Assembly (NCBI GenBank): GCA_018814305.1
Contig: JAHJAA010000021.1
Location: 1 to 64,000 of the forward strand
Reading direction: 5' to 3'
From: Pseudomonadota bacterium
GTDB taxonomy: Bacteria; Desulfobacterota; Desulfobulbia; Desulfobulbales; JAGXFP01
Length of the DNA: 64,000 bases
Positions 1-64,000 of this stretch are shown here, one piece after another. A program made the translations under genes and the position numbers. How positions within the stretch are numbered: position 1 is the first letter of the stretch; every line of letters begins with the position of its first letter. The notes beneath the pieces were generated by a model, which was given only the letters and a program-made list of their open reading frames with translations, ran no database searches and was not told where the DNA came from.

Positions 1-195
1 AGCGGCTTACAACCGCCCCTTGCCTCCGGCGGGGCTCAAGCTAAAGAGCTATTAAACATCAAACAAGGCTGTTCATGGAATGAATGCTTTGTGAACTAAC
101 AATGGACCTCGGATTTACCGATTCCGTCTGAAGCAAAACATTGGGAAGTTGATACGACCTATTTCTTAAACTTTTACTTATGAGCGGGGGGAGTG

Positions 196-1119
196 ATGGC
201 TCTTCAAAATTTAGTCAATTCTTTGGGGATCAGGGCCAAATTCATCTTCATGTTGGCCTCACTCGGCGCTGTTGCGTTGATTGGGATCGGCTATGGTGCC
301 TATTCGTTCAGTATGAAAAACTCATTGAATGAAGCGGCCACCAAGGCCCAGATTATCGATTCCTACATCAAGGCGAGTCGTGAATATTTTATGACCGCGC
401 AGCGGCCATTGATTAATGAATTGGTTGAGAAAGACCGTTTTTATCCCGAGATTATGTCGGGATTCGGAATTACCCGTCGGACAGTGGATATGGTTCGTGG
501 TGAAGAACTGCATGGCTTCAAGTTCCGCCAGGTTTCGATGAATCCCCATCATCCCCCCAACAAGGCGGATCTATTCGAAGAAGGGTTGATTAAGAACTTT
601 CAACAAGATGCAAATCTTAAAACCCTATTCGGGAAGACCCGTGATAAAAATGGTGAGTTGTTCTATTATCAATCTCGTCCGATTAAGTTCGCATCCGAAG
701 GTTGTTTGAAATGTCATCTCGACCCCGCCTATGCCCCGAAGGATCTGATTGAACTCTACGGGGATACCAACGGATTTGACAAGAATTATAAGTTAGGGGA
801 TATATTCGCAGCCTACGTTGTCTATGTTCCTCTGGCTCCAGCCGAGGCGGCGGCCAGGGTTCAGGCGTTGATTTTGTTTGCCGGTGGGGCTGGAACCATG
901 GTCGTAGGACTGCTTTTCATCTGGTTCTTCCTGGATATTCGGATCGTTAAGCCGATTATGGAACTGAGTGCCAGAACAGAGGAAGTGAGTATCGGCAAGA
1001 ATCTTGAGAAGAGTCTTGCTTCGAGTCAGATGAAAGATGAGATAGCCGCTTTGGCCAAGTCCATCGACCGGCTCCGAATCAGTCTGGTAAAAATGTTAAA
1101 ACGGCGAAAAAATGAGTAA
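196..1119 (+). CDS. Tll0287-like (DUF3365) haem-domain membrane protein with HAMP
   Basis: Probable inner-membrane sensor. One membrane segment lies near residues 13-35 and a second near 222-247; between them is an extracytoplasmic domain with the c-type haem motif CLKCH at about residues 169-173, as in the DUF3365/Tll0287-like family. A HAMP-type linker follows the second membrane segment and the protein ends soon after, with no kinase, cyclase or methyl-accepting domain. It therefore needs a partner to pass on a signal, or the haem part has another role. A GTG at 193 precedes the ATG; I chose the ATG because the GGGGGAG ribosome site at 187-192 serves it. The next gene overlaps by 8 nt, so the two are translationally coupled. 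Confidence 0.8.
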   Translation: MALQNLVNSLGIRAKFIFMLASLGAVALIGIGYGAYSFSMKNSLNEAATKAQIIDSYIKASREYFMTAQRPLINELVEKDRFYPEIMSGFGITRRTVDMVRGEELHGFKFRQVSMNPHHPPNKADLFEEGLIKNFQQDANLKTLFGKTRDKNGELFYYQSRPIKFASEGCLKCHLDPAYAPKDLIELYGDTNGFDKNYKLGDIFAAYVVYVPLAPAEAAARVQALILFAGGAGTMVVGLLFIWFFLDIRIVKPIMELSARTEEVSIGKNLEKSLASSQMKDEIAALAKSIDRLRISLVKMLKRRKNE

Positions 1120-2023
1120 AAAAAATCTTTCGGGTAAACGATTTATCAAAATTGTAATAATGGTTGGAGCGCTGCTGGCCATTGGCGTCGAAATGGCCAT
1201 GGCTGCGGATTGTGATGCTTTGTTTGATTCCGTACAGAAGCAACCTTCCTTGATGACCAAGAAAGGTATGATCGAGGACGCCCTGAAGTCATGTCCAAAG
1301 CATGCTGGGCTGGTCTATCAATACGGCTATGCCTACGAGCGGTTTCGGAAATATGATGAAGCCTTAAAGTATTATAATCAGGCCATTAAGCTCGATCACA
1401 ACTATGCAAAGGCTTATTTTGGCATCGGGGATGTACAGGTCTTGCTCAACCGTTATAAAGAGGCCATTGATGCGTATCAGACTGGATTGCTCTACGATCC
1501 TGATGACGGGCGAGCGAAAAATTCTCTGAATGAGGCCAAGGCGCAATATAAAGCTGAATCAGGTTCAGAATATGCTGGCACCACTCCCCAGAAAAAGGTA
1601 GAGGCCCCGTCTTCGCCTGCTTCGGTGCAGGTCAGCAAGGTGAAGCCTGAGTCACCACCCTCTTTTGCCGAAGTGCCGATTCTGCGATTAATTGTTCCTT
1701 TTGCTGGCAACGCTACCAACCTTTCCCAGGATGCAAAAGATGTTCTGGCTGTGGTTGTTGGGCAAGCGATGGCCAAGGGGGATTTGGCTGGCAGTCGTTT
1801 CGAGGTCGGCGGTTATACTGATAATACGGGTGATGCTGCTCAAAATAAAGAAATCTCTAAACAGCGGGTTGAGGCGGTTCGAGATTATCTGATTAATGAT
1901 TTTGGGATTCAGGCGGATCGACTTGTTGGGGTTTATTATGGTGAAAAATCACCCAGATTCCCCAATGATACCCAAGAGAATCAAGCCCTCAACCGGCGGG
2001 TTGAGTTTAAGCGAATTCAATAA
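1112..2023 (+). CDS. TPR protein with C-terminal OmpA-like domain
   Basis: Exported protein: basic start, hydrophobic stretch, and a likely signal cleavage after AMA near residue 32. TPR helices span about residues 60-150, followed by a proline/serine-rich linker, then an OmpA-family peptidoglycan-binding domain from about residue 185 (GGYTDNTGD and a later RVEAVRDYL helix are typical). It probably sits in the periplasm or outer membrane, binding peptidoglycan through the OmpA domain and a partner through the TPRs. It overlaps the upstream haem-sensor gene by 8 nt and ends at a strong terminator, so the pair forms a two-gene operon. Confidence 0.85.
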   Translation: MSKKNLSGKRFIKIVIMVGALLAIGVEMAMAADCDALFDSVQKQPSLMTKKGMIEDALKSCPKHAGLVYQYGYAYERFRKYDEALKYYNQAIKLDHNYAKAYFGIGDVQVLLNRYKEAIDAYQTGLLYDPDDGRAKNSLNEAKAQYKAESGSEYAGTTPQKKVEAPSSPASVQVSKVKPESPPSFAEVPILRLIVPFAGNATNLSQDAKDVLAVVVGQAMAKGDLAGSRFEVGGYTDNTGDAAQNKEISKQRVEAVRDYLINDFGIQADRLVGVYYGEKSPRFPNDTQENQALNRRVEFKRIQ

Positions 2024-2094
2024 TCCAAAACGTATTGAAGAGTTGAGCGTTATTGGAAGAAGTAATAATTTACCAACGGTACGTCCGTTGAATG

Positions 2095-2151
2095 TTTCAT
2101 AAATAAAAAAGCTCCGTCCCGGTTGGGTGCGGAGCTTTTTTATTTATGAAA
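2095..2151. terminator. Bidirectional terminator, 22-bp perfect inverted repeat
   Basis: The arms at 2095-2116 and 2130-2151 are exact reverse complements of 22 bp around a 13-nt loop. The GC core is GCTCCG/CGGAGC, flanked by A-tract and T-tract, so both strands give a hairpin followed by U residues. It lies between the convergent ends of the TPR/OmpA gene and the minus-strand roadblock gene and can stop transcription from both sides. Confidence 0.9.
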
Positions 2152-2161
2152 CTTGTTGATG

Positions 2162-2842
2162 TCAGGGCAGGATGGGAGCGATGTGTAGTTTGAATTCGTT
2201 TTCAAGTTCTGGATCATCAATTTCCTGGCAGAGCATGATGACAAGTTCAGTTAACCTATTTTCGGAAATATCCCCCTTCTTTGCCCATTTTTCGATAGAG
2301 TCCTTCATGACCATCTCACTTATCGGTCCAATTGCCAGGGCGAGACCTTCCTGAAAGGATTGGAAGATTTTGGCTAGAGGACTTGCGTGGATGATCTGAT
2401 TGACGTCAATTTTCTTTGGGGTAGGCGCTGGGGTTGGGCGAGGAGGGGGCGGTGCCGCTGCTTTGGGCGCCTCAGGCGTCGGTGCGGCGCCTCCTCGGCG
2501 AACTGTATTGGTCGCCGTCAGGATATCATGGCTAAGCATTCCGGTCGTCATGCCGAGGAGTTTTCGATTCACTCCACTTTCACAAAAGATAATCAGACTC
2601 GCATCATGATCGATCTGGCGGACGTGGATGATGGCCTCTTCAAACTGAATTTCAAAGTTGTTGGCCTGCATTCGGGTGGCGTCATTTACCTTGATAACGC
2701 GATCCATTGCATGACCAATCTCTTGTACTTTTCCGAGAAAGATTTTTGGTAAATCCGAATGGATAGTGGTGATTCCTTTGATATGAATGTATGACCCCAT
2801 GACCAATGGGATTTGTTTTATTTCCTGAAATATATTATCCAT
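2162..2842 (-). CDS. Roadblock-like two-domain protein, uncharacterised
   Basis: The first 105 or so residues alternate strands and helices in a way that resembles a roadblock/LC7 or related small alpha/beta fold. A proline/alanine-rich linker follows (about 118-142), then a helical C-terminal domain of about 80 residues. I do not recognise the C-terminal family. It is the last gene of a minus-strand run containing a REC-PATAN-roadblock regulator, a PilB-type ATPase and MglA/MglB-like proteins, so a role in the same signalling or polarity system is plausible. The domain call is structural intuition rather than a firm family match. Confidence 0.6.
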   Translation of the reverse strand: MDNIFQEIKQIPLVMGSYIHIKGITTIHSDLPKIFLGKVQEIGHAMDRVIKVNDATRMQANNFEIQFEEAIIHVRQIDHDASLIIFCESGVNRKLLGMTTGMLSHDILTATNTVRRGGAAPTPEAPKAAAPPPPRPTPAPTPKKIDVNQIIHASPLAKIFQSFQEGLALAIGPISEMVMKDSIEKWAKKGDISENRLTELVIMLCQEIDDPELENEFKLHIAPILP

Positions 2843-2950
2843 TTGTGCGCCCTTTTATTGAATACCAAGTATTCCAATTCAATTTCGTTATTCGACAATC
2901 GTAAGATGTTTTGAATATAATTGCATTTGCCCTGGGAAATGCATCAATCA

Positions 2951-4138
2951 CTATAATTTGATTTTTGAAACATGAGGTTTTAATGCCTCGGAAATTTTAT
3001 CAGGATCGATGTTGGAATCAAGGCCAATTCCTGTTACGATTTGACCGCCGATTAGAATGAGAATTTTTTCACCGTTGGAATGGGTCACAATTACCGACCT
3101 GGGCCCGGTAAAACCAAGAATCTTTTTAATTTTGATCGCAGCTCCGGTGATGGCGGCGATGAAGCCTCCAAATTCTTTGACTGGAATATTATTATGGGAA
3201 AGAACTGAGCCGGTGCCAGAGATGATGATAAGTCGATTGACCCCCGTGGAGGAAAGGATGGTATCGGTGAGGGCATCAATGGCGCTTTTTTCTTCAAGAG
3301 TTTCAGGAGAGTCGTCGCTTTCAGGTTCCAGCGAAGAGGTGTCTATCGGGAGAGGTGCTTCTTCTTCCGGTTTGCTGAGAAAGCCAATGTTGTCGACATC
3401 AACCACATTGGTGGGGGGGGGAGCATCTTGTTCTTTTACTACTTCAGGGATCGTTTCTTTCTCGGGTTTGTTTTTTTCATCCTTCATTCGAGCGCTTTCA
3501 ATGAGGAGATAACCTAAGGGCACATTGATTTCACGCTCCTTGATCCGGCAATTGTTTTCAATTTCAATTTCTGTGTTTTCCCAGCAGATAATTTCAAAAG
3601 CAGCATCCTGACCAGTAAGGTTTCCGGTCTTCGCGGCAACGATCTCACCTTGTTGAAAATACATGGTCCCGATATTTGCGTCGGAACGGAGGGTCAGAGT
3701 ACAGGTTTTTTTGTCCAACTCCAAAAGCTGCATAAACGAGGGGAGCGAAATGCCAGCTACGTGGCCTTTGGTTCCAGTCTTCAACCCATCTTTGATTTTA
3801 TGCAAGAGGGAGTTGTAGTCGATGGGTTTTTCAATATATTGAAAGGCGCCCATGTTCATGAGTCGAGATTCCATTTCAGGGGTGCCGTAAGCAGTCATGG
3901 CTATGACCGGCATGTTCGGTTTGGACTGACTGATGAGTGCCATCAGCTCAAATCCATCCATTTCTGGCATATTAAGGTCGGTTACCACAAGGTCGACCTG
4001 CTCAGAATTGATGATTTTTGAAGCTTCTCGACCATCATTTGCGGTTTTGATCGAAAACTCCGCTTCATTGTCCTTGAGCATGTCGGCAAGACTCAACAGG
4101 AAATTCTTCTCATCATCGACAATTAAAACGCTTTTCAT
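2951..4138 (-). CDS. Response regulator: receiver, PATAN (DUF4388) and roadblock domains
   Basis: The receiver domain (residues 1-118) has all the expected residues: acidic D8/D9, phosphoacceptor D54 in VVTDLNMPEMDG, T82 and K104. Residues about 125-220 match the PATAN/DUF4388 fold, with GTMYFQQGEIVAA characteristic of it. After an acidic linker, residues about 285-395 form a roadblock/LC7-like domain. There is no DNA-binding domain, so output is probably by protein contact, for example with the MglA-like GTPase or the motor ATPase encoded upstream. No histidine kinase is encoded in the window. Confidence 0.85.
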   Translation of the reverse strand: MKSVLIVDDEKNFLLSLADMLKDNEAEFSIKTANDGREASKIINSEQVDLVVTDLNMPEMDGFELMALISQSKPNMPVIAMTAYGTPEMESRLMNMGAFQYIEKPIDYNSLLHKIKDGLKTGTKGHVAGISLPSFMQLLELDKKTCTLTLRSDANIGTMYFQQGEIVAAKTGNLTGQDAAFEIICWENTEIEIENNCRIKEREINVPLGYLLIESARMKDEKNKPEKETIPEVVKEQDAPPPTNVVDVDNIGFLSKPEEEAPLPIDTSSLEPESDDSPETLEEKSAIDALTDTILSSTGVNRLIIISGTGSVLSHNNIPVKEFGGFIAAITGAAIKIKKILGFTGPRSVIVTHSNGEKILILIGGQIVTGIGLDSNIDPDKISEALKPHVSKIKL

Positions 4139-4489
4139 GAAGCAGACCTCTTATCGTCCAATAAATTCTGTAGTTTTGTTGTTGGAAAATAGCCAACCAG
4201 TATCGGTTCAAAATGGGGTGAATAAAGGAGATAAACATTGTCCTTGTTGGTAAAAGAGCCATATGTGAAGATTTTTTTCCTACGAAAGGAATCGTAAAAA
4301 ACTTATGTAACCCACGGTTTCAGCTAAAGGAGGCATATTCACACAAGAACCAAGGAACATAACTGTATAGCACAATAATTGCTATAAGGGAATATGGACA
4401 ACGAGGTGCTTCCACCGGATTTTACAGGGTTGAGCGTACCATGACAAAAGAGATACAATAAAGAATCATGGTGGGTGACGAACGGTATA
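4139..4489. other. Gene-free interval of 351 nt
   Basis: It separates the PilB-type ATPase gene from the REC-PATAN-roadblock gene, both on the minus strand. I see no open frame with coding character, no tRNA and no convincing terminator. The promoter of the response-regulator gene should lie in its left part, but I cannot name a clear -35/-10 pair. Confidence 0.4.
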
Positions 4490-6811
4490 TTATTTCATGG
4501 TAGCGGAGCAAACCTGTCTGATGTCGGTGTCACCTTGAAGAACTTTCAAAATTCCATCCTGTTTCAGGGTCAACATTCCCCCCGCCATTGCGGAATGGCG
4601 TATTTCCGCTACCGGGGCACTCCTTTCAATTTCAAGACGCATGGGATCTGTTGTGATCAGTAATTCATGGATAGCCATCCGTCCTTTATAGCCGGACTTT
4701 TGGCAATGACCGCATCCCCTTGCCTTATAGAGCGTAATGCCTTTTTCGATCTCAAGAGGCTTGGTAGGGTGTTGGCCGTATTCAGCGATGATGGAATCAA
4801 TCTCTGGCTGGTCAGGCTGATAGGTCCGGCGGCAATGGGGACAAAGCCTTTTGATCAGGCGTTGGGCCAGAACGCCCAACAAAGAATCTGCAAAGTTAAA
4901 AGGATCGATTCCCATACCCAGAAGTCGAGTAATTGTTTCCGGGGCTGAATTGGTATGAAGGGTTGAAAAGACCAAGTGACCGGTAAGAGCTGCTTCAACA
5001 ACGGTATTCGCGGTTTCCTCGTCACGGGTCTCACCAACCATGATGATATCCGGATCAGCCCGGAGAAAGGCGCGGAGGATTCTCGCGAAATTGAGCCCAA
5101 TTTTAGGGAGGACCTGGACCTGTCGGAGTCCGTCCTGTACAATTTCAACCGGGTCTTCCGCCGTCCAGATTTTTTTTTCCGGGCGATTTACAAAGTTTAA
5201 TGCGGCATGGAGGGTGGTCGTTTTACCCGAGCCTGTGGGGCCGACCACGAGGACCAGGCCATACGGCCGTTCGACCAGTGTTTTAAGATTCTCCATATTG
5301 TATTCACTGAGGCCCATTTTTTTAAGTGGCAGGGCATCGCCGCCGGCCAGAATACGGAGAACGACATCTTCATTACCGCCCACAGTGGGAAGTGTCGCCA
5401 CCCGGAGTTCAATATTGCGACCTCTACGTGTACGAAATTTGATCTTTCCATCTTGGGGCAGGCGCTTTTCGGCGATATCAAGCTTAGAGAGGATTTTGAA
5501 ACGTGATACCAGGGCCTTTTTATAGCTAAAGGGTATGGTCTGGAAGTTACTACACTCACCATCAACCCTGAAACGGACGAGAGCCCCGCGTTTTCCGGTT
5601 AACGATTCAATATGGATATCAGAGACGTTTCGAGAATAGGCCTCCTCGATAATCCGGTTGGCAACCTTAACCACAACTCCTTCAGAATCGCCGGATGGTT
5701 CATCCCGATAATCATCCTCCTCATCATCAGCTTCGGTAACGAGCTCTAATTCACCAAAAACATCGCTCGATTCATTGCCGAGGAGGTCGTCATGTTTGCC
5801 GTGAAAATAGTCAGTGAATTTGGTGACATCGTCGGCAAGCCCGATCGCAAACTCCAGGGAATGACCCTTGAGCATGGCCTTGAGGTTGGCGATCATTGCT
5901 GAGTTGATCGGATCTTCGGCCAGGATCTTGACAAGACCACCGTCTTCACTGATTGGGATGCAGCGATTCTGTCGCCAGAAATTTTCCTTGATGGATTTTA
6001 GGCATTTAGGTGGTGGGCCGACCTCCAGTTCATTGAATTCAACAAAGGGGCACTTGAAGAATTCGGCTATTGACTCGCCCACTTCGGCTTTGCTGATCTC
6101 AAGATCATTGATCAGAACGGCTTCAATCGGTTTGTTCCGCTGCTGTGCAATCTGTAAGGCCCGATCATATTGCTCTTCAGTAAGATGGCGTTCTTTGAAG
6201 AGGTGATAAAAACGTTCAAACTTTTCAACCTGCTTCACCATGTTGTCATGGCGTTGCTGGGCGTTACGAAAATCTGGCCGGCTGGCGATGATCTGTTTTA
6301 AGGCCTGAATGGATTCCTGGACATTGCCGGTGCCCTCATAGGTGCTGGCCAATTGGTCGAGAACGTCCAGACGCTCTTCAACCTTCAGAGTCCGGTCACC
6401 TAATGCATTGCTGAGGTGCTTCAGGGCCTCGAACGGTTCATCGATGGCAATAAGGCATTCACCGATTTTGGCGTGGACAGCCCCGGGGCGAAAGCCCTTT
6501 TCGAGTAGAACTTTCAGCTCATCAATGGCATCGGATTGGAACCCAGCCTCGATCAAGCCGAGACAGTTTTCAAATCGCTGCTCTGGTTCAGAACTGAGGG
6601 GGGATGCTGAAGATGCAGCATCTTGAGGTGGTGCGGTCGTAATGGCCAGTTTTTTTTCTATTTCTGCCCGTCGAGGATGGGGAGCATCACCAAGCTCATT
6701 AAGGATTAACCGGTAAATCTCTTCGGCATTTTCCTTTAGTCCGTGCTGGGCATAGAGATCCGCTTCCGCAAGTTTTGTATCAATATTTATTGGGGTGTCT
6801 GACTGGCTCAT
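4490..6811 (-). CDS. PilB/GspE-type secretion or pilus-assembly ATPase with TPR N-terminus
   Basis: Hexameric motor ATPase of the type II secretion/type IV pilus assembly family. Residues 1-200 are TPR-like helices, which ordinary PilB/GspE lack. An MshEN-type domain lies at about 215-345. The ATPase core has Walker A GPTGSGKTTT near residue 520, a Walker B/Asp-box region with IIMVGETRDEETA, and a zinc-type tetracysteine unit (CPHC near 652, CGHC near 702). It is 773 aa long against about 500-570 for typical homologues. No pilin, prepilin peptidase or PilC gene is in the window, so its motor partners lie elsewhere. It follows a gene for a CheW-tailed scaffold by 59 nt. Confidence 0.9.
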   Translation of the reverse strand: MSQSDTPINIDTKLAEADLYAQHGLKENAEEIYRLILNELGDAPHPRRAEIEKKLAITTAPPQDAASSASPLSSEPEQRFENCLGLIEAGFQSDAIDELKVLLEKGFRPGAVHAKIGECLIAIDEPFEALKHLSNALGDRTLKVEERLDVLDQLASTYEGTGNVQESIQALKQIIASRPDFRNAQQRHDNMVKQVEKFERFYHLFKERHLTEEQYDRALQIAQQRNKPIEAVLINDLEISKAEVGESIAEFFKCPFVEFNELEVGPPPKCLKSIKENFWRQNRCIPISEDGGLVKILAEDPINSAMIANLKAMLKGHSLEFAIGLADDVTKFTDYFHGKHDDLLGNESSDVFGELELVTEADDEEDDYRDEPSGDSEGVVVKVANRIIEEAYSRNVSDIHIESLTGKRGALVRFRVDGECSNFQTIPFSYKKALVSRFKILSKLDIAEKRLPQDGKIKFRTRRGRNIELRVATLPTVGGNEDVVLRILAGGDALPLKKMGLSEYNMENLKTLVERPYGLVLVVGPTGSGKTTTLHAALNFVNRPEKKIWTAEDPVEIVQDGLRQVQVLPKIGLNFARILRAFLRADPDIIMVGETRDEETANTVVEAALTGHLVFSTLHTNSAPETITRLLGMGIDPFNFADSLLGVLAQRLIKRLCPHCRRTYQPDQPEIDSIIAEYGQHPTKPLEIEKGITLYKARGCGHCQKSGYKGRMAIHELLITTDPMRLEIERSAPVAEIRHSAMAGGMLTLKQDGILKVLQGDTDIRQVCSATMK

Positions 6812-6870
6812 GAGTCACCGTAATCTTTTGCCTTGTGGGAATGTGTAGCATTTGTCAAAAATGGCAAGAA

Positions 6871-8754
6871 TCAACTCAAGGATACCACCGGCATAACGTT
6901 GCCGTAAATGGTCAGGGTCCCCGCAAGATCTGACCCGGCAGGACCAGGGGTCCAGAGGTTCTCTTCTGATATGGAGACTGCTTCAGTGGGGGTGTCGAGC
7001 AGGAATACTTTCCCTTGCTTATTAGCGTACATGATCAAGAGGTATACTTTTTTAGCAGATGAACCGGGAAATGTCCCTGGCACAGAGGCAATTTCGAATT
7101 CCATTTTACTTAATTCTACAGAAGATAACTGGGCCAAATCGCCACTGAAAAGGTTCTGCAGGTTGGTCCATGGCCAGGATTTAAGTTTGCTTAAGGGGAA
7201 TTTGCCGAGTTTGCTCATGGCCTTGGGCGAAAGGGTTGAGGTACCTTCATAAACAACCTGCTCGGGTACAAATCCAACCTGCTGTCCGCCCCAAGTCGCT
7301 TTAAGAAGCCAGTCCCAACGGCATTTGCCCCCCTTGAGTGCTGCCGCTGTTGCCGCAGGAGTGGACATTGATGCCCCTGATGTCAGGGTGATTTTGAGTC
7401 GTTTGAGATTTTCTGTTAGTTTTTGACCTAACTCCTGGCGGCTTGAAAGATCCATATCCGTCTCATTTTCAACGGAAGCAGCCAGGATTAAACAATCGTC
7501 GATGAGAACCATGGGGTCGGTGGCTGCGGCTATTGTTGCTGCCGGGGCCGCAGGGGGGGGGGATGTGGCCGGTTGTATAGGTTCAAATTCACCGGTTAGG
7601 TCGAATTGATGATCAATGGGGGTTCCACCGACCAGTTTTATTATGGCGTCCTGTTGATCGGAAAGGGATTTTCTGACTTTACTGGCAAGTTCGAAAAGTT
7701 TGTCATAACCAGCTGTTTTTTCAAAGAGATTTTCAAGTTTTCTCATCCGTTTGACACAGGGAGTGAGAATGTCGAGCTGAGATTCAAGGAGGCTGTCAAC
7801 TGTACCGATACCAGTGTAGGATGAATAGTTTGCTGTAAATGAACGGCTTAATAATTCAAGTTGGCTGGCTAGTTTTTCGCGAACCTGCCTGTTGACTGTG
7901 TGGAGCTTTTCCATTCCGGGTTTATTGGAAAACAGTTTTTCCATGGGGGTGATTCTCTTGACGGAACCTTCGAGAGATGCCGCATAGGAACGAAGGATAA
8001 CTCCCGTCGCATCAGGAACAGATTGTCCCTGATGGCTGCTACTATCGTTTGATTCAAGACTGAGCTCGAATCCAAGATCCGTTGGAATGTCCGATTTAGG
8101 TGGTGCTGGACTGCTCGAGGCAGTTGAGTCGCCACTCAGGTCCAGGAGTGGTTCGTTCCCAGGGGTTTCTGCAACGGCAGTATAGAGGTCTGATAGAGTT
8201 GTAGAGAGGAGTTTCCGAATATCACTATCCAGGGTATTGCCCTGAGCTATGGCTTTTTTGACAACATTAAAGGCGCTTTTTAGTTGCCCCGGGGCAGAAA
8301 CCGGTGTTGCCTGAGGGGATTGCAGCATGGAGGCGAGAACGGTGTCCATTTGGCTGACGACTTGGCTGACCGGAGTATCTTTGCTGATGGAAGCAGTTGA
8401 AATAACATCTTTCAAGATCTGGCGGGCATTGGTCAGACTTTTGTGGCTCACCTCCCAGTCAATGGTCAGTAAAGCCTCGTCCATTTTTTCAAATATGGCT
8501 GCAAGGGGGGTTTGGGCAGTTGGGGGCGGGGAAGCTACTTCCTCTAAACTGAGCTCAATCTCCTGGGCCGGGGGAGCTTTTGATCCTTCTGGTTCGTTCT
8601 CCATGCTGAGATCAAGTTCGGGGGGGGCTTCGGGAGCAGCTTTCGGGGGCGGAGAGGCCCCGGCACCCGGTGCTTTGACTACGTATTGTCCGAAGAGATT
8701 ATCAACGGCCCCGTCAATATCACTTTCCCATCTTGTATCCAGCTTTTCAGTCAT
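6871..8754 (-). CDS. Large scaffold-like protein with acidic ELS motifs and CheW-like C-terminus
   Basis: 627 aa, not assigned to a named family. The N-terminal 280 residues are low-complexity and carry repeated acidic words (ELDLSMENE, EIELSLEEV, GFELSLESN) around helical stretches. Residues about 280-380 are helical. The last 140 residues end in a strand-rich region, with KKVYLLIMY and a final GTLTIYGNVMPVVSL, resembling the end of a CheW domain. The ATG at 8754 has a good GGGAG site 7 nt upstream; an in-frame TTG at 8775 is less likely. Lying directly upstream of the PilB-type ATPase, it may link chemosensory or GTPase inputs to the motor. The CheW resemblance is by eye only. Confidence 0.65.
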   Translation of the reverse strand: MTEKLDTRWESDIDGAVDNLFGQYVVKAPGAGASPPPKAAPEAPPELDLSMENEPEGSKAPPAQEIELSLEEVASPPPTAQTPLAAIFEKMDEALLTIDWEVSHKSLTNARQILKDVISTASISKDTPVSQVVSQMDTVLASMLQSPQATPVSAPGQLKSAFNVVKKAIAQGNTLDSDIRKLLSTTLSDLYTAVAETPGNEPLLDLSGDSTASSSPAPPKSDIPTDLGFELSLESNDSSSHQGQSVPDATGVILRSYAASLEGSVKRITPMEKLFSNKPGMEKLHTVNRQVREKLASQLELLSRSFTANYSSYTGIGTVDSLLESQLDILTPCVKRMRKLENLFEKTAGYDKLFELASKVRKSLSDQQDAIIKLVGGTPIDHQFDLTGEFEPIQPATSPPPAAPAATIAAATDPMVLIDDCLILAASVENETDMDLSSRQELGQKLTENLKRLKITLTSGASMSTPAATAAALKGGKCRWDWLLKATWGGQQVGFVPEQVVYEGTSTLSPKAMSKLGKFPLSKLKSWPWTNLQNLFSGDLAQLSSVELSKMEFEIASVPGTFPGSSAKKVYLLIMYANKQGKVFLLDTPTEAVSISEENLWTPGPAGSDLAGTLTIYGNVMPVVSLS

Positions 8755-9022
8755 CGGATAACTCCCTCGATTCAAAAACCGCAGAATGTTTCAAATGCAT
8801 ACCAAAGTTTTGTTTTGGGGCGAGTGACGCTAAGGGGCTCAGCGAAATGGAAAACTGGATATCTCGCGAGCAGGTCGTCTGGAGCCGCGTCTCAAGCATA
8901 CATTTCTCGACGTAGCATTGCTCTGCCTGTGTTCAGCATAAAATAGTGTGAAATTAGGCCCCAAAAGCAATAGCTAGGAAGCTATAACAGTGTGCCCCCA
9001 AATTTCTTAGAATTTGCCGGTT

Positions 9023-9640
9023 TTATACTCTGGTCAGTAAGTGCTTCTCGGCTACGTAACGGACCGTTTTTTTCGTTATTTCGGTCAGGGTTTCAAAAAC
9101 CCCGATGCCGGTTGTGGCTACCGCTTCATAATATGATGTTTTTAATTCCTGATTCAGGTCGTGTTCCAGTTCTGCAACGGTAAGGGTCGGCACTGGAGTA
9201 TCGCAAAGATCCCTTTTGTTGTATTGAAGGACCACGGGCATTTTTAACATATCGAGATTGTGTTTTTCAAGATTACGACGGAGGTCTTCTAGCCCCTCGA
9301 TATTACGTTCCTGGCGGACTTTCAGGGGGTCGGCAACATAGACCAATCCATCAACCCCTTTGAGAACCAAGCGCCTGGTTGCTTCGTACATGACTTGACC
9401 GGGAACGGTATAGAGTTGGATTCTGATATCAAATCCGGATATTTTACCGAGATTCAGGGGAAGCAAATCGAAAAAGAGGGTTCGGTCGCCTTTGGTATCG
9501 ATTGTGAGCATTTTCCCACGATCTTTTTCGTCCATTGCCTTATGGATATAAAGAAGGTTCGTGGTTTTCCCGCATCGGCCGGGGCCGTAAAATACAACCT
9601 TGCAGTGTACTTCCTTTTTGCTGAGATCAATGAGAGCCAT
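9023..9640 (-). CDS. mglA: MglA-like small GTPase
   Basis: Ras-like bacterial GTPase of the MglA family, which sets cell polarity and controls gliding or type IV pilus placement in other bacteria. It has the P-loop GPGRCGKTT at residues 19-27, the TVPGQ switch-II motif near 78-82, and NKRD for guanine recognition near 141. At 205 aa it is the usual length. It is 2 nt downstream of a roadblock gene, the typical mglBA order, in which MglB acts as its GTPase-activating partner. The PilB-type ATPase further along the strand is a plausible effector. Confidence 0.93.
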   Translation of the reverse strand: MALIDLSKKEVHCKVVFYGPGRCGKTTNLLYIHKAMDEKDRGKMLTIDTKGDRTLFFDLLPLNLGKISGFDIRIQLYTVPGQVMYEATRRLVLKGVDGLVYVADPLKVRQERNIEGLEDLRRNLEKHNLDMLKMPVVLQYNKRDLCDTPVPTLTVAELEHDLNQELKTSYYEAVATTGIGVFETLTEITKKTVRYVAEKHLLTRV

Positions 9641-9642
9641 TT

Positions 9643-10044
9643 CTATCCTTCAAAGATATTGTGGAGGGAATCAGCCAATTCTGCAACCCTGCACCGGATA
9701 AGGCCAAGGGAAACATCATCTCCGAAAATGGTGATTAAAATGAGTTCGTCACCGACTCTACCGAAATGGATGTTGCCGCTTTTCCCTTTGTGGAAAAGCA
9801 ACGAAAAGTCATCCTCCCCGATGAGTTTGGCTATCTGGGAGGTGGCGGCCAAACTTGCCGCAGCAAGGGCGGCAAGGGAAATGGCATCAATATCAATCTG
9901 CTGCTGTTCATGGCCACAGTTGGCTAGGACATTGCCAGCAGAATCGATAAGGAGAGCCGTTTTGACTCCTGCTTTAATCAGGGCATTGACTATTAGATTC
10001 CCTGCTTTTTCTTGGGATTGAGCTGTAATGACAAAGTCTGCCAC
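9643..10044 (-). CDS. mglB: Roadblock/LC7 protein, MglB-like
   Basis: A single roadblock/LC7 domain of 133 aa, with TALLIDSAGNVLANCG in the N-terminal half and GRVGDELILITIFGDD in the C-terminal half, typical for the family. Such proteins act as activators of MglA-type GTPases. It is first in the mglB-mglA pair, separated from mglA by 2 nt, which supports the pairing. Whether it is a true MglB or a more general roadblock regulator cannot be told from sequence alone. Confidence 0.85.
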   Translation of the reverse strand: MADFVITAQSQEKAGNLIVNALIKAGVKTALLIDSAGNVLANCGHEQQQIDIDAISLAALAAASLAATSQIAKLIGEDDFSLLFHKGKSGNIHFGRVGDELILITIFGDDVSLGLIRCRVAELADSLHNIFEG

Positions 10045-10328
10045 GGAAAACCTCCTGATCAGAATTCCATGAGAAAAAAAGTTTCAGTGCTAAAATCACG
10101 CAAACAATGTGGCTGTCCGTATGTTTTCCGGAACCACTGAAACACCCTGGTTGAGTTTTCCTTGCGGAGGGTGCTCTGTGCACCGCTCTCAAGTGTACCC
10201 TGCCGATTCATGTATTTAATGAATAGTCGGCTTAGATGCATTAACTATTTTGAAGCATTAAAAAAATTACATGTGTTAAATATGTTTGTCAAGCGTTATC
10301 GATAGGCGGAAATCCTCCGGGGGCAAGG

Positions 10329-12227
10329 ATGAAAGGCGAGCCGGTTGAGGTTTGGCTATCATTTTTTCCGGTCATTTTAGAAGAGGAAGATGGAGTGAGT
10401 CAGTCTGTTCAAAATGAAGATTTTTCTGAGTTGGATATCTCTTTTGCCGATTTTCTCTCTCGATTGGCTGGGGGGGGCGATAGAATTCGACTTGGGGCTG
10501 CCCTGGTCAGTAAAGCGTTAGGCCAAGGGCATGGGTGTGTTGATTTGGAGAACGTATTAGCAGAGCGGATCCCAGGATCGAATTCTGGGGAGGTATCCCT
10601 TGTGCGTTGGCGGGAAGAGCTCTCGGATAGTAGCGTGGTAGGGGGGGCAGGCACATTATGTCCTTTGATTTTGGATGAGAACAGGTTGTACCTCCATCGG
10701 TATTGGCAATACGAGGATGAAGTCAGACGATTTTTGTTGAACAGGATGTCTCAACCTTTACTTGTTTTCGATAGAGTGCAGATGTATCGGCAGATTCGAA
10801 ATATTTTTGAGGTCGATGATGGGAGTGCCGATCCTGACCAGGTTACAGCTGCCCTAGCCATTCTCTGTCGGCATTTTGTGGTGATTTCCGGGGGACCTGG
10901 AACCGGTAAGACCTCAACGATTTTAAGAATACTGGCATTGTTGATCGTGCAAGGAATCGTTGCCGGAGCAGATATCGGTCTGGCTGCTCCCACTGGTAAA
11001 GCGGCCAGGCGCTTGCAAGAGACGATGGTTTCTCAGTTGCAGGGGTTGAATTGTGCGAACACCGTTAAGGAGCAGATGGTATTCAAGGTACAGACTCTAC
11101 ACCGGCTTCTCGGCCCGATCCGTGATTCGGTTTTTTTTCGTCATAATGAGACAAAGCCTCTCCCTTTCAAGGTTGTCGTCGTGGATGAAGCTTCCATGGT
11201 CGATGTGTCATTGATGGCGAAGTTGCTCCGGGCTTTACCGCCTGATTGCCGGCTGATTCTTTTGGGGGATCATGCTCAGTTGTCTTCGGTTGAACCTGGG
11301 TCGGTCCTTGGTGATATCTGTTTCCCAGAGGCAATCAATAGATTTTCAACCGCCTTGTATGCACAGATTGGAGATCTTGTTGGAACTGGTCACGGTCGTA
11401 TTGAAATAAAGACCGAACAGCCATGCCGTAGCGATTCTTTGGTCAACCTGCGGAAGAGTTACCGATTCGGAGATCAAAGTGGGATCGGTCAGTTGGCTGA
11501 GGCTGTCAAAGAGGGACAGGGTGAGCAGGTCATGGCTCTCCTTCATGAGGGAGCTTTGCCAGATATTTCATGGCGTGAGGTGGTGGATCGTCGGACCTTG
11601 CGAACAGCCTTGGCAGATTCCCTCCCCCGGATCACCTCCTTTCTTGAATATTTGGATGATTTCCAAAAGGTCTTTGCTGCCCTGGTCAAGAGTCGCGTCT
11701 TATGCGCTTTGCGGCAAGGCCCCTTTGGGGCTCCTGCGGTCAATGGAATCATCGAGGATCTCCTCAGGGATAGAGGCATGATAGAGACGGGTCAGCGTTA
11801 TTATAACGGGCGTCCCCTTTTGATCCTGAAAAACGATTATGATCTTGAGCTCTATAATGGAGATACAGGTATTGTTCTGTCCGACCTGGTCGGCGGGAAG
11901 GTGAAACGTTGTGTCTTTCCCGGGGCCCAAGGGGGGGAGCAACAAATCTCCCCAACGCGACTACCATTACATGAGAGTGTCTACGCAATGACGGTCCATA
12001 AAAGTCAAGGGTCGGAATTTCAAGATGTTATCGTGCTCCTTCCCCCTGGAGGCGGGGCAGTGGTGAGTCGTGAGTTGTTGTATACCGCCTTGACTCGCGC
12101 TCGGGAGCATGTTGAAATCTGGGCTGCCCCGGAGGATATCTTGCGGGCAGTGGCAACAACAACACATCGGCAAAGCGGACTTCGCCAAAAAGTATGGTCT
12201 GGTGAGGATATTGGTCAAACGCCTTGA
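10329..12227 (+). CDS. recD: RecD, exodeoxyribonuclease V alpha subunit
   Basis: Superfamily 1 5'-3' helicase, the RecD motor of RecBCD in double-strand-break repair. Walker A GGPGTGKTS lies at about residues 188-196; a VVVDEASMVD Walker B, a Q-containing LGDHAQLSSVEPG motif III and the C-terminal AMTVHKSQGSEF and YTALTRA motifs follow. The short N-terminal domain and 632-aa length fit RecD proper rather than the longer RecD2. The start has a good site (GGGGCAAGG) before the ATG. recB and recC are not adjacent on either side, which is unusual if they are normally clustered. Confidence 0.92.
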   Translation: MKGEPVEVWLSFFPVILEEEDGVSQSVQNEDFSELDISFADFLSRLAGGGDRIRLGAALVSKALGQGHGCVDLENVLAERIPGSNSGEVSLVRWREELSDSSVVGGAGTLCPLILDENRLYLHRYWQYEDEVRRFLLNRMSQPLLVFDRVQMYRQIRNIFEVDDGSADPDQVTAALAILCRHFVVISGGPGTGKTSTILRILALLIVQGIVAGADIGLAAPTGKAARRLQETMVSQLQGLNCANTVKEQMVFKVQTLHRLLGPIRDSVFFRHNETKPLPFKVVVVDEASMVDVSLMAKLLRALPPDCRLILLGDHAQLSSVEPGSVLGDICFPEAINRFSTALYAQIGDLVGTGHGRIEIKTEQPCRSDSLVNLRKSYRFGDQSGIGQLAEAVKEGQGEQVMALLHEGALPDISWREVVDRRTLRTALADSLPRITSFLEYLDDFQKVFAALVKSRVLCALRQGPFGAPAVNGIIEDLLRDRGMIETGQRYYNGRPLLILKNDYDLELYNGDTGIVLSDLVGGKVKRCVFPGAQGGEQQISPTRLPLHESVYAMTVHKSQGSEFQDVIVLLPPGGGAVVSRELLYTALTRAREHVEIWAAPEDILRAVATTTHRQSGLRQKVWSGEDIGQTP

Positions 12228-12371
12228 TCTTTGCTCTTGCCGCGGGAATTGAATTATGATAGCTTGTCGCGTTGATTATTTGCGCTGGATCAGTCAAATG
12301 AGCTACAGTCGCAGTTTCCGGTATCCCCGGCGTATTTACTGTTTTTTCCTGAAGAAATGCGGCTGGCATAA

Positions 12372-13838
12372 ATGAACGAGCAGAGAGGTGTTTCCTTGCA
12401 GAAAAAAATTCTGGTGGCAAATCGTGGTGAGATCGCTATTCGGATCATCAGAGCGATACAGGAGCTTGGTTATGGCGCGGTGGGAGTGTACGAGACTCCG
12501 GACAATGACGCCCTCCATATCAGGGTAGCTGATGAGGCGATTTGGTTAGGTGATGGACCCCGCTGTGATTATCTGAATATTGATAAGATTATTCAGGCGG
12601 CCAAAAAGGCCGGAGCCGCTGCAATCCATCCTGGGTATGGTTTTCTGGCAGAGAATCCAGGCCTTGCCAAGGCCTGCGAAGAGGCCGGGATTATATTTAT
12701 CGGCCCCTCGGCCGAGGTTATTCAAAATCTGGGCGATAAGGTTACTGCCCGTGAAATCATGAAACAAGCCAATATTCCGATGACCCCGGGAACTCCGAAC
12801 CTTTCACCTGGTGAGGCTGGGGTCCAGGAGGCGGTGGATTTTGCCAAACAGTATGGGTATCCCATCATGCTCAAGGCCACTGCTGGTGGTGGTGGGCGCG
12901 GCATTCGCAGGGTAGACAGCGAGGCCCAGCTCAGGGGCGAAGTCCAAGTGGCCAGGGCCGAGGCTAAGGCGGCTTTTAATAATGATAATATTTTCCTGGA
13001 GAAGGTTGTTCTGACTCCGAAGCATATCGAAGTGCAGATTATTGCCGATAAAGACGGTCGTACGGTCCATTTGGGCTCGAGGGATTGCTCTATTCAACGC
13101 CGGAATCAGAAGCTTGTTGAAATTGCCCCGGCACTGATTAAGGATCGGAAATTGGTTGACGAAATTTGCGAAACCGCAGTCAGGGCGGCTAAAGCAGCAA
13201 ACTATTTTAATGCTGGAACTGTCGAGTTTCTCGTTGATAAGGAGATGAATTATTACTTCATGGAGATCAACACCAGGATTCAGGTGGAACATACCGTGAC
13301 CGAAATGGTGACCGGTATCGACATCGTCCGGACTCAGATCAAGTTGGCCATGGGGAAAAAGTTGTCATTTACCCAGGATGATATTCAGATTCGTGGTTTT
13401 GCCATCGAGATGAGGATTAACGCCGAAGATCCCCAAAATAACTTTATGCCGGAAGGTGGCAAGACCGTTGTGGTTTATCGCTCTCCAGGTGGTTATGGGG
13501 TCAGGCTCGACGGATTTGTTTATCAGGGATATACCATCCCCGAGGTGTATGATTCGCTGCTGGTTAAATTGACGGTCCACGGATTTAGTTGGAATGAAAC
13601 GGTTGATCGGTTGCGCCGTTGTTTGAAAAATTATGTGATCGTCGGACCCAAGACCACAATCCCTTTTTATCTGACTCTGGTTCAGGATCCGGATTTTAAG
13701 GCTGGTGATTTTGACACGTCATTCCTCGAAACTCATCCCCATCTGTTGGATTATGAAGAGCAAGGCTCTGAGGTCAACAAGCTGGCTCGGTTGATAGCCG
13801 AGATTCATTACGAAAAGCAGAATAGTTACGCCATCTGA
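12372..13838 (+). CDS. pycA: Biotin carboxylase subunit (pyruvate carboxylase subunit A type)
   Basis: ATP-dependent carboxylation of biotin. It starts with the classic ILVANRGEIAIR, has the glycine-rich ATP-grasp loop AGGGGRGIRRV around residue 172, and MEINTRIQVEHTVTE near 296-310 with the catalytic Glu/Asn/Arg residues. At 488 aa it is slightly longer than AccC, as is usual for the separate pyruvate carboxylase A subunit. It sits 59 nt upstream of a carboxyltransferase-biotinyl protein, so the two form one enzyme. The likely job is anaplerotic oxaloacetate formation from pyruvate, although the acceptor is inferred. Confidence 0.92.
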   Translation: MNEQRGVSLQKKILVANRGEIAIRIIRAIQELGYGAVGVYETPDNDALHIRVADEAIWLGDGPRCDYLNIDKIIQAAKKAGAAAIHPGYGFLAENPGLAKACEEAGIIFIGPSAEVIQNLGDKVTAREIMKQANIPMTPGTPNLSPGEAGVQEAVDFAKQYGYPIMLKATAGGGGRGIRRVDSEAQLRGEVQVARAEAKAAFNNDNIFLEKVVLTPKHIEVQIIADKDGRTVHLGSRDCSIQRRNQKLVEIAPALIKDRKLVDEICETAVRAAKAANYFNAGTVEFLVDKEMNYYFMEINTRIQVEHTVTEMVTGIDIVRTQIKLAMGKKLSFTQDDIQIRGFAIEMRINAEDPQNNFMPEGGKTVVVYRSPGGYGVRLDGFVYQGYTIPEVYDSLLVKLTVHGFSWNETVDRLRRCLKNYVIVGPKTTIPFYLTLVQDPDFKAGDFDTSFLETHPHLLDYEEQGSEVNKLARLIAEIHYEKQNSYAI

Positions 13839-13897
13839 TCGGGGAATGGATCCGGTCCAACGGAAACCCGCCACGACAAATGACAAAAGGAGTGATC

Positions 13898-15805
13898 ATG
13901 GAACGCATTAAAACCGGGATGAATATTACCGAGGTCCTGAAGACCGTTCGAGGGACCGAAGGTTATTTCATTACCAATACCGCCAGGGATCTTTCCCAGT
14001 CGGATTTTAAAAATCGTATTCTCCTGCATACCGATCTTTTAGCCGCCAAAACCAGGGAGAATGCCAATTATTTTTCATTGGAAATAACCGGTGGTGCTTC
14101 GGTCCATGTGGATATTCTTCGCAAACAGGTCGATCCATTCTTAAAATTGGAACTATTGCGGGAAAGAATGCCTAATACCATGTTTCAAACCCTGTGTCGG
14201 GGGGTTAATCTGTTTGGTTATCGTCCTTACCCCCAGAATGTGATTCGGCTTACCGTCAGGGAATTTGCCAAGTATGTCGATGTCTGGCGGGTTTTTGATT
14301 TCATGAATCATATCCCCAACATGGTTGCCGTTTTTGAAGAGGTCCAGAAAGCCGGGAAAATTTTGGAACCGTGTATTTGCTTTTCCACCGGTCCTGAACA
14401 CACCGATGCGTTTTATGTGAGCAAGGTGAAGGAATTATTGGATGTTACCGGTGATGAAATAGTGCTCTGTATCAAAAATCACGGCGGACTCGGGACGCCG
14501 ACTCGGATCGGCCAGCTGGTTAAGGCCATCATGGATCAATATCCTGATATGGTTATCCATTATCATGGACATAATACCGATGGGAACGATATCGGTCGGA
14601 TTACGGCCGCCGTAAAAAATGGGGCCAAAATTGTTGATGCTGCCGACCATGCCTTTACCGGCTACTATGGACCTCCTCCGATTCTGAGTGTGATTCAAGA
14701 CTTGAGGGGAGATGGGTTTGAGCCTGCCGGGGTAGATGAAAAGGCGGTTATTGAGACCTCCGAGGTGCTGCGAAGTGAGCGGGAACACTATGAATATTTT
14801 GAGTCTCAGTTCAAAGGGTTCTCTCCAACAGTCCAGATCCATAAGTTACCTGGCGGCGCTATGGGGTCGAGTTTCGAACAGGCGGTCAAGGGGGATTTTC
14901 TTGATAAGATGCCGGAAATCCTCCATGAAGAATTGCCAAAGGTTCAGATAGAACTTGGGAATTATTGGAGTGTTACTCCAGGATCGCAGATACTGTGGAC
15001 CACAGCCGTCAATAATGTGTTGGGTGGGGATCGTTACGGTAACCCAACCGGTGATCTTAAAAATCTTCTCTTGGGTAAATACGGTCCTTTTCCATTTTAT
15101 CAGCCACCCGACTGGATTTATGAAAAGGTATTCGGGGCGGATTGGCGCAAGGTCCTCGAGACGGAAGGTGGGATGGATGATATCGAGGATATGGATATTG
15201 ACAAGGAAAGGGCTGCTTTAACCAAGAGGCTTGGCAGTGATCCCACTGAGCAGCAGTTGGTTATCTATCTTCAGCATCCCAATGATGCGGCCGAATTTTA
15301 TAAATTTGAAGAAAAATTCGGCCAGGTTTATGTTCTTCCTCCCAGTATCTTCTTGCGGCGAGGCGGTTTTAAACTTGGTCAAACCTTGAAATTTAAGGAT
15401 CATGACGGCAAGGAGCATGTTATTGAGATCGGCCCCAAGGAGAAGAGTGAAGACGGTGAATGGAACATCTACCTCAACGTTGATCACCATGAAAGAGTTT
15501 ATCTCTTTAAGGAAAAGCAAGCAGCTGGTGCCGTTCAGGAAGTGCAGCTCAGCCGTGAAGAGATTGCGGACCTGGCCAAGGCAGGTGATATCCGAGCTCC
15601 TTTTAATGCCAATGTGAGCGAGATTTCGGTGGAGATTGGGCAGAAAGTAAAGCCTGGCGACCGCTTGGTTATCGTTGAGGCCATGAAGATGCAGACCCCG
15701 ATTGAAAGTGTGGTTTCCGGGACGGTCGAGAAGATTTCTGCAGAACTTGGCAAACCGGCGAAACCAGGTGATAAAATAATGAAGATCACCTTGGATAGCA
15801 ATTAA
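13898..15805 (+). CDS. Carboxyltransferase plus biotinyl subunit, divergent pyruvate carboxylase B type
   Basis: Partner of the biotin carboxylase. The N-terminal two thirds is an HMGL/carboxyltransferase barrel; the C-terminus is a biotin carrier domain with VEAMKMQTP, the biotinylated lysine being near residue 597. The barrel motifs are altered from the pyruvate carboxylase norm: RDLSQSDF in place of RDAHQS, IKNHGGLGTP in place of KDMAGLLTP, and HYHGHNTDG in place of HTHDTSG. The lysine and histidines are kept. The acceptor could be pyruvate or another 2-oxoacid. ATG 13898 was chosen over 13880 because AAAAGGAG lies 5 nt before it. Confidence 0.85.
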   Translation: MERIKTGMNITEVLKTVRGTEGYFITNTARDLSQSDFKNRILLHTDLLAAKTRENANYFSLEITGGASVHVDILRKQVDPFLKLELLRERMPNTMFQTLCRGVNLFGYRPYPQNVIRLTVREFAKYVDVWRVFDFMNHIPNMVAVFEEVQKAGKILEPCICFSTGPEHTDAFYVSKVKELLDVTGDEIVLCIKNHGGLGTPTRIGQLVKAIMDQYPDMVIHYHGHNTDGNDIGRITAAVKNGAKIVDAADHAFTGYYGPPPILSVIQDLRGDGFEPAGVDEKAVIETSEVLRSEREHYEYFESQFKGFSPTVQIHKLPGGAMGSSFEQAVKGDFLDKMPEILHEELPKVQIELGNYWSVTPGSQILWTTAVNNVLGGDRYGNPTGDLKNLLLGKYGPFPFYQPPDWIYEKVFGADWRKVLETEGGMDDIEDMDIDKERAALTKRLGSDPTEQQLVIYLQHPNDAAEFYKFEEKFGQVYVLPPSIFLRRGGFKLGQTLKFKDHDGKEHVIEIGPKEKSEDGEWNIYLNVDHHERVYLFKEKQAAGAVQEVQLSREEIADLAKAGDIRAPFNANVSEISVEIGQKVKPGDRLVIVEAMKMQTPIESVVSGTVEKISAELGKPAKPGDKIMKITLDSN

Positions 15806-15830
15806 CGGAAAGTTGACTCTCAGTATTTAA

Positions 15831-15864
15831 AACCCGGGACGGTGACGTCACCGGGTTTTTTTTT
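15831..15864 (+). terminator. Rho-independent terminator after the carboxylase operon
   Basis: Stem AACCCGG (15831-15837) pairs with CCGGGTT (15851-15857) and is followed by a run of T residues. The loop itself holds the palindrome GGTGACGTCACC overlapping the right arm, so an alternative inner hairpin is possible. It lies 26 nt after the carboxyltransferase stop codon. Confidence 0.85.
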
Positions 15865-15940
15865 GGCAGAGCGGATTTTTCTGGGACCTCGATATGGCTT
15901 CAGTAATCATGGAACCATATTGAGGAGCTTCTGGTCTCTG

Positions 15941-16786
15941 TTATTTATATGCAAGGAGCCCCATGAGTTCGCTAACTTTTATCACCCTGGTGAAGCCTGC
16001 CAACTTGAGCCGCTTTGCGGCCTGATCGATGAAGTTGTTGCCCTGTTTGATCCGATGAGGATTGCCCGTATAGTGGAAGAGGGCTCTGCGTTTTTTTAGT
16101 ACCCGAAAAAGTTCCCGATAGAATTTTTCTCCATACAGTTCTCCCGCCAGGGAAAACCGAGGGGGATCATGAATGATTGAGTCAAAGGATTCCGGGGGGA
16201 GCTGCTGGATGTATTCATTGATATCGGCATGAACCAACTCAATAGTGCTGGTATAAATTCCTTGTGACCACGGATTTTTTTTACGGAGCGCGATGACCGT
16301 TTCATTGAGTTCAATTGAAAGGACTTGGCCTGCCCCGAGTTTTATCGCCACTGAAGCCGTATAGCCTAGCCCGCCACAGGTGTCAAGCACCCGGTCCCCC
16401 TTTTTTACAACCTGCGCGGCCATCTGCCCGGCACTCTCGTAGGGATCAACACCCTTTGAAATATGCATTTTCACCCCACTGATTTCCAATAGAGGTGCAT
16501 GTTCCGTGGGGACGAGTTTGATGTAGCCTTCCTCTCTAACCTCAAGGACCTCGAGGCGGCCATCCTCCTGCCGGAAAATTTTATTCTCCTTTGCCGCAAT
16601 CATTTGCAGTTCTGTTTTTGAGAGCCGGTTGTCCGGGGCTAAAATGAGGAGATCATCAGAGATGCTAAAGGAAGATTGGGTGAGGTTCAGGTCGAGTGAA
16701 ATATCGATATGGTTTTTGTTGCGGTCCATTGCATCAAGGATCTGCTTGGCAACTGCTGCATGGAAATAATAAACGGTATTGTTCAT
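15941..16786 (-). CDS. Class I SAM-dependent methyltransferase, substrate unknown
   Basis: Motif I is VLDTCGGLGYTA near residue 133 and motif IV is HDPPRF near 208, a DPPY-type motif found in enzymes methylating RNA bases or protein side chains. The first 110 residues form an N-terminal domain of unknown type. The family resembles archaeal and deltaproteobacterial methyltransferases annotated only by domain. It converges on the carboxylase operon and has no coupled partner, since the next minus-strand gene upstream (UPF0270) is 65 nt away and may be co-transcribed. Confidence 0.75.
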   Translation of the reverse strand: MNNTVYYFHAAVAKQILDAMDRNKNHIDISLDLNLTQSSFSISDDLLILAPDNRLSKTELQMIAAKENKIFRQEDGRLEVLEVREEGYIKLVPTEHAPLLEISGVKMHISKGVDPYESAGQMAAQVVKKGDRVLDTCGGLGYTASVAIKLGAGQVLSIELNETVIALRKKNPWSQGIYTSTIELVHADINEYIQQLPPESFDSIIHDPPRFSLAGELYGEKFYRELFRVLKKRRALFHYTGNPHRIKQGNNFIDQAAKRLKLAGFTRVIKVSELMGLLAYK

Positions 16787-16851
16787 ATTGTCTGGGATAT
16801 ATACGTATCGACGGTTCCGAAAGGTAGGCGAAGGTATTGATGCGCTGCGGC

Positions 16852-17097
16852 TCAGCGGCAGATGACAATATTTGCGGTCTGGGAGTTCAGCTCAAAAATA
16901 ACTTTAACCTTCTTTTTCCCCAGTTGCCAGAGAACCTGTTTGACTTTATCATCCAAGGAGCAACCCGGATCTCCCCAATCAGCCCCGTCTCTGGAAACAA
17001 ACTCCTGGATCAGATTTCGTAAGGTATCAGGATCAAGGCGTTCATAGGGGACTTCGACCGTTTGTTCAGGTGGGACAGAGTATTTCTTCTTCGACAT
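16852..17097 (-). CDS. UPF0270 (YheU) family small protein
   Basis: 81 aa. The pattern EVPYERLDPDTLRNLIQEF followed by SRDGADWG and a helix ending in a short strand matches the YheU/UPF0270 family, whose members are small conserved proteins of unknown function. This copy has an N-terminal extension of about 15 lysine- and proline-containing residues. It lies upstream of the methyltransferase gene on the same strand, possibly in one transcript. Confidence 0.8.
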   Translation of the reverse strand: MSKKKYSVPPEQTVEVPYERLDPDTLRNLIQEFVSRDGADWGDPGCSLDDKVKQVLWQLGKKKVKVIFELNSQTANIVICR

Positions 17098-17351
17098 GAA
17101 AAACCATAACCGAAGAGAGCTTCAAAAGATAGGGTATGTGTCATTCCCAAAGAGTAAAAAGGCTATTGCGAGAGGGATATATCCTTCCAGGAAAAACAGG
17201 AGATATTTGATGAAGATTCATGAATAAAGCGGAGGTGCGATGAGGGCGCAGGATGAGGTCGATTCCGGACGCTATTATCCTGCTCCCTATGCAGGATAAT
17301 CGGCTTCATTTGCAGTGGGACCGTTATTGAGCCCTGCTGGTGTTGGCCGCT

Positions 17352-17669
17352 TCAGGAAACGATCAGAACAGAATTCTCCGAACCGTAAGGATTTGGGTTG
17401 CTGTTGTTGTTTCCCGGATCGGATTGCCATTGCCCGTCGACCACGAATCGGTATTCATAACGCCCAGGTTTAAGGTTTACCTTTTTCTTCCAGATTCCAT
17501 CCTTAAACTTTCGCATCCGGCAATCTCCAGCGCTCCACTCGGTAAAATCTCCGACCAGCAGGACCTCGCCGGCTTCAGGAGCAAAAAGAGTAAACTCGGT
17601 CGATGGTTGGGTCTTGCGCGGAGCAGACCCAGGCTTTTTGGTGGTTTGGACCTTGCTCTTGGTCGCCAT
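17352..17669 (-). CDS. CBM48 / glycogen-binding domain protein
   Basis: 105-aa protein consisting of a basic, low-complexity N-terminus (about 22 residues) and a single AMPK/isoamylase-N-type beta-sandwich. VLLVGDFTEWS and GRYEYRFVVDGQWQSDP are hallmark segments for glycogen binding. The start at 17669 is set by an almost perfect AAAGGAGG site 6 nt upstream; upstream in-frame codons lack one. It has no catalytic domain, so it may tether another protein to glycogen or bind an internal ligand. No glycogen-metabolism genes are adjacent. Confidence 0.85.
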   Translation of the reverse strand: MATKSKVQTTKKPGSAPRKTQPSTEFTLFAPEAGEVLLVGDFTEWSAGDCRMRKFKDGIWKKKVNLKPGRYEYRFVVDGQWQSDPGNNNSNPNPYGSENSVLIVS

Positions 17670-17846
17670 TGTATTCCTCCTTTTCCCAGATAATAATATG
17701 AGGCCGGATTTCCCGTCCTGCTGATAAATCTGATCTTCCATGTGATAAGGTAAAAAGTACAACAAGATTTTGCGATAGGCGGCAGGGATGTGTCAATATA
17801 AATCGACTTTGCAATATTGAAAGAAGCGAATGATCCTCAAGTGGCG

Positions 17847-18284
17847 TTATGAAAAATTTAGTCGATTGAAGCCTCCCTCCTTAAACCAGGGGCGGTCAGC
17901 GGCTATACCGATAATTTCAATGAGGATGACCTCCAAAATCAGATAGACTTTGGTCCCTTTGCGGACGCAAGCGGTCAGGGTGTCTCCGTGGTGACCCATG
18001 GCCGCATGGAGGTGAATCCTTGGTTCATCTCCATCCCAGAAAATTGTTCCGGTTCCTAATGTTTCCTGGGCTGTTTCGAGTTTGGCCCAGACCGGCTCCG
18101 GCGGCATGACTGGTTCCTTGGGGCCAGTGACCACCTCGGCCTCCCGGAGACCGCCGATTATGTGAAACCATCCCTGGCGGACCTGCTCCTTACGGATCAA
18201 ACCGGTTAAATCAGTCAGAAAATCATCCCCCTCGTCAAAACGGATACAAAATATCCTTCCGCTGGAACCGTGGCGATACTCCAT
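17847..18284 (-). CDS. PPC/DUF296 domain protein
   Basis: 145 aa covering one PPC (plants and prokaryotes conserved, DUF296) domain. The IHLHAAMG segment near residue 90 is the conserved histidine region of the family, which forms trimers and may bind metal or a small ligand. The function in bacteria is not established. The ATG has a GAGGAG site, which overlaps the end of darP 6 nt upstream, so the two genes are probably co-transcribed. Confidence 0.85.
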   Translation of the reverse strand: MEYRHGSSGRIFCIRFDEGDDFLTDLTGLIRKEQVRQGWFHIIGGLREAEVVTGPKEPVMPPEPVWAKLETAQETLGTGTIFWDGDEPRIHLHAAMGHHGDTLTACVRKGTKVYLILEVILIEIIGIAADRPWFKEGGFNRLNFS

Positions 18285-18290
18285 TCGGTT

Positions 18291-18842
18291 TTACTCCTCG
18301 TGGTCGTTGGAAAATTTTTTCTTATCAGCGGAGGCCTTCAGAATTCGGAAGATTTCCCGGCTATAGTTTGGTTTTCTGGTGGCTGCAAAATTTTCCGCGG
18401 CCCGGAGGATCTCGTTCTTCGGCAGATCAGGGAGCAGTTTTGCGGCATGGTCAAGGGACGGCAGTTCCGATTCAAGGGTAAAGTAAGCAAATTGGTCTAC
18501 ACGGTCATTATAACAGTCGATGGCATCCTGGATGATCTGGTCCCGGAGTATCTCAAGTTGGCGGGTATCGCGGTCTTTTTGAAGTCGTGAACCCTTTCTT
18601 TCGGCCAGGAAGGTTAACAGTTCGTCGACGGATTGATGGCGAAGTTCCTTGGCAATGTGTTTGATCTGGCGTTTCTTGGCGCCACCCTTCAATTGGCGGG
18701 CTAACCTAATCTCGGTGCGTAAGAAATCATCACAAGGTAACCGGGCCAGATCCGCCGGTGGAAGCTCGGTTAATTCGTGGCTCAGTTCTTCGATTCCTTT
18801 TGCCTGACGTTTTTGCTGGGTGCGGCTGATGTTTTCTGTCAT
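18291..18842 (-). CDS. darP: DarP (YjgA/DUF615), ribosome maturation factor
   Basis: 183 aa, highly charged and helical, of the YjgA/DUF615 family. The start SRTQQKRQAKGIEEL and the segment LPCDDFLRTEIRLARQLKGG are typical. In Escherichia coli this protein associates with the 50S subunit during late assembly. It is the first gene of a minus-strand pair with the PPC protein, and is divergent from the Fe-ADH gene across 170 nt that must hold both promoters. Confidence 0.88.
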   Translation of the reverse strand: MTENISRTQQKRQAKGIEELSHELTELPPADLARLPCDDFLRTEIRLARQLKGGAKKRQIKHIAKELRHQSVDELLTFLAERKGSRLQKDRDTRQLEILRDQIIQDAIDCYNDRVDQFAYFTLESELPSLDHAAKLLPDLPKNEILRAAENFAATRKPNYSREIFRILKASADKKKFSNDHEE

Positions 18843-19012
18843 GGGTGGAACTCAATGGTTGTCCGGAGTTTTTTGTTGCTATCCCAGGGATGGCTACAGT
18901 AATATCAGGGGGATTGTGGGGTGTTGTCGCGGTACATTGTTCGGAGGAAGTCCTGCCGGTCAATGTGGCCGATTCGAACTTTAATATAAACCATCATAAA
19001 GGATTTTATTCC

Positions 19013-20185
19013 ATGAGTCAGAATATTTTTACCATACAGCAACCTACCAGATTGGTCTTTGGTTCTGGAACCATCAAGAGTCTGGGCGATCTGGTTCATG
19101 AGACCGGCGGTTCCAAAGTCTTTTTAGTGGTAGATCCTGGGCTAAAAGGCGCAGGGCTGCTTGACCGAATTGTTGCTCCCCTGGAGCAGGGGGGCATCCC
19201 CTATGTGATATACGATAAGGTGGATCCGGAGCCTGGACTTCGGTTGGCCGATCAGGCTAAGAAAGTTGCCGCCAAAGAAAAGTGTGATTGTGTGGTCGGA
19301 GTGGGCGGTGGCTCTGCGATGGACGTGGCTAAGGCGGTCAGTATATTATTGACTAACGGCGGCAAGGCCGAGGATTATTTGGGCCTCGGGAAAATAAAAA
19401 AACCTGGGGTGCCCAAGATTATGGTTCCGACCACCGCAGGAACCGGGGCCGAGGTGAGTTTTACTGCAGTTTTCATCAATGAAAAAACCGGTTCAAAAGG
19501 GGGGATGAATGGAGATCCGCTCTATCCCGAGGCGGCCTTGCTCGACCCGGAGCTGACCGTGTCCATGCCACCCCATGTTACGGCAATGACCGGGATTGAT
19601 GCCTTGACCCATGCCTTGGAGTCCTTCGTTTCCATTCAGGCCAATCCGATCTCGCAGATGTACGGGCTGGAAGCCATGGAGATCATTTTTCATGCCCTGC
19701 CCAAGGCGTATGCCAACGGTAAGAATCTTGAGGCCAGAACGGAGATGCTGCTGGGGAGCCTTTTGGCCGGCAAGGCCTTGGCTATTGCCGGTGTCGGTTT
19801 GGTTCACGCCATGGCCTATCCAATGGGGGGGATGTTCGGGGTTCCCCATGGCCTGGCCAATGCCGTTCTTTTGCCCTATGTGGTGGATTATAATCTGATG
19901 GGGTGTCCCGAGAAATTTGCCGTGATAGCCGAGGTGATGGGCTACAATACCTCAGAATTGACGGTCCGTGAGGCGGCGGCGATGGTGGTGGAAGGGATCG
20001 TGAATCTTAATCATGATGTGGGGATTCCTTCATCTCTGGAGGAACTGGGTATACCGGCCGACCGTTTTGAGGAAATGGCTGAAGTTGCCCTCACCGTTAC
20101 CAGGCCGGTGGAAAACAATCCCCGATGCCCGACCAAGGATGAGGTGGTTCAGATCTACCAAAATGCCCTCCTTGGCTGGGAATAA
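19013..20185 (+). CDS. kdnB: Iron-containing alcohol dehydrogenase, probable Kdo 8-oxidase KdnB
   Basis: Fe-type alcohol dehydrogenase fold, 390 aa: nucleotide-binding GVGGGSAMDVAKA near residue 98, and metal-site segments TGIDALTHALE, GLVHAMAYPMGG and FGVPHGLANA supplying the Asp and His ligands. Alone it would be a generic Fe-ADH. The next gene is a strong KdnA match and kdsB lies 5 kb away, so the likely reaction is oxidation of the C8 hydroxyl of Kdo to an aldehyde. Start 19013 has AAAGGA upstream; the longer frame from 18845 lacks family similarity in its first 56 codons. One of three structured repeats begins right after the stop. Confidence 0.8.
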   Translation: MSQNIFTIQQPTRLVFGSGTIKSLGDLVHETGGSKVFLVVDPGLKGAGLLDRIVAPLEQGGIPYVIYDKVDPEPGLRLADQAKKVAAKEKCDCVVGVGGGSAMDVAKAVSILLTNGGKAEDYLGLGKIKKPGVPKIMVPTTAGTGAEVSFTAVFINEKTGSKGGMNGDPLYPEAALLDPELTVSMPPHVTAMTGIDALTHALESFVSIQANPISQMYGLEAMEIIFHALPKAYANGKNLEARTEMLLGSLLAGKALAIAGVGLVHAMAYPMGGMFGVPHGLANAVLLPYVVDYNLMGCPEKFAVIAEVMGYNTSELTVREAAAMVVEGIVNLNHDVGIPSSLEELGIPADRFEEMAEVALTVTRPVENNPRCPTKDEVVQIYQNALLGWE

Positions 20186-20285
20186 ACGTCCAGTAGCACC
20201 CCATCTGCACGCGATCAGTCCGGTTCGCATAGTGGGGCTATAGCTCACCGGCCTGCTTGCGCACATCTGGGGCACTGCTGGACGT
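20186..20285. repeat. Structured hairpin repeat, copy A
   Basis: 100-nt imperfect inverted repeat starting directly after the kdnB stop. The outer arm ACGTCCAG (20186-20193) pairs with 20278-20285. It shares with copies at 45002 and 62268 the 5' internal-loop word CATCTGC, the 3' word GCACATCTGGGGCAC, and an apex ATAG-TGGGG-CTAT followed by one unpaired A. The stem sequences differ between copies and this copy is the most decayed. No transposase is nearby. Confidence 0.7.
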
Positions 20286-20314
20286 CTATTCGTGTAATGG
20301 GGCTTGTCGAGTAA

Positions 20315-20355
20315 AAAAAGAAAAAGGAGCTGGATAATTGAAGCAGCTCTTTTTT
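20315..20355. terminator. Terminator-like hairpin upstream of kdnA
   Basis: GAGCTG (20327-20332) pairs with CAGCTC (20344-20349) around an 11-nt loop. The A-rich 5' flank pairs with a six-T tract on the right, giving a terminator shape on both strands. It lies between kdnB and kdnA, 36 nt before the kdnA start, so it may end the kdnB transcript or act as an attenuator for kdnA. Confidence 0.6.
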
Positions 20356-20390
20356 AGAGAAAAATACATTTATCATAGGAAGAAAAACGT

Positions 20391-21593
20391 ATGCCAGGTT
20401 TTGAAGTGTTCGGTGAGGAAGAGAAAAAGGAGATCCTGGAAGTTCTTGAGACCGGGGTGCTGTTTCGTTATGAATTTCCTGAGCAGCGTCGGGGGGTCTA
20501 TAAGGTCCGGTCGTTTGAGGAGAATTTTGCCCGATATTGCGGGGTGGGTTATGCCCAGGCGGTAACTTCGGGAACCGCGGCCCTCAAGGTGGCTCTGGCT
20601 GCCCTTGGAGTGGGGCCGGGTGATGAGGTTATTACCCAGAGCTTTACTTTTGTGGCCACCTGGGAGGCGATTTTTGATGTGGGAGCGGTACCGGTGTTTG
20701 TTGAGGTTGATGAGACCTTGAATATGGATCCCAAGGACCTTGAGAAAAAGATCACCGAGAAGACCAAGGCAATTATTCCGGTGCACATGATGGGTGGACC
20801 TGCTCGGATTGAGGAGATTGTAGCCATCGCTACCCGATATGGGATTCCGGTGGTGGAGGATACCGCCCAGGCCGCAGGGGCAAAATTACATGGTAAGGCC
20901 TTGGGCTCTTTCGGGACTTGCGGGACCTTCTCCTTTGACGCAGTCAAGACCATGACCACCGGCGAAGGCGGGATGGTTATCACCAATGATGAGGGACTGT
21001 GGCGAACCATGAGTGAATATCAAGACCATGGTCATGACCATGTCCAAAATCCAGGGGGACGGGGCGGCGAAGGGCGGCGGTTCATTGGTTTCAATTATCG
21101 GATGATGGAACTCCAGGGGGCCATCGGTTTGGCTCAGTTGGCCAAACTGGATGGGATGATTGCCGCCCAGAAAAGGCATAAGTCCCGATTGAAGGAGGCT
21201 GCTGCCAAAATTCCTGGAGTGACCTTCCGAAATGTCCTTGATGAAGCAGGTGAAAATGCTACTTTTTTTGCGTTTTTTCTGCCCGACGGCGACCGGGCTC
21301 AAGCCGTGAATCAGGTCCTCCGTGCGGAGGGCTGCGGCGCCATAGCCTTTGCCGAGAATACCTGGCACTATTACCCGAAATGGGAACATCTGCTTGGGGG
21401 GGCAACCTTGGCCAAGTCCGGCTGGCCCTTTGTCAGTCATAATAAGCAGCGGGTGATTTATGATCCCAAGGTTTTACCCGCTTCCGCCGCCATCATGGAA
21501 CGGCTATTGGTTTTTCAGGTACCGATCACCTTGAGTGAGGAGCGGCTCGGGCAGATCTGTGCTGCCCTGGCCAAGGCTGCGGTGAAGGCCTGA
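20391..21593 (+). CDS. kdnA: PLP aminotransferase, 8-amino-3,8-dideoxyoctulosonate transaminase KdnA
   Basis: DegT/DnrJ/EryC1-fold sugar aminotransferase of 400 aa. The start MPGFEVFGEEEKKE, the SGTAALKVALAALG cofactor segment, FSFDAVKTMTTGEGG with the cofactor lysine at residue 186, and EYQDHGHDHV resemble Shewanella KdnA as I remember it rather than general DegT enzymes. KdnA aminates the 8-aldehyde of Kdo made by KdnB, giving 8-amino-Kdo, which is then activated by KdsB. The immediate kdnB neighbour strengthens the call. Confidence 0.85.
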   Translation: MPGFEVFGEEEKKEILEVLETGVLFRYEFPEQRRGVYKVRSFEENFARYCGVGYAQAVTSGTAALKVALAALGVGPGDEVITQSFTFVATWEAIFDVGAVPVFVEVDETLNMDPKDLEKKITEKTKAIIPVHMMGGPARIEEIVAIATRYGIPVVEDTAQAAGAKLHGKALGSFGTCGTFSFDAVKTMTTGEGGMVITNDEGLWRTMSEYQDHGHDHVQNPGGRGGEGRRFIGFNYRMMELQGAIGLAQLAKLDGMIAAQKRHKSRLKEAAAKIPGVTFRNVLDEAGENATFFAFFLPDGDRAQAVNQVLRAEGCGAIAFAENTWHYYPKWEHLLGGATLAKSGWPFVSHNKQRVIYDPKVLPASAAIMERLLVFQVPITLSEERLGQICAALAKAAVKA

Positions 21594-21603
21594 AAATATC
21601 GGG

Positions 21604-24273
21604 TTAACCTTTGTCAAACATGGTTTTTTCTTCAATATAGGTGGCCTGGAGGGTTGCCTCGGTTGGGTCGTCAGAATCTGAAGTAGGCTGTGCATCTAGG
21701 TCGGATGTCGGGAGTCCCTGCCAAAGTTCCAGGTACATGTGCCGTTTGACCACGGTAAAAAGGACTGTGAGTAAATGGTCGGCGGAGAGCTTGGCCGGAG
21801 TTGACGTGATCATCTGTTTTGACAGGTTCAGTTCTTCGATTTGTCGTTTTAGATTATCAAGCCTCTGCAGAAGCCGGATGGCTTTGGGGCGATGCTGGAT
21901 CAGAACTTTTTGATCCGGGGTGATGTTTTCCCATTTTTGGGAAAGATTCCGAATCTCCCGAGAGCTGGCCAAAAGCAGGATCCGGCGGCTTTTATCTGTG
22001 GCATAAACCGTTTGAGCGGAGATGCATTCCTTCATTGTCTCGCTCAACCCTTCCATGGTCTCGGTCAGGTTCCTGGAAAGCATCTCCTGGGCCTGAGCCG
22101 GGACTATAATCTGCAACGAGCTCAACTCTTGCTGTTTCTCAGTCATGGTCTCTTGAAATTCGTTTACTGCAGTCTCCCAGAAGATCCTACTGGCCTCAAT
22201 GGCTATCTCCGATAGCTCAACGGGGTTATTGAGGCAGGCCAAAATCTTTCGGACCAGGCCGGGGACGATCCGTGCGGTCTTTTCAAAAAGAAAACCATTA
22301 CTGACCACCTTGAACATGACCCCCACCATGCCATACCAGTCCTGGAGATGGAGGGTCAACGGCAGATTGCCGTACATGGAGGTTAACACCTGGTTGGGGA
22401 TGAACTGGGCGGGGGTGGCATATTGCGGAGTTCCGCCCAGTTGTGGCTGGGCAATACTCTTTTGATGGGTACGGCCGTAGACCACCGCCGTCTCAATATC
22501 GATCAGGCCGATTCGGTACTCTTCCGGTTTGGCCAGGAATGACGGGTAATGATCCCGATTGCCAGCCACCAGCAGATTATCTGGTTTAAGATCCCGTAGG
22601 GCAACTCCCCGACTTCCAACATGGGCCAGCAGGACGAGCAGATTGGTTAGAATCCCTTCCATGGGCGCCTTACTCCTAAATAACTTTTTAGGAATGACTG
22701 ATTCGCTAACTGCCTGGTGGTAGGCTTCGATGATTTTAGAGTGTTGTTTGCAATAGGTGGCGGCAGTTCGTTTTAATCGCATCATCGTGTGGGGGGGGAG
22801 ATTCTTGACTGGCGGGGGGGTGGCCTCCTTGATAAGATGGCTGATATACCATTGCTTGATTTTATAGGGGGTAATTGATGCCCCCCCCTGGCCCTCGAGA
22901 ACGATTTTCCCTATCTGGTTTTCAAATCCGCGATGAAGTTCCTGGACCGCATTCAGAATTTTCTGGCCTCTCTTGCTATTGCCTAATCCCGGCAGGGAAA
23001 TGCTCCAGTTGGATTCGGCATGGCGGTTCATCTCTTCAGTTACGAGCATTGACGAATCATGAAGGTTCTTGATGACGTCTTGGAGAAAATAGTATTTCGA
23101 CATGTCCATGAAATAGGCAAAGGTATCTCCAACCTGAAGAAAGTGGGGCAAGGTGGGTTCTCTCAGGAGGGCCTTGGTGGCAATCTCTTCCGATCGATTC
23201 AGGGAATTGTCGATGTAATGGAGAATGACCGAGATGGTTGGAATAATACATTCCCGGAGATCAAGTTGTTTGGCGATGTGTGCTTCTTGTTTCAGGCTGT
23301 TGATATACTCCTCTATGTCAGTGATCGGGATGGGAGGGACCTTAACCACGATATAATCATCATAGATGACATAGAAACATTTGCTCCTGCTGCCTGAATC
23401 GGCCCCCAGGCGACCGATGGTCATCCGTCTTGATTTCCAGCGGGCATTCAAATGAACCTGGAGATCGAAAAGATATTTGGCTTCACCCCGATGGTGTTCA
23501 ACCAGGGCACAGCGGCCGGGAGATTCAGGGGGAGCCCCAAGGTGGTGCTTGACAATATCCAGAAAAAGAGTGGCGATCCTTTCAATATATTTATAGTCCG
23601 GGTCTGTCGCGCTCAATGATTCGTACGCTTCCGAGGAGTCTGATGAAGACGTCAGGGTATCTTCGGCGGAGGGTGGAGCGGTCGTGGTCAGACTTGAGAT
23701 GAGCATGACACAGAGTCCCAGGTCGGCCAGGAGAAAGACCAGAGCAGGGAACCAGAGTTGATCGGTGTGAAGATACTCATCAAAAACGGATGAGATGATA
23801 ACGGCGACAAAGGGTAAAGGGAGGAGAGTTGCCAGGGCCTTGAATTGACTGACCTTTCGAGCTACCCCTTTGTTGGACTGCCGGGAAAGATTTTGGCTGC
23901 CTCCGAATTTTTTCAGAGATTTGGTAAGCCAAAGTTTCAGTCCGTTGGAAAGCAGGTTGATCAAGAGAAGAAAGAACAGGATCTGGCTGACTAGGGAGAG
24001 GCCATTGCGAAGGTTGCTTGCGATAGCGCCATTGTTCTGGTTGAAGACGATTTGACCCTGGGCGAGTGCGATGCCCCTTGTCAGGATGAGCATGCGGAGA
24101 AGCAGGGGGACTCGCAGGAGGCTTTTTTTTAGCTCCGGGGCCTGAAGAACGGATTTCGATTGATTAATAACTTTTTTGGTATACCCGGAGACGAAATGTC
24201 CGATGACAATGCTTGCAGTTATGACTCCGGGAAAGATCAGAAACTCCTCGAGGGAATTAGCATAGGGAGCCAT
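21604..24273 (-). CDS. Large membrane protein with degenerate Ser/Thr kinase-like domain
   Basis: About 889 aa. Several hydrophobic segments lie in the first 200 residues (near 12-32, 60-75, 93-113 and 150-195), followed by a long cytoplasmic part. Near residues 575-680 are kinase-like motifs: ALRDLKPDNLLV for the catalytic loop, LIDIETAV in the DFG position, GGTPQYATPAQF as an activation segment, and DWYGMVGVMF like helix F. DFG is changed to DIE but its Asp is kept. The last 200 residues are helical, probably coiled coil. I do not recognise a named family. ATG 24273 follows a GTG at 24276. Confidence 0.65.
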   Translation of the reverse strand: MAPYANSLEEFLIFPGVITASIVIGHFVSGYTKKVINQSKSVLQAPELKKSLLRVPLLLRMLILTRGIALAQGQIVFNQNNGAIASNLRNGLSLVSQILFFLLLINLLSNGLKLWLTKSLKKFGGSQNLSRQSNKGVARKVSQFKALATLLPLPFVAVIISSVFDEYLHTDQLWFPALVFLLADLGLCVMLISSLTTTAPPSAEDTLTSSSDSSEAYESLSATDPDYKYIERIATLFLDIVKHHLGAPPESPGRCALVEHHRGEAKYLFDLQVHLNARWKSRRMTIGRLGADSGSRSKCFYVIYDDYIVVKVPPIPITDIEEYINSLKQEAHIAKQLDLRECIIPTISVILHYIDNSLNRSEEIATKALLREPTLPHFLQVGDTFAYFMDMSKYYFLQDVIKNLHDSSMLVTEEMNRHAESNWSISLPGLGNSKRGQKILNAVQELHRGFENQIGKIVLEGQGGASITPYKIKQWYISHLIKEATPPPVKNLPPHTMMRLKRTAATYCKQHSKIIEAYHQAVSESVIPKKLFRSKAPMEGILTNLLVLLAHVGSRGVALRDLKPDNLLVAGNRDHYPSFLAKPEEYRIGLIDIETAVVYGRTHQKSIAQPQLGGTPQYATPAQFIPNQVLTSMYGNLPLTLHLQDWYGMVGVMFKVVSNGFLFEKTARIVPGLVRKILACLNNPVELSEIAIEASRIFWETAVNEFQETMTEKQQELSSLQIIVPAQAQEMLSRNLTETMEGLSETMKECISAQTVYATDKSRRILLLASSREIRNLSQKWENITPDQKVLIQHRPKAIRLLQRLDNLKRQIEELNLSKQMITSTPAKLSADHLLTVLFTVVKRHMYLELWQGLPTSDLDAQPTSDSDDPTEATLQATYIEEKTMFDKG

Positions 24274-24424
24274 CACAGACCGCCTTCGGATTGGGTGGAA
24301 ATATCCATACTGTTTATTGGAGGTGTATTCATGGTGAGATGCTTTCCTTTATAAGGGGATTCAACCAAGGTACTCTTTCATACCATATCATCTGAAAGCA
24401 GTGAACCCCTGGAGTGGAAAAATC

Positions 24425-25213
24425 TTACCGAACCAGGTATACGTCAAAGCGGTGGTTCCCGGTTTTTCTTGAAAAGTCGGGGGGACGCGAATCGATGGGG
24501 GGGGCTTGGGCCGGTCGTTTGACGACCACCCGTTGGCAGGCTCCGGCCAAGGCCATGGCCAGGAGGAGGTGGGCATCGTGGTCATCACCGACGATGGCGC
24601 GTAAATAGAGCATCTCTTTTTTGACCTTGGCGGTTTTGGTTCGGTGGGGATACATGGGATCTAAGTAAATAACCTCGGCTGGCCGGGTGTGGCTTTCTTC
24701 CCTCAGTATGTTAAGACTGTCGCAAGGTAATAACTCCATGTGGGCAATGATTGGTTTGAGTCTCGAGTCTTTTGCCGCACGTTTCAGTCCATCTGAGAGG
24801 AGGGCTGCGATGATTGGATTTCTCTCAAACAGCCGGACGTGGATGCCCTGGGCGGCCATGAGAAAGGCATCGCGGCCCAGGCCCGCGGTGGCATCAATGA
24901 CCTCCTGTGGCAGGCCGGACTTGGTGCCCACCGCGCGGATCAAAGGTTCTCGGCGACCGCCGCCGTGTTGACGGCGGTAAAATAAATTATCACTGGCAAA
25001 GTCCACAAAAACCGGTCCCGGCCCCTCAATAGTCGTGTCTCTGAGTTCCAAGCGGTCCCGGGTGACGGTCAGAAGGTGAGGGAAATCACGGCACGTGCTG
25101 TCAACCAGTGGCATCTGGAGATGATCCGATAATGTCTTTGCCGTCGTTTGCTCGGAGGCGGTTGCGGCGGCGATGGCAACACCGGGGGAGAGGGTTGGCA
25201 GAATTTTATTCAT
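24425..25213 (-). CDS. rsmJ: RsmJ, 16S rRNA (guanine-1516-N2)-methyltransferase
   Basis: SAM-dependent rRNA methyltransferase. VDFASDNLFYRRQHGGGR near residue 70, DATAGLGRDAFLMA as motif I and YLDPMYPHR as the catalytic DPMxP motif are the RsmJ signature. In other bacteria it methylates G1516 of 16S rRNA. The start is uncertain: ATG 25213 has no strong ribosome site, and a TTG at 25246 would add 11 residues. It is transcribed away from the structured gene-free region at 25.25-25.6 kb. Confidence 0.88.
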   Translation of the reverse strand: MNKILPTLSPGVAIAAATASEQTTAKTLSDHLQMPLVDSTCRDFPHLLTVTRDRLELRDTTIEGPGPVFVDFASDNLFYRRQHGGGRREPLIRAVGTKSGLPQEVIDATAGLGRDAFLMAAQGIHVRLFERNPIIAALLSDGLKRAAKDSRLKPIIAHMELLPCDSLNILREESHTRPAEVIYLDPMYPHRTKTAKVKKEMLYLRAIVGDDHDAHLLLAMALAGACQRVVVKRPAQAPPIDSRPPDFSRKTGNHRFDVYLVR

Positions 25214-25261
25214 CGACAATTGACGGTTGGGCTTATTATTTACCAATCACGAGTTAACCCT

Positions 25262-25560
25262 CCAGAGGGAAAGGGGACTCCGGGGTCTCTTTAATCTGAA
25301 AAGGTCGCTTGATGCCTGGGGCAACGTCCGCCGAACCGGGATTATGCCCTAAGGACAATCCGATGGGCCCAGGCAATACTTACTGCTGGACAGTGAAGAA
25401 CGAGTAGGGTAAACCGTTTTGCCAAGGCTCTCGTGGTTTCCATCCGGGAACGTTCTGCTCGTGAAGCTCTGCGTCAAACCGCAGAGGTGCTTGTGCGGCG
25501 TATTCATGTACGTCTCCACGCAACTGATTGTTTCCCTTGACCTAGTCAAAAAATACTTGT
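25262..25560. other. Gene-free interval with hairpins, candidate structured RNA
   Basis: About 300 nt between divergent rsmJ and kdsB with no coding frame that looks real. TGCCTGGG (25313-25320) pairs with CCCAGGCA (25368-25375), and inside it GTCC/GGAC and GGG/CCC can stack. Further right, CTCTGCG and CGCAGAG form a tight 7-bp hairpin around 25470-25490, and GAACG/CGTTC can close a longer arm. I could not match it to 6S, RNase P, tmRNA or any riboswitch consensus I know. It could be a small RNA on either strand or a leader. Confidence 0.4.
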
Positions 25561-25613
25561 TTCAGATGGAAACTATCGTAACATTATTTCATTAAAATTG
25601 ATCTGGGAAAACC

Positions 25614-26390
25614 ATGGACCCGACCCATAAACAAGAACCGAAGGTGGTGGCGATTATTCCTGCCCGGTACCATTCCAATCGTTTTGAAGGAAAACCCCTG
25701 GCCAAGATCATGGGGAAGCCGATGATCCAGCGGGTCTATGAGCGGGCCTTGGAGGTTGATCTTTTGGCCATGGTAGTGGTAGCCACCGATGATGAGCGGA
25801 TTGCAGAGTGCGTTACCGGCTTTGGCGGGAGGGTCGTGATGACCAGCCCGGCCCATGTCTCCGGCACCGATCGTCTGGCCGAGGCGGCGACCTTGCTGGT
25901 AATCAACGAACAGGATGTGGTGGTCAATATCCAGGGGGACCAGCCGTTGTTTGAAAAAGAGGTGGTCGATCAGGTTGCCCGTCCCCTGCTGGACGATCCT
26001 TCTCTACCCATGGCCACCTTGATTTATAAGATAATCCGCAAGGAAGAGATCTACGATCCGAACCATGTCAAAACTGTTTTTGATCGTAACGGGATGGCGC
26101 TCTACTTTTCCCGGTCAGCCATTCCCTTTCAACGTAATCCCGAAGAACCTCCGGCCCCGACCTATTATAAACATCTGGGATTTTACGCCTACCGGAAGGG
26201 ATTTCTGCACACCTTTGTCGGGTTGCCTGAGGGAGAATGGGAGCGTTTTGAGAAACTTGAACAGCTCAGGGTTTTGGAATATGGTTATCGAATTAAGGTA
26301 GTGTTGACCGAGCATGACTCAGTGGAAGTCGACACACCTCGCGATCTTTTGCGGGTTGAGGAGATCTGCCGGAAACGTGGTGTTGTTTGA
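25614..26390 (+). CDS. kdsB: KdsB, CMP-Kdo (or CMP-8-amino-Kdo) synthetase
   Basis: Cytidylyltransferase that activates the octulosonate sugar for lipopolysaccharide. IIPARYHSNRFEGKPLA is the N-terminal CTP-binding motif; NIQGDQPLF and YYKHLGFYAYRKGFL are family hallmarks. At 258 aa it is full length. Because kdnB and kdnA homologues lie 4-6 kb upstream, the true substrate may be 8-amino-3,8-dideoxy-Kdo, as shown for the Shewanella enzyme. It is followed 54 nt later by mdh. Confidence 0.93.
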   Translation: MDPTHKQEPKVVAIIPARYHSNRFEGKPLAKIMGKPMIQRVYERALEVDLLAMVVVATDDERIAECVTGFGGRVVMTSPAHVSGTDRLAEAATLLVINEQDVVVNIQGDQPLFEKEVVDQVARPLLDDPSLPMATLIYKIIRKEEIYDPNHVKTVFDRNGMALYFSRSAIPFQRNPEEPPAPTYYKHLGFYAYRKGFLHTFVGLPEGEWERFEKLEQLRVLEYGYRIKVVLTEHDSVEVDTPRDLLRVEEICRKRGVV

Positions 26391-26444
26391 TCCCGGCGGT
26401 TGCCGGTTCCTATTATTATTAATTGAAAAATGAGGTTTGAACAA

Positions 26445-27371
26445 ATGCGAAAAAAAATCACTATCATCGGGGCCGGGAATGTCGGGGCAACGGCGGCCCA
26501 TTGGGCGGCCTCACGGGGGTTGGGCGATGTATTGCTCCTTGATGTGGTCGAGGGGGTTCCCCAGGGTAAGGCCCTTGATCTGTCCCAGTCCGGCCCGGTG
26601 GACGGTTTTTGTAATACAATTGCCGGCAGTAATGATTTTGCCGACCTGGCCGGTTCGGATGTGGTGATCATTACGGCCGGGCTGGCCAGAAAACCCGGAA
26701 TGTCCCGGGATGATCTGCTGGCCAAGAACGTTGCTATTGTGAAATCGTGCGCGGAACAGGTCGCCCGTCATGCCCCTGACTGTGTGCTTATTGTGGTAAC
26801 CAATCCCATTGATGCCATGGTTTACACCGCTTACAAGGTTTCCGGTTTTCCGCGGGAGCGGGTGCTGGGGATGGCCGGGGTCCTTGATTCGGCCCGCTAT
26901 CGAACCTTTCTGGCCATGGAGTTGGCGGTTGCCCCCCGTGATGTCAATGCCATGGTCATGGGGATTCATGGTGACAACATGCTGCCCCTGGTGCGCCTGG
27001 CCAATGTGGCTGGTATTCCGGTGTCTGACCTGATTCCTGCGGCTCGGCTTGCTGAAATTGTTGAGCGGACCCAGAAGGGCGGGATTGAGATCGTCAACCA
27101 TCTGAAGACCGGCAGTGCCTTCTATACCCCGGGCCTTGCCGCAGTGGAGATGGCCGAAGCGGTCCTGACTGATGCCAAACGGGTATTGCCCTGCGCAGCA
27201 TATCTTGAAGGTGAGTTTGGTTTCTCCGGCTGCTTCCTCGGCGTCCCGGTGGTGGTAGGCGCCCGGGGTGTTGAGCGGATTCTCGAATTCCCTCTGACCC
27301 CCGAGGAGCAGACGGCCATGGCCCTTTCCGAAACAGCAGTCCGCAACCAGATGGCGGCGACCGGGCTCTGA
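26445..27371 (+). CDS. mdh: Malate dehydrogenase
   Basis: NAD-dependent oxidation of malate to oxaloacetate, LDH-like MDH class. GAGNVG is the Rossmann loop at residues 9-14; TAGLARKPGMSRDDLL carries the substrate-specificity arginines; VTNPIDAM and the catalytic GIHGDNM (His-Asp pair) follow. At 308 aa it is of normal length. The ATG at 26445 is preferred over 26430 because TGAGGT lies 8 nt upstream. It is 20 nt before the YvcK-like gene and forms part of the kdsB-mdh-yvcK-prmA run. Confidence 0.93.
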   Translation: MRKKITIIGAGNVGATAAHWAASRGLGDVLLLDVVEGVPQGKALDLSQSGPVDGFCNTIAGSNDFADLAGSDVVIITAGLARKPGMSRDDLLAKNVAIVKSCAEQVARHAPDCVLIVVTNPIDAMVYTAYKVSGFPRERVLGMAGVLDSARYRTFLAMELAVAPRDVNAMVMGIHGDNMLPLVRLANVAGIPVSDLIPAARLAEIVERTQKGGIEIVNHLKTGSAFYTPGLAAVEMAEAVLTDAKRVLPCAAYLEGEFGFSGCFLGVPVVVGARGVERILEFPLTPEEQTAMALSETAVRNQMAATGL

Positions 27372-27391
27372 GCCCAAACGGATAAATCTCA

Positions 27392-29668
27392 ATGGTCACT
27401 GAAAAAACCAGCGGCAATTTTACCGATCTCCTGAGCCGGGTCAGGGATGAACGGTTTGGGCCCTTTGATCTTCTGCCCCGTGGCGAGTTGGTGGAGAAGG
27501 TGATCGAGCTTGCCCTTTCCGGATCGCCGGTGGGGGCAGGCGAAGTGGCCACGGGATTAATGCGTCTCACCCGGGAGTTGCAGGGGATTGATACCTCGAA
27601 TCTGAGGGTGGTGGTCTTTGGCGGCGGCAGCGGTTTGTCGAATCTGGTTGGGGGCGACAGCCGTCGGTCGACCTGGCCTGAAGCCCCCTTTCATGGTTTA
27701 AAGGAACTGTTCCCCAAGACTCGATCAGTGGTCTGTATCACTGACGATGGCGGTTCCACCGGAGAACTGCTTAAGGATCTGGATCTGGTGGCGGTGGGTG
27801 ATCTTAGGCATGTGTTGCTTTCCTCCGTTACTCTGGCTAATCTGCAGTTCCGTTATTCGCTTTCCGAAAAAGGCTGCCGGCGGGTTGCGGGGGTTTTGTA
27901 TAAATTATTTAATTTTCGCTTCGACCATGCTCCGGAAAATCCCAAGACCATCTTGAACGAGGCCGGGATTGATCCGGTTGACGTGCCGGTTGAGATGTGG
28001 TCTGGGATTGAGGGATTGATCCACCGGCTTTTTCATGACCAGAGGCTACGTCCCCTGTTGTCCCGGACCCATTGTCTTGGTAATTTGTTACTGGTAGCGG
28101 CGGTTTCGGTCAATTGCGCGGATGAACAGCCGATTGATGAAGAGCCGGAGGCTCTGCTTGGCGGATTGCGTCTGCTGGCTGGGCTGATCGGGGCCGATGC
28201 TGAGGCGGTGATGCCCTGTACAGTAACTCCGGCCCACCTGAAGATGCTTTATGGTAACGGGGTGTTGGTCAGTGGTGAATTCAAGGCCGGAGGTGCCCGG
28301 CGGGGTTGTCCGGTGGATCGGGTTTTTGTCGATTCCGTAGGTGATCCCCTGGTTCCACCCAATGTTCTGGCCAGTATCCAGGAGGCAGACCTTATCTTGT
28401 TTGCCCCGGGCAGTCTCTATACCAGTATTATTCCTATTCTTCAGCTTCCGACCATCAGCAAGGCTATTCGGGAGAATCGGACAGCCTTGAAGTTCTTGGT
28501 AGCAAACCTTTGGGTCCAGAAGGGTGAAACAGATATCGCGGTCGGCAGCCGGGAACGTCGTTTCCACGTCTCGGATATGATTGCTGCCTACCATCGTAAT
28601 ATCCCCAACGGCACCGATGGACTGTTCAATTACGTTATGGTCCTGGGGTTGCAGGACATTCCCGGAAGTGTTCTGCGGAATTATGCCTTGGAAGATAAGG
28701 TCCCCATCTATCTTGATCGAGATAAGGTGGCTTCCCTGGGATTTGTCCCTATTGAATGTCGGATTTTTTCGGCGGAAGCGTTGTCCAAGCACCAGGTGGT
28801 GCAGCATGATCCCTACGCCATGGCCCTGGCGGTCAGGGCGGTTTGGGCTGGTCGGGATTGCTTGCCTCCCCAGCCCGAGGGGCGCCTCACTGGGAGAACC
28901 GGTTGCGGGGTCATGGTCGGTGCCATCAGGCATAAACCAGGATTACGATATCCAGCAATTCATGCCGCCCTTGAATCCAGGGAGATGGATGGGGCCATCC
29001 GTGAACAGGTGGCTGAGATCCTTTGGCAACACCGGGACATCAGCTTGACTCAGTTGGCCAATGTGGACGGGATCATTTTGATTGAGACCACGGCTTGGAA
29101 GCATTCCCAGGAATGGGATCGGGTCTTTGCCTATTATGATCCAACGGATCGTTTAATCAAGATCCGGCAGGATATTTTCAACCAGAATGGGAAATTTGAA
29201 CTGGCCTTTCTGGTTGGTCTTGGCGAAAGCCTGTTGGGGAACTATGCGGCAGAAAAGCAGATGGCCCCGTTTGATGGTGAACATGGGATGCTGGGCCGAC
29301 TCTATCGGGTCAGGCTGCGGCCCGAAGCGGAGCGGAAATGCTGGTTGACCGGGGAGGAGCTTCACTCCTATCTGGAGTTGGCCAGGATGAATAGGTCGGT
29401 GATGGATGCCAAGTGTTACACCCGGCTGATCAATGGCACTGAAGGATTTACTCCCCCGGGCCTTTTGTTCGGTCTGGTTTACGCCTGGTATCTTGATAAT
29501 CGGTTTGCCGCCCACATTGAATACAAGATGGCCATCCTCCAGATGGAGGTGCCTGATATGATTACCGAGCAGGTCAAGGTTCGGGAGCGGCGGCGGGAGT
29601 TAGTAGATTTTTTCCGCCGGGTGGTTTTCCGGTATGATGCCCCGGAGTTTGAGCCGGATAGAGATTGA
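27392..29668 (+). CDS. Enlarged YvcK/CofD-like protein
   Basis: The central region belongs to the YvcK/CofD-like (2-phospho-L-lactate transferase fold) family: VVVFGGGSGLSNL at residues 73-85, ITDDGGSTGEL at 116-126, GDLRHVLL at 136 and FAPGSLYTSIIP near 340. YvcK proteins bind UDP-sugars and influence gluconeogenesis or cell-wall synthesis. This protein is 758 aa, about twice the usual size, with a 70-residue N-terminal extension and about 300 C-terminal residues I do not recognise. It is 3 nt before prmA, so tightly coupled. Confidence 0.8.
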   Translation: MVTEKTSGNFTDLLSRVRDERFGPFDLLPRGELVEKVIELALSGSPVGAGEVATGLMRLTRELQGIDTSNLRVVVFGGGSGLSNLVGGDSRRSTWPEAPFHGLKELFPKTRSVVCITDDGGSTGELLKDLDLVAVGDLRHVLLSSVTLANLQFRYSLSEKGCRRVAGVLYKLFNFRFDHAPENPKTILNEAGIDPVDVPVEMWSGIEGLIHRLFHDQRLRPLLSRTHCLGNLLLVAAVSVNCADEQPIDEEPEALLGGLRLLAGLIGADAEAVMPCTVTPAHLKMLYGNGVLVSGEFKAGGARRGCPVDRVFVDSVGDPLVPPNVLASIQEADLILFAPGSLYTSIIPILQLPTISKAIRENRTALKFLVANLWVQKGETDIAVGSRERRFHVSDMIAAYHRNIPNGTDGLFNYVMVLGLQDIPGSVLRNYALEDKVPIYLDRDKVASLGFVPIECRIFSAEALSKHQVVQHDPYAMALAVRAVWAGRDCLPPQPEGRLTGRTGCGVMVGAIRHKPGLRYPAIHAALESREMDGAIREQVAEILWQHRDISLTQLANVDGIILIETTAWKHSQEWDRVFAYYDPTDRLIKIRQDIFNQNGKFELAFLVGLGESLLGNYAAEKQMAPFDGEHGMLGRLYRVRLRPEAERKCWLTGEELHSYLELARMNRSVMDAKCYTRLINGTEGFTPPGLLFGLVYAWYLDNRFAAHIEYKMAILQMEVPDMITEQVKVRERRRELVDFFRRVVFRYDAPEFEPDRD

Positions 29669-29671
29669 ATC

Positions 29672-30619
29672 ATGGTGTCGATTGATCTGCCTGAGTATAC
29701 CGGAGCGAAAAACGGCCGGGAGCGCCTTGCTGTTCTTTTTAAGCTCTCCCCGGCGGTTGGGGGGGAATTCCAGCAGGAACTGGCCGACCGGATGCCCCAT
29801 CTTATCTTTCGGTATGACCACGTTCGGGAGATGTTGCTCGCCTGGTCAACGATTGATGTTGACCACAACGATTTTATCAACAGTGTTGACCGCCTGGCCG
29901 AGGATTTTTTTCGGCCCTTTACCCCCTTTCCCACCATCGAAATCCATGAGACCAGACTGATTGATCCCGCTTTTTTCTCGCGGGATGATGTGTCTGGTAA
30001 TTTTCGGTATATTACGTTGGTCGCTGCAAAAGCGCCCTCTCCCCCAGATCCGTTTGTCCTGAAACTTTCGTGTGGCGATTCTTTTGGCAGCGGGTCGCAT
30101 CCAAGTACGCAACTGGCCATGAAAGGTCTGGAGGATATTTACGAAGGAGGGCGGCCATTTCCCGGTCGGGTCCTGGATGTGGGATGTGGGTCCGGGATCC
30201 TAGCCTTGTCGTGTGCTCTGTTCGGTGCAACGACCGTCTCGGGGATCGATATTTCTCGTGAGGCCGTTGTCATTGCAGAGGCCAATGCCTTGGGTAACGG
30301 TTTGGCCGATCAGGTGCGGTTTACGACTGAGTCCTTGGGGCAGATATGCGAGCCCGTTGATCTTCTGGTGGCGAATCTCAGCGCAGCGGTGATGGAAGGC
30401 ATGGTGGCTGATTTTGCCCGGTTGGTTGTTCCGGGAGGCTTATTGCTGTTGTCCGGGTTGCAGGGGCGTCAGCATCTGGAAATGGCCGACCGATTGGCTG
30501 TGCTTGGTTTCAAGTGTAGGAAGAGGTATCAGGAGGGGAAGTGGTGGGCGTTGTTACTTGCCGCGGTCAGCTCCGGGCCAGATGATCTTGTGGAGTTGAA
30601 GCTGAAGTCGGACCGGTAA
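29672..30619 (+). CDS. prmA: PrmA-like ribosomal protein L11 methyltransferase
   Basis: Class I methyltransferase with the PrmA pattern: GDSFGSGSHPSTQLAM (GTGxHPTT-like) near residues 132-147, LDVGCGSGILALS near 169-181 and VANLSAAVM as motif IV. It probably trimethylates ribosomal protein L11; GSGSHPS and NLSA differ from the standard GTGTHPT and NIxA, so the call is by family. The last 66 nt overlap the convergent queE gene. The start lies 3 nt after the YvcK-like stop. Confidence 0.82.
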   Translation: MVSIDLPEYTGAKNGRERLAVLFKLSPAVGGEFQQELADRMPHLIFRYDHVREMLLAWSTIDVDHNDFINSVDRLAEDFFRPFTPFPTIEIHETRLIDPAFFSRDDVSGNFRYITLVAAKAPSPPDPFVLKLSCGDSFGSGSHPSTQLAMKGLEDIYEGGRPFPGRVLDVGCGSGILALSCALFGATTVSGIDISREAVVIAEANALGNGLADQVRFTTESLGQICEPVDLLVANLSAAVMEGMVADFARLVVPGGLLLLSGLQGRQHLEMADRLAVLGFKCRKRYQEGKWWALLLAAVSSGPDDLVELKLKSDR

Positions 30620-31204
30620 GCGATCCTCGAGGATCCACCCGGCCAGGTCTGCAGGATCAAGCCGTCCCGGTACCGGTGAAAAGTGGGTTGGTATTCGTTG
30701 GGCTTGGGGGTTCCGGTTGAGGAACGCCACTGCCCAGTCATAATCCTCCCGGTGGGAGAGGACAAATTTGAGTTCATCCTCCGGCCCCATGAGGTCCAGA
30801 TTTGCACCATGCAGGTGGCCCTGTATGGTGCTACCGGGGCATTTGACATCCATAATCTTGATTACCCCGGCGGGTACCCGGCTGAGACAGATCGTGCCGT
30901 TGGTTTCCAGCAGAACCCGGTGCCCCTTGCGGAGCAGGTTTTCCATCAGGGCATAGACCCCCTCTTGCAGAAGGGGTTCGCCTCCGGTGATCTCCACCGG
31001 GAAACCGGGATAGCCCTCGACGAAGCGCAGAACATCACCGAGGGCTATCCGATCGGGGGTTTCGTCGTAGGTATAGCGGGCGTCACAGTAGCTACAGCGC
31101 AGGTTGCAGCCGGCCAGGCGGATGAAAACATTGGCCAGTCCGGCATGGCTGGATTCGCCCTGGATACTGAAAAACAGTTCGGAAACCAGGAATGGTTCAG
31201 TCAT
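30554..31204 (-). CDS. queE: QueE, 7-carboxy-7-deazaguanine synthase
   Basis: Radical SAM enzyme making the 7-deazaguanine ring for queuosine. The cluster motif CNLRCSYC gives C33, C37 and C40; FFSIQGESSHAG near residue 11 and ITGGEPLLQ near 72 are typical, and the C-terminal RLQLQLHKIIWP is highly conserved. It overlaps the queD stop region by 8 nt upstream, forming a queD-queE operon, and its 3' end runs antisense through 66 nt of prmA. Confidence 0.94.
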   Translation of the reverse strand: MTEPFLVSELFFSIQGESSHAGLANVFIRLAGCNLRCSYCDARYTYDETPDRIALGDVLRFVEGYPGFPVEITGGEPLLQEGVYALMENLLRKGHRVLLETNGTICLSRVPAGVIKIMDVKCPGSTIQGHLHGANLDLMGPEDELKFVLSHREDYDWAVAFLNRNPQAQRIPTHFSPVPGRLDPADLAGWILEDRLPVRLQLQLHKIIWPGADRGK

Positions 31205-31571
31205 TTTCGTGGTAGACGACCCCGCAGGAGTCCGTCTCCCGGACCTCGACGGCGTATGGTCGATAGCGGTCGGCGGTGAGTTTCTCTTGCAGGCCGCGAA
31301 AGATATAAATGGCGATATTTTCTGAAGAAGGGTTCTTGTCCAGGAAATTAGGATGTTCGTTCAGGTCCCGATGGTCAAGGTCGTCCATGATTTCTTTGAG
31401 GGCGTTCTTGGCCACCCGAAAATCAACGGCCATACCCAGTTCGTCAAGGGCGGTGGCCCTGATGGTGATCTTGATCTTCCAGTTGTGGCCATGGGGCCTT
31501 TCGCAGTTGCCGGGGTAGTTCCTGAGGTGATGCCCGGCGGAAAAATGGTTTTCGACAATGATATCAAACAT
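31197..31571 (-). CDS. queD: QueD, 6-carboxytetrahydropterin synthase
   Basis: 124-aa T-fold enzyme of queuosine synthesis. Zinc ligands H15, H27 and H29 and catalytic C23 are in SAGHHLRNYPGNCERPHGHN; DLDHRDLN and a final RETDSCGVVY segment fit the family. The ATG at 31571 has a GAGAGG site just upstream; the longer frame to 31640 has no family similarity. No queC or queF is in the window. Confidence 0.94.
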   Translation of the reverse strand: MFDIIVENHFSAGHHLRNYPGNCERPHGHNWKIKITIRATALDELGMAVDFRVAKNALKEIMDDLDHRDLNEHPNFLDKNPSSENIAIYIFRGLQEKLTADRYRPYAVEVRETDSCGVVYHEND

Positions 31572-31839
31572 ACTATCCTCTCTTGGTCTGCATGAAAGTC
31601 TGCTTTGCCTTAGAACAGCTGATCTGGCCAAGACTTTCAAAAGTTGCTAAAAAGATGTTTTTTTAATCGAGTCTTCCGGTCTTTCTTTGACCGGATGGCG
31701 AGGGAACGGTAAATTGACATTGCCCTTGAAAAATCACCGGATATTGAATACAAAGTGACATTCTTTTACTCGATTGTGAAAGAATAATCACAGTATTAAA
31801 AAGTTCCCACCCGAGCAAACTAAAAAAGAGGAGAAACCC

Positions 31840-33195
31840 TTGGCTTTGATCGCGCCGTTTCGCGGCCTCAGATATAATTCCACCCGCGTTCCCAAGCTGG
31901 AAGAGGTGGTTACCCCCCCCTATGATGTCATTGACCGGAAGGCCCAAGAGGATCTGCTGAAGAAAAATCCCTATAATATGATTCAGCTTGATCTCAGTAA
32001 GAATATCGATCCGGCCGGCATGACCGACGAACGATACCGCCATTCCCGGGATTTACTTGAGCAATGGCAGGCTGAGGGAATCCTGGTCCGTGATTCGGAG
32101 CCTGCGGTATATCTGTACTTCATTGAGTATCAGCATCCTTCAGGACGAAGGTTGACCCGGAAAGGGCTGGTCTGCCTCACCGGTCTCGCTGAATTTTCCG
32201 AAGGTATTGTCAAGCCCCATGAGCAGATTTTTCGCGGAGTGGTCACCGACCGGTTGCGTCTGCTGGATACCTGTCGGACCCAGTTCAGTCAGGTTTTTGC
32301 CCTCTATCCGGACCAAGAGGGGGCGGTGATGTCCTCCCTTGAAGCGGGTCGGTCGGGAACCCCACTCTGTGAGGCCTTTGATCATGATGGTTGCCGGCAC
32401 AGTCTCTGGTCGATCACCGACCCGGCCGTGATCCTGCACGTTGCAGGTCTTTTTGCCGCCAAGAGCGTCTATATAGCTGATGGTCATCATCGGTATAACA
32501 CCGCTTTGCAGATGCGGGAGTTGATTGTTGAGCGGGAAGGGTCGGTGACGCCGGATAGCCCGTTTAATCATATCATGATGTATCTCTGTGCCATGGAGGA
32601 TCCGGGTCTTTCGGTTTTGCCGACCCATCGTCTGGTGCAGATGCCTGGAGTCGGGGCCGACGATCTGGTGAAGCGTTTGGCCGAGGGATTTGTGGTTGAA
32701 GAGATTCGTGGCGGGACCCGGGAGGTCCTCCTGGCTGAAGTCCTTGCCCGGATGGATGAGATAGTTGAAGGGAATTGTTTCGGGCTCTATCACCCGGTGG
32801 AGGATCGGTGCTATCTTTTGATTATGAAGCCGGGCATGATGGAGGCCGCAGGGCTGGATACAATTCCTGCGTCCCTTCGGGAGCTTGATGTGGTGGTGCT
32901 TTCCGAGTTGATCCTCGAAAAATATCTGCAGTTGAGTCATCAAGAATGCGAAGAGCGAAATCTGATCGATTACTTCAGTGATCCCGATGAGGCCTTGGAT
33001 CAGGCCGTCAAGAATTCAATCGGATCGGAGGAGGTCAGCATTCTCTTTCTAATGAAGAATACTCTGGTAGCCCAAGTAAAAAGGGTCTCCGATGAAGAGT
33101 TGATCATGCCCCATAAGTCGACCTATTTTTATCCGAAGGTCTTGACCGGATTGGTGCTTAACAAGATGGAGTCGGACGAGGTTGTCGGAAGCTGA
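31840..33195 (+). CDS. DUF1015 family protein
   Basis: 451 aa. IAPFRGLRYNSTRVP, VTPPYDVID and the conserved IADGHHRYNTAL segment (near residue 210) identify DUF1015, a widespread family of unknown biochemical role, sometimes linked to serine metabolism by context only. The frame starts with TTG; a strong GAGGAG site 7 nt before it supports this. The following methyltransferase gene overlaps its end by 14 nt. Confidence 0.85.
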   Translation: MALIAPFRGLRYNSTRVPKLEEVVTPPYDVIDRKAQEDLLKKNPYNMIQLDLSKNIDPAGMTDERYRHSRDLLEQWQAEGILVRDSEPAVYLYFIEYQHPSGRRLTRKGLVCLTGLAEFSEGIVKPHEQIFRGVVTDRLRLLDTCRTQFSQVFALYPDQEGAVMSSLEAGRSGTPLCEAFDHDGCRHSLWSITDPAVILHVAGLFAAKSVYIADGHHRYNTALQMRELIVEREGSVTPDSPFNHIMMYLCAMEDPGLSVLPTHRLVQMPGVGADDLVKRLAEGFVVEEIRGGTREVLLAEVLARMDEIVEGNCFGLYHPVEDRCYLLIMKPGMMEAAGLDTIPASLRELDVVVLSELILEKYLQLSHQECEERNLIDYFSDPDEALDQAVKNSIGSEEVSILFLMKNTLVAQVKRVSDEELIMPHKSTYFYPKVLTGLVLNKMESDEVVGS

Positions 33196-33979
33196 AGGAC
33201 AAGGCCTTGGGCGCCTGGCGCCTAGTCCGGGCGAAGCTGATGCTCTTGCCTCCTTTGGGCGGGGTGAGGCCGTAGAGGCCTTTTGCCGGGGCAGGGTTTT
33301 CTGTCGGCAACTACGGGGCGGCTATCGGTTTACCCAAGATGCGGTTATACTGGCTGGTTTTGTCCGGCCTGGCCCTGGAGAGAAGGTTCTTGACCTGGGA
33401 TGCGGCTGTGGGGTGATCGGCTTGATTCTCGCTGGTCGATGGCCGAAAATTTCGGTCCATGGTCTTGAAATTCAACCTGCCTTGGCCGAGTTGGCCCGAA
33501 GAAACGTGGCCGATAGCGGGCTCTCCAACCGATTGACCATTACCCATGGTGATCTTCGGCTGATTCGGGAACTCTACCCTCAGGCCGGTTTTCAGCGCGT
33601 TGTTGCCAATCCCCCCTATTTCCCGCTCGGAAAATTCCGTCCCAATTCCTCCCCTGAACTGGCTGTGGCTCGTCATGAACTCTGTGCCGATCTCCCGGCG
33701 GTGATCCGGGCCATGGACTGGGTGCTTGATATGGGTGGATATGGTGATCTGGTTTTACCGGCCTGGCGGTTGGAGCAGGCCGCAGAACTGCTGCGGGAGT
33801 ATGGATTTAAGTTGGTTTGCCTCCAGACAGTGCATGAATATCCGGGGGCGCCGGGGGGGGTGGTGCTCATTGAAGCGGTTAAGGGGGAAGGTGGCGAACG
33901 AACCACGCTTCCCCCTTTTCATGTGAGACTGCAACCGGGCGGAGACTACACTCCAGAGATGTCCGACTGTTATTTTTGA
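33182..33979 (+). CDS. TrmN6-like tRNA(adenine-N6) methyltransferase
   Basis: Class I methyltransferase acting on adenine. GGYRFTQDAVILAGFV precedes motif I LDLGCGCGVIGL (near residue 70), and VVANPPYF supplies the NPPY catalytic motif near 140. This is the arrangement of tRNA1(Val) A37 N6-methyltransferase (YfiC/TrmN6). The start is uncertain: the TTG at 33182 overlaps the DUF1015 gene, and the first 30 residues are low in similarity. It is convergent with the YcaO-TPR gene. Confidence 0.8.
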   Translation: MSEAEGQGLGRLAPSPGEADALASFGRGEAVEAFCRGRVFCRQLRGGYRFTQDAVILAGFVRPGPGEKVLDLGCGCGVIGLILAGRWPKISVHGLEIQPALAELARRNVADSGLSNRLTITHGDLRLIRELYPQAGFQRVVANPPYFPLGKFRPNSSPELAVARHELCADLPAVIRAMDWVLDMGGYGDLVLPAWRLEQAAELLREYGFKLVCLQTVHEYPGAPGGVVLIEAVKGEGGERTTLPPFHVRLQPGGDYTPEMSDCYF

Positions 33980-34022
33980 TCCGTCAAGTCGTTGGAACGG
34001 AGAGACGTTTTCTTTTAGAAAT

Positions 34023-35780
34023 TTACGAAGGCGCTGTCTCTTCTGCTAATTCCGCTAGGTGTTGCTGGGCAAAACCAATGGAGGGGTCGAGGGACAGAGC
34101 CAGGGCGAATGATTTTATTGCCTCTTCATTCTGGCCCAGTTTCCGGTAGTTCACTCCAAGGTTGGCATAGTCAATGGCCGAGGTGGGGGCGAGATAGACC
34201 GCCTTGGAAAAATGGTGAACGGCGGCCTCGTGGTCACCCTTCTTGAAGAAACAAAAACCCAGGAGGTTATGCAAGTCGGGGCGTTCATCGTCCAGGGAGG
34301 TGCCTTTTTGGAGGACGGTCACGGCCTGGTCATACTGCTCGAGATCCTTCAGGCAGCTCCCCATGAAAGAATAGATATACGGGATATCTTCCTGGTCGGG
34401 ATCAAGGGTGAGGGCCTTGTTGAGATGGGTGAGGGCTTCGGCGGGACGACCCTGGTCGGCAAGATGTTGTCCAAGGTAGTATTCAATGAAGTAGGCGTTG
34501 GGCAGGAGGGTCTCCATCCGGGTAAGCTGTTGGAGTTTTTCCTCCGGGTCGGTGATGAGTTCATTGGCCAGTTTGGCGGCAAAGAGCCCGGCGTTGGCGA
34601 CCATGGATCGTTCACGGAAATGAGCGCCTGGGACAATGGTGTAGATGGTGGAAAACTGGAGTTCAGGGTGACGGGTATTGATCACCAGAACTTCTAGATC
34701 CAGTTTTTTTAAAGCAGCCAGGCATCGTTCCACTTCGACCTTCATATTGTTGTCGGTGAGGTCGTCCATTTGATCAAGGTCAATGGTTTTGCCGGGGGCG
34801 GTGATATAGGTGACTTCCTTCATGTCCAGGGGTTTGGGAAGACCACTGGCCACATAGTTGGCCTTGGTGTTGAAGTCGCCGGCCAATTGGGCGACTTCGG
34901 TCAGGGCGCGGATTACTGATTTGGTTGGATTGGGCGTGGTTCCAGCCGTATAGACGATTTCGCTGGTCTCCGGGAAGGTTGAGGGGTCGATAGCCAGAGC
35001 CCCGACTGTGGGGATCCCGGTATCAAGGCTGAAATCGCTCAGGTAGACCTTGATTCCATGGTTGGAGAATTTATCGAGCAGTTCGCGGGCCACGGGGTCG
35101 GTAATCGAGTCGGGATTGATCAGTGGAACCGGGAGTTGCTTGCGGCTGATGATCGAACAGACATGGCGTTCGACAATTTCGCAGACACCCTGGCTGATCG
35201 CCTCTTCGTAGGTATTCCCGGCCGAGGGGCCGTTGAATTCATTGATGGCGTAGAACCAGGAAAAGGGGACCAGGACCTCTTCGTCGGTGGTCAGGTTGGT
35301 CGCCCAGGTCCACCGCATGGGCAGTCCCTCGAGGAGTTTCGCCAGGAGTTCAGCCGAGGTGTTTTCGTCATGGACCGATTGGAGCAGGCGGGATAACGGG
35401 ACCAGGGGGTGACCGGCCTTCTTCATGTTTTCGTAAGTATCGGTTATGAAATTATCCGGGTTTTTCTTGAAGCTGAAAAAACTGAAGCGTTCACCCAATT
35501 CCATGCAGGCACTGGCCCTGGACTGTTCGGGAGTGCTACCCTTGCCCATCTGCTTTTTGTTGCCGATGGTTTCGATGGCGTCCTTGCCGCAGACGCTGAA
35601 GTAAACCGGGATGTCTAAGCGTCCGGTGTCGATTCGGCGGATCTCTTTGAGGATATCCAAGTTGACTGTTTTTAATCGGTCCTGGAACCGTTTGACCGTG
35701 TCTTCCGGGGTCAGGGCCTTGTCCTGATCAAAGGTGTAGGTTTTCAGGCAGTCTTGCAGGATCATTTTTTCAGGTTTCAT
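34023..35780 (-). CDS. YcaO-domain protein with C-terminal TPR
   Basis: 585 aa. The YcaO domain (about residues 30-380) is an ATP-dependent enzyme that activates backbone amides; STPEQSRASACMELGERFS and the EEAISQGVCEIVERH helix carry its ATP/Mg-binding glutamates. The last 190 residues form TPR repeats (ALTHLNKALTLDPDQE, ALALSLDPSIGF). Family members act in thiazoline or thioamide formation or, in Escherichia coli, in S12 beta-methylthiolation. No TfuA, precursor peptide or RimO gene is nearby. ATG 35780 has GAGGA 7 nt upstream. Confidence 0.85.
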   Translation of the reverse strand: MKPEKMILQDCLKTYTFDQDKALTPEDTVKRFQDRLKTVNLDILKEIRRIDTGRLDIPVYFSVCGKDAIETIGNKKQMGKGSTPEQSRASACMELGERFSFFSFKKNPDNFITDTYENMKKAGHPLVPLSRLLQSVHDENTSAELLAKLLEGLPMRWTWATNLTTDEEVLVPFSWFYAINEFNGPSAGNTYEEAISQGVCEIVERHVCSIISRKQLPVPLINPDSITDPVARELLDKFSNHGIKVYLSDFSLDTGIPTVGALAIDPSTFPETSEIVYTAGTTPNPTKSVIRALTEVAQLAGDFNTKANYVASGLPKPLDMKEVTYITAPGKTIDLDQMDDLTDNNMKVEVERCLAALKKLDLEVLVINTRHPELQFSTIYTIVPGAHFRERSMVANAGLFAAKLANELITDPEEKLQQLTRMETLLPNAYFIEYYLGQHLADQGRPAEALTHLNKALTLDPDQEDIPYIYSFMGSCLKDLEQYDQAVTVLQKGTSLDDERPDLHNLLGFCFFKKGDHEAAVHHFSKAVYLAPTSAIDYANLGVNYRKLGQNEEAIKSFALALSLDPSIGFAQQHLAELAEETAPS

Positions 35781-36074
35781 GGGCTTCCTCATTTTCAAAC
35801 GATAAAATATTGATGTGGCCGACCGGTGATTCTGGAGGCCCAAAATCATCGGCACTATAATCCATTTTCCGGGTGAACGCAAAGTCATGGTTCGGGCTGA
35901 CTGGACCGGGTTTCCTTTTCCATAGGGCCTTGCGAGTCGTCATTTGATCACGGAGACGTATTACTACATTGTGGTATTGTTGGCAAGTTCTTCAAGAATA
36001 TCGCTTGCCCATTTACAGGCTGCGGGGTAAGAAAAAATGACTTTGTTCGGGAATAAAATTCAACGGGATATTGG

Positions 36075-37718
36075 ATGATGGCAATGATAAAAAAAATATT
36101 TTATCGGTGGTTTTGGCTGGTTTTGGTCGTGGGACTTGTTGGGGGAGCTTCCGCCGAAGAACACGGGGGGATGCCGGGTTCCAAACGGATATTGGTTTTG
36201 CCCCTGGCGGTTCATGCCGCTGGTGATTTGGCCTATATGGGGGAAGGGGTCCGGACCATGCTGGCCAGCCGGTTGGGTGGGAGCGATCAATATGAATTGA
36301 TTGAGGTGCCGGTCGGGGTCGATACCGACTCGGAGCAACCGGCCACCATAGGTCGTAGATTACAGGCGGATCTCGTGGTCTGGGGCAGTTTAACCGAGTT
36401 GGGGGGGGCTTTTAGTCTTGATTTGGAAGCTCTGCGGCTGAATGATCCTCTGGCCCAGGAAAGATTTTTTGGGGCGGCCCTGGATTCTGCCTCGCTGATT
36501 CGTACGGTCGGGGATCTGGCCCGGGAGATCAGGAGCCGAATGCTTGAAGGGAAGAAGAGCGAAGTCGTGGTTATGCCCCCCAAGGATGCTTTGATTGAGC
36601 CGGTCAAGCCGGCTTCTGTTGCATCGAGTGAAGAGCATCCTGATCGTTTGGTCAAAGGGGCTAGTGTCCTGGGGGCTCCAGCTACGGAAGAGAGGAAAGG
36701 CCGCGACAACAAGGAGGGAGTTGTTTTCCGCAGTCGCCAGGTTGAGCTTGATCTGCAGGCTTTTGACGTGGGCGATGTCTATGGACCTGGTTCTCCCGTC
36801 CTGGTTGCTGCAGATAAAACGGCAATCTATATCTATGATGCAATTTTTGGCGAACTCCGGAAAGCGATGGTGCTTCCCGCTCTTTCCCATGCCAAGGTTG
36901 TGGCCCTCTATCTGGCCGATCTTAACGGAAATGGGCGAGCGGAGATCTATGTTTGTACGGTGTCCGATAATGTGCCGGAATCGTTTGCCCTTGAATGGAG
37001 CGGGGCTTCCTTTGTCACCATTTTTGAGAGGCAACCCTGGTACCTCCGGGTGATAACCTTACCGGGGCGAGGTATGGTTCTGGTTGGCCAGGAGGGTGGA
37101 GGGTTTCATCCGGTGAAGGACGGGGTTTATCTGTTGGATCGCGATAAGAGTGGGGTGACTCGGGGGGAGCGGATTGAGCTCCCCTCAGGGGTGAATCTGT
37201 TTGATTTTATCAAAGCTGATTTTACCGGTGACGGTCGGATTGAAACGGTCGCCGTGGATCAGGATGAGATCCTCCATTACTATGATGATCATGGTCAAGG
37301 CCTTTGGAAGAGCGATGAGCGTTATGGTGGGACCCTTCGCTATATCGGTCAGGCAATGGGAAGTGATGATTCCGGAGGAGTAAATTTAAATATTCCGGTT
37401 CGGATGTCGGCAACCGATCTCAATGGCGACGGCCGGGCCGATCTCGTGATCTTGAAAAATTCAGCGGCGGTTGGCGCGGGCTTGGTCAAAAGTATGATGG
37501 CCTTTGCCGGGGCCAAGGTTCAGATTCTCGGGTGGAATGGAAATGGGGTGAGTGTTCTTTGGACCACCGACGAGGTTAGTGAATATATTCAGGATTGCCT
37601 GTTGAGGACAGGGGATGATGGGGTGCCCCGGGTGGTTCTCGGGCAGGTGGCCAAGGATGAAGGCCTATTCTTTCGGAAAAATCAGACCAGATTTGTTTAT
37701 TATGGATTGGGTCAATAA
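36075..37718 (+). CDS. Exported TolB-like / FG-GAP repeat protein
   Basis: 547 aa with a signal peptide (VLVVGLVGGASA). Residues about 38-150 resemble the TolB N-terminal domain (RILVLPLAVHAAGDLAYMG). The rest is beta-propeller-like, with three Ca-binding-style loops: DLNGNGRAE near 281, DFTGDGRIE near 382 and DLNGDGRAD near 448, as in FG-GAP/VCBS repeats. Probably periplasmic or outer-membrane associated; function unknown. It lies alone between the YcaO gene and the porin. Confidence 0.75.
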   Translation: MMAMIKKIFYRWFWLVLVVGLVGGASAEEHGGMPGSKRILVLPLAVHAAGDLAYMGEGVRTMLASRLGGSDQYELIEVPVGVDTDSEQPATIGRRLQADLVVWGSLTELGGAFSLDLEALRLNDPLAQERFFGAALDSASLIRTVGDLAREIRSRMLEGKKSEVVVMPPKDALIEPVKPASVASSEEHPDRLVKGASVLGAPATEERKGRDNKEGVVFRSRQVELDLQAFDVGDVYGPGSPVLVAADKTAIYIYDAIFGELRKAMVLPALSHAKVVALYLADLNGNGRAEIYVCTVSDNVPESFALEWSGASFVTIFERQPWYLRVITLPGRGMVLVGQEGGGFHPVKDGVYLLDRDKSGVTRGERIELPSGVNLFDFIKADFTGDGRIETVAVDQDEILHYYDDHGQGLWKSDERYGGTLRYIGQAMGSDDSGGVNLNIPVRMSATDLNGDGRADLVILKNSAAVGAGLVKSMMAFAGAKVQILGWNGNGVSVLWTTDEVSEYIQDCLLRTGDDGVPRVVLGQVAKDEGLFFRKNQTRFVYYGLGQ

Positions 37719-38209
37719 ATCATGAAAATGAAGGCAGTGTGGGGTTTTGCCCACGATGGCCTGGGCTGAGTGGTTCCATTTGAGACCTGGGTTGTGGTAC
37801 TATGATGTTGATTGTTCGTTATTAATTTTTTTTATCTATTTTCTGGAGTATTTGGCGCATCATTTGCATCTTTTAAATGAAAATTTGTAGTTTTTTCTTT
37901 GGTGGGGTATTCGTTATTTTCAGGGGAAAATAGTGTTGCGAAATACACCACATTGTGGTACCTGGGTTGAAAGTTGTTTGTTGTGGGTGAATGCAGGGTG
38001 TTGTCGAGATGAATGGGGATTCAATTTATTAATTTGTTTTGGGTTGCTTTTTTGTAGATTTGCTTGACAATGTTAGGTCCTGCGTGTAGTAAATCGTAAG
38101 TAATTTTGTGTTTAAGTTGGTTTATCCGGCATTCCCCTATTTATGCTGGACGATCATTCGGATCAGTAGTTGATCGGTAACCTGCTAATTAAAACAAAGG
38201 AGATTAAGG
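37719..38209. other. Gene-free interval before the porin
   Basis: 491 nt, AT-rich, with no coding frame. It holds the likely porin promoter at 38064-38092 and, upstream of that, T-rich sequence without a clear hairpin. Part may be a long porin leader. Confidence 0.5.
38064..38092 (+). promoter_or_regulatory. Probable sigma-70-type promoter of the porin gene
   Basis: TTGACA (38064-38069), a 17-nt spacer, then TAGTAA (38087-38092). The -35 is perfect and the -10 is weak. Transcription would begin near 38100, giving a leader of about 110 nt before the porin ATG. Confidence 0.5.
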
Positions 38210-39325
38210 ATGAAGAAAGCGTTAGGTTTTGCAGTAGCACTTGGTCTGGTGGCAGGTATGGCTTCTTCCGCCGTAGCCAGTGATATCCTGGACTTCCATG
38301 GCGAAGCTCGTGTCCGTGGCCTCTACAGCGATGTCGATGGCACTGCCAGTGATGCAATCCGTAATTATGATCAGCGATATCGGTTCATCATCAATGCAAA
38401 ATTGGCTGACAATGTTATGGTCGGCTCCCGTATTACCCTTTTAAATGATGAGTTTGCCGGTGCTATGAGTACCACCAATAACAATGTCGATCGTGCTTAT
38501 ATCCAACTGGGTATTTTGGGCGGCACCTGGATTCTCGGTCGTCAGGAAGTTAGCTGGGGTAACAAGCTCATGAGCTGGGGCAATACCGCTGACCGGATCA
38601 AGGCCGTTTATGACCTCGGCGGTGGCCAGAAGGTTGGTGCTTTCCTGCAGAAGGATGTCGAGTCCAAAAATCCCGGTGGAGATCTTGATAAAGATTCTTA
38701 CTCAGCATTCTACGTTGGTAGTGCTGGTGATTTCAAGTTCGGTGTGATTGGCGTTGACATCATGAATGATTCAACCCCTGCCGATGATGACGGAATTGTT
38801 ATCGATGCCTACGTAAATGGTACCGCTGGTGGCATGATGGTCGCCGCTGAGGTCAACATGAAGATGGGTGACGCCTATGGTACCGATGATGATCTTGGTT
38901 TCTTCGCCATGGCTGGGATGGGACTGGGCGACGGCATGAGCGTAGGCGCTGCTGCGGCTTACGCTGCCAATGGCTATAAAGCAGATGATGATTTTACTCC
39001 GACTCTTTTGTTCGGAAAATCTCAGGTAACCGCGATTTCCGATTTCGGTGATACCCAAACCACTGGTGATGATACCGTCATGGCCGTTCTGGGACAGTTG
39101 GGAATCAAGTTGAGCGATAAGATGTCTGCCAAGGTACTCGGCGCCTATGCCATTCTTTCTGATAAGGCTGAAACCACTTTGATCGAGGTTGATGGTTCTT
39201 TGGAATATGCCCTGGCCCAGAACACCGTTTATAAGTTTGGTGTTGCTATTGGTATGCCGGACAAGTATTCCGCTGACGATGAAATGCTCATCTCAGCTGG
39301 TCATTCTGTAGAAGTTAAATGGTAA
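38210..39325 (+). CDS. Outer-membrane porin
   Basis: 371 aa with a clear signal peptide (MKKALGFAVALGLVAGMASSAVAS). The mature part alternates hydrophobic and polar residues, with acidic turns such as DADDD-like loops, as in trimeric 16-strand-type porins. It ends in an aromatic residue (VEVKW), here Trp instead of the more common Phe. It resembles delta-proteobacterial general porins. An AAAGGAG site precedes the ATG, it has its own promoter and a strong terminator, and the long T-rich region upstream suggests high expression. Confidence 0.85.
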   Translation: MKKALGFAVALGLVAGMASSAVASDILDFHGEARVRGLYSDVDGTASDAIRNYDQRYRFIINAKLADNVMVGSRITLLNDEFAGAMSTTNNNVDRAYIQLGILGGTWILGRQEVSWGNKLMSWGNTADRIKAVYDLGGGQKVGAFLQKDVESKNPGGDLDKDSYSAFYVGSAGDFKFGVIGVDIMNDSTPADDDGIVIDAYVNGTAGGMMVAAEVNMKMGDAYGTDDDLGFFAMAGMGLGDGMSVGAAAAYAANGYKADDDFTPTLLFGKSQVTAISDFGDTQTTGDDTVMAVLGQLGIKLSDKMSAKVLGAYAILSDKAETTLIEVDGSLEYALAQNTVYKFGVAIGMPDKYSADDEMLISAGHSVEVKW

Positions 39326-39359
39326 GATAGACTCAAGCCATTTAATTGAGTGCGTATTC

Positions 39360-39391
39360 AAGGGCAGCCCATCTGGGCTGCCCTTTTTTTT
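39360..39391 (+). terminator. Porin terminator
   Basis: AAGGGCAGCCC (39360-39370) and GGGCTGCCCTT (39375-39385) form an 11-bp stem with a 4-nt loop, followed by a T tract. It lies 34 nt after the porin stop. Confidence 0.95.
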
Positions 39392-39768
39392 GTGCCTCAT
39401 CCGAGACAAGAGGAGTGAATCTGGAAGTATTGTGAAAAGTGCCTGGAAAACAAAATCATTTGAACCGATCCGGGTACGCTGGGCGAGCACGATGGTGCGG
39501 AGATGGGGTGCAGCTGGACAGTTACACCTGAGTTCCGTTCAACGGTATATTGTATTGCAACAGCGAACATTCGATTGACGAACAGACGAAGTCCGAACAT
39601 TCGAATAGGGGAACCTCTCTCCATCTCATCATTCGATTGTTCGTTGTTCGTCACTTGAGTAGTTGTTTTTTTCTCTGGGTTTTGTTTAGAGGCACACGGT
39701 GAATTGGGTCTGGGCTGGGTGGTGGACGAATGGAATTTGGACTTGTGCTAGGTGAACAGGTTGGAAGG
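39392..39768. other. Gene-free interval with short repeated words
   Basis: No credible gene. CGAACATTCGA occurs at 39564-39574 and 39594-39604; ATTCGATTG at 39569-39577 and 39631-39639; TGACGAACA (39576-39584) is inverted at 39645-39653. These could be binding sites for a DNA-binding protein or a decayed mobile end. I cannot identify the element. Confidence 0.35.
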
Positions 39769-41067
39769 TTAATCACGAAGCGAGGGGTTGAAATAGCCGA
39801 AGCGAAGGGAAGGGAAGCGTTTAGCCAGATCCGCGTGCCATTGCAGAATCCCCATGGGCTTGGTTAAGGTGTTGAAATTGATCCCCTCAAGATACCAGTC
39901 AGGGTCCATGTTGAGATTCCTCAGCTGAATGAAATCTGGATGGCAGTCCTCAATCAGTTCGCAAAGGGCCTGGTATTCCGGAGGCGAGTCGGTAACCCCG
40001 GGAAGGATAAAGTAGTTTAACGAGACGAACTTGCCTGCCTCTTTCATAACCCTGATGGACTCTTTGACCTCATTAAGGCAAAAGCCCTTGGGTTGGTAAT
40101 AGCGTTGGTGGTACAGCTTTTGAGCGCTGTTCAGGCTGACCCTCAGGGAGTCGAGTCCGGCCTTGGCCAAACGGGCCACCTGGTCGGGCAGGCTGGAGTT
40201 ACTGTTTAAATTAATGGTCCCCCGGTTCGGGGCGTTTCGGCGGATGAGCGTGATGGCCGCCTCAATGGTTGTGCTTTGCAGGAGAGGTTCACCTTCGCAG
40301 CCCTGTCCGAAACTGACCACTCCCTGTTTTACCCGTTGTAAATGGGGAATAGCAACCTCGGCAATTTCCTCGGGAGTCGGGATGAAGCGAATTCGATCCT
40401 GGGTGGCGGGACAGCAACCTGAGGGTTGGAGTGAAATACAGCCAAGGCAGGAGGCATTACACGTCGGTGAGGTGGGCAATGGGGCTTCCCAGCGGTCCAT
40501 GAAGAAGTTGATCGCTGCCGGGCAGCCATAGGTGAGACTGCAGGTGCCAAGATGTTGGATCAGACGGTTCTCGGGGAATTCTTTGAGCCGTCTTGTTGTG
40601 GCTTTCTTGATGGTGGAGGGTTTAAATCGCCCCGGTTCCTGGCGGAGGTCCGGGTCGCTGCGAAAGGCGCATACCCAGAAGCGGCCTTCCGCCCAGCCCA
40701 CGGCAGTATAAGCAAAGAGGGGAAGGGGGATTCCGCCAGGTTCTTTTTTTTCAAAGGCGGCGGTGTAGATGGTGGTGTGGGCCGGAGCCATGAAGGCGGC
40801 TACCCCATGAGCCGGGCGGCCTGGTCGGGCGGGATCTTCTGCAAGGTGGACCGCATCTCCGGTTGTCGGATCAATACCCACCGGAGAACGATCGGGGAGG
40901 ACGAAAAGTTCACTCCCTTCCGGTAAGGGAATGAAATGGTGTGGTTCCGGGAGTTGAAAATCATGCAAACTCCGCCCCGCTGCCATTAATTCCGGGAAGT
41001 CACAAATCTCGCCGGCTTCATTTGCATAGAGCAGGCGGGGGGGGACCTCGGGGTGAGTTGCGGGCAT
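39769..41067 (-). CDS. Radical SAM protein with N-terminal domain, function unknown
   Basis: 432 aa. The cluster motif CNASCLGC gives C203, C207 and C210; SFGQGCEGEPLL is the GGE-like SAM contact, and NLNSNSSLPDQVARL and DSLRVSLNSAQ fit radical SAM barrel strands. The first 190 residues are a separate domain; further cysteines at C176, C182 and in SGCCPATQ may hold another cluster. I do not know the substrate. It follows a 140-aa gene by 7 nt on the same strand. Confidence 0.8.
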   Translation of the reverse strand: MPATHPEVPPRLLYANEAGEICDFPELMAAGRSLHDFQLPEPHHFIPLPEGSELFVLPDRSPVGIDPTTGDAVHLAEDPARPGRPAHGVAAFMAPAHTTIYTAAFEKKEPGGIPLPLFAYTAVGWAEGRFWVCAFRSDPDLRQEPGRFKPSTIKKATTRRLKEFPENRLIQHLGTCSLTYGCPAAINFFMDRWEAPLPTSPTCNASCLGCISLQPSGCCPATQDRIRFIPTPEEIAEVAIPHLQRVKQGVVSFGQGCEGEPLLQSTTIEAAITLIRRNAPNRGTINLNSNSSLPDQVARLAKAGLDSLRVSLNSAQKLYHQRYYQPKGFCLNEVKESIRVMKEAGKFVSLNYFILPGVTDSPPEYQALCELIEDCHPDFIQLRNLNMDPDWYLEGINFNTLTKPMGILQWHADLAKRFPSLRFGYFNPSLRD

Positions 41068-41074
41068 CGTGTTC

Positions 41075-41497
41075 TTATTGGGGGCGAATCACATTCAAGA
41101 TCGAATCGACGGCCAGATAAATCTCACTCTCATCGCCGAAGATATCTTCGATATCACGATGATCGATAAGATCTTCAATAATGTACTGGGTAATGTACAG
41201 ACTGATAAAGTTCGGATTGGGAACAAGTTGTCGGATGGGGGCTATTTTGAAGTTGACATCATGTTCATCCATATCAGCAATTTTCTTGAGTTGATGGGCC
41301 AGCACCTCTCTGATGGAATCGATAGAAGAAGTTTCAATGATATGTTTGTCGAGCAGCCGTTGAACCAGGCGGATGGCGAGGTCATCACAGTTTTTAAAAG
41401 CGGCCTGCATCATATACCGTCGTTCCTGCTCTCGCTTACGGTCAATTGAGTTGCTCGCTTTCGCGTCAGCTCGATAGGGGTTTGAACTGTATCCCAT
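41075..41497 (-). CDS. Small conserved-looking protein coupled to the radical SAM gene
   Basis: 140 aa, unrecognised. The N-terminal 30 residues are charged, followed by helical segments rich in Asp/Glu/Ile and ending near SILNVIRPQ. The ATG at 41497 has a GGAG site 8 nt upstream. It ends 7 nt before the radical SAM start, so the two are co-translated; it may be a substrate, chaperone or regulator of that enzyme. Confidence 0.6.
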   Translation of the reverse strand: MGYSSNPYRADAKASNSIDRKREQERRYMMQAAFKNCDDLAIRLVQRLLDKHIIETSSIDSIREVLAHQLKKIADMDEHDVNFKIAPIRQLVPNPNFISLYITQYIIEDLIDHRDIEDIFGDESEIYLAVDSILNVIRPQ

Positions 41498-41705
41498 TCT
41501 TTTTCTCCAAGGTAATCAGAATTTGTCTGAAGGTCGTATGTGTTAAAAATGAACCATTTTGATCGATCCAAGGGTATAGTATTGCTCTTGGTCGAAGATG
41601 TTTCTGTATCGTGAAAATCCGTAGTGTCCAGTCCCAAAATCTTAATCAGTCAGTTATTAACAAAAGTTTCATTGTCATTCTACATAAATATTACGGAGAG
41701 TCGAG

Positions 41706-42338
41706 ATGAGCCAGAAAAAAGAGTCTGTTTCAGGGAAATCGCTCACTATTCTTCTGCCCTCGGGGCGTTTACCTGGTGAGGTTATAAGAAAAGTTACGGG
41801 CCTGAAGGAACACTATCGGTTTGACCTCTACCTGTCCACCGCCCAGAATCTGAGATTGTATAACCTGGCGGAAGAAGATGTTGAGCCGATTCGTCAGGAG
41901 CTTTCCTCCCTTGGGGTGAGTTTCAAAGGCCCTGGTCGATTTCCCTTGGCGCGGGTCTGTATTGGGAGCCAGGGGTGTAATCTAGGGCTGTGCGACACCC
42001 TGGCCTTCTCTGATGCAGTGGCTGAGCGGTTTGGTAGTAGGAGCGGGGTGAAGCCGAAGTTTAAAATAGCTGTTTCAGGCTGTCCGGCCGCCTGTTCCGG
42101 GCCGCTGCTGACCGATATCGGGATCGTCGCCACCCGCCAGGGCTTTGATGTCTTTGTGGGCGGCAAAGGTGGTGCCAGGCCCGCGGTAGGGCGGCGGATC
42201 GTCCGGCAAGCCAACGTAGAGAGGGTTCTTGAAATTATTGGTCTGATCGCTGATTTCCATGCTGCCAAGACCCCGACCAAGCAGAGGATGAGTAAGCTCC
42301 TTGACGAGCCCGGTTTCCCATTCCCTGAGGAGGTTTGA
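41706..42338 (+). CDS. Small siroheme sulfite/nitrite reductase-like iron-sulfur protein
   Basis: 210 aa with the cysteine pattern of siroheme-[4Fe-4S] reductases: C85 and C91 in CIGSQGC, then C126 and C130 in SGCPAACSGP. It has only one ferredoxin-like half plus the catalytic half, as in small single-subunit sulfite-reductase-like proteins of anaerobes. It may reduce sulfite or nitrite or bind siroheme for another purpose; no partner subunit is adjacent. The thioredoxin-like and TrxR-like genes nearby suggest a redox context. Confidence 0.85.
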   Translation: MSQKKESVSGKSLTILLPSGRLPGEVIRKVTGLKEHYRFDLYLSTAQNLRLYNLAEEDVEPIRQELSSLGVSFKGPGRFPLARVCIGSQGCNLGLCDTLAFSDAVAERFGSRSGVKPKFKIAVSGCPAACSGPLLTDIGIVATRQGFDVFVGGKGGARPAVGRRIVRQANVERVLEIIGLIADFHAAKTPTKQRMSKLLDEPGFPFPEEV

Positions 42339-42377
42339 ACATTCTGCCAAGGTGCTTGCCTTGGGGAAGACAGTGGC

Positions 42378-42878
42378 TCAGGGAATTGCCCCACGCAACC
42401 AGGCTTCGACCTCCGATCGACTGGGGAGACGGCCGCTTGCGACAATGGCACCGTTGATAATCAGGGCGGGCGTGGTCAGCACTCCTTGCCGCCAGATTTC
42501 ATCGAGTTCATGGATCTGTTCAATGTCGGCCGCTACTCCCATCTCCTGGAGGATATCAAAGACCAAGGTGTTCAGCCGATTGCAACTGACACAGGCCGGT
42601 CCGAGAATCTTGATGGAAAGACCTGTGGTCGTGGTCTCCATTCCAGTTTTAAGCTTGCGATATTCCTCAAGCAGGGCCTGGCGATAAATATTGATAGCCC
42701 CCGGGGGGATATAATTTTCTTTGCTGACCGCTGCAAAGAGTTGTCTCACGGCTTCTTCCTCGGAGATGTCTTCTTTGAGAATCCTGCCGAGGGTCACATC
42801 GAGTCCGATGAGTCCCACCATAACTTGGCCAACCCTCAATGTCCGCTGGAGCGGTTTGTCTTCGTTGTTGATTTTCAT
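42378..42878 (-). CDS. Thioredoxin-like protein with CxxC
   Basis: 166 aa. An N-terminal helical region (about 1-85) precedes a small thioredoxin fold with GPACVSCNRL (C96, C99) and GVLTTPALIINGAIV, the cis-Pro region. This is the redox-active disulfide (thioredoxin_3) type seen in anaerobes. The N-terminal domain is not recognised. It converges on the siroheme-protein gene with a 39-nt gap. Confidence 0.8.
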   Translation of the reverse strand: MKINNEDKPLQRTLRVGQVMVGLIGLDVTLGRILKEDISEEEAVRQLFAAVSKENYIPPGAINIYRQALLEEYRKLKTGMETTTTGLSIKILGPACVSCNRLNTLVFDILQEMGVAADIEQIHELDEIWRQGVLTTPALIINGAIVASGRLPSRSEVEAWLRGAIP

Positions 42879-42905
42879 GGCGGGTTTGGGTCTTTATGTC
42901 GGTAA

Positions 42906-43223
42906 ATTTTCGGAACGAGACTTCTTGTGAATATCCAGCAGATTTATGCCTAAGTCGGGCAGTCTCATAAAGGTTTCATAGTATTCGGTTGCAACCCCAA
43001 TGTCTACTCTCGAGGAAATGCGGTTGATGTTTTTTAGTATCTTATCGGTAATTTTCGTGTTTTTTATGGTAAGACTTTGGGTAAGCAGTTTAACTTTAAA
43101 AATTGAGAACCTGCAGGTAATGTAATCATCCTGGGCCTTAATTTGTTTTCCAGTTTGTCTGGGCTAGGGAATACGGTTTAATAGTCCAGCACCACTGGTA
43201 AAATTATGATTCAAAATATTTGA
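42906..43223. other. Gene-free interval
   Basis: 318 nt between the thioredoxin-like and TrxR-like genes, which are divergent, so both promoters should lie here. AT-rich; no hairpin or open frame stands out. Confidence 0.4.
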
Positions 43224-44162
43224 GTGAATGAAATGACTGATGAACGTACATTCGATGTAATTATTATTGGAGCCGGACCGGCCGGGCTCCAAGCTGCACT
43301 CCATGCGGTCCGAAAAAAGGCCCGGGTTGTAGTGGTCGGTCGACCGGGGCGCAGTAGTATCGCCACCGCCCATGTGGAAAATTATCTCTGTGTCGAGGGA
43401 GTTGTTGCCGGGGAAGAGCTTTTGCGGATCGGTGTGGCCCAGGTGAAAAAATTCGGTGCTGAGTTGCTGGAGGAGGATGTCCTGCATGTTTCCCAGGCGG
43501 AGGATGGCATGGTGCAGGTCAGAACCGAGTGTTGCACGCTCTCAGCCTGGGCACTGGTGATTGCCACTGGGACCTCGCGAAAAAAATTACGGGTAAAGGG
43601 CGAAAAAGAGTTGGCCGGTCGCGGGGTAAGTTACTGTGTTGACTGTGATGCCAATTTTTTTAGAAATGCCAAAGTATCGGTGGTCGGCGACGGCAGTGCG
43701 GCCGTGGATGGCGCTTTGACCCTCACCGGTTATGCCTCTGAAGTGACTTTGGTCACCCATGGCCTTGATGTGGCTAAGGACCTTGCCGATAAACTCAAGG
43801 CCAGCTCGGTTCGGGTCATGGTGGGCACTTGGGTGCGTGAGATCTCCGGCGAGCAGGCGGTGACCGGGGTGGTATTAGAAAATGATCAGGTCCTGGAGGT
43901 GGAAGGGGTTTTTGTGGAACTTGGCTCAAAAGGGGCCATGGAACTGGCCGTTGGCCTTGGCGTTTTGCTTGATACTGAAACCTTTACCCATATTGTCACC
44001 AATAAAAAACAGGAAACCAATGTCCCCGGAATTTTCTCGGCGGGGGATATCACTGGGCATCCTTACCAGATGGCCAAGGCTGTGGGGGAAGGGTGTGTGG
44101 CAGGGTTGGCTGCAGCAAACTATGCCCGGAATCAGCAAAAGACGGTTAATGAGGTCGATTGA
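43224..44162 (+). CDS. Thioredoxin-reductase-like flavoprotein
   Basis: 312 aa class II pyridine-nucleotide disulfide oxidoreductase. FAD motif IIGAGPAGLQAA at about residues 14-25, active-site C138/C141 in YCVDCDANFF, NADPH-type loop VVGDGSAAVDGA near 154 and FSAGDITGHPYQMA near 272. The loop GDGSAA differs from the usual GGGxSA, so electron donor and acceptor may differ from classical TrxB. The nearby thioredoxin-like gene is a possible partner. ATG 43233 is an alternative start. tadA starts 40 nt after the stop. Confidence 0.85.
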   Translation: MNEMTDERTFDVIIIGAGPAGLQAALHAVRKKARVVVVGRPGRSSIATAHVENYLCVEGVVAGEELLRIGVAQVKKFGAELLEEDVLHVSQAEDGMVQVRTECCTLSAWALVIATGTSRKKLRVKGEKELAGRGVSYCVDCDANFFRNAKVSVVGDGSAAVDGALTLTGYASEVTLVTHGLDVAKDLADKLKASSVRVMVGTWVREISGEQAVTGVVLENDQVLEVEGVFVELGSKGAMELAVGLGVLLDTETFTHIVTNKKQETNVPGIFSAGDITGHPYQMAKAVGEGCVAGLAAANYARNQQKTVNEVD

Positions 44163-44202
44163 AAAGGATGACCCGATTGCAAAGGTTCGGGGGTCGAGGT
44201 TG

Positions 44203-44679
44203 ATGAAGGCGGATGAGCAGTACATGGGGCTGGCCCTGGCCGAGGCCCGTATTGCCGCCGAGGCCGGTGAAGTGCCGGTGGGGGCCGTGGTTGTTGATGG
44301 CTCGGGGCAGGTGATTAGCCGGGCCGGTAATCGTTCGGTAACCCTTAATGATCCTTCTGGACACGCCGAGATGCTGGCTCTTCGGCAGGCCGGGGAGGCG
44401 ACAGGGAATTATCGCCTGACTGATTGTAGTGTATTTGTAACCCTTGAACCCTGCGTGATGTGTGCCGGGGCCATGATCCATGCCCGGATTAAAAGGTTGG
44501 TATACGGTGCCACCGATCCCAAGACCGGAGGGGTGGACAGTTGCTACCGGGTGGGTTCCGATGGACTCCTTAATCATGATTTTGAAATTACCTCCGGGGT
44601 TATGGCAGACGAGTCTTCCCGAATGCTTCAGGCCTTTTTCAAAGAGCGCCGTTCCGGGCAGCGGAAGTGTGATATCTGA
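44203..44679 (+). CDS. tadA: TadA, tRNA adenosine(34) deaminase
   Basis: 158-aa zinc deaminase making inosine at the wobble base of tRNA-Arg. HAEMLALR (H54, E56) and PCVMCAGAM (C84, C87) are the zinc and catalytic residues. The in-frame upstream part is out of the family; the ATG at 44203 gives the expected MKADEQYMGLALAEA start. It is followed by the tRNA-Ser gene. Confidence 0.93.
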   Translation: MKADEQYMGLALAEARIAAEAGEVPVGAVVVDGSGQVISRAGNRSVTLNDPSGHAEMLALRQAGEATGNYRLTDCSVFVTLEPCVMCAGAMIHARIKRLVYGATDPKTGGVDSCYRVGSDGLLNHDFEITSGVMADESSRMLQAFFKERRSGQRKCDI

Positions 44680-44765
44680 TCAGTTTTTTGTTTTATTTTT
44701 CGAAAAAAACGCTATAGTGACTCTCTTTGTCGGCCAACGGTGACATGTTGGTGTGGAATATTACT

Positions 44766-44855
<90 letters not shown>

Positions 44856-44898
44856 GTTCCACTGTTTGCTCTTTGGCGACAACATCTTTATCGGTTTT

Positions 44899-45003
44899 GA
44901 TAGCCGGGTCCTGCGCAATAGCGGCTTGCGAATCCCGCCAGGTCCGGGAGGAAGCAACGGTAGCGAGTACCGTTATGTGTTCCAGGGGTGCCCGGCTATC
45001 ATT
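44899..45003 (+). ncRNA. ffs: Signal recognition particle RNA, small bacterial type
   Basis: Closing stem GATAGCCGGG (44899-44908) pairs with CCCGGCTATC (44991-45000). The conserved Ffh-binding segment CCAGGTCCGGGAGGAAGCA lies at about 44938-44956. A T tract follows. About 102 nt, the 4.5S-like form without an Alu domain. It lies between tRNA-Ser and dnaX, a common bacterial arrangement. Confidence 0.95.
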
Positions 45004-45112
45004 TTTAACACCCGCCAGTACTTCGTCTGCACCCGAATGCGATGTCCCGCAGAGTGGACTCTTGCGGGACATCGCATTCGGGCACATCCGGAGCACTGAC
45101 GAGTGTTAAAAA
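45002..45112. repeat. Structured hairpin repeat, copy B
   Basis: Begins 2 nt after the SRP RNA stem. Outer arms TTTTTAACAC (45002-45011) and GTGTTAAAAA (45103-45112). The inner arms 45032-45055 and 45058-45082 pair over 24 bp with one bulged T at 45063; apex AGAGT-GG-ACTCT. Internal-loop words CGTCTGCAC and GCACATCCGGAGCAC match copies A and C. Confidence 0.8.
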
Positions 45113-45205
45113 GGCCTGGTGACGAATTTTCTAAACGTCTCTTGTTCTCCTCGGTCCGGTCTATTGATCGGCATCACAACCTCTGCCTCCTTATTGTGCG
45201 CTGTC

Positions 45206-47005
45206 ATGTCTTATCTCGTTCTGGCTCGAAAATGGCGTCCCCAGACTTTTGACCAGGTTGTTGGTCAGGGGCCGGTGGTCCGGATTTTGCGGAATGCCCT
45301 GAAGCGGAACAGGGTTCCCCATGCCATGCTGTTTGGTGGGGTGCGTGGGGTCGGCAAGACCACCTTGGCCCGGATCATGGCCAAGGCCCTGAACTGTCAA
45401 GGGACAAGTGAAACCCCGCCCTGTGACGAGTGTGAGTCATGCCGTGAAATCAAGGCGGGTGCCTCCATCGATCTCCATGAAATTGACGGAGCCTCCAATC
45501 GTGGTATCCAGGAGATTCGTGATCTCAAAGAAAATATCCGCTTTCTCCCCACGAAATGTCGTTTTAAAATTATCATCATTGATGAGGTTCACATGTTGAC
45601 CGCCGAGGCCTTCAACGCCCTGTTGAAGACCTTGGAGGAACCACCTGCCCATGTGGTGTTCATGTTTGCCACCACTGAATTGCATAAGATCCCGGTCACC
45701 ATCCTTTCCCGTTGTCAACGCTATGAGTTGAAACGGGTTCCGTTCGCCGAACTTTTTGCCTTTTTCAAAAAAATTGCCGGGGCTGAAGGAGTATCCATTT
45801 CCGATGATGCCCTGGAGATGATCGCGCGGGAGGCCTCGGGCAGCGTCCGAGACGGCTTGAGTCTTCTTGATCAGATTTTTTCATTTGGCGAAGGTGAGAT
45901 GACCGACGACGATGTCCGGGAGGTGCTTGGTCTGGTTGGTCGTCAGGTTTATGAACAACTGGCAGTGGCCCTGCTTAATGGTGATCTAGCGGGGAGTCTG
46001 TCTTTTCTGGATCAGGTATGCCAGGCCGGGGCCGACCTAAAACGCTTTGCCACCGATCTCCTCCTCTTTTTCCGGGGATTGGTGATCTGCCGGGTGGTTC
46101 CAGCGCCGGGCGAACTTCTTGACGGCTCGGATCGAGAATTGACCTCCTTGACCACCCTTGCGGCCCACTATGAAACTGAAACTGTTCTGAACCTTTTTGA
46201 TCAGCTGTTGAAAGGGCTCTCGGAGATGCAATATGCCTCCCATCCTCGTTTGGTTCTGGAGATGACGTTTGCCCGGGCCTTGCAGGTCGGCCAGGTGGTG
46301 CCGGTGGCTGATTTGATCGGTAAGCTGGATCAGCTGCTGCAACAAGATGGTTTCGAGCTTCCCCAAGGTCCCCAAAAGGGTTTTGTCGCATCGACCCGCC
46401 TCGTGGAGCAGGCTGTATCCGTGGATATTGAAGTACCCCCGGTGGTGCCCCCTGCCGAAGCAGCAAAGGTGCCCGAGCCGCTATCCGTGGACGAGCCGGT
46501 TGTGGAAGCTCCTAGCCCTGATCAAGGTCCTGTCATGGTGGCGGAGTCCGTTCCTACAATGGCCCAGGATTCCTCGGCGAAATCGTCACGGGATGTGCGC
46601 CGGGATTGGGATGAATTTATAGAATATGTAAAAGATCGCAGGAAATGGATGGCTCCGGTAATGAAGATGTGTGTCGGGATCAGCCGTCAGGGTCAAGAGA
46701 TCTTTATGAAATATGATGAACCTGCGGAATGTAGAATGTTGCAGGAGTCGGAAAATCTGAAAAGTCTTACCGAGTTTGCCCAGGATTTTTTCCAGGAGGA
46801 ATTGCAGATCCGGGTAAAAATTCGCGGTGGTGGTGAGGGAGCAACCCCCGGAGACATTGATGGTCCCCAGGAAGAACGTCGAGCCTTGCGTGATGATCCT
46901 TTGGTGCAAATGGTTGCAGAGGTTTTTGGGGGCAGAGTTGATGGGATCAGGACCGGCCCCCGCAGTAGGGTGGTTACGGCAAGCCAAGAAGAGGAGCAGC
47001 AGTGA
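45206..47005 (+). CDS. dnaX: DNA polymerase III subunit gamma/tau
   Basis: 599-aa clamp-loader ATPase. It starts with the canonical MSYLVLARKWRPQTF; Walker A GGVRGVGKTT near residue 43, a four-cysteine zinc module (CQ...CDECESC) near 64-79, IIIDEVHML, and LSRCQRYEL as the SRC sensor. The C-terminal third is a Pro/Glu-rich linker and a tau-like domain. The frame upstream of 45206 overlaps repeat B and is not coding. I saw no slippery site for gamma production. The stop overlaps the start of ybaB by 1 nt. Confidence 0.95.
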   Translation: MSYLVLARKWRPQTFDQVVGQGPVVRILRNALKRNRVPHAMLFGGVRGVGKTTLARIMAKALNCQGTSETPPCDECESCREIKAGASIDLHEIDGASNRGIQEIRDLKENIRFLPTKCRFKIIIIDEVHMLTAEAFNALLKTLEEPPAHVVFMFATTELHKIPVTILSRCQRYELKRVPFAELFAFFKKIAGAEGVSISDDALEMIAREASGSVRDGLSLLDQIFSFGEGEMTDDDVREVLGLVGRQVYEQLAVALLNGDLAGSLSFLDQVCQAGADLKRFATDLLLFFRGLVICRVVPAPGELLDGSDRELTSLTTLAAHYETETVLNLFDQLLKGLSEMQYASHPRLVLEMTFARALQVGQVVPVADLIGKLDQLLQQDGFELPQGPQKGFVASTRLVEQAVSVDIEVPPVVPPAEAAKVPEPLSVDEPVVEAPSPDQGPVMVAESVPTMAQDSSAKSSRDVRRDWDEFIEYVKDRRKWMAPVMKMCVGISRQGQEIFMKYDEPAECRMLQESENLKSLTEFAQDFFQEELQIRVKIRGGGEGATPGDIDGPQEERRALRDDPLVQMVAEVFGGRVDGIRTGPRSRVVTASQEEEQQ

Positions 47006-47313
47006 TGGACCTTCAGCAGTTGATGCGGCAGGCTCAGGAATTTCAACAGAAAATGAAGGGCATGCAGGATGAGCTTGCCGGTCGTACGGTCAATTCAACG
47101 GTGGGTGGCGGCATGGTCCGCGCCACTGTAAACGGCAACCAGGAGTTGGTGGATCTGGTTATTGAACCGGGGGTTATCGATCCCAGTGATCCAACGATGC
47201 TGCAGGATCTGATTGCGGCCGCCATAAATGATGCCCTAAAACAGTCCCGAGAGCTGGCTCGAACCGAGATGGGTCGGTTGACCGGCGGCCTCAATATTCC
47301 AGGCCTGTTCTAA
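47005..47313 (+). CDS. YbaB/EbfC nucleoid-associated protein
   Basis: 102 aa. QLMRQAQEFQQKMKGMQDEL, a GRTVNSTVGGGMVRATVNG strand region and a C-terminal helix fit the YbaB/EbfC DNA-binding family. dnaX-ybaB-recR is its classic place. The ATG at 47005 overlaps the dnaX TGA; GTG 47002 is less likely, with AGAGGAG upstream serving either. Confidence 0.93.
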   Translation: MDLQQLMRQAQEFQQKMKGMQDELAGRTVNSTVGGGMVRATVNGNQELVDLVIEPGVIDPSDPTMLQDLIAAAINDALKQSRELARTEMGRLTGGLNIPGLF

Positions 47314-47326
47314 TCCGGAGGATTTC

Positions 47327-47935
47327 ATGGATGTCGTACCCCCGGCTCTAGCTCGGTTGATTGAGGATTTGCATCGTCTCCCTGGCATTGGGCGGAAGAC
47401 GGCGACTCGCCTGGCCTTGCATATTTTGCGGCGGCCGGCGGCGGAGGCCCGGGATCTGGCCCGGGATCTGGTCGATCTCCATGGGGCGATTCATCTCTGT
47501 CGGAACTGTTTTGCCTTTTCGGAAAAAGATCCGTGTGTGATCTGTGGAGACCCCGGTCGTGATCCGGCCCTGGTCTGTGTGGTGGAAGAACCCGCTGATC
47601 TGATGGCCATCGAAAAGACCGGAGCGTTTAAAGGACAGTACCATTTGCTCCATGGCGTATTGTCGCCCATGGATGGGATCGGGCCCGAGGAGATTCGGAT
47701 CGGGGCGTTGTTGTCCCGGGTCAAAAAAGGCACGGTGGCTGAAGTCTTGATCGCCACCAGTTCCACCGTCCCCGGGGAAGCCACGGCCGCGTATCTGATC
47801 AGTCGTTTGCAGGGTATGCAGGTGAAAGTCACTCGCCTGGCCTGCGGGATTCCCATGGGGATGGATATCAAATATGCAGATGATGTAACCCTGGCAAGGG
47901 CCATTGAGTCCCGAATGGATACCGGTAAGCCGTAA
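47327..47935 (+). CDS. recR: Recombination protein RecR
   Basis: 202 aa, RecF-pathway gap repair. LPGIGRKTATRLALHIL is the helix-hairpin-helix; CRNCFAFSEKDPCVIC is the zinc finger; VCVVEEPADLMAIE starts the Toprim domain and TRLACGIPMGMDIKY ends it. Immediately follows ybaB by 13 nt, in one operon with dnaX. Confidence 0.96.
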   Translation: MDVVPPALARLIEDLHRLPGIGRKTATRLALHILRRPAAEARDLARDLVDLHGAIHLCRNCFAFSEKDPCVICGDPGRDPALVCVVEEPADLMAIEKTGAFKGQYHLLHGVLSPMDGIGPEEIRIGALLSRVKKGTVAEVLIATSSTVPGEATAAYLISRLQGMQVKVTRLACGIPMGMDIKYADDVTLARAIESRMDTGKP

Positions 47936-47963
47936 CCGGTTCACGGATCTTTGATTTCTGCTT

Positions 47964-47992
47964 GACAGCAAGGGGCTTTTGCTGTTATTTGT
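47964..47992 (+). promoter_or_regulatory. Probable promoter of tRNA-Val
   Basis: TTGACA, a 17-nt spacer and TTATTT. The -35 is perfect. It starts about 50 nt before the tRNA-Val gene. Position is approximate by 1-2 nt. Confidence 0.55.
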
Positions 47993-48042
47993 TGCGCGGT
48001 TATGAATACAGTCGGGAGGACGACTGTGACGGATTTCTGGAC

Positions 48043-48117
48043 AGGCGCGTAGCTCAGTGGGAGAGCATTTGCTTGACGTGCAAAGGGTCGGCGGTTCAAT
48101 CCCGCCCGCGCCTACCA
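48043..48117 (+). tRNA. tRNA-Val(GAC)
   Basis: 75 nt. Acceptor AGGCGCG pairs with CGCGCCT, discriminator A, CCA encoded. Anticodon stem TTTGC/GCAAA encloses TTGACGT, anticodon GAC. T arm GGCGG/CCGCC with TTCAATC. Confidence 0.95.
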
Positions 48118-48244
48118 TGATTATTCCGATCCACACTTCTAGGTTGTTGCCTGCCCGGTGGTGGCGGGCTGATGATAGGCAGGTTGGCTTGGCCAATGTG
48201 CTTATTTTTTTTCATTTTGCATGAATACACAGGATGTTGAAGGG

Positions 48245-50173
48245 ATGGCTGATTACACTGTTTCTCTCCTGGGGGGAGAAAAGACAATAACTGTTGCCGG
48301 TGGGACCATGTTGGGTGAGATCCTGAAGGAACTCGCTTCGAATAAGGCTCGGAAGCAGGCACTCGCCGTCAAGAGCGGAAGTGATCTATTCGATCTTACC
48401 GCGACGGTGGAATCAGATTTGGTTGTGGAAATTGTCAGTGCTGCATCCCCTGAAGGATTGAATCTCATCCGTCATAGTTGCGCCCATCTCATGGCCCATG
48501 CGGTGGTCGATTTGTTTGGAACTGAGACCAAGGTAGCCATCGGCCCGGCCACCGATGATGGTTTTTATTACGATTTTGATCGGGAAGCCCCGTTTGTTCC
48601 GGATGACCTGGAGCGGATCGAAGCCCGGATGACCGAGTTGGCCGGCAAGGCTCTGCCTTTTGTTCGGACCACGGTGACCATCGATGAGGCTCGTCAACTC
48701 TTTGAGTCCCGACAACAGGGGTATAAACTTGAACTGCTCGATGGGATCGAGGCCGAGACGGTCAATCTTTATCAGGTCGGCGATTTTGTAGACCTCTGTC
48801 GTGGTCCCCATGTTCCCAATACGGGATTTTTAAAGACCTACAAACTTACTCGTCTGGCTGGTGCCTATTGGCGCGGTGATGAACATCGCCCCATGCTCCA
48901 GCGGATCTATGGGACAGCTTTCGGTGATCCCAAGGAGTTGAAGGACTATCTCCATAAGTTGGAGGAGGCCAGAAAGCGTGATCATCGTAAGCTCGGGCGG
49001 GAATTGGAGCTCTTCACCATGCAGGATCAGGTTGGCCCTGGTCTGATCCTTTGGCAGCCCAAGGGGGCTTTGCTTCGGAAACTCATTGAAGATCGGTGGC
49101 GGGAGGAACATTACCGTCACAACTATGAATTACTCTATACCCCCCACATTGCCCGCCGGGATCTCTGGAAGACCAGTGGTCATCTTGATTTCTATAGCGA
49201 GAACATGTATTCCCCCATTGAAATTGATGAAGTCAGTTATCAGCTGAAGCCGATGAACTGCCCGTTTCATATTGCCATATATAACACCAGGAAACGGAGT
49301 TATCGCGAATTTCCCATCCGCTGGTGTGAGTTGGGAACCGTGTATCGCTATGAAAAAACTGGGGCACTGCACGGTTTGATGCGGGTTCGCGGTTTTACCC
49401 AGGATGACGCCCATATCTTCTGCCGCCCGGATCAACTTGAAGAGGAGATCTTTAACATCATTGATCTGAATCTTCAAATTCTGCGATTGTTCGGGTTCGA
49501 AGATTATGACGTCTATCTGTCCACCCGCCCGGAGAAGTATGTGGGCAGTGATGAGCACTGGGTACAGGCCACCGAGGCTTTGAAAATGGCCCTGGAAAAG
49601 AAGGGGTTGGCATATGAGGTGGATCCCGGGGAAGGGGTGTTCTATGGCCCCAAAATCGATATAAAAATTAAGGATGTGCTGGGACGCTCCTGGCAGTGTT
49701 CGACCATTCAGGTTGATTTTAACCTGCCGGAAAGGTTTGAGATCAGTTATACCGGTGACGATGGTCAGGCTCATCAGCCGATTATGATTCACCGGGCCCT
49801 GATGGGATCACTTGAGCGTTTTATTGGAGTTTTGATCGAACATTATGCCGGGGCCTTTCCGGTCTGGCTGGCCCCGGTTCAGGCCCGAGTTATGAATATC
49901 ACCGATGCCCAGCTCGACTATGTTGAAGAGGTTTATCGAGAGTTGCGTCGCCAAGGGGTGAGAGTTGAAAAGGATATCCGTAACGAAAAACTGAATTATA
50001 AGATTCGTGAAGCCCAGGTTCAGAAGGTGCCGTACATGCTGATCATCGGTGATCAGGAAGTCGCCTCGGGCCAGGTAACCGTCCGGTTGCGGGATGGAAA
50101 GAATTTGCCACCAATGTCCGTTGTCGATTTTGCGGAACTGGTCGGGTCCCAGGATCCTGAAGCTAAGGACTGA
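48245..50173 (+). CDS. thrS: Threonyl-tRNA synthetase
   Basis: 642 aa, the usual length. TGS domain at the start, then an editing/SAD domain (HSCAHLMAHAVVDLFG), class II core with motif 2 RWCELGTVYRYE, YGPKIDIKI, and motif 3 GSLERFIGVL, anticodon-binding domain last. The start could be ATG 48221 or ATG 48245; the latter gives the normal TGS onset. First gene of the thrS-infC-rpmI-rplT-pheS-pheT-ihfA cluster. Confidence 0.96.
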   Translation: MADYTVSLLGGEKTITVAGGTMLGEILKELASNKARKQALAVKSGSDLFDLTATVESDLVVEIVSAASPEGLNLIRHSCAHLMAHAVVDLFGTETKVAIGPATDDGFYYDFDREAPFVPDDLERIEARMTELAGKALPFVRTTVTIDEARQLFESRQQGYKLELLDGIEAETVNLYQVGDFVDLCRGPHVPNTGFLKTYKLTRLAGAYWRGDEHRPMLQRIYGTAFGDPKELKDYLHKLEEARKRDHRKLGRELELFTMQDQVGPGLILWQPKGALLRKLIEDRWREEHYRHNYELLYTPHIARRDLWKTSGHLDFYSENMYSPIEIDEVSYQLKPMNCPFHIAIYNTRKRSYREFPIRWCELGTVYRYEKTGALHGLMRVRGFTQDDAHIFCRPDQLEEEIFNIIDLNLQILRLFGFEDYDVYLSTRPEKYVGSDEHWVQATEALKMALEKKGLAYEVDPGEGVFYGPKIDIKIKDVLGRSWQCSTIQVDFNLPERFEISYTGDDGQAHQPIMIHRALMGSLERFIGVLIEHYAGAFPVWLAPVQARVMNITDAQLDYVEEVYRELRRQGVRVEKDIRNEKLNYKIREAQVQKVPYMLIIGDQEVASGQVTVRLRDGKNLPPMSVVDFAELVGSQDPEAKD

Positions 50174-50282
50174 ATTTTAGTTTGATGTATTTCCTGTTGA
50201 AAAGGACTGGGATAATATGCTAAAGGTACACGCTTATCTCAGAGCCGGACAAGAACAAAATTGAAGTACGGGAGGTAGTGGT

Positions 50283-50831
50283 ATTAAAGGACGAAAAAAA
50301 GATACCAAGGATGATCGTGGTGGAGTGAGGGCTCGGATTAATGGTGAGATTGATTGCGCCGAGGTTCGGGTTATCGGGAGTGATGGCGGACAGGTCGGGG
50401 TATTGGCGGTTGCCGGAGCACAGAAACTCGCCGAGGAGTCCGGGCTTGACCTGGTCGAGGTGTCGCCCACGGCGGAGCCGCCGGTTTGTCGGATCATGGA
50501 TTATGGCAAATACCGTTACGAACAGGCCAAAAAACTCCAGGAAGCCAAAAAGAAACAGACCGTCATCGAGGTGAAGGAAATCAAACTTCGTCCTAAAACG
50601 GAAAAACATGACCTTGATTTCAAGATCAAGAATATCCGGAAGTTTCTTGAACAGAAAAATAAAGTTAAGGTTACCCTGCGTTTTCGTGGCCGTGAAATTG
50701 TCTATGCGGACAGCTTGGGCCGGGATGTCTTGGTGAAGATCGGAGAAGCGTTGGAGGATGTGGCCTTGATTCTTCAGCCTCCCACCATGGAAGGGCGTCA
50801 AATGGCTATGTTCCTTGGTCCTAAAAAATAA
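50283..50831 (+). CDS. infC: Translation initiation factor IF-3
   Basis: 182 aa read from an ATT start: GGAGGT (50271-50276) lies 6 nt upstream and the frame is KGRKKDTKDDRGGVRARINGE, with the normal IF-3 RINGEI motif. In-frame codons to 50325 have no ATG/GTG at the conserved position. Non-AUG starts allow IF-3 to repress its own translation, as in Escherichia coli. SPTAEPPVCRIMDYGKYRYE and IKLRPKTEKHDLDFK are family hallmarks. Follows thrS by 109 nt. Confidence 0.95.
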   Translation: MKGRKKDTKDDRGGVRARINGEIDCAEVRVIGSDGGQVGVLAVAGAQKLAEESGLDLVEVSPTAEPPVCRIMDYGKYRYEQAKKLQEAKKKQTVIEVKEIKLRPKTEKHDLDFKIKNIRKFLEQKNKVKVTLRFRGREIVYADSLGRDVLVKIGEALEDVALILQPPTMEGRQMAMFLGPKK

Positions 50832-50874
50832 TTTAGGGTTTAGGGTGATATCTTTTTTATGTGTAAGTCGGTCA

Positions 50875-50990
50875 CGAGTGGTGAATGCAGTTTTATGAAA
50901 CTGCCGGCGTTCACTCTATTTTGAGGCCGATCTTTTGCGGTTCAGCCTTGCTGGTTAATCAAAGCCGGTTTCGGTTTATACCGAATCCGG
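50875..50990 (+). promoter_or_regulatory. Leader hairpins before rpmI-rplT
   Basis: In the 185-nt gap between infC and rpmI, GAGTG..CAGTTT and AAACTG..CACTC (50876-50915) form one imperfect hairpin, and CCGGTTTCGGT / ACCGAATCCGG (50965-50990, one mismatch) another. In other bacteria L20 represses this operon by binding such leaders, so these may be the control site. Inferred from position and structure only. Confidence 0.4.
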
Positions 50991-51016
50991 TACTTGTTAT
51001 TTAAGGGAGCGAAGTC

Positions 51017-51214
51017 ATGCCGAAAATGAAAACTAATAGAGGTGCCGCCAAACGTTTCAAGTTGAGCGGCACGGGGAAAGTCATGCGCCGCAAGGCGTTT
51101 GCCAGCCACATTCTCACCAAGAAATCCACCAAGCGCAAGAGAAATCTGCGGCAGGGTGATGTGGTGGATGCGACCAACGTGAAATCAGTTAAACGATTAT
51201 TGCCGTATCTGTAA
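51017..51214 (+). CDS. rpmI: Ribosomal protein L35
   Basis: 65 aa, very basic. [20 protein letters not shown] and [16 protein letters not shown] are typical L35. AGGGAG precedes the ATG. Second in infC-rpmI-rplT. Confidence 0.97.
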
Positions 51215-51313
51215 AATATCGTTTCTGCGGTTGTCCCGGCCGAATTCGGGAAAATTACATGGTCACCCGACTCATTGTTTCGGGTGAGGAATGAAGTTGC
51301 GAAGGAGATTGCT

Positions 51314-51658
51314 ATGCCTAGAGTAAAACGCGGATTTAAGGCGCGTCGACGAAGAAATAAAATCTTGAAGATGGCAAGTGGCTATATTGGCGGTCGTCAT
51401 CGGTTGATCCGGACTGCTTCTGAGGCGGTGGATCGTGCCCTTGCTTATGCCTACCGGGATAGAAAGGTCCGGAAACGGGACTTCAGGAGTCTGTGGATTG
51501 CAAGGATCAATGCGGCTGCTCGCCTTAACGGGATGTCGTACAGTACCTTGATGGGCGGATTGATAAAAGCCGGAGTTGAGCTTGATCGCAAAGTGCTGTC
51601 AAATATGGCTATTTTAGATCCGACTGCCTTCAGCCAGGTTGCCAAGCTGGCATCCTGA
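51314..51658 (+). CDS. rplT: Ribosomal protein L20
   Basis: 114 aa. [16 protein letters not shown] start, then [20 protein letters not shown] and [14 protein letters not shown], as in L20. ATG 51314 has AAGGAG 6-7 nt upstream; the in-frame region before it is not L20. L20 is the likely repressor of this operon. Confidence 0.97.
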
Positions 51659-51682
51659 CTCTGAATTGCTATTATTTCGGGA

Positions 51683-52693
51683 ATGGATAATCAAATCCAG
51701 CAATTGAAGGTTGAGGCCTTGTCTCGGCTAGGAGAGATTGGTCTGCCCGCCGAGCTTGAAGAGTTCAGGATCAAGTATCTGGGGCGGAAGGGGTTATTCC
51801 CTGCCTTGATGAAGCAGGTGGCCCAAGCGGTCCCTGCGGATCGCCCCCGGCTTGGACAACTGGCCAATGGCGTCAAACGTGAGGTTGAAACCGCCTACGG
51901 GGATCGTCTTGATACCCTGACTCTTCATGGTGAGGCAGTTTCCCGCAGCACTGAGGATCTGACTCTGCCCGGGCGGAGTATTCCGCTCGGCCGGTTACAT
52001 CCTGTCACCCAGATCATGGATGAGGTCTGTGGAATTTTTGAGGGATTGGGCTTTGCCGTTGCGGAAGGTCCCGATGTGGAGAGCGATTTCTACAATTTTG
52101 AGGCCCTGAATATCCCGCCCCATCATCCGGCGCGTGATATGCATGACACCTTTTACGTCAGTGATTCCGTGCTCCTGCGGACCCATACTTCACCCATGCA
52201 GATTCGGGCCATGGAGGAGAAACAACCTCCTTTACGGATGATTGCGCCGGGCAAGGTTTATCGGTGTGATTCGGATGTTACCCATACCCCGATGTTCCAT
52301 CAGGTTGAAGGATTTCTGGTTGACCGGGGGATCTCATTTGCCGACCTTAAGGGAGTCCTTTCGATCTTTATCGCCCGGATGTTTGACTCCCGTACCTCTA
52401 TTCGTTTTCGGCCCAGTTTTTTTCCGTTTACCGAGCCCAGTGCCGAGGTCGACATCGGTTGTGTTTTCTGTGGTGGCAAAGGGTGCCGGGTGTGTAAACA
52501 GACCGGGTGGTTGGAAATCCTTGGGTCGGGGATGATTGATCCGGAGGTTTTTAACAAGGTTGGGTACGATCCTGAAATCTATTCCGGTTTTGCCTTCGGC
52601 CTTGGTATCGAAAGAATTGCCATGATGAAGTACGGGATCGATGATATCCGACTCTATTATGAGAATGATTTACGCTTTCTCTCCCAGTTTTAA
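51683..52693 (+). CDS. pheS: Phenylalanyl-tRNA synthetase alpha subunit
   Basis: 336 aa. N-terminal coiled region, then class II core: SDFYNFEALNIP, YRCDSDVTHTPMFHQVEG (motif 2) and FAFGLGIERIAMMKYGI (motif 3). It contains CVFCGGKGCRVCKQTGW, the cysteine-bearing insert common in PheS. 25 nt before pheT. Confidence 0.97.
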   Translation: MDNQIQQLKVEALSRLGEIGLPAELEEFRIKYLGRKGLFPALMKQVAQAVPADRPRLGQLANGVKREVETAYGDRLDTLTLHGEAVSRSTEDLTLPGRSIPLGRLHPVTQIMDEVCGIFEGLGFAVAEGPDVESDFYNFEALNIPPHHPARDMHDTFYVSDSVLLRTHTSPMQIRAMEEKQPPLRMIAPGKVYRCDSDVTHTPMFHQVEGFLVDRGISFADLKGVLSIFIARMFDSRTSIRFRPSFFPFTEPSAEVDIGCVFCGGKGCRVCKQTGWLEILGSGMIDPEVFNKVGYDPEIYSGFAFGLGIERIAMMKYGIDDIRLYYENDLRFLSQF

Positions 52694-52717
52694 AATGAAC
52701 GTAACCCTGACTGATTC

Positions 52718-55135
52718 ATGAAATTCACGATTAATTGGCTCTATCAATATATTGATTTTGACCTTTCCGCTCAGGAGTTGGCCGATCGGTTGACCATGGC
52801 CGGGCTTGAGGTTGATGCCGTTGATGAGCTGTATCCTGATCTATCTGGGATTGTAGTGGCAAGGATTGTCTCAGTAACATCTCATCCCAATGCCGACCGG
52901 TTGGTGGTTTGCCGGGTTGATGACGGGGTCGGCGAACGCCAGGTTGTGTGTGGTGCACCAAACGCCCGGGCCGGAATGATAACCGCCCTGGCAACGCCGG
53001 GAACAATGATGCCCGGTGGGTTCAAGATCAAACCCAGTAAAATTCGAGGCGAGTCTTCGGACGGGATGCTCTGCTCGGCCAGTGAACTGGGGATAGGCGG
53101 TGGTAAAGAAGGGATAATGGATCTCGCTGAGGGACTCATTGTCGGACAACCGTTGACCGAAGCTCTGGAACTCTCCGATACCTTGGTCGAAGTCGATTTG
53201 ACCCCGAATCGTCCTGACTGTGCCAGTGTTATAGGTTTGGCCCGTGAGGTTGGAGGATTTACCGGTGGGCGTATGCATCCTCCGGTTACCGAAGATGATT
53301 CCGATCAAGGGCAAGGATGTTCTGATTTTACTGTCGAGGTTCTTGATTCGACTGCCTGTCCTCGTTATGCCGCCCGTCTGATCAGGGGGGTGACCATCGG
53401 TCCTTCGCCGTGGTGGTTGCAACGGCTTCTTCTGGCAGTAGGGTTGCGTCCCATCAATAATGTGGTTGATATTACCAACTTTGTCATGCTCGAATATGGG
53501 CAACCCCTGCACGCCTTTGATTTCGGAAAGCTGGCTGGCGGTACAATTCGGGTCCGGAAAGCCGTTCCCGACGAGAAACTGACCACCCTTGACGGGGTTG
53601 AGCGTGAGCTGGACTCCGAAATGCTTTTGATCTGTGACGGGGCGCAACCGGTTGCTGTCGCCGGGGTTATGGGAGGAGGTAATTCCGAAGTTGACTCTGC
53701 CACCGTTGATATTCTCCTTGAATCGGCCTGCTTTGATCCGGTCAGCGTTCGGCGGACCGCCCGACAATTGAAATTGTCCACGGATTCTTCCTACCGTTTT
53801 GAAAGGGGAGTTGATCCTCTCGGCTGTGGTCGGGCTCTGGCTAGAGCGACTCAACTGGTGCTCGAATTGGCCGGGGGAGCATCGGTTCCCGGTGGGGTAG
53901 ATTTAAAAGGGGGTCTACGGGATGGCTCTGTTATCAGTCTTCGGGCTGAACGGTGTAGTTCTTTACTTGGAATGCCACTTACTACTGGCCGAATCAAAGA
54001 GTTACTGGAAAGTATTGAAATTTTTTGTGTCGAAGAAGAGGCGCAACCCTTACTGGTTACCCCCCCATCATTCCGGGTCGACCTGGAAAGGGAAGTTGAT
54101 CTCATCGAAGAGGTTGCCAGACTTATCGGCTATAATGATATCCCCATTTCTCTCCCGACTGTTCCGTTGAATTTTTCAGAGAAGGACCCCGATCGCATCC
54201 TGAGACAGCGTGTGGCAAGGCTGATGACCGCCCAGGGCTTTAATGAAGCGATCAATTATAGCTTTGTTTCTCCCCGCCACTTTGACCAGTTGGGACTTGC
54301 TGACGATGATGGTTTGCGCCAAACCGTTCGGCTCATGAACCCGCTTGGTGAAGATCAAAGTGTGATGCGGACCATGCTGTTGCCTGGCTTACTTGATAAT
54401 CTTAAACGCAATATCAATCATCAGACACCCGATATCCGACTTTTTGAGATCGGCAAGGTATTTCATCCCGGGGATGCTCCTCTACCGACTGAAGAAATCC
54501 ATCTGTCCGCAGTCCATTCAGGAAGGAAGTTTCCTGGTTCTCCGGTCTATCACTTCGGGCATGAAACCGTCGACTTTTATGATATTAAGGCGGCGATAAC
54601 CGGTCTCCTCGACGAATTGCGTCTGGCTGATGTTGCCTTCGTTGCAAATGGTCAGGTCCCTGTGTATGGTGACTCCGATCTTTGTCTGGCACTGGTGGTG
54701 GACGGGAAATCGGTTGGTTTTTGTGGGCGGATGCTTCCTGAGGTTTTACGAAAGTTCGGGATTAAGACAGACGTCTATGTTTGTGAGGTCAACCTGACGG
54801 CTCTAGAGCAGGCGTCTACACGTCCAAAGGTGTTTAAGCAGTTAGCGAAATTTCCTTCGGTTCGTTGGGATCTTGCGATGCTCGTACCGAGTGATATTCC
54901 TGGTGAGAGTATTATTAACTTGATCAAAGAGGCTGGCGGGGATATTTTTGAACGGTGCGAAATTTTTGATGTTTATCAAGGGAAGAATATTGACTCAGGC
55001 TGGAAGAGTATAGCAGTGGCGATTACCTATCGTAGCTCCACTCAGACCCTTGATGATGTGACTGTTGGTCAAGTCCATCAAAAAGTTATTGATTTGATTG
55101 GTGCTCGTTGTGGCGGCAAACTCCGTGAGGGGTGA
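52718..55135 (+). CDS. pheT: Phenylalanyl-tRNA synthetase beta subunit
   Basis: 805 aa. tRNA-binding (EMAP) domain with SHPNADRLVVCRVD, B3/B4 editing region VDLTPNRPDCASVIGLARE, B5, core, and C-terminal ferredoxin-fold anticodon-binding domain. Full length. Partner of PheS. 77 nt before ihfA. Confidence 0.97.
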   Translation: MKFTINWLYQYIDFDLSAQELADRLTMAGLEVDAVDELYPDLSGIVVARIVSVTSHPNADRLVVCRVDDGVGERQVVCGAPNARAGMITALATPGTMMPGGFKIKPSKIRGESSDGMLCSASELGIGGGKEGIMDLAEGLIVGQPLTEALELSDTLVEVDLTPNRPDCASVIGLAREVGGFTGGRMHPPVTEDDSDQGQGCSDFTVEVLDSTACPRYAARLIRGVTIGPSPWWLQRLLLAVGLRPINNVVDITNFVMLEYGQPLHAFDFGKLAGGTIRVRKAVPDEKLTTLDGVERELDSEMLLICDGAQPVAVAGVMGGGNSEVDSATVDILLESACFDPVSVRRTARQLKLSTDSSYRFERGVDPLGCGRALARATQLVLELAGGASVPGGVDLKGGLRDGSVISLRAERCSSLLGMPLTTGRIKELLESIEIFCVEEEAQPLLVTPPSFRVDLEREVDLIEEVARLIGYNDIPISLPTVPLNFSEKDPDRILRQRVARLMTAQGFNEAINYSFVSPRHFDQLGLADDDGLRQTVRLMNPLGEDQSVMRTMLLPGLLDNLKRNINHQTPDIRLFEIGKVFHPGDAPLPTEEIHLSAVHSGRKFPGSPVYHFGHETVDFYDIKAAITGLLDELRLADVAFVANGQVPVYGDSDLCLALVVDGKSVGFCGRMLPEVLRKFGIKTDVYVCEVNLTALEQASTRPKVFKQLAKFPSVRWDLAMLVPSDIPGESIINLIKEAGGDIFERCEIFDVYQGKNIDSGWKSIAVAITYRSSTQTLDDVTVGQVHQKVIDLIGARCGGKLREG

Positions 55136-55212
55136 GAAGTCGTCTACCGAAATGATATGATGATTCCAGGTGAAAGCCCCGGAATTGTTACTAGGGAGAG
55201 GAGGCAAAAGTA

Positions 55213-55503
55213 ATGAAAAATTCAAATCTAACCCGTAAGGATCTTGCTAAAGCCATTCATGAGAAACTTGGCTTTTCCAAGCAGAGTTCCAGTGAGTTGG
55301 TTGACCGGGTCTTCGATAGCCTGAAGGACCATCTCCTGCGTGAGGAGTCGATCAAGCTGGTTCAGTTCGGTACCTTCAACATTCGGCAGAAAAACTCCCG
55401 GGTCGGCAGAAATCCGCGAACCGGTGATACCATGGAAATCTGCAGGAGAAGTATGGTTTCTTTTAAACCCAGCAAGGGACTGCGGGGAAAACTGAACTGC
55501 TGA
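55213..55503 (+). CDS. ihfA: Integration host factor alpha subunit
   Basis: 96 aa HU/IHF family DNA-bending protein. LTRKDLAKAIHEKLGFSK, VQFGTFNIRQKNSRVGRNP and SFKPSKGLRGKL fit IHF-alpha better than HU, and it follows pheT as in Escherichia coli. GGGAGAGGAGG precedes the ATG. Confidence 0.92.
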   Translation: MKNSNLTRKDLAKAIHEKLGFSKQSSSELVDRVFDSLKDHLLREESIKLVQFGTFNIRQKNSRVGRNPRTGDTMEICRRSMVSFKPSKGLRGKLNC

Positions 55504-55668
55504 TTGATGACCAGAGTTTTATTCTGGTGGGGAAAAGTTCTCTCGCCCTGTTGAATAAGATTTGAGAAGACTTCCGGTGGTTATCTCCGGGAGAAAGAAT
55601 CTGATTCCTTTCATCGAGCCCGACGTTTGTGGATACGATTCATCGGCCTGGGGCAGAGAAGAATCGCC

Positions 55669-56040
55669 ATGGTGGATGTAGACCCATATGATGAAATAAT
55701 TCCGGATAAACTCTACTTCAAGATCGGTGAAGTCAGCCAGCTTGTGGGGGTGGACACCCATGTATTACGGTATTGGGAAAGTGAATTTAAGATGATTCGC
55801 CCGCTCCGGGTTAAATCGCAACAGCGGCTTTACCGTAGAAGTGATGTAAAAAACCTGCTTTTAATTAAGACCCTGCTTTATGAAAAAGGGTTTACTATCG
55901 CCGGGGCGCGAAAGGTGCTCGACGAAAGGCGTGGTCAGGGGCCGGTTAATACTGGAAGGCAGGCTGATAATATATTTTTTAATTCCTTGAAAAAAGAGCT
56001 TCAGGAGATTAAAAAGCTTCTTGACGTTGATCCGGAATAA
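55669..56040 (+). CDS. MerR-family transcriptional regulator
   Basis: 123 aa. [25 protein letters not shown] is the winged helix-turn-helix, and [20 protein letters not shown] the second half; the C-terminus is a coiled helix with no metal-binding cysteines. ATG 55669 follows AGAGAAG. It follows ihfA as in many deltaproteobacteria; the target is unknown. Confidence 0.9.
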
Positions 56041-56107
56041 AAAAGGGTATTCAGATTGATTCCCCTGCCCGATAGGCTGGGTTTTAAAAATTGTATTGGA
56101 ATTGGGT

Positions 56108-56184
56108 CGGGATGTAGCGCAGTCTGGTAGCGCACCTGAATGGGGTTCAGGGGGCCGGAGGTTCAAATCCTCTCATCCCGACCA
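56108..56184 (+). tRNA. tRNA-Pro(GGG)
   Basis: 77 nt. Acceptor CGGGATG pairs with CATCCCG (56174-56180), then A and encoded CCA. Anticodon stem CCTGA/TCAGG encloses ATGGGGT, anticodon GGG. Confidence 0.96.
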
Positions 56185-56200
56185 GTTGTTTTTCGAAAAA

Positions 56201-56240
56201 AAACAGCGAGATAGCCCCGGTGCTATTTCGCTGTTTTTTT
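56201..56240 (+). terminator. Terminator after tRNA-Pro
   Basis: AAACAGCGAGATAGC (56201-56215) pairs with GCTATTTCGCTGTTT (56222-56236) with one G-T pair, then a T tract. Confidence 0.92.
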
Positions 56241-56498
56241 GTATATAAGGCTGATAATTTTGATTTTCCCCCTCTCTTGTACTCCCGGCACCTTAAATCC
56301 TCTATTTTCGTTGTTATGGCGTTTATCTATCAAGGCATGTCCTGAAGTCATCCCTTCCGGGAAATATTTAGGATTCTCTGAACGGAATACCCCGTATTGC
56401 TGGATAAAAATTGTTATGACAAAGATTTGTAAATCAGGTAAACAAGAATACTTGTAAATGAATATCCATTCACAAACTCAAATAGTTCAGGTGGATCA

Positions 56499-58022
56499 AT
56501 GTTTTTGCATAAGATGATTCGGTTTGTTTCAGCCGGTGTATTCATTGCCTTGTTTGGGGCCGGTTGCGGTGGTGGGGGTGGGGATTCAACTACGACTACG
56601 ACCTCGAATATTCAGTCCACTACGACGACATTGGCGTCGACCTCGACAACCTCTCCGGTCGCAACGACCACGACTACACTGCCTTTGTCAAATGTTGCCC
56701 CAGTTGCCCGGGCAGGTGCTGATCAATCTGTAGCCGTGGGTGATACAGTTATCTTGGACGGGATCAACAGTTACGATGCCAATGGCGATTCCTTGTCTTA
56801 CTCGTGGGTGCTTTGGGATAGTCCTTCTGGCAGCAATAGTCAAATAGCAAATGACACCTCACCACAGGCCTATTTAGTGATTGATGTCGCCGGGGCATAC
56901 AAGATTCAATTGATTGTTGATGATGGCACCCTGGCAAGTGTGGCTGATTCATTGCTGATTATGGCCAGTGGACCATCGTTGCCCCAGGCCAAGGCCGGGG
57001 CCGACCAATGGGTTTTGACCGGATCCGACGTCAATCTTGATGGCAGTGCCAGTTCCTCTCCCGAAGGTAGTATTCTGCAGTATAGCTGGGCCATCCTTTC
57101 CATGCCTGAGGGTTCATTGGCAGCGCTTACTTCAACAGATACTGTTTCTTCCTCGTTCAATGCTGATGTTGACGGGACGTATATTGTTCAATTGACGGTA
57201 AGCGATGGTGTCGGATCTGGTATTCCAGATACCCTCGCCATTGTAGTCTCTTCCCTTCCGGTTGTGGTTAATTTCACTCCGGTGTCGGAAGCAGGTATCG
57301 ATCAGACCGTTGCCGTAGGTGATGTTGTTATGCTTGATGGATCAGGAAGCTCGGATGGTGATGGTGATCCATTGACTTACGACTGGACCTTAATTGCTCC
57401 AAACGGGAGCAATTCTGTATTGATAAACCCATTCACATCTGCCCCGTCATTTGATGCTGATGTCATTGGGACGTATACGGTTCAGCTTATTGTTAATGAT
57501 GGAACCCAGTCCAGTTCAACCGATTCTGCGGTCATCACTGCAATTTACACGGTTATCCCGGTTCTCACCGGAAAACTACCCGATTCTGGCCAAACCACCT
57601 CGTATACGAGCACTTTTGGTGAAGATTCTGACTACACCTTTAACTCCCCTTCTTTTAGGGATAATGGTGATGGGACTGTGACCGATAACATCACCGGGTT
57701 ACTCTGGCAGCAGAGTGATGATGGGACATTAAAAACCTGGGAAGATGCTTTTTCTTACTGCGCGGATTTGACCTTGGCTGTATACGCTGACTGGCGTTTG
57801 CCTGTTACCAATGAATTGTTTTCCCTGGTTGATTTCGGCACGGATGCTCCTGCCATCGATGCAACATTTTTTCCCCAAACGAAATCGGCTGAGTACTGGG
57901 CAACATCAACCGGGGGTGGGATCCTGGGGGGGGCCTGGCGGCTCGATTTTGATGATGGTTCGGCCATTAGTTTGGGGCGGGATGGAAGTCTGTATGTTCG
58001 GTGTGTCTATGATGGGCGCTAA
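56499..58022 (+). CDS. Lipoprotein with PKD-like repeats and C-terminal DUF1566 domain
   Basis: 507 aa. Lipobox-like GAGC with the lipid-bearing Cys at residue 23, a Thr-rich stalk (about 30-65), three PKD/immunoglobulin-like repeats (each starting like AGADQSVAVGDTVILDG), and a DUF1566 (Lcl) domain from about 390 with RDNGDGTVTDNITGLLWQQS and ending in YVRCVYDGR. A surface or periplasmic binding protein anchored in the outer membrane is likely. Next gene has a second DUF1566 domain. The ATG follows AGGTGGA. Confidence 0.85.
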   Translation: MFLHKMIRFVSAGVFIALFGAGCGGGGGDSTTTTTSNIQSTTTTLASTSTTSPVATTTTTLPLSNVAPVARAGADQSVAVGDTVILDGINSYDANGDSLSYSWVLWDSPSGSNSQIANDTSPQAYLVIDVAGAYKIQLIVDDGTLASVADSLLIMASGPSLPQAKAGADQWVLTGSDVNLDGSASSSPEGSILQYSWAILSMPEGSLAALTSTDTVSSSFNADVDGTYIVQLTVSDGVGSGIPDTLAIVVSSLPVVVNFTPVSEAGIDQTVAVGDVVMLDGSGSSDGDGDPLTYDWTLIAPNGSNSVLINPFTSAPSFDADVIGTYTVQLIVNDGTQSSSTDSAVITAIYTVIPVLTGKLPDSGQTTSYTSTFGEDSDYTFNSPSFRDNGDGTVTDNITGLLWQQSDDGTLKTWEDAFSYCADLTLAVYADWRLPVTNELFSLVDFGTDAPAIDATFFPQTKSAEYWATSTGGGILGGAWRLDFDDGSAISLGRDGSLYVRCVYDGR

Positions 58023-58050
58023 TGGTATCTCTGAGACAGAGGGCGGAATA

Positions 58051-58485
58051 ATGAAAATATGTCTGGTTATCCTGACGGGCTTGCTGACTCTGGTTTCTTC
58101 CGCGTACGCAGGGGATTTCAGCGATAATAATAACGGTACGATCACCGATAACGTCACCGGTCTGGTCTGGCAGCAATCCGATGACTATATCAGCCGTTCA
58201 TGGGAACAAGCAATTTCCTACTGTGAAGCGTTGGTCCTAGGCAGAACTTCTGATTGGCGTTTGCCCAATGTAAAGGAATTACGGTCTATTGTCGATGAGT
58301 CAAAAATTAATCCGGCTATTGATCTTGACATGTTTCGGAGGACTGTTTGGTCAGGGTATTGGACCTCTACTACATATAACAAGATTTCTACAGATGCCTG
58401 GGTCGTAGAATTCGCCTACGGATATGTGGATTACAGTTATAAAATATTTAGCTATTATGTCCGTTGTGTTCGGGGCGGGAGTTAA
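58051..58485 (+). CDS. Exported DUF1566 (Lcl) domain protein
   Basis: 144 aa. Signal peptide ends at SSAYAGDF; the rest is one DUF1566 domain with NNGTITDNVTGLVWQQSDD, WRLPNVKELRSIVDE, and the final YVRCVRGG. It resembles the C-terminal domain of the lipoprotein 28 nt upstream, so the pair likely arose by duplication. Confidence 0.85.
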   Translation: MKICLVILTGLLTLVSSAYAGDFSDNNNGTITDNVTGLVWQQSDDYISRSWEQAISYCEALVLGRTSDWRLPNVKELRSIVDESKINPAIDLDMFRRTVWSGYWTSTTYNKISTDAWVVEFAYGYVDYSYKIFSYYVRCVRGGS

Positions 58486-58691
58486 GTGTCGGGTGATTTT
58501 TGGTTATCATTTTGGTTAGGATAACTCGGTGAATCTTTATGGTCGCATCGGAGGAGTTTTTTTGATCGCGATCAGTGGGATCTGGTAGAATAGAACTGAA
58601 TGTTGGCTTCTTTTTCTTTTCCGGGGCGGCACCTGAAGGGTGTGACGGTTGCGGGGCTGGTGAAAAGAAGGATCTGATCCCCCCTTGAACC

Positions 58692-59657
58692 ATGTTGCTT
58701 CTCATGCCGCGTATTTTTATCTTGATTTTCCCTCCTCTCTTCTCAGAAATACCTTCCTCTTATATATGGCATTTTCAACGCTCCGGTTCAATCTGGAGCA
58801 GGGCGCTATTGGTTTCTGTTCTGTTCCTCCTTATGGTGTTGTTGTTGGTGATCGATTCAGTCCAGGCCGAAGAGGTCGTGTTCGGTGGTAATGAATTGGT
58901 GTTGGTGACCGGCGGATGCTTTCAGATGGGAGACCTCTACGGAGATGGGTTTGTAGATGAATTGCCAGTTCACAAGGTCTGTCTCGATGATTTTTATCTT
59001 GGGAAATTTGAAGTGACTCAATGGCAATGGCAGACTGTTATGGATGGTGAAAATCCGGCTCGTTTTAAAAAGGGAGGCGATTACCCGGTGGAACGGGTGA
59101 GTTGGGAAGACAGTCGTATCTTTATCCGGGAGCTGAGCCGTTTGACCGGTTATGCCTTCAGGCTTCCCACCGAAGCTGAGTGGGAGTACGCCTGTCGCAG
59201 TGGTGGAAAAATACAGAAATACTGTGGCGGAGATTCGTTGGAGTCGGTGGGCCATTACCGAAATAACAGCGGTTATTCCACCCATCCGGTGGGCGTGCTC
59301 AAGCCCAACTCACTTGGCATTTACGATATGAGCGGTAATGTCTGGGAATGGGTCCAGGATTACTATGTTAAGGATTATTTTAATCGTACCGGCCAAAACC
59401 CACAGGGGCCTGAGAATGGTGTTTTTAGGGTCTCCCGGGGGGGATCATGGGATTATGACCCCCTTTTTGCAAGGGCATCGGCCCGTAATCGAAGCTGGCC
59501 GGATAAGGGTTTTTTTAGCCTCGGATTTAGGTTGGCCCTCTCCAAGAGTGATGCAGAGGGAGTAAATGAACCTACTCTAGGAATTGTGGATGAAGGGAGT
59601 ATAACACCACCTCAGCAGTCAATTGATAAACTTCCACTGATAAAAGCCCCGCGGTGA
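58692..59657 (+). CDS. SUMF1/FGE-sulfatase-domain protein, membrane anchored
   Basis: 321 aa. Hydrophobic segment near residues 38-58, then a SUMF1 (formylglycine-enzyme-like) domain: RLPTEAEWEYACRSG, GIYDMSGNVWEWVQDYY, RVSRGGSWDYDPLFARASARNR. The two catalytic cysteines of genuine formylglycine enzymes are not at the expected place, so it is a SUMF1-like fold with an unknown role. Start uncertain. Confidence 0.8.
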   Translation: MLLLMPRIFILIFPPLFSEIPSSYIWHFQRSGSIWSRALLVSVLFLLMVLLLVIDSVQAEEVVFGGNELVLVTGGCFQMGDLYGDGFVDELPVHKVCLDDFYLGKFEVTQWQWQTVMDGENPARFKKGGDYPVERVSWEDSRIFIRELSRLTGYAFRLPTEAEWEYACRSGGKIQKYCGGDSLESVGHYRNNSGYSTHPVGVLKPNSLGIYDMSGNVWEWVQDYYVKDYFNRTGQNPQGPENGVFRVSRGGSWDYDPLFARASARNRSWPDKGFFSLGFRLALSKSDAEGVNEPTLGIVDEGSITPPQQSIDKLPLIKAPR

Positions 59658-60062
59658 GCTCAAAGTAAGCATATCCCGCTTTGGTTGGGGAGGAACTGTA
59701 TAGTCTCTCTTCTTTTGAATAATTGAAGATGTTAAAAAACAGAGGTATTCAACCCGCTTCGAATACTATGATCGGGTGGCCTTTCTTTAACAATTATGAT
59801 GGACGGAGATCTGGTTTAGAAATTGAAACTTTTGTGTTAACTGGCTGTTGTTATGGTTAATATTTTTTATTAAGGACTTGATTGTGTATTTGGTGGTATA
59901 AAAAATTGAACATATCCCTGGTGATGATCAGCACGGTTCTTTGCTAACATGTTGTTTTGGCATTGTTGTGTTCTTTTTAGAATTGTTGGCACATGATTTG
60001 CTAATAGTAGCTAATAATAAAAGAACGTGTTTCATTTTTTTTGAACTCTTTCTTTCTCCTTT
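59658..60062. other. Gene-free AT-rich interval
   Basis: 405 nt without a believable gene, ending at a strong terminator with no nearby upstream gene on the plus strand. It may encode a small RNA or be the long 3' end of the SUMF1 transcript. No promoter pair is convincing. Confidence 0.4.
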
Positions 60063-60100
60063 AAAGGTCAGCCCTATCCCCTGGGGCTGACCTTTTTTTG
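60063..60100 (+). terminator. Strong terminator, no adjacent gene
   Basis: AAAGGTCAGCCC (60063-60074) and GGGCTGACCTTT (60084-60095) form a perfect 12-bp stem, with 9-nt loop and T tract. The nearest plus-strand stop upstream is 405 nt away. Confidence 0.9.
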
Positions 60101-60231
60101 TGGTGATCTTGGAGATTCCCTGTTTAATTCAATTCGGTCATGGTCGCCATGCGACCATGGGTGGTCCTGTCGCTTTGAAACGTTTCCCCCACGTATTCAA
60201 TAATTCAATGAGTCATTATTCCGGTGGTATC

Positions 60232-61194
60232 ATGGATTCCGGGTATGAAAAGCGTAGTAGCCAAAAACAACTGAAGTTGTCGCTGGGGCGATGTCCCACC
60301 TATGATGTTGCCCTGGTGAAAGAGCAGATAGGTCGTCTGGCTGAAGCGGTTTTATTAAAACCGTCTTCAGGGTCAATTTGCCTGATAAAGCCGAATCTAG
60401 TGACTGCCGGTGGCCCTGGATTTTTGGCCTGCAGTCAGCCGGAGTTTGTTGCGGCGGTGGCTGAATGGTGTCTTGACCATGGCTGTCGTGTTGTGATCGG
60501 TGATTCTCCTGCCTTTGGGAGTGCCCGGCGAGTAATGGCCTTAAGTGGTATTGCTGAGGCCGTGAAGCATCTTGACGTAACCCTGGTGAATTTCACCAGG
60601 CCTGTTCGGGTTGATCTTCCTGGTGGTCAGTCTGCAGCCATTGCCCGGGAGGCCCTGGAATGTGATCTGTTATTGAATGTTCCTCGAGTCAAGGCCCACA
60701 GTCAGCTTTATGTGAGTCTGGCCCTTAAAAACTATTTTGGGGTGGTGGTTGGATGGCGTAAGGCCATGCATCATGCCCGTAACGGAGAAATGGGCAATCG
60801 CTTTGAAGAATTGCTGGTTGATCTTCCCGGGGTATTACCACCGGGATTTAGTATTGTTGATGGGATAGTCGCCATGCATCGGGAAGGCCCCATGACCGGG
60901 ACCCCCTTTCAGCTGGGTTTGATTGCCGTTGGTGAGGATCCGATTGCCGTTGATACGGCCTTGCTGGAGATTATCGGAGCAGATCCTGAGCGGAGCCCGC
61001 TGTGGCTTGAGTGTCAGCGACGCGAGATGGCTGGTGTTAATCGCAGTCGGATAGAATTCCCATTGCTTAAGCCCGCCGATTTGGCGGTGGAAGGCTTTGA
61101 GTTGCCTGACCATCTGAAGCCTGTAACCTTTCATCCCGGACGAATGGCCCTTGGCACCTTGCGGCGTTTGAAACACTATTGGTCGGATCACTAA
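60232..61194 (+). CDS. DUF362 family protein
   Basis: 320 aa. IKPNLVTAGGPGF, ECDLLLNVPRVKAHSQ, ALKNYFGVVVGWRKA and GEDPIAVDTALLEIIG are DUF362 segments. These proteins are often fused or linked to iron-sulfur proteins; this one has no ferredoxin-type cysteines. Function not established. Earlier in-frame ATGs at 60100 and 60208 exist; I chose 60232, where the family begins soon after. Confidence 0.8.
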   Translation: MDSGYEKRSSQKQLKLSLGRCPTYDVALVKEQIGRLAEAVLLKPSSGSICLIKPNLVTAGGPGFLACSQPEFVAAVAEWCLDHGCRVVIGDSPAFGSARRVMALSGIAEAVKHLDVTLVNFTRPVRVDLPGGQSAAIAREALECDLLLNVPRVKAHSQLYVSLALKNYFGVVVGWRKAMHHARNGEMGNRFEELLVDLPGVLPPGFSIVDGIVAMHREGPMTGTPFQLGLIAVGEDPIAVDTALLEIIGADPERSPLWLECQRREMAGVNRSRIEFPLLKPADLAVEGFELPDHLKPVTFHPGRMALGTLRRLKHYWSDH

Positions 61195-61516
61195 AATTCA
61201 CCATGACGGTTTCCGGTAGGCATCCCAGAACAGACTGAAAACACCAGATTGAATAGGTTAAGACCAGGGAGGGGATACGATCATTTCTTTACAAGCAGGC
61301 CCTTTGGATTTATGCTAATTCGCCACATCAATGATGGTTGTTTTATCAGTGCCGGGGTAGCCGAATTGGACAATAATCAAATTTCATCATTGATTATGAC
61401 CGTGGTCAGCCGGGGCATGGTTGGGAGTTTAATCGCTCCGGTCTTTTGGTCTTATTGAATATAGTATTGGTCTGTCGTTCCTTGATCGGGATAACAGGTC
61501 TGTAGGGGTATTGATC
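61195..61516. other. Gene-free interval
   Basis: 322 nt between the DUF362 and fabL genes with no coding frame, RNA or strong hairpin that I can support. It should hold the fabL promoter. Confidence 0.4.
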
Positions 61517-62269
61517 ATGTTTAATCTACAAGGAAAAGTTGCACTGGTTACCGGAAGTTCCCGAGGAATAGGACGAGCCATCGCCCTCAGACTGGCAGAA
61601 AACGGCGTTAATTTGGTGGTCAATTATATCCGGCATCGGAAGGATGCTGAAGATACGGCTGCTGCCATTGAGGAAAAAGGGGCCCGTTGTCTGGTGGTCA
61701 AGGCCAATGTGGCCAATGATGATGATGTTAAGGCCATGTTCGAACAGATTCGCGAAGAGTATGGTCGACTTGACGTTCTGGTTAGTAATGCTGCCTCAGG
61801 TGTTTTAAAACCTGTGATGGAACTCTCCGGACGTCACTGGAATTGGGCCATGGATATTAACGCCAGGTCTCTTCTCACTTTGGCTCAACAGGCCCTGCCC
61901 CTTATGCCGGTTGGGGGGCGGATTATGGCCGTTTCGAGTCTTGGTTCGGTCAGAGCCGTGGAGAATTATACGGCAGTCGGGGCCTCCAAGGCTGCTTTGG
62001 AATCATTGGTCCGGCATTTGGCCGTTGAATTAGGACCCAAAGGGATTTTGGTCAATACCATCAGTGCCGGAGCGGTTGATACCGAGGCCTTGAAGAAATT
62101 TCCCAATCGAGAGCAGATCCTGGGGGGGGCTCTTGAGCGCACACCAGTGGGACGGTTGACAACGCCCGAGGATGTGGCCGATGTCGCCCTCTTCCTCTGC
62201 AGCGATCTGGCCCGGATGATCCATGGCCAGACGGTCGTGGTCGATGGCGGTTACTCCATCCGCGCCTAG
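61517..62269 (+). CDS. fabL: FabL-type enoyl-ACP reductase (SDR family)
   Basis: 250 aa. VTGSSRGIGRAIAL is the cofactor loop. SNAASGVLKPVMELS, INARSLLTLAQQALPLM, SSLGSVRAVENYTAVGASKAA and the ISAGAVDTEALKKFPNRE segment closely follow Bacillus FabL rather than FabG. FabL reduces enoyl-ACP in fatty-acid synthesis and is triclosan-tolerant. Could instead be a general SDR. ATG 61517 has GGGGT 8 nt upstream. A structured repeat begins at its stop. Confidence 0.8.
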   Translation: MFNLQGKVALVTGSSRGIGRAIALRLAENGVNLVVNYIRHRKDAEDTAAAIEEKGARCLVVKANVANDDDVKAMFEQIREEYGRLDVLVSNAASGVLKPVMELSGRHWNWAMDINARSLLTLAQQALPLMPVGGRIMAVSSLGSVRAVENYTAVGASKAALESLVRHLAVELGPKGILVNTISAGAVDTEALKKFPNREQILGGALERTPVGRLTTPEDVADVALFLCSDLARMIHGQTVVVDGGYSIRA

Positions 62270-62378
62270 GTAAATGGTCACAGGCACCGCATCTTCGCCC
62301 GCTTTCCACCGTTCGCATAGTGGACTATAGCGAACGGTGGAAAGCGGGCAAATCTACGGCACCTGTGACCATTTACCT
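62268..62378. repeat. Structured hairpin repeat, copy C
   Basis: Overlaps the last 2 nt of the fabL stop. Outer arms 62268-62284 and 62362-62378 are a perfect 17 bp. Inner arms 62297-62316 and 62330-62349 are a perfect 20 bp, apex ATAGT-GG-ACTAT with one bulged A at 62329. Loop words CGCATCTTC and GGCAAATCTACGGCAC correspond to copies A and B. A T run follows. Confidence 0.85.
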
Positions 62379-62507
62379 TTTTCTTCATTGGGGTGAGTCG
62401 TGGTGTTCGCGGATGAATCCGCTCACTTCGAATAAGTTGGTTCTGATGTGGAGTTCTTCTCTGTAGCCCTCCTGAAAATTTCTTAAGATTCATGGGAATC
62501 AAGTCAG

Positions 62508-63104
62508 ATGTATACCTGTAGCTTTTCCCTTATTCTGGCCTCCGGGTCGCCGAGACGTAAACGAATGCTGGCGGAAATTGGGCTGAATTTTCGGGTTGTG
62601 TCGGCCCAGGTCGATGAGGTCGCATTGCCAGGAGAGGCCCCGGAGGTGTTTGTCCGGCGACTGGCTGAAGAAAAGGCCAGGGAAGTGGCTGAGGTCAACC
62701 CTGGGGAGTACACCATCGGGGCGGATACCGTGGTGGTTCTTGAGGGTCGCATCCTTGGAAAGCCTCGGGACGTTAACGAGGCCAAGGTTATGTTGGCGAA
62801 TCTCTCAGGGAATCGGCATCAGGTCTATACCGGTTTCTCCGTGGTGAATACTGAACCGGTGGTCCAGGTCACCCGGAGCGTGGTTACCGAGGTGGAGTTT
62901 TGTGTCCTTGCCGAAGAGCTCATCAACGCCTATGTGGCCACCGGAGAACCACTTGATAAAGCAGGCTCATACGGTATCCAGGGGCGCGGCGGCACTCTGG
63001 TCCGTTCAATTAACGGTTCTTACAGTAATGTGGTCGGGCTGCCCATGGTGGAACTGATCCAAGAGCTGCTTTCCCTGGGAATTATTCAACCTGCTTTGCC
63101 GTAA
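62508..63104 (+). CDS. maf: Maf nucleotide pyrophosphatase
   Basis: 198 aa. [29 protein letters not shown] and [13 protein letters not shown] are the Maf active-site segments; these proteins hydrolyse dTTP, UTP or modified NTPs. The last 19 nt overlap the convergent hyuB-like gene. Confidence 0.95.
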
Positions 63105-64000
63105 CCACCCCCGCCGGGAGTCATGATTTCAATTCGGTCGCCTGGCTCAACCCTGACGCTATTTTTTCCGCCGAGGTTGATGGTTTCACCGTTATTTCGA
63201 TATAAACGGTTGTTCCCTTTGGCGCCTGGAGATCCTCCCTTAAGACCATATGGTGCGTAAATCCGTCGTTCCGAGAGGATGGCCGCCTCCATCGGGGCCA
63301 GAAATTCCACCTCACGGATCAGGCCATTCCCTTCCATCCATTGTCCGTGGCCTCCGGAGTTTTGGCGCAGGCAAAACCGGCGCAGCAGGACCGGATACCG
63401 TTTTTCCAGGATCTCCGGGTCGGTAATCCTGGTGTTGGTCATGTGGGTATGGACTCCCGAGGTCCCGTGCCATCCAGGCCCAGCCCCGGCGCCACCGCCG
63501 ATGGTTTCGTAATATCCGAAGGAATCGTTGCCGAAGGTGAAGTTGTTCATGCAACCCTGGGAGGCAGCCGCTGCTCCAAAGGCCTTGAGGAGCACATCAA
63601 CGATTCGTTGCGAAGTGAGGACATTCCCACCCACCACCGCCGCACCATCGGAAGGAGCCAGAAGCGATCCTGCCGGGAGCAGCATGGTCACCGGATTAAG
63701 GCACCCTTGATTGAGGGGGATATTTTCATGGATCAGGCAACGCAGAACATAGATAATGGCTGAAGCGGTAACGGCCCGAGGGGCATTGCAGTTGCCGGGA
63801 ACCTCTTGGCCACTCCCCCTGAAATCAAAGCATACATTCCCGGTATCCGGGTGAATGGTCACGTTGATTCTGATGGGGCTACCATCATCGAGAAAGTCTT
63901 CTACAGCCAGGATTGTCGGGTGCCCACCACGGCATAATTTTTTTAACATGACCCGTACGGCCAGTTCAGCATTGTCCTGGATATGACCCATGTAGGCCAG
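63086..64000 (-). CDS. Hydantoinase B/oxoprolinase family protein, N-terminus cut by window
   Basis: C-terminal 304 residues visible; the frame runs off the right edge without a start (residues LAY precede the first Met). [53 protein letters not shown] and the final [15 protein letters not shown] are HyuB-family hallmarks. Such subunits hydrolyse hydantoins or 5-oxoproline or act in acetone-type carboxylases, with a HyuA partner, which would lie beyond the window. The 3' end overlaps maf by 19 nt. Confidence 0.92.

Follow-up and report, generated by a model that had tools for sequence, protein, structure and literature searches.

A putative 8-amino-Kdo pathway in Desulfobulbales in which another iron-type dehydrogenase would replace KdnB

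The closest described system is that of Shewanella oneidensis, whose pathway to 8-amino-3,8-dideoxy-Kdo (Kdo8N) consists of KdnB, KdnA, and KdsB (Gattis et al. 2013, as cited in PMC5125639). KdnB has been named Kdo 8-oxidase (PMC5125639), and one paper describes Kdo8N as a hallmark of Shewanella (PMC6357163). Our literature search on Desulfobulbaceae with LPS and Kdo, which left most subscription papers outside its scope, returned nothing relevant. Automatic annotation may already label kdnA in such genomes, and we do not claim priority.

We analysed a stretch of 64,000 nucleotides (hereafter, the window) located on contig C72 of a Desulfobulbales genome of 4.15 Mb in 92 contigs. Its locus resembles the S. 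oneidensis pathway in that a KdnA-family aminotransferase, an enzyme of the Fe-type alcohol dehydrogenase (Fe-ADH) superfamily, and a KdsB are chromosomally linked, and in that the same chain of reactions is proposed for them. It differs in that the dehydrogenase is not an orthologue of KdnB, the KdnA belongs to a separate subfamily, and the KdsB falls in a clade of its own. The genome, unlike S. oneidensis, also has a second KdsB and two copies of WaaA. From these sequences, we consider it probable that the three genes make CMP-8-amino-3,8-dideoxy-Kdo (CMP-Kdo8N) for the LPS inner core, with another Fe-type dehydrogenase replacing KdnB. The bases of this reading are the similarity of KdnA, the non-orthology with KdnB, the linkage of the genes, the mutual exclusion with KdnB, and the link between KdnA and the KdsB of the window (KdsB1). 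We infer from the enzymes characterised in Shewanella what each protein acts on, and we also infer which cofactor is used and that Kdo8N occurs in LPS.

The locus and its aminotransferase

The features of the locus and its surroundings are the following.

19013–20185, + strand: Fe-type (group III) alcohol dehydrogenase, 390 aa (PF00465 and PF25137)
20391–21593, + strand: KdnA-family DegT/DnrJ aminotransferase (predicted 8-amino-3,8-dideoxy-manno-octulosonate transaminase), 400 aa, best PDB match 5k8b
21604–24276, − strand: kinase-like ORF, 890 aa, with weak similarity to LanL (24 bits) and PD-T4-6 (19 bits)
24425–25246, − strand: rsmJ-like methyltransferase gene, between the KdnA and KdsB1 genes
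25614–26390, + strand: KdsB1, 258 aa, proposed CMP-Kdo8N synthetase, above the cut-off of TIGR00466 (kdsB)
27392–29668, + strand: CofD/YvcK-domain protein, 758 aa (PF01933)
34023–35888, − strand: YcaO domain fused to TPR repeats

An earlier note on this DNA had placed an Fe-dependent dehydrogenase, a KdnA-like aminotransferase, and a KdsB within 19013–26390, and all three ORFs are indeed there, all on the + strand. They do not form a single operon: 205 bp separate the dehydrogenase and KdnA genes, and two genes on the − strand split KdnA from KdsB1. The kinase-like ORF has an apparent N-terminal membrane region, as judged by eye, and is absent beside kdnA in the related neighbourhoods that we searched. 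The CofD/YvcK-domain protein is part of a conserved run 3' of KdsB1 and malate dehydrogenase (MDH) in many Desulfobulbales genomes.

Sequence and structure identify the product of 20391–21593 as a KdnA-family enzyme (predicted EC 2.6.1.109), as the earlier note had proposed. Its first match in the PDB is the Shewanella KdnA (SoKdnA, 5k8b; 325.7 bits), followed by a perosamine synthetase (187.9 bits). The AlphaFold model (mean pLDDT of 87.1) also has 5k8b as its first match with Foldseek and with VIA-align (Z of 50.6, 391 residues aligned, rmsd of 2.5, against a Z of 45.2 for the next structure). Around 25–30 columns of the alignment, including R26, Y27, F29, R33, D212, H215–H217, R224, N323, W325, W331, and H333, are nearly constant among KdnAs, SoKdnA included, but seldom or never shared by four DegT paralogues encoded in this genome. 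Aligned with the Shewanella enzymes, as had been suggested, the aminotransferase shows clear homology (42% identity over 389 residues), whereas the dehydrogenase reaches only ~28% with KdnB.

In the phylogenetic tree, a branch with a support of 99 splits the KdnAs from the four DegT paralogues. The Shewanella-type KdnAs form a clade (support of 99), and the window-type KdnAs are one side of a weakly supported branch (69) in a tree whose outgroup is small and long-branched. A genome of the same family (G003) encodes a KdnA 80% identical to that of the window. The clade nearer to SoKdnA is present in the same phylum: other Desulfobacterota (L110–L116 and L218) encode SoKdnA-type KdnAs (56–60% identity to SoKdnA) with a KdnB-type dehydrogenase. 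These cassettes resemble the window in having KdnA beside a dehydrogenase, in one case (L114) also with KdsB and waaA, and differ from it in the closer KdnA and the KdnB-type partner. The existence of this nearer, KdnB-paired clade, when the KdnA of the window shares only 42% identity with SoKdnA, weighs against our reading of the window, as does the second KdsB of the genome.

The dehydrogenase and its alternation with KdnB

The first gene of the locus had been labelled kdnB, and where orthology is concerned this label must be abandoned. The structure of KdnB (5k8c) ranks only 33rd among the PDB matches of the window dehydrogenase (112.7 bits); first place goes to an NAD methanol dehydrogenase (286 bits), and a 1,3-propanediol dehydrogenase is also among the best. 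The enzyme keeps the metal ligands of Fe-ADHs (D/H/H/H) and the GGGS motif, and its metal and NAD motifs are common to these nearest solved relatives (8zrl and 4fr2). All its scores with the NCBIfam equivalog models are well under the cut-offs. Sequence comparison thus places it in a branch of the Fe-ADHs other than that of KdnB (EC 1.1.3.48, cd08184), of which it is not an orthologue. The earlier note would have been refuted by a grouping of KdnA and KdnB with other sugar enzymes; the KdnAs stand apart from the DegT paralogues, and the dehydrogenase is nearer to the methanol and propanediol dehydrogenases than to KdnB.

A search for KdnB in the window genome at an E-value of 1e-40 found none, so the window dehydrogenase would be a non-orthologous replacement. 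We rejected the one other Fe-ADH found by similarity in this genome (C7:96485) as the missing KdnB, with 17% identity to KdnB and 27–29% to the window enzyme. The window dehydrogenase looks like the functional stand-in for KdnB, i.e., the putative Kdo C8-oxidising partner of KdnA. Its genomic partners suggest Kdo rather than short-chain alcohols as substrate, in which it would differ from the methanol and 1,3-propanediol dehydrogenases.

We searched for these genes in 146 Desulfobulbales genomes, 109 of them of high quality. KdnA is present in 135 of the 146 (104 of the 109) and had no match in a search of plasmid records. Candidatus Electronema and Desulfocapsa are among the names of records that bear KdnA. 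The window-type dehydrogenase was found in 110 genomes, leaving out two matches at 43%, and true KdnB, searched with the protein of L112 (itself matching 5k8c with 472 bits), in 23. The two never overlap in the 146 genomes. Of the 135 genomes with KdnA, 107 encode the dehydrogenase alone, 23 encode KdnB alone, 5 lack both, and no genome encodes the two together, in counts that ignore shared ancestry. When these states are mapped onto a tree of the KdnAs from 50 of these genomes, they require four changes, at least two of which are forced by supported branches, showing that the exclusivity does not reflect one single split.

The dehydrogenase gene is at most 3 kb from that of KdnA in 66 of the 107 genomes, and a run of dehydrogenase, KdnA, rsmJ, KdsB1, MDH, and CofD is found repeatedly in different Desulfobulbales families. 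Outside Desulfobulbales, the genes of the dehydrogenase, KdnA, and KdsB are directly adjacent, in tight operons in several groups (in one case separated by just 13 and 5 bp), and the dehydrogenase lies directly upstream of KdnA in other classes. The order is waaA-FeADH-KdnA-KdsB in L189 and FeADH-KdnA-hldD-KdsB in loci of Syntrophales, where hldD was named by eye from its sequence. WaaA and HldD are enzymes of the LPS inner core; the occurrence of waaA once upstream and the frequent presence of hldD in the operons thus point to this part of LPS. The association of the dehydrogenase, KdnA, and KdsB1 is far above chance. In summary, the best reading of these sequences is that nearly all Desulfobulbales have the predicted pathway and that it is common across the phylum.

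Could the Fe-ADH be an ordinary alcohol dehydrogenase that neighbours kdnA by chance, with another oxidoreductase supplying 8-oxo-Kdo? Its best relatives in the PDB, the methanol and propanediol dehydrogenases, would fit, as would the 36 genomes in which it is not near KdnA and the two high-quality genomes (G017 and G082) that keep it in the absence of KdnA, which indicate that it may have another role. We nevertheless regard this explanation as very improbable given the complete lack of overlap with KdnB, the repeated switches between the two, and the tight dehydrogenase-KdnA operons of several other groups of the phylum.

The CMP-Kdo synthetases and WaaA

The identification of the third gene as kdsB was confirmed: KdsB1 scores 249.5 bits with TIGR00466 (cut-off of 155.2) and aligns over its full length with the KdsBs of the PDB. 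It is not the only one in the genome. KdsB2 is encoded directly after waaA on contig C7 (L002 1420–2217, C7:107186), and a further waaA is found on C55 (C55:22643). KdsB1 and the KdsBs linked elsewhere to the window-type (type-2) KdnA form one clade (support of 95), apart from KdsB2 and from the solved KdsBs.

KdsB1 belongs to the same family as the canonical KdsBs of E. coli, H. influenzae, and Vibrio, from which it differs by a Q in place of the E of the QGDEP motif and by the gain of a D and an E immediately ahead of the second metal aspartate. These residues (Q110, D235, and E238) are present in all 61 aligned KdsB1 sequences, some of which are duplicates. At the same positions, KdsB2 and four solved KdsBs have an E, a different or variable residue, and mostly a G, and seven KdsBs from unrelated plasmid records have an E at position 110 and a G or A at 238. 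A third type of KdsB, with Q, D, and S at positions 110, 235, and 238 (L254, L255, L256, and L265), occurs in one Desulfobulbales genus. It is also found in two genomes lacking KdnA (G107 and G133). This weakens the signature (QGDQ and D..E) as a strict marker of Kdo8N-type KdsBs: these two genomes have the Q and the D, even if with an S at the third position, and the residues of KdsB1 are suggestive only.

The divergence of these proteins raises the question of the sugar. The cassette could make a different amino keto-deoxy sugar acid, for instance one aminated at another carbon or derived from a relative of Kdo, which KdsB1 would activate for the core or another glycan. Both KdnA and KdsB1 are of diverged subfamilies, KdsB1 departs from the canonical residues at the three positions, and the dehydrogenase comes from another branch than KdnB, all of which speaks for this explanation. 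Yet the same types of KdnA and KdsB1 are paired, in 23 genomes of the order, with a KdnB close to the Shewanella Kdo 8-oxidase, which makes modification of the same carbon the simplest reading. We therefore consider a different sugar improbable and retain Kdo8N as the likely product.

The distribution of KdsB1 follows that of KdnA. Both are present in 103 of the 109 high-quality genomes and absent from 5; the remaining one has only KdnA, and none has KdsB1 alone, without correction for ancestry. The high-quality genomes lacking KdnA thus also lack KdsB1, and either have another KdsB or none that we could detect. Nearly all Desulfobulbales genomes have two matches to WaaA, and most have KdsB1 as their single KdsB, including a complete genome (G008). 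In these, KdsB1 must serve all transfers of Kdo-type sugars, be it both sugars or Kdo8N alone. We rejected an in-frame TGA in the WaaA of several genomes as a selenocysteine codon, since it is an ordinary C-terminal stop in five loci and none was seen in the others upon re-alignment.

These observations leave some room for KdsB1 serving Desulfobulbales as a general CMP-Kdo synthetase, active on both Kdo and Kdo8N, in which case only KdnA and the dehydrogenase would be special. This concerns the specificity of KdsB and is compatible with our main reading. The genomes with KdsB1 alone and two copies of WaaA point in this direction, as does the acceptance of 8-azido-Kdo by the KdsB of E. coli (PMC12409901), i.e., its tolerance of changes at C8. 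We think a general role rather unlikely; against it stands the joint absence of KdsB1 and KdnA described above.

The proposed pathway and its implications

The pathway that we propose would start with Kdo made by the KdsA route; KdsA, without which there would be no Kdo precursor, is present. The Fe-type dehydrogenase (19013–20185) would oxidise free Kdo at C8 to the 8-aldehyde, presumably with NAD, and KdnA (20391–21593) would convert this aldehyde into Kdo8N by PLP-dependent transamination. KdsB1 (25614–26390) would then use CTP to activate Kdo8N as CMP-Kdo8N, from which a WaaA would transfer the sugar to lipid A. The Kdo8N pathway suggested by the earlier note thus stands in outline, given the homology and specific residues of KdnA, its link with KdsB1, and the exclusivity of KdnB and the Fe-ADH; what does not stand is the orthology of the dehydrogenase with KdnB.

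The location of KdsB2 beside waaA in the window genome suggests that plain Kdo may also be activated and used, and the LPS of this bacterium may carry Kdo plus Kdo8N. A broader scenario can be put forward tentatively, although we would not call it probable: Desulfobulbales would build their inner core from Kdo8N anaerobically, with repeated exchanges, in both directions, between KdnB and an NAD-dependent Fe-ADH, KdsB1 would be dedicated to Kdo8N, and both WaaA of the genomes with only KdsB1 would use CMP-Kdo8N, with no plain Kdo. Any effect of Kdo8N on the charge of the outer membrane or on sensitivity to antibiotics is speculation.

Although KdnB is named an oxidase, both it and its replacement occur in lineages that are commonly regarded as anaerobic. 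This suggests another electron acceptor in vivo, probably NAD+. The exchange between KdnB and the other Fe-ADH offers a way to test by what means Kdo oxidation proceeds, and the KdsB variants found here can be used to study how CMP-Kdo synthetases distinguish Kdo and Kdo8N. If our reading is true, Kdo8N would belong to the core-gene traits of an entire order of sulfur bacteria and be widespread in its phylum.
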